The position numbers and the translations under genes were made by a program. Shown here one piece after another: positions 1 to 9,301 of a stretch of 9,301 nucleotides of DNA (the first letter of the stretch is position 1; the number at the start of each line of letters is the position of its first letter). This stretch comes from JALSIF01 sp026981635 [NCBI: bacterium] (GTDB lineage Bacteria > 4484-113 > JALSIF01), in NCBI GenBank assembly GCA_026981635.1, contig JALSIF010000268.1, positions 1-9,301 of the forward strand, written 5' to 3'. The notes under the pieces are model-generated. The model was not told the origin of the DNA. It did no database searches and was given only the letters and a program-made list of their open reading frames with translations.

Positions 1-1161
1 GGCTCGCCCCTGCAGAACAAGTATGCCGAGGGCTACCCGGGCAAACGCTACTACGGCGGGTGTGAGTTTGTGGACATCGCCGAGAGCCTGGCCATTGAGC
101 GGGCCAAGCAGGTTTTTGGGGCCGAGCACGCCAACGTCCAGCCCCACGCCGGAGCCCAGGCCAACCTGGCGGTCTACTTTGCCTTCCTAAAGCCCGGCGA
201 CACCTACATGGGGCTTGCCCTGGACCACGGCGGGCACCTCACCCACGGCCACCCCATCACCATCACCGGTAAGTGGTTCAACGTGGTCCAGTACCGGGTC
301 CACCCGGAGACCCACCTGGTGGACTTTGACTACCTGAGGGAGAAGGCGCGGGAGGTGAGGCCCAAGCTGATCATGGCAGGGGCTTCCGCCTACCCGCGGG
401 CCTTTGACTGGGCGGCATTTCGGGAGATCTGCGACGAGGTGGGAGCGGTCCTGGTGGCCGACATCGCCCACTACGCCGGGCTGGTGGCGGCCGGCCTCTA
501 CCCCAACCCCTTCCCCCACGCCGACGTTGTCACCACCACCGTCCACAAGACGCTGCGCGGACCAAGAAGCGGCATCATCCTCTGCAAGGAGGAGTTTGCC
601 AAACAGATTGACCGGGCGGTTTTTCCCGGTATCCAGGGTGGGCCGATGATGCATGTGATCGCCGCCAAGGCGGTGGCCCTGAAGATCGCCCAGACGGAGG
701 AGTTCAGGCAGTACCAGCGTCGGGTGCTGGAGAACGCCCGGGCGATGGCCGATGCCCTGATGGCGGAGGGGTTCTCCCTGGTAAGCGGAGGAACCGACTG
801 CCACCTGCTCTTGGTGGATGTGAAGAAGTCCCTAGGGCGAACCGGCAAGTGGGCGGAGGAGCGGCTTGACCCGCTGGGCATCACGGTGAACAAGAACACC
901 GTCCCCTACGACACCGAAAAGCCCTTCATCGCCAGCGGCATCCGGCTCGGCTCGCCCGCCCTCACCGCCCGCGGCTTTGGCAAGGAGGAGTTTGTTGAGG
1001 TCTCCCGCCTGATCAGCCTGGCCCTAAAGAGCGAGCCCAGCGAGGAGCTGGACAGCCAGATCAGGGACAAGGTGAGAGAGCTTTGCGAGCGCTTCCCCAT
1101 CTACCGGGAGTGGTGGCAGGGGGAGAAGCTGGCCGAGGCATCGGCGGCCGGGGGAGAGTAG
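1..1161 (+). CDS. glyA: Serine hydroxymethyltransferase, 5' end missing
   Basis: Cytosolic PLP enzyme that interconverts serine plus tetrahydrofolate with glycine plus methylenetetrahydrofolate, the main entry to one-carbon metabolism. The reading frame is open from base 1, and the first codons already give the family signature [15 protein letters not shown]. The first roughly 45 residues therefore lie outside the window, and the GTG at 70 is an internal valine, not a start. About 386 codons are present. The PLP-binding lysine is encoded at 547-549 in [21 protein letters not shown], which carries the PLP-contacting aspartate, lies 30 residues before it. [16 protein letters not shown] and ITVNKN also match the family. 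One oddity is that the last threonine of the TTTT run before His-Lys is valine here (541-543). The next gene on the strand begins 41 bases after the stop and appears to have its own promoter. The family assignment is certain. Confidence 0.98.
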
Positions 1162-1187
1162 GGGAGAGGTCCCGAGGCGGCCCTTCT

Positions 1188-1196
1188 TGTTAGACT
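1188..1196 (+). promoter_or_regulatory. Extended -10 promoter of the rhomboid gene (leaderless type)
   Basis: TGTTAGACT combines a TGn extension (1188-1190) with the -10 hexamer TAGACT (1191-1196). Only six bases separate it from the GTG at 1203, which is about where transcription should begin. There is no -35 of note around 1168-1173 (GGTCCC). The TAG of the hexamer is itself an in-frame stop, so translation cannot start further upstream. Confidence 0.6.
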
Positions 1197-1202
1197 AGCG
1201 CC

Positions 1203-2195
1203 GTGTTCCTGGTCCCGCTGAGAGACGAGATCAGAAGCCGCACCGTCCCCTACGTCACCTACTCCCTGATCATCATCAATGTGATCATTTACCTCTGGCA
1301 GCTCTCCTTTCCCCGCATCGGCGAGTTTGCCGGCCTGGAGGCCTCGGTGCTCACCTTTGGCTTTGTCCCCATTGAGCTTGCCAAGGGGGTGGACGTAAAC
1401 CTCCCCACCCCGATTCCTGCCTGGCTGACCATCTTTACCTCCATGTTCATGCACGGGGGCTTTGCCCACATCCTGGGCAACATGTGGTTCCTGTGGATCT
1501 TCGGGGACAACGTGGAGGACCACCTGGGCCACGGTCTCTACCTGCTCTTTTACCTGCTTGCCGGAGTGGGGGCGGCGCTGCTTCAGTTTTTGGTGAACCC
1601 GGTCTCGGACGTACCGATGGTCGGGGCCAGCGGCGCCATCTCAGGGGTGCTTGGCGCCTACTTCATCATGTTTCCCGGCGCCCGCATCGTAAGCCTCTTC
1701 TGGTACTTCTGGTTTATCCAGACCATCGCCATTCCCGCCTACATCTACCTGGGCTACTGGGCGCTGATCCAGTTTCTGGCCGGCATGGTCTCCCTGGGGG
1801 CGGGGGCCAAGGGCGGAGTGGCCTTCTGGGCCCACATCGGGGGGTTCATCGTCGGCCTGATCTTTGGCTATCTGCTTCGCACCGGTCGCATCGGCATCAC
1901 CCGGAGGGAGGTGCTCTACCCCGGCAGTCTCAGGCCATCGGGGATGGAAATTGGAGCCACCGCACCAGACATCATGGCCGAGGCACCATTCGCCGATGAA
2001 CAAGAGCCCACCCCTGAGCCGGAGGTCAGCCTGGTGGCGGGGGACCCGAGGATTGAGGCCCTCATCGCCCAGGGCAACATGCGCCAGGCCCTGAAGCTTG
2101 CCCGCGACCTTCGTCTGGCTGCCATCCACCGGGACGACCTGGAGCTTGCCCGCCTCTACGACGAGTATGTGCGCTATCTCAGGCGCTACCTCTAG
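1203..2195 (+). CDS. Rhomboid-family intramembrane serine protease
   Basis: Polytopic membrane protease of 330 residues that cleaves transmembrane segments of other proteins; its substrate is unknown here. The catalytic serine lies in GASG (Ser143) and the catalytic histidine in AHIGG (His211). The family motif HGGFAHILGN near residues 84-93 supplies the conserved asparagine (Asn93). Hydrophobic segments lie roughly at 18-34, 75-103, 111-130, 137-157, 165-195 and 207-224, consistent with a six-helix rhomboid core. A tail of about 105 residues follows: first an acidic, proline-rich linker (about 255-280), then a charged helical stretch (281-330). This suggests a cytoplasmic regulatory or partner-binding tail. 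The GTG start is forced because the in-frame TAG at 1191 precedes it with no other start codon between. There is no Shine-Dalgarno sequence. The gene ends convergently with the IMPase gene, overlapping it by three to four bases. Confidence 0.95.
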   Translation: MFLVPLRDEIRSRTVPYVTYSLIIINVIIYLWQLSFPRIGEFAGLEASVLTFGFVPIELAKGVDVNLPTPIPAWLTIFTSMFMHGGFAHILGNMWFLWIFGDNVEDHLGHGLYLLFYLLAGVGAALLQFLVNPVSDVPMVGASGAISGVLGAYFIMFPGARIVSLFWYFWFIQTIAIPAYIYLGYWALIQFLAGMVSLGAGAKGGVAFWAHIGGFIVGLIFGYLLRTGRIGITRREVLYPGSLRPSGMEIGATAPDIMAEAPFADEQEPTPEPEVSLVAGDPRIEALIAQGNMRQALKLARDLRLAAIHRDDLELARLYDEYVRYLRRYL

Positions 2196-2989
2196 CCGGT
2201 GCGGGCCCGCCTAACTCCGGCGATCACCTCGGCCATCTTGCCGTGCAGTGTGGGGTTCGCCGCCAGGGGGTTGGGGTGCCAGAGGTCAAGCGGCCCTCCA
2301 CTGAGGTCGGTGACCACCCCTCCCGCCTCCTCCACGATCACCCACCCTGCCGCAACGTCCCAGGGATAGAGCTTCAGCTCCCAGAAGCCGTCAAACCGCC
2401 CGCAGGCCACATAGCAGAGGTCAATGGCGGCGCTTCCTGCCCGGCGGATGGCCTGGGCCCGGTGCATGAAGGCGGCAAAGAAGTCCAGGTTGTCTTCCTC
2501 GCTCTCGTGGACATCGTAGGGAAAGCCGGTGGCCAAAAGGGCACGCTCCAGCTCCTCCTCCGGGGAGACCCGGATGGGGCGGCCGTTAAGCAGGGCGCCC
2601 GCCCCCCGCTCGGCGATGAAGAGCTCGTCGTGGACCGGGTCGTACACCGCCCCCAGCACCACCTCATCCCGCCGCATAAGCCCTACGCTGATGGCAAAGA
2701 TGGGAAAGCCGTGGGCGAAGTTGGTGGTCCCGTCCAGGGGGTCAACCAGCCATAGAAAGTCGCTTGAGCCCTGCTCCTTTGCCCCTTCCTCGCCTACGAT
2801 GGAGTGGTCAGGAAAGCGCTCCCGGATGTAACCTGCGATGAACTCCTCCGCCTTGAGGTCGGCCTCGGTGACCAGGTTGATCTTTCCCTTGTGGCCGATC
2901 TCAGATTCCTTGAGGCGGCGAAAGTAGCCCATCACCACCTGCCCCGCTCCCCTGACCAGCTCAATGAGCGCTTCCCTCAGACTTGGCAC
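2192..2989 (-). CDS. Inositol monophosphatase family protein
   Basis: Mg-dependent, Li-sensitive-type phosphatase of 265 residues, the normal length for the family. Members hydrolyse inositol-1-phosphate or related substrates such as histidinol phosphate or fructose-1,6-bisphosphate; the sequence does not decide between them. The metal-binding motifs are all present: GEEG at residues 66-69, DPLDGTTNF at 83-91 and PWDVAAG at 209-215, followed by EEAGG. The start is GTG at 2989. The upstream frame contains no ATG, GTG or TTG before an in-frame TAA at 3032-3034, so this start is forced. It has no Shine-Dalgarno sequence and lies six bases after a TACAAT box. It is divergent from the DUF1858-like gene and convergent with the rhomboid gene. 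A suhB-like inositol phosphatase is the likeliest role, but this is inferred from the family. Confidence 0.95.
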   Translation of the reverse strand: MPSLREALIELVRGAGQVVMGYFRRLKESEIGHKGKINLVTEADLKAEEFIAGYIRERFPDHSIVGEEGAKEQGSSDFLWLVDPLDGTTNFAHGFPIFAISVGLMRRDEVVLGAVYDPVHDELFIAERGAGALLNGRPIRVSPEEELERALLATGFPYDVHESEEDNLDFFAAFMHRAQAIRRAGSAAIDLCYVACGRFDGFWELKLYPWDVAAGWVIVEEAGGVVTDLSGGPLDLWHPNPLAANPTLHGKMAEVIAGVRRARTG

Positions 2990-2995
2990 GGGCCC

Positions 2996-3001
2996 ATTGT
3001 A
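2996..3001 (-). promoter_or_regulatory. -10 box of the IMPase-family gene (leaderless type)
   Basis: TACAAT on the minus strand ends six bases (GGGCCC) before the GTG start at 2989. No convincing -35 lies 16-18 bases upstream. The expected transcription start coincides with or abuts the start codon. Confidence 0.55.
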
Positions 3002-3042
3002 GGTAGATGGGCAGAGCGAACTGGGTAGAAGTTAGGGTAGGC

Positions 3043-3067
3043 TAACATTAAGTGAGCCCAAAGGGAG
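3043..3067 (+). promoter_or_regulatory. Possible -10 and Shine-Dalgarno of the DUF1858-like gene
   Basis: TAACAT (3043-3048) is a plausible -10, and AAGGGAG (3061-3067) is a Shine-Dalgarno nine bases before the ATG at 3077. The layout resembles that of ndk, with a short leader carrying a ribosome site. No good -35 was found. A 5-bp inverted repeat, GTTAG/CTAAC (3031-3035 and 3042-3046), overlaps the -10. The Shine-Dalgarno is more secure than the promoter. Confidence 0.45.
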
Positions 3068-3076
3068 AACTGGGAG

Positions 3077-3307
3077 ATGGAGAGATTTCACAGCCAGATG
3101 ACCCTGAGCGAGGCCTTCGCCACCCACCCGGCGGCGCGGCAGATCTTTGCCTACTTCCACATCGGCGGCTGCCACCACTGCGCAGTGGACGAGTCAATGA
3201 CCATTGAGCAGGCCTGCCAGCAGTATGGCGTGCCGGTGGAGATCCTGCTTGATCAGCTAAACAGGCTCCCCACTCCCCAGAGGCCGGCCGCCAAGGAGGG
3301 GGAGTAG
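3077..3307 (+). CDS. Small DUF1858-like CxxC protein
   Basis: 76-residue soluble protein. The pattern is MTLSEAF, then HPAARQIF, then GGCHHC, then TIEQACQQYGV and a terminal helix ending LNRL. This resembles the DUF1858 / ScdA N-terminal-like / prismane-associated redox-disulfide family, in which a short helical domain carries a CxxC pair. The cysteines are Cys32 and Cys35, with two histidines between them. Members are often found beside hybrid-cluster proteins or iron-sulphur repair proteins, but no such partner is visible here. Its function as a stand-alone domain is unknown; redox sensing or metal/cluster handling is only inference. The ATG start has a Shine-Dalgarno. It lies 65 bases ahead of the phosphohexomutase gene and could be co-transcribed with it, although that gene has its own -10. 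Confidence 0.85.
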   Translation: MERFHSQMTLSEAFATHPAARQIFAYFHIGGCHHCAVDESMTIEQACQQYGVPVEILLDQLNRLPTPQRPAAKEGE

Positions 3308-3357
3308 GGCAGGGGAGGAAGGCCCTCGGGCGGGAATAAAACCTGTTTCCAAGGCAC

Positions 3358-3363
3358 TAGACT
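3358..3363 (+). promoter_or_regulatory. -10 box of the phosphohexomutase gene (leaderless type)
   Basis: TAGACT, the same hexamer as at the rhomboid gene, ends nine bases before the TTG start at 3373. Its TAG is an in-frame stop for the gene, so no upstream start is possible. No recognisable -35 is present 16-18 bases upstream. Confidence 0.5.
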
Positions 3364-3372
3364 TTTCTCGCC

Positions 3373-4794
3373 TTGTCACTCCGCTTTGGTTCAGAGGGAG
3401 CCCGCGGCATCCTGGGGGTTGAGTTCACCTACCGTGATGTGCTCATGGCCAGCCAGGCCTACCTCAGGGTGCTAGGAGAGGAGGCTAAGCGGGGCCTGGC
3501 TGTCGGCTACGACCGCCGCTTCATGGCCGAGTGGTTCGCCCAGACCCTGGCCAGGGACCTTGCCCTGGAAGGGGTGGCGGTCCACCTCACCGTCTCACCG
3601 GTTACCTCCCCGCTGCTCTCTGCCCTGGTCAGGGCCCGCCGCCTGGGGGGCGGGGTGATGCTTACCGCCAGCCACAACCCCTATCCCTGCCTGGGGGTAA
3701 AGTTCAAGTCCTCCGCCGGTGGGAGTGAGCCGCCCGAGCGGATGGCCCAGGTGGAGGAGGAGCTAAGCCGGCTGGGGGAGGTGAGGGTGGCAAGCCTTCC
3801 CGCTCTGCGCTCCGATGCCCTGGCGGCGGGGGCGGAGAACCTCACCCCGGCAGGCTACCCCAACTTCTTCGGCCTGCTTCAGCTTGAGCTTAGGCTCTCC
3901 CCCGAGCGGTTTGACCGCCTGGTGGTGGTTGACTTCATGCACGGGGCGGCAGCCGAAGTGGCGCCGGCAGTACTGTCCACCTACCTTCCCTCCGGTTCGC
4001 TCACCTACCTTCGCCGGGAGCGGGAGGTAACCTTCGGCCAGAGCAGCCCCGAGCCGGTGGAGGAGTTGCTCTCCCCCCTCTGCGAGGAGTGCAGGCGGCA
4101 GGGGGCGATAGGTCTTGCCTTTGACGGCGACGGCGACCGACTGGCGGTGGTGGACGAGGCGGGGGAGGTGTTGTTCAGCCACGAGGTCTACTCGGTCCTC
4201 CTCCACCACCTGGCAAGGGAGCGGGGGCTTTCAGGCACCGTGGTGAGGACCTCCACCCTGAGCAGGCGGATAGACCGGCTGGCCGAGCGGATGGGCTTTG
4301 AGGTGAGGCAGGTCAAGGTGGGCTTTAAGCATGTTGCTCCCGCCCTGATGGAGCCGGGCGTGCTCATGGCGGGAGAGGAATCGGGGGGATTTGGCTTCGG
4401 CTTCTACCTACCTGAGCGGGACGGGATACTCGCCGCCCTCCTCTTCCTGGAGGCGGTCCAGGAGAGTGGCATGGGGGTGAGGGAGTGGCGAAGCTTCCTG
4501 GACGAGATGCTTGGCCCCACCTTCTATCACCATCTGGACCTGCCCACGACCAGGGCAGGGGAGCTGGTCTCCCGGATCGCCGAGCGCCCACCTGGGCAGG
4601 TGGCGGGCCTGAGGCTTGCCAGGGTTGAGTGCTGGGACGGGGTTAAGCTCCACTTCGGGGATGAGGCCACCCTCCAGTTTCGGGCTAGCGGCACCGAGCC
4701 CCTGCTTCGCATCTACGCCGAAGCGGACAGCCGGGGGCTGCTCAACCAGCTTCTCCACCTGGCAAGGAGGGTGGTGGAGGAGTCTTCGGACTAA
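3373..4794 (+). CDS. Phosphoglucomutase/phosphomannomutase (alpha-D-phosphohexomutase)
   Basis: Cytosolic enzyme that interconverts hexose 1- and 6-phosphates, feeding sugar-nucleotide, polysaccharide or glycogen synthesis. All four family domains are represented in 473 residues, a usual length. The phosphoserine loop is TASHNP (Ser100), the metal-binding loop is DGDGDR (251-256), the sugar-binding loop is GEESGG (334-339), and the phosphate-binding loop is RASGTEP (437-443). Whether glucose, mannose or glucosamine phosphate is preferred cannot be read with certainty. The GEESGG loop is the type seen in PGM/PMM enzymes rather than in GlmM. The start is TTG. It is the only candidate between the in-frame TAG at 3358 and the conserved N-terminal RFGSEGARG motif, and it has no Shine-Dalgarno sequence. 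No clear terminator follows. Confidence 0.95.
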   Translation: MSLRFGSEGARGILGVEFTYRDVLMASQAYLRVLGEEAKRGLAVGYDRRFMAEWFAQTLARDLALEGVAVHLTVSPVTSPLLSALVRARRLGGGVMLTASHNPYPCLGVKFKSSAGGSEPPERMAQVEEELSRLGEVRVASLPALRSDALAAGAENLTPAGYPNFFGLLQLELRLSPERFDRLVVVDFMHGAAAEVAPAVLSTYLPSGSLTYLRREREVTFGQSSPEPVEELLSPLCEECRRQGAIGLAFDGDGDRLAVVDEAGEVLFSHEVYSVLLHHLARERGLSGTVVRTSTLSRRIDRLAERMGFEVRQVKVGFKHVAPALMEPGVLMAGEESGGFGFGFYLPERDGILAALLFLEAVQESGMGVREWRSFLDEMLGPTFYHHLDLPTTRAGELVSRIAERPPGQVAGLRLARVECWDGVKLHFGDEATLQFRASGTEPLLRIYAEADSRGLLNQLLHLARRVVEESSD

Positions 4795-5052
4795 TCATCT
4801 GCCGGCTGCTAGACCTGAGTCTTGGGGAAGAAGGTGGCCGTGATTAAAGAATGATGGGGTTTGCCTAAGTTTGTGTAGAAAGAGAAACTTGAGAGTCCAT
4901 GATGAAGGACATCTTGAAAGAGGGACTGGGAAGAGGATGCTTTCCTTTTCATCTGCCCACCACGGCTGGGGGATATTGCCCCCACCACCACTACGGGGCA
5001 TCCGGGGTGGGCTATTCGCGAAAGGCTTTGATACCTAGGGTAAGAGCTCCCC
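4795..5052. other. Gene-free convergent spacer with hairpins
   Basis: 258 bases between the ends of the phosphohexomutase and thioredoxin genes. I see no convincing gene here; short open frames on both strands have no family motifs. The first half (about 4840-4950) is purine-rich and visibly less GC-rich than the flanking genes. It contains an inverted repeat AAGTTT/AAACTT (4867-4872 and 4885-4890). The second half holds nested hairpins, listed separately. No U-rich terminator tract is visible on either strand. Confidence 0.6.
4955..5012. repeat. Nested inverted repeats in the convergent spacer
   Basis: The outer arms GCCCACC (4955-4961) and GGTGGGC (5006-5012) enclose a tight hairpin with arms GGGGG (4968-4972) and CCCCC (4979-4983) and loop ATATTG. 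The remainder, CACCACCAC then GGGGCATCCGGGG, could pair in alternative ways. The element sits where transcripts from both sides converge. It could slow or end transcription, or protect 3' ends, but it lacks the T-tract of an intrinsic terminator. Confidence 0.5.
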
Positions 5053-5376
5053 TCAGAGCAGGGTCTCAAGCTCGTGCTTGAGGCTGTGGTAGTCGCGGAA
5101 ACCCACCATGATCTTCTCCTGCTTGCCGTCCTTGAAGACCACCATGGTGGGAACGGCGCTGATGCCGAACTGCGTGGCCAGGTTGGGACTTTCGTCGGTG
5201 TTTACCTTGACCACCTCAAGCTTGTCCCCCAGCTCGGTGGCGATGCGCTCAATCACCGGCGCCAGCATCTTGCAGGGGGGACACCAGGTGGCATAGAAGT
5301 CAACCAGCACCGGCTTGGTCTTGCTGGTCTCAATGACCGCCTGCTCAAAGTCAAGCTCGCTTATCTCCTTGGGCAT
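5053..5376 (-). CDS. trxA: Thioredoxin (WCPPC active site)
   Basis: Cytosolic dithiol-disulphide carrier of 107 residues, the classical thioredoxin length, with no signal peptide. The active site is WCPPC (Cys32 and Cys35), preceded by VLVDFYAT. The conserved cis-proline lies in AVPT (Pro76), and the buried charge motif is VDF. The usual thioredoxin sequence is WCGPC. The Gly-to-Pro change is known in some thioredoxins and changes redox potential in studied proteins, so oxidoreductase activity is expected but its potential is uncertain. The ATG at 5376 is preceded by GGAGGAG (5387-5393) at a ten-base spacing. The gene has a leader of about 64 bases with a stem-loop and its own -10 box, and a probable terminator separates it from the upstream lipoprotein gene on the same strand. 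The gene symbol is by family. Confidence 0.95.
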   Translation of the reverse strand: MPKEISELDFEQAVIETSKTKPVLVDFYATWCPPCKMLAPVIERIATELGDKLEVVKVNTDESPNLATQFGISAVPTMVVFKDGKQEKIMVGFRDYHSLKHELETLL

Positions 5377-5386
5377 GTGAGGGTTT

Positions 5387-5393
5387 CTCCTCC
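5387..5393 (-). promoter_or_regulatory. Shine-Dalgarno of thioredoxin
   Basis: GGAGGAG on the minus strand lies ten bases before the ATG at 5376. This contrasts with the neighbouring genes that lack any ribosome site. Confidence 0.75.
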
Positions 5394-5415
5394 GCTTGGT
5401 TTTGCCTTTCTCCAG

Positions 5416-5441
5416 GTGGGCTACCTAGCTTACCAGCCCAC
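5416..5441 (-). other. 5' leader stem-loop of the thioredoxin mRNA
   Basis: Perfect 7-bp arms GTGGGCT and AGCCCAC (5435-5441 and 5416-5422) flank a 12-base loop. If transcription starts six or seven bases after the TAGACT box (5447-5452), the stem begins at the very 5' end of the mRNA. It would act as a 5' cap-like stabiliser or a regulatory structure. It matches no riboswitch family I recognise. Confidence 0.5.
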
Positions 5442-5446
5442 GCCAA

Positions 5447-5456
5447 AGTCTATATA
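5447..5456 (-). promoter_or_regulatory. -10 region of thioredoxin
   Basis: On the minus strand this reads TATATAGACT and contains both TATATA and TAGACT; the latter is the hexamer also found before the rhomboid and phosphohexomutase genes. It lies about 70 bases from the ATG, predicting a leader of about 64 bases. A possible weak -35 is TTTCCC about 16 bases upstream of TATAGA. Confidence 0.5.
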
Positions 5457-5483
5457 CCGGCCGGTCAGAGGGGAAAATCTAGC

Positions 5484-5505
5484 CGCTTAGCTAGACGGCA
5501 GGTAA
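5484..5505 (-). terminator. Probable weak intrinsic terminator after the lipoprotein gene
   Basis: On the minus strand, arms TCTAGC and GCTAGA (5500-5505 and 5488-5493) with the loop TAAGCG are followed at once by TTTT (5487-5484). It lies 82 bases beyond the lipoprotein stop and upstream of the thioredoxin -10 box, where a terminator would be expected. The stem is short and the T-tract is only four bases. It might instead be an operator for thioredoxin. Confidence 0.4.
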
Positions 5506-5586
5506 AAGTCCGGGCGAGGAAACTCCCTTAGACCACCTTCACCTTCGGATTTAAACTGCCAGGGAGGCTTTGCTCTCCTCTCCCCC

Positions 5587-6339
5587 TTACCTGCTGGCAT
5601 TCCCTGCCTGCGGTCGCTGCTTTGGGGAAGCACCTGAGCTCTTGGTGTGTGCCTTAATCCGTCTTTCCCAATCCTGTATTGAAGCCAGGCAGAGCTGGGC
5701 CCTGGGGGTCACGTAGGTGCCGAGGATATACTCGGCTATCACCCTACCTCCATCCCCATAGGCCCGCCAGTAGAAATAGTCCGGTGGGCAATCCGCCATG
5801 GCCTCTGGCCCACCGTTGTTTTTCAGGTACTCCCTGGCCTCTTCAACCGAGAGCAGATGAACCAGCAGGTCCCCCGGAGAGGGATTCCAGGCCTGCCAGT
5901 CAACCGGTCGGTCCCGGTAGAGGTTCCGTGGGACGGGAAAGAGGTTCCAATCTCCACCAATCTCGGCAAGCTCTTCCAAGCTCAGACTCTCGGGATCGCT
6001 GACCCCGGCCTTCAAGGCATCCACCAGTGCGTTACCCACCCCGTTTGGCCAGGTGACGATCTCCAAAAGCTGGGCCCTTTCCTGTTCGGAAAGCTCATCC
6101 CAGGTGGGATGCCCGGCAGCCGGTTCAATGGCCCCGAAGCCTTGTTTTACGTAGGGGAAACCCACGAAGTAGGACTTGAGCACTACCTCCTTTCGCGCAA
6201 GGGGCCAGTTGCGGGGATCGTTTGAACCCGAAGTGGCGGAAACCTTGGCAGCAGGGCCAGGCTGAGAGCTCTTGTCCGCCGCGTCGGGATTGCACCCCGA
6301 ACTGAAGGCAGGAATCATGAGCAGGGTTGCAAGAATCAC
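5587..6339 (-). CDS. Predicted lipoprotein of unknown function, start apparently frameshifted
   Basis: I do not recognise this protein. From the in-frame GTG at 6339 it is 250 residues. It begins with a bare hydrophobic stretch, ILATLLMIPAF, ending in the lipobox-like SSGC (lipidated Cys16). A Ser/Pro/Gly linker follows (about 22-42), then a mixed-charge domain rich in Trp and Tyr (about 45-230) with two further cysteines (184 and 217) that could form a disulphide outside the cytoplasm. The tail is basic and polar. Export and lipid anchoring are inferred. The GTG has no Shine-Dalgarno and no basic N-region. Both exist 25 bases upstream at the ATG at 6362-6364 (MRGKKLR), but in another frame. 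Removing one base between 6340 and 6348 would join them into a textbook lipoprotein signal. The true start is therefore doubtful: sequencing error, recent frameshift mutation or, less likely, programmed shift. Confidence 0.7.
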   Translation of the reverse strand: MILATLLMIPAFSSGCNPDAADKSSQPGPAAKVSATSGSNDPRNWPLARKEVVLKSYFVGFPYVKQGFGAIEPAAGHPTWDELSEQERAQLLEIVTWPNGVGNALVDALKAGVSDPESLSLEELAEIGGDWNLFPVPRNLYRDRPVDWQAWNPSPGDLLVHLLSVEEAREYLKNNGGPEAMADCPPDYFYWRAYGDGGRVIAEYILGTYVTPRAQLCLASIQDWERRIKAHTKSSGASPKQRPQAGNASR

Positions 6340-6361
6340 GAGTCCTCAGCTTTTTTCCCCT

Positions 6362-6378
6362 CATCTTCTCAGCCTCCT
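6362..6378 (-). promoter_or_regulatory. Strong Shine-Dalgarno and ATG, out of frame with the lipoprotein
   Basis: AGGAGG (6373-6378) lies eight bases before an ATG (6362-6364) whose first codons give MRGKKLR, a typical signal-peptide N-region. The frame then runs on as Arg- and Cys-rich noise to 6125. The hydrophobic core needed next is in the adjacent frame. An in-frame TGA at 6346-6348 in that adjacent frame rules out a simple length change in the upstream A6 or G4 runs. Confidence 0.75.
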
Positions 6379-6408
6379 ATTCTTGGCTTAGCTAATCTTT
6401 TCATCTCT

Positions 6409-6431
6409 GCTCTATAGGCAACCTATAGAGC
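6409..6431. promoter_or_regulatory. 23-bp perfect palindrome, candidate operator
   Basis: Perfect 10-bp arms GCTCTATAGG (6409-6418) and CCTATAGAGC (6422-6431) flank a 3-base centre, CAA. It is about 45 bases upstream of the lipoprotein ATG in the divergent lipoprotein/dnaG region. The size and symmetry suit a dimeric transcription factor. The arms contain TATAG, so it may overlap a promoter. It has no T-tract, and its position between divergent genes argues against a terminator. No second copy was noticed in the window. Confidence 0.6.
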
Positions 6432-6459
6432 TATTATGGAAAATACCTTAGCAACAAGC

Positions 6460-6479
6460 ATGGGATACTTTCCTCCCAT
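6460..6479. repeat. Short inverted repeat in the lipoprotein/dnaG region
   Basis: Six-base arms ATGGGA (6460-6465) and TCCCAT (6474-6479) are spaced by eight bases. It lies about 30 bases from the longer palindrome. It could be another protein-binding site or chance. Confidence 0.3.
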
Positions 6480-6578
6480 CTCATTGCCCTCCTCAATGTA
6501 GTTAATCTAATTGTAACTGACTCTTGGCCGGATGTCAACCATGAGAGATGTCATTTGAAAACCTAGCCTACTAAACAT

Positions 6579-6607
6579 TTGACGGCCCCTTAAGTTGGGG
6601 CTATACT
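6579..6607 (+). promoter_or_regulatory. Canonical sigma70-type promoter of dnaG
   Basis: -35 TTGACG (6579-6584), exactly 17 bases, then -10 TATACT (6602-6607). This is the best consensus promoter in the window. The predicted transcription start (about 6613-6617) is at most a few bases before the GTG at 6618, so the mRNA should be leaderless or nearly so. Two GATGTCA direct repeats lie upstream (6531-6537 and 6547-6553). Confidence 0.8.
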
Positions 6608-6617
6608 TCCCCTTGCA

Positions 6618-8471
6618 GTGTCGGTCTTTGATGAGATCCGCGCCCGGGCCGACCTCCTGGAGGAGGTCAGGCGGGTAAGCCGCAAGGTGGTAAGGCGGGG
6701 GCGAAGCTGGTACGCCCTCTGCCCCTTCCACAACGAAAAGACCCCCAGCCTCAGCGTTGACCCGGTTAAGGGCCTGTGGCACTGCTTCGGCTGCGAGCGG
6801 GGCGGCGACGTAATCGGGTTTGTGGCCGAGGCGGAGCACCTGGACTATGTGGAGGCGGCAAAGCTCCTCGCCGAGCGGCTGGGCATCCCTTGGAAAAGTT
6901 CTGCCCGCTCGGGGGGAGAGCTTGACCGGATGAGGAAGGCGATGGCCCGGGCCCAGCAGGTCTTCAGCGAGGAGCTTCGCGGGACCAGCCACGGGGTCAA
7001 GGTGAGGCAATACCTGCGCTCGCGGGGGATAGATGAAAAGCTTGCTGCCGAGTTCGGCCTGGGCACCACCCCCCAGGGGCTGGACAGCCTCTACCAGCGG
7101 CTGAGCAGTGAGGGCTTCCGCGAGGAGGAGCTGAGGAAGGCGGGCCTCATCTCGGTTAGCGAGCGGGGGCCGATTGACTTCTTCCGTGGGCGGCTTACCA
7201 TCCCCATCCACGACCACCTGGGCCGGCTGGTGGCCTTCAGCGGCCGGGCGCTGGCCGAGGGGCAGGAGCCCAAATACCTCAACTCCCCCGAGACCCCGCT
7301 GTTTCGCAAGCGGCGCACCCTCTACAACCTCTACCGGGCCAGAAACGCCATCGCTAGGGAGGGGGCCATCGTGGTGGAGGGCTACATGGACGTGATCGCC
7401 CTCCACCAGGCGGGAGTTGAAAACGTGGTGGCCACCTCGGGGACCGCCCTGTCGGTGGAGCACGCCAGGCAGCTTGGCCGGCTCACCGACCGCATCTACC
7501 TCTGCTTTGACGGCGACCCGGCCGGGGTGAAGGCGGCCTTCAGGGCGGCGCTCAGGTTCCTGGAAGCAGACCTCGTCCCTCGCATCGTGCTGCTTCCAGA
7601 AGGGATGGACCCCGACGACCTGGTGCGAAGCCAGGGCAGGGAGGGGTTTATGCGCAAGCTTGACAACAGCGTGGGGCCGGCATCACTTGTCGCCCGCCTG
7701 GCTGGCCAGCAGAGCGAAGACCCCACCGCCCGGCGGATGGCCCTGTTTGAGCTGGGAAGGGAGATGGTCCAGGCCACCAGTCACCCGGTGATCAGGGATG
7801 GACTGATTGGAGAGATGGCCTCGCTCCTCAAACTTTCACCGGAGGAGCTTAGACAAAGCTATCTTTCACCCTCCCAGTCTCGCGGGGGGGCAGCCAGGCC
7901 GGCGGGGCTGGTGAGGCTTGCCGGCCACGCCCGCTTCTCGCCTGAGCGCCAGCAAGAACTGGAGAGCGAACTCATAGCCCTGCTTATGTTGGCGGGGCAG
8001 GAGCTTGGTGAGATTCCAAGGGATGTGCTTGAGCTTGTGGAGGCCATCGCCTTATCGCCCCAGGCGGAGGAGGCGCTGAAACTAGCCCTGGCAGGGGAAG
8101 GGGAGCTTGTGGGCTTTCTTTCCAGCCAGCCAAGCGAGTTCAAGAAGAGGCTTAGTAGACGCTACCACCTGTTTCTGGAGCGGCTGGAAGCTTCCCCTAG
8201 GCTGGGGGTGGAAGGAAACGGTGAGGAGGGGACAAAAGGGTGGGAGCGCATGCTTCACCGAAGTCTGCTTCTTGCCGCCTACAAGCTTTATCGCTTTCAT
8301 CTTGATCGCAAGATAAATGAGCTTAGGGAGGAAATTAGTCGGCTCCTCAGCGGGACAGATCGGGAGGAGGGGCTTGAGGCCATCCGCCGCAAGCAGAGGC
8401 TTGAGCAACTCAAGAGAGAGATAGAAGGTGAAATCCGTCGTCTGATCAGCCGTCCCGAGGAGGAGGACTAG
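6618..8471 (+). CDS. dnaG: DNA primase
   Basis: Synthesises RNA primers at the replication fork, recruited by the replicative helicase. The 617-residue protein has the standard order. An N-terminal CHC2 zinc finger (Cys35, His38, Cys56 and Cys59, in CPFH and CFGC) is followed by the catalytic core with the TOPRIM motifs EGYMDVIALHQAG (catalytic Glu254) and FDGDPAG (Asp298 and Asp300). KYLNSPETPLF at 219-229 is the strongly conserved primase motif. The region after about 430 is divergent and helical with a charged coiled-coil-like end (about 560-617), as expected for the helicase-binding domain. The GTG start is forced: TAA at 6591 is in frame and no start codon lies between. The N-terminal SVFDEIRARADL fits the family. 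There is no Shine-Dalgarno and a strong promoter lies directly in front. It shares CTAG with the J-domain gene at the stop. No rpoD or rpsU neighbour is visible. Confidence 0.98.
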   Translation: MSVFDEIRARADLLEEVRRVSRKVVRRGRSWYALCPFHNEKTPSLSVDPVKGLWHCFGCERGGDVIGFVAEAEHLDYVEAAKLLAERLGIPWKSSARSGGELDRMRKAMARAQQVFSEELRGTSHGVKVRQYLRSRGIDEKLAAEFGLGTTPQGLDSLYQRLSSEGFREEELRKAGLISVSERGPIDFFRGRLTIPIHDHLGRLVAFSGRALAEGQEPKYLNSPETPLFRKRRTLYNLYRARNAIAREGAIVVEGYMDVIALHQAGVENVVATSGTALSVEHARQLGRLTDRIYLCFDGDPAGVKAAFRAALRFLEADLVPRIVLLPEGMDPDDLVRSQGREGFMRKLDNSVGPASLVARLAGQQSEDPTARRMALFELGREMVQATSHPVIRDGLIGEMASLLKLSPEELRQSYLSPSQSRGGAARPAGLVRLAGHARFSPERQQELESELIALLMLAGQELGEIPRDVLELVEAIALSPQAEEALKLALAGEGELVGFLSSQPSEFKKRLSRRYHLFLERLEASPRLGVEGNGEEGTKGWERMLHRSLLLAAYKLYRFHLDRKINELREEISRLLSGTDREEGLEAIRRKQRLEQLKREIEGEIRRLISRPEEED

Positions 8472-8968
8472 GTCTCTCTGCCCTCCGGTTCGGGCAGGCT
8501 TGCCACCAGGCTTAGCAGGATGCCGATCCCCACTGCCACCGCAAGCAGAGGGAGGGCCTTTAGGGCCAGGCCCGCAAGGGGGCCCATAAAGCGCATCATA
8601 AAGCCCATCCCCAGCAGGATGAGAACAAGGTTGAGCAGGCCGGCGAGGTTCTGGGGGCGGTAGCCAGATCCGCTTCCCCAGTGGGAGGTAGCAAAGGAGA
8701 AGAGGTCCTCCCAGCGTGGGGCCCGGGCCCCTGCTTGTCTTCCCGCCGAAGCGCCAGAGAGGATGGTCCACCTGAGTCCCCACCAGCGCCTGAGCAACTG
8801 GTATGAACGGGTAATCTCCTTGGCCCGCTCCTCGTCACCGCCGTGGTCGGGGTGGTGGGTGGCCATGAGCTCCCGGTAGCGCCGCCTTACCTCGCGCCAG
8901 GGAGTGTTGGGAGCAACCCCCAATGTCTCCATCGCCTGCCTTAACTCAGCCGGGGTGGGGAATCGCAT
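8468..8968 (-). CDS. J-domain protein with C-terminal membrane anchor
   Basis: 166-residue co-chaperone-like protein. Residues 1-65 form a J domain: [21 protein letters not shown] is helix I-II, HPD at 39-41 is the Hsp70-stimulating motif, and [13 protein letters not shown] is helix III. There is no Gly/Phe region, zinc finger or substrate domain, so it is not DnaJ itself. After a linker of about 40 residues come two hydrophobic segments (about 108-127 and 130-158), suggesting a membrane hairpin with the J domain in the cytosol, recruiting DnaK to the membrane. Its client is unknown. The ATG start is forced by an in-frame TGA at 8975-8977 and has no Shine-Dalgarno; a TATACT box ends eight bases before it. 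It is divergent from ndk and convergent with dnaG. Confidence 0.9.
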
Positions 8969-8976
8969 CGCAACTC

Positions 8977-8982
8977 AGTATA
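8977..8982 (-). promoter_or_regulatory. -10 box of the J-domain gene (leaderless type)
   Basis: TATACT on the minus strand ends eight bases before the ATG at 8968. No strong -35 is seen 16-18 bases upstream (CTGGGC region). Confidence 0.6.
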
Positions 8983-8989
8983 GCCCCTA

Positions 8990-8995
8990 TATAAT
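8990..8995 (+). promoter_or_regulatory. Consensus -10 box of ndk
   Basis: TATAAT, a perfect -10 hexamer, lies back to back with the -10 of the J-domain gene, only seven bases between them. The predicted start near 9002 gives a leader of about 25 bases. The -35 position (8967-8972) falls on the J-domain start codon and does not match consensus. Confidence 0.6.
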
Positions 8996-9014
8996 CCCTG
9001 CCCAGTTTGGGAGC

Positions 9015-9020
9015 GAGGTG
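9015..9020 (+). promoter_or_regulatory. Shine-Dalgarno of ndk
   Basis: GAGGTG lies six bases before the ATG at 9027. It complements the 16S rRNA tail well and fixes the start. Confidence 0.75.
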
Positions 9021-9026
9021 TCGCCC

Positions 9027-9301
9027 ATGGCAGAGTGGCAGCGGACCTTCGTGATGCTCAAGCCCGACGCGGTGGAGCGGGGGCTGATCGGCGAGCTAAT
9101 CGGCCGCTTTGAGCGCAAGGGCCTGCGCATCGTTGCCCTGAAGCTCATGCGGGTAAGCCGGGAGCTTGCCGAGCGCCACTACGCCGAGCACCGGCAGAAG
9201 CCCTTTTTCCAGGGGCTGGTGGATTTTGTCACCTCGGCACCGGTGGTGGTGATGGCCCTGGAGGGGGAGGAGGCCATCGCCCAGGTACGTACCCTGGTGG
9301 G
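9027..9301 (+). CDS. ndk: Nucleoside diphosphate kinase, 3' end missing
   Basis: Cytosolic enzyme that passes phosphate from ATP to other (deoxy)nucleoside diphosphates through a phosphohistidine. 91 complete codons are present before the window ends; the family is usually about 135-150 residues, so roughly a third is missing, including the catalytic histidine. The visible N-terminal half is typical: [18 protein letters not shown] with the conserved lysine at 12, [15 protein letters not shown], then HYAEH, KPFF and the [17 protein letters not shown] strand. The ATG is set by a Shine-Dalgarno and by the normal N-terminus. It is transcribed away from the J-domain gene from an overlapping promoter region. 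Confidence 0.96.

Follow-up and report, generated by a model that had tools for sequence, protein, structure and literature searches.

TANNNT boxes directly upstream of start codons predict leaderless or very short-leadered mRNAs in an uncultured bacterial lineage

Among 953 bacterial genomes, Zheng et al. reported leaderless genes in 207; in Actinobacteria, Deinococcus-Thermus and other groups a TANNNT signal lies about 12 bp ahead of such genes, and the average leaderless shares are 19.2% in Actinobacteria and 39.4% in Deinococcus-Thermus (Zheng et al. 2011, PMC3160421). According to StartLink, leaderless transcription is predicted in 21.6% of bacterial species (PMC9581028). A study of Deinococcus radiodurans describes TANNNT 6–7 bp before the ORF in almost a third of genes, tests it as a −10 element and reports that a −35 element at 17 bp boosts such an ORF-adjacent −10 (Zhong et al. 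2025, PMC12340547). For mycobacteria, just ATG and GTG are described as working at the mRNA 5' end, TTG being unused (Shell et al. 2015, PMC4633059). The TANNNT kind of leaderless gene is already known from these other bacteria, and what is new here is the lineage.

The window, by which we mean the whole stretch of 9,301 nucleotides that was analysed, is contig 268 of bin G000, an assembly of 1.745 Mb in 317 contigs (85% complete, 0.7% contaminated). Five of its genes carry a TANNNT box just before the start codon, and a sequence-only reading had predicted leaderless mRNAs for all five. Our analysis supports that interpretation in its main point. We consider it likely, with a probability of about 0.86, that sigma-70-type −10 boxes give rise to leaderless mRNAs or mRNAs with leaders of 1–5 nt for roughly 19–28% of the genes in this genome, beside genes led by Shine-Dalgarno (SD) sequences. 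The features concerned are as follows.

1191..1196, + strand: TAGACT, putative −10 box of the rhomboid gene, 6 nt before the GTG at 1203; its TAG is an in-frame stop
1203..2195, + strand: rhomboid protease gene, GTG start (Pfam Rhomboid, E 7.6e-33); predicted strictly leaderless
2996..3001, − strand: TACAAT, putative −10 box of the IMPase gene, 6 nt before the GTG at 2989
2192..2989, − strand: inositol monophosphatase (IMPase) gene, GTG start (Pfam Inositol_P, E 9.1e-78); predicted strictly leaderless
3077..3307, + strand: DUF1858-like gene, SD contrast case, ATG start, 5-letter SD match; TAACAT 28 nt upstream
3358..3363, + strand: TAGACT box of the PMM gene, 9 nt before the TTG at 3373; its TAG is an in-frame stop
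3373..4794, + strand: phosphoglucomutase/phosphomannomutase (PMM) gene, TTG start (PGM_PMM_I from residue 4); predicted leader about 3 nt
5053..5376, − strand: thioredoxin (trx) gene, SD contrast case, ATG start, 5-letter SD match; no box within 45 nt
6579..6584, + strand: TTGACG, −35-like (5/6 to TTGACA), 17 nt from the dnaG box
6602..6607, + strand: TATACT, putative −10 box of dnaG, 10 nt before the GTG at 6618
6618..8471, + strand: dnaG primase gene, GTG start (Pfam DNAG_N, E 1.1e-36); predicted leader about 3 nt
8977..8982, − strand: TATACT, putative −10 box of the J-domain gene, 8 nt before the ATG at 8968
8468..8968, − strand: J-domain protein gene, ATG start (Pfam DnaJ, E 1.6e-06); predicted leader 0–1 nt
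9027..9301, + strand: ndk gene, SD contrast case, cut by the window end (Pfam NDK), ATG start, SD GAGGTG; TATAAT at 8990-8995

Every box, spacing and start codon given in the sequence-only reading proved exact. At a background of 11.6/168 per start, at least five boxed starts among eight genes has a p of about 7e-5; the eight are the five boxed genes with trx, ndk and DUF1858, omitting glyA (start outside the window) and a lipoprotein-like ORF (start doubtful). The boxed genes had been said to lack an SD sequence, and indeed the longest match to the consensus stays below three letters in four of them and reaches three in the J gene, while trx, ndk and DUF1858, named as ATG genes with real SD leaders, do have them. 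The Pfam score of DUF1858 lies below the family's own cut-off. The same reading had called the five starts forced. This holds upstream, where an in-frame stop lies 12 (rhomboid), 45 (IMPase), 15 (PMM), 27 (dnaG) or 9 nt (J) away with no start codon between; it does not hold downstream, where the nearest alternatives follow at +78, +51, +66, +69 and +36, respectively. For the J protein, the coding score favoured the +36 start over the boxed ATG. Pfam domains begin at residue 4 in IMPase and PMM and at residue 3 in dnaG, which supports the starts of these three genes.

A genome-wide scan for TANNNT at this distance had been set beforehand as the test of whether the genome uses such starts widely. 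Our sample comprised 100 contigs of G000 (697 kb, 60% GC), the window's own included, in which 523 genes were called by codon usage, 522 of them with 60 nt upstream. A start was classed as forced if it was the first after a stop with no other start within 60 nt; 168 were kept and 354 set aside. Expected counts were taken from spacings 14–50, with in-frame and out-of-frame positions handled separately. At spacings of 6–11 nt, TANNNT occurs 59 times before forced starts against 11.6 expected (Poisson p = 5e-23), so that the refuting outcome named beforehand, a lack of enrichment across the genome, did not occur; for all 522 genes the values are 133 and 35.7. Expressed as a share, this excess amounts to 28% of the forced starts and 19% of the whole gene set. 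Forced starts peak at spacings of 6 (18 against 3.0 expected), 7 (11 against 1.4) and 9 nt (15 against 3.0), the last spacing being found in 37 of the 522 genes. Rhomboid, PMM and dnaG are three of the 56 boxed forced genes. Beyond TANNNT, the boxes show the −10 consensus letters A at position 4 and A or C at position 5, and the commonest forms before forced starts are TAGAAT (10), TATAAT (8) and TAGACT (8). In an annotation-free count over the whole genome, TANAAT-6-RTG occurs 49 times and the reversed pattern twice; the loose TANNNT-6-GTG pattern, with 195 against 180 for the controls, is uninformative.

The same script yields an excess in class relatives (28 against 8.2 expected in G003; 29 against 5.8 in G001), which is weak at gene level in G004 (17 against 11.4, p = 0.07; forced starts 5 against 1.6, p = 0.02). 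TANAAT-6-RTG exceeds its reversed pattern at least 4-fold in all ten class genomes, the lowest ratio being 97 to 24 in G006. Outside the class, the median ratio among 134 genomes is 1.5; ten reach 4-fold, six of them with at least 20 sites. Two of 16 named genomes also do so (42 against 0 in the genome of L074, 15 against 3 in that of L061). The trait of a box next to the start thus occurs elsewhere too. In Deinococcus deserti, where 250 kb of plasmid 1 were scanned, the script counts 21 against 5.5 expected (p = 4e-7).

The arrangement recurs in orthologues. IMPase orthologues were found in six of the nine other class genomes (38–54% identity), and all six have a TANNNT box 6–10 nt before a possible start, although box letters and start codon vary: TATACT-10-ATG, TATACT-7-ATG, TATCAT-6-GTG, TATAGT-7-ATG, TATCAT-6-GTG and TAACAT-8-TTG. 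Several have more than one possible start, and an SD match of four letters accompanies two of the six boxed starts (G004, G008). For dnaG, eight orthologues with the start in view were compared, leaving out that of G008, which is in pieces. A strict box at spacings of 7–11 nt precedes five of the eight (G003, G006, G002, G004, G007), in the form TATACT-8-GTG in G003 and G006; G001 has TATACC-6-ATG, and no box was seen in G005 and G009. G007 and G008 belong to one genus, as do G003 and G006. In named genomes, dnaG matches have 33–46% identity and come from several phyla (among the 80 matches listed). No orthologues of rhomboid, PMM or the J protein were found in the stretches of class genomes examined.

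Boxes and SD sequences tend to exclude each other. An SD match of at least four letters precedes 8 of the 56 boxed forced starts and 79 of the 112 unboxed ones (p = 3e-12), so that 48 of the 56 boxed starts have a match of fewer than four letters; 33 of the 168 have neither signal. The exclusion is partly mechanical because box and SD overlap in position. Among control hexamers in the same place, the fraction of forced starts with at least four SD letters is 7/14 for TT...A, 4/10 for AT...A, 6/7 for TG...T, 9/11 for TA...A and 1/3 for CA...T, and it is also low for T...AT (4/30), a control that overlaps the box pattern itself, A...TA (2/14), TC...T (1/6) and TA...C (1/5), compared with 8/56 for TA...T. 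In two class relatives the 3' end of 16S rRNA reads CACCTCCT, which is the usual form, and SD-led and leaderless genes would therefore coexist; a 16S search gave no match in the G000 bin.

From the sequence and position of the boxes, their statistics and their recurrence in orthologues, we infer the sigma factor, the transcription start and 70S initiation. The boxes would be −10 elements of housekeeping, sigma-70-type promoters abutting the start codon. From a −10 box to the first transcribed base, 6–7 nt are usual. If RNA polymerase starts about 7 nt past the box, then a message with spacing 6 would open with the first base of GTG or ATG itself, and at spacings of 8–10 the mRNA would begin a few nucleotides before the start codon (0–1 for the J protein, about 3 for dnaG and PMM). 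Ribosomes, presumably as 70S particles, would begin at the 5'-terminal RTG without SD pairing, and the remaining genes would mostly be SD-led. The prediction that all five window genes are leaderless would accordingly hold in the strict sense for rhomboid and IMPase at spacing 6, and spacings of 8–10 predict leaders of about 1–4 nt. Of the 27 spacing-6 genes with TANA[AC]T, 23 have C two positions ahead of the start codon and 24 have C immediately ahead of it, the latter position holding a pyrimidine in 26; among 395 unboxed genes, this last base is C in 112 cases and T in 43 (pyrimidine in 155). A pyrimidine before RTG at spacing 6 means that the Y-R step expected at a transcription start falls on the start codon. 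No conserved −35 was evident, a match of at least four letters at a gap of 17 nt being present in only 6 of 82 strong-box genes (at least five letters in 5 of those 6); dnaG is among the few with such an element. Base counts upstream of the box likewise gave no evidence of an extended −10 (TGN).

Non-ATG starts had been proposed to be concentrated in the leaderless set. Across the whole boxed set the difference is not significant (forced starts 23/48 against 28/79; all genes 52/101 against 111/256; p = 0.19 for each), and the claim survives in a narrower form at spacing 6, where non-ATG starts make up 20/28 against 111/256 (p = 0.005; forced only 9/15 against 28/79, p = 0.09). When four class genomes are taken together, GTG opens 36 of the spacing-6 genes that lack an SD, ATG 23 and TTG one, so that RTG accounts for 59 of 60, whereas SD genes of the same genomes have 264 ATG, 138 GTG and 45 TTG; GTG is thus enriched (p = 2e-5) and TTG depleted (p = 0.03). 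G000 contributes 28 of the 60 spacing-6 starts and 256 of the 447 SD genes. Unlike the pool, G001 has more ATG (11) than GTG (7) at this spacing.

Could the boxes be a product of composition, given A+T-rich start regions in a genome of 60% GC and in-frame TAG or TAA stops picked by the definition of forced starts? The background is indeed doubled at in-frame positions (3.0 per position, compared with 1.4 out of frame), but the 59 boxes far exceed an expectation that takes frame into account, and the out-of-frame spacing 7 peaks as well. The share of TAG and TAA boxes is much the same in frame (50/71) as out of frame (41/62), which also gives no sign that boxes were chosen to double as in-frame stops. 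With no excess in 200 kb of E. coli K-12 (11 against 17.7 expected) or in the out-of-class G012 (9 against 17.2), the frame-aware background and these controls rule out chance or a stop-codon artefact. It is also improbable that the boxes serve as secondary promoters while the principal mRNAs come from upstream (glyA-rhomboid, DUF1858-PMM) and are translated by SD-independent or coupled initiation. In line with that idea, rhomboid lies 41 nt behind glyA and PMM 65 nt behind DUF1858, each on the same strand, and among forced starts at least 60 nt behind a same-strand gene only 2/32 are boxed. Divergent starts, such as those of IMPase, dnaG and the J protein, are nevertheless boxed most often (19/34 forced, 51/144 of all genes), and the IMPase orthologues and most of the dnaG ones show a box in the corresponding place. 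The other forced groups have boxes in 7/34 (same-strand gap below 25 nt; p = 0.006 against divergent), 17/31 (25–60 nt) and 11/37 (no gene called upstream; 21/87 of all genes); among all genes, same-strand gaps of at least 60 nt have 15/110 and those below 25 nt 15/108. The picture is mixed: the divergent, below-25-nt and 25–60-nt groups fit first-gene promoters, but the 2/32 do not, because a gene that far behind its neighbour would be expected to have its own promoter. Pooling all groups of at least 25 nt gives 38/97 against 7/34 for forced starts (p = 0.06) and 91/327 against 15/108 for all genes (p = 0.003); a cleaner-looking split that omits the group of at least 60 nt (36/65 against 7/34) is not relied on. 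Possibly, genes with ample room use leadered promoters and a leaderless promoter needs just a short gap, an explanation of the 2/32 made after the fact.

A further alternative refines the promoter reading, and we lean towards it: at spacings of 8–11 transcription would start 2–5 nt before the codon, so that three of the five window genes would have ultra-short leaders and may initiate otherwise. Spacing 9 is indeed a peak of its own, and whole-genome TANAAT counts in G000 at spacings 6, 7, 8 and 9 are 49, 42, 28 and 51 (controls 2, 7, 8 and 6). PMM combines spacing 9 with TTG, outside the RTG-only rule described for mycobacteria (PMC4633059), and is therefore the least certain of the five candidates. 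On the other side, a longer discriminator could still put the start at the codon, and at spacing 9 no base marks a start, Y-R steps falling at box+7 in 8 of 18 genes and at box+9 and box+10 in 7 each. In the other nine class genomes, the spacing-9 count is 0.22 to 0.61 of that at spacing 6 (230, 63, 56 and 51 for spacings 6–9 in G001). Non-stop boxes in the G000 sample number 16, 16, 10, 15 and 8 at spacings 6–10 against about 6 per position at 12–24; in-frame stops thus do not fully explain the rise at spacing 9, which is present but small. More doubtful is the idea of two promoter-to-start registers, one at spacing 6 with the mRNA starting from RTG and GTG preferred since G is a favoured first base, the other at spacing 9 with a constant leader roughly one codon long that would allow TTG; this second register would have expanded in G000 relative to its class relatives. 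If it were true, start-codon choice would be set in part by transcription-start preference, and the 3-nt leader would be a distinct initiation class.

Taken as −10 elements abutting the start codon, the boxes predict that leaderless expression of the TANNNT type also occurs in an uncultured lineage of class rank. In genomes of this class, starts may be misplaced by gene finders that look for SD sequences, and the preference for GTG at spacing 6 offers a testable link between first transcribed base and start-codon choice.

The overall arrangement in G000 is reminiscent of the systems described by Zheng et al. (PMC3160421) in its motif, its position (a first T about 12 nt upstream corresponds to spacing 6), its high GC content and its mixture with SD genes, and the estimate of 19–28% lies in the range of the two averages reported there. 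The lineage is a different one, and the spacing in G000 is broader, with a second peak at 9. When compared with Deinococcus radiodurans as described by Zhong et al. (PMC12340547), TANNNT likewise lies near the ORF, and dnaG of G000 has its −35-like element at the same distance of 17. Whereas TACACT is the commonest box there, TAGAAT, TATAAT and TAGACT prevail before forced starts in G000. The near-exclusive use of ATG and GTG at pooled spacing-6 starts fits the mycobacterial rule reported by Shell et al. (PMC4633059). It differs in that GTG outnumbers ATG in the pool, with the reverse in G001, and PMM stands outside the rule.

Across the genome bin that contains the window (G000), the spacing between the TANNNT box, a putative -10 element, and the start codon is broad or double, with values of 6, 7 and 9 nt. 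Among ten genomes of the class (G000 and nine relatives), only in G000 does TANAAT occur as often at spacing 9 as it does at spacing 6. Forced starts, which are called starts that come first after a stop with no other start within 60 nt, carried a box in only 2 of 32 cases when they lay at least 60 nt behind a same-strand gene, the lowest share of all gene arrangements in G000.

Within the window, the -10 boxes of the J protein (- strand) and ndk (+ strand) lie divergent and back to back at 8977-8995, with 7 nt between them. From their sequence, these are predicted to be overlapping promoters that would serve one very short-leader gene and one Shine-Dalgarno-led gene.

A further start region concerns a lipoprotein-like ORF, for which a Pfam search returned no match:

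6339-6364, - strand, start of the lipoprotein-like ORF, GTG at 6339

A signal-peptide start of typical form begins at an ATG at 6364 (- strand), preceded by a strong Shine-Dalgarno sequence (AGGAGG). This ATG is in another frame than the GTG, and the 25 nt that separate the two include a homopolymer run. The frame break seems to reflect an indel, a misassembly or a pseudogene.

Outside the class, TANAAT-6-RTG (spacing 6, ATG or GTG start) greatly exceeded its reversed-pattern control in G027 (53 versus 2), G091 (47 versus 3), G118 (50 versus 6), G057 (42 versus 7), G110 (39 versus 7), G126 (24 versus 4) and the Rhodocyclaceae genome SKW65 (L074; 42 versus 0). Judging by these pattern counts, all seven are likely further users of leaderless transcription.
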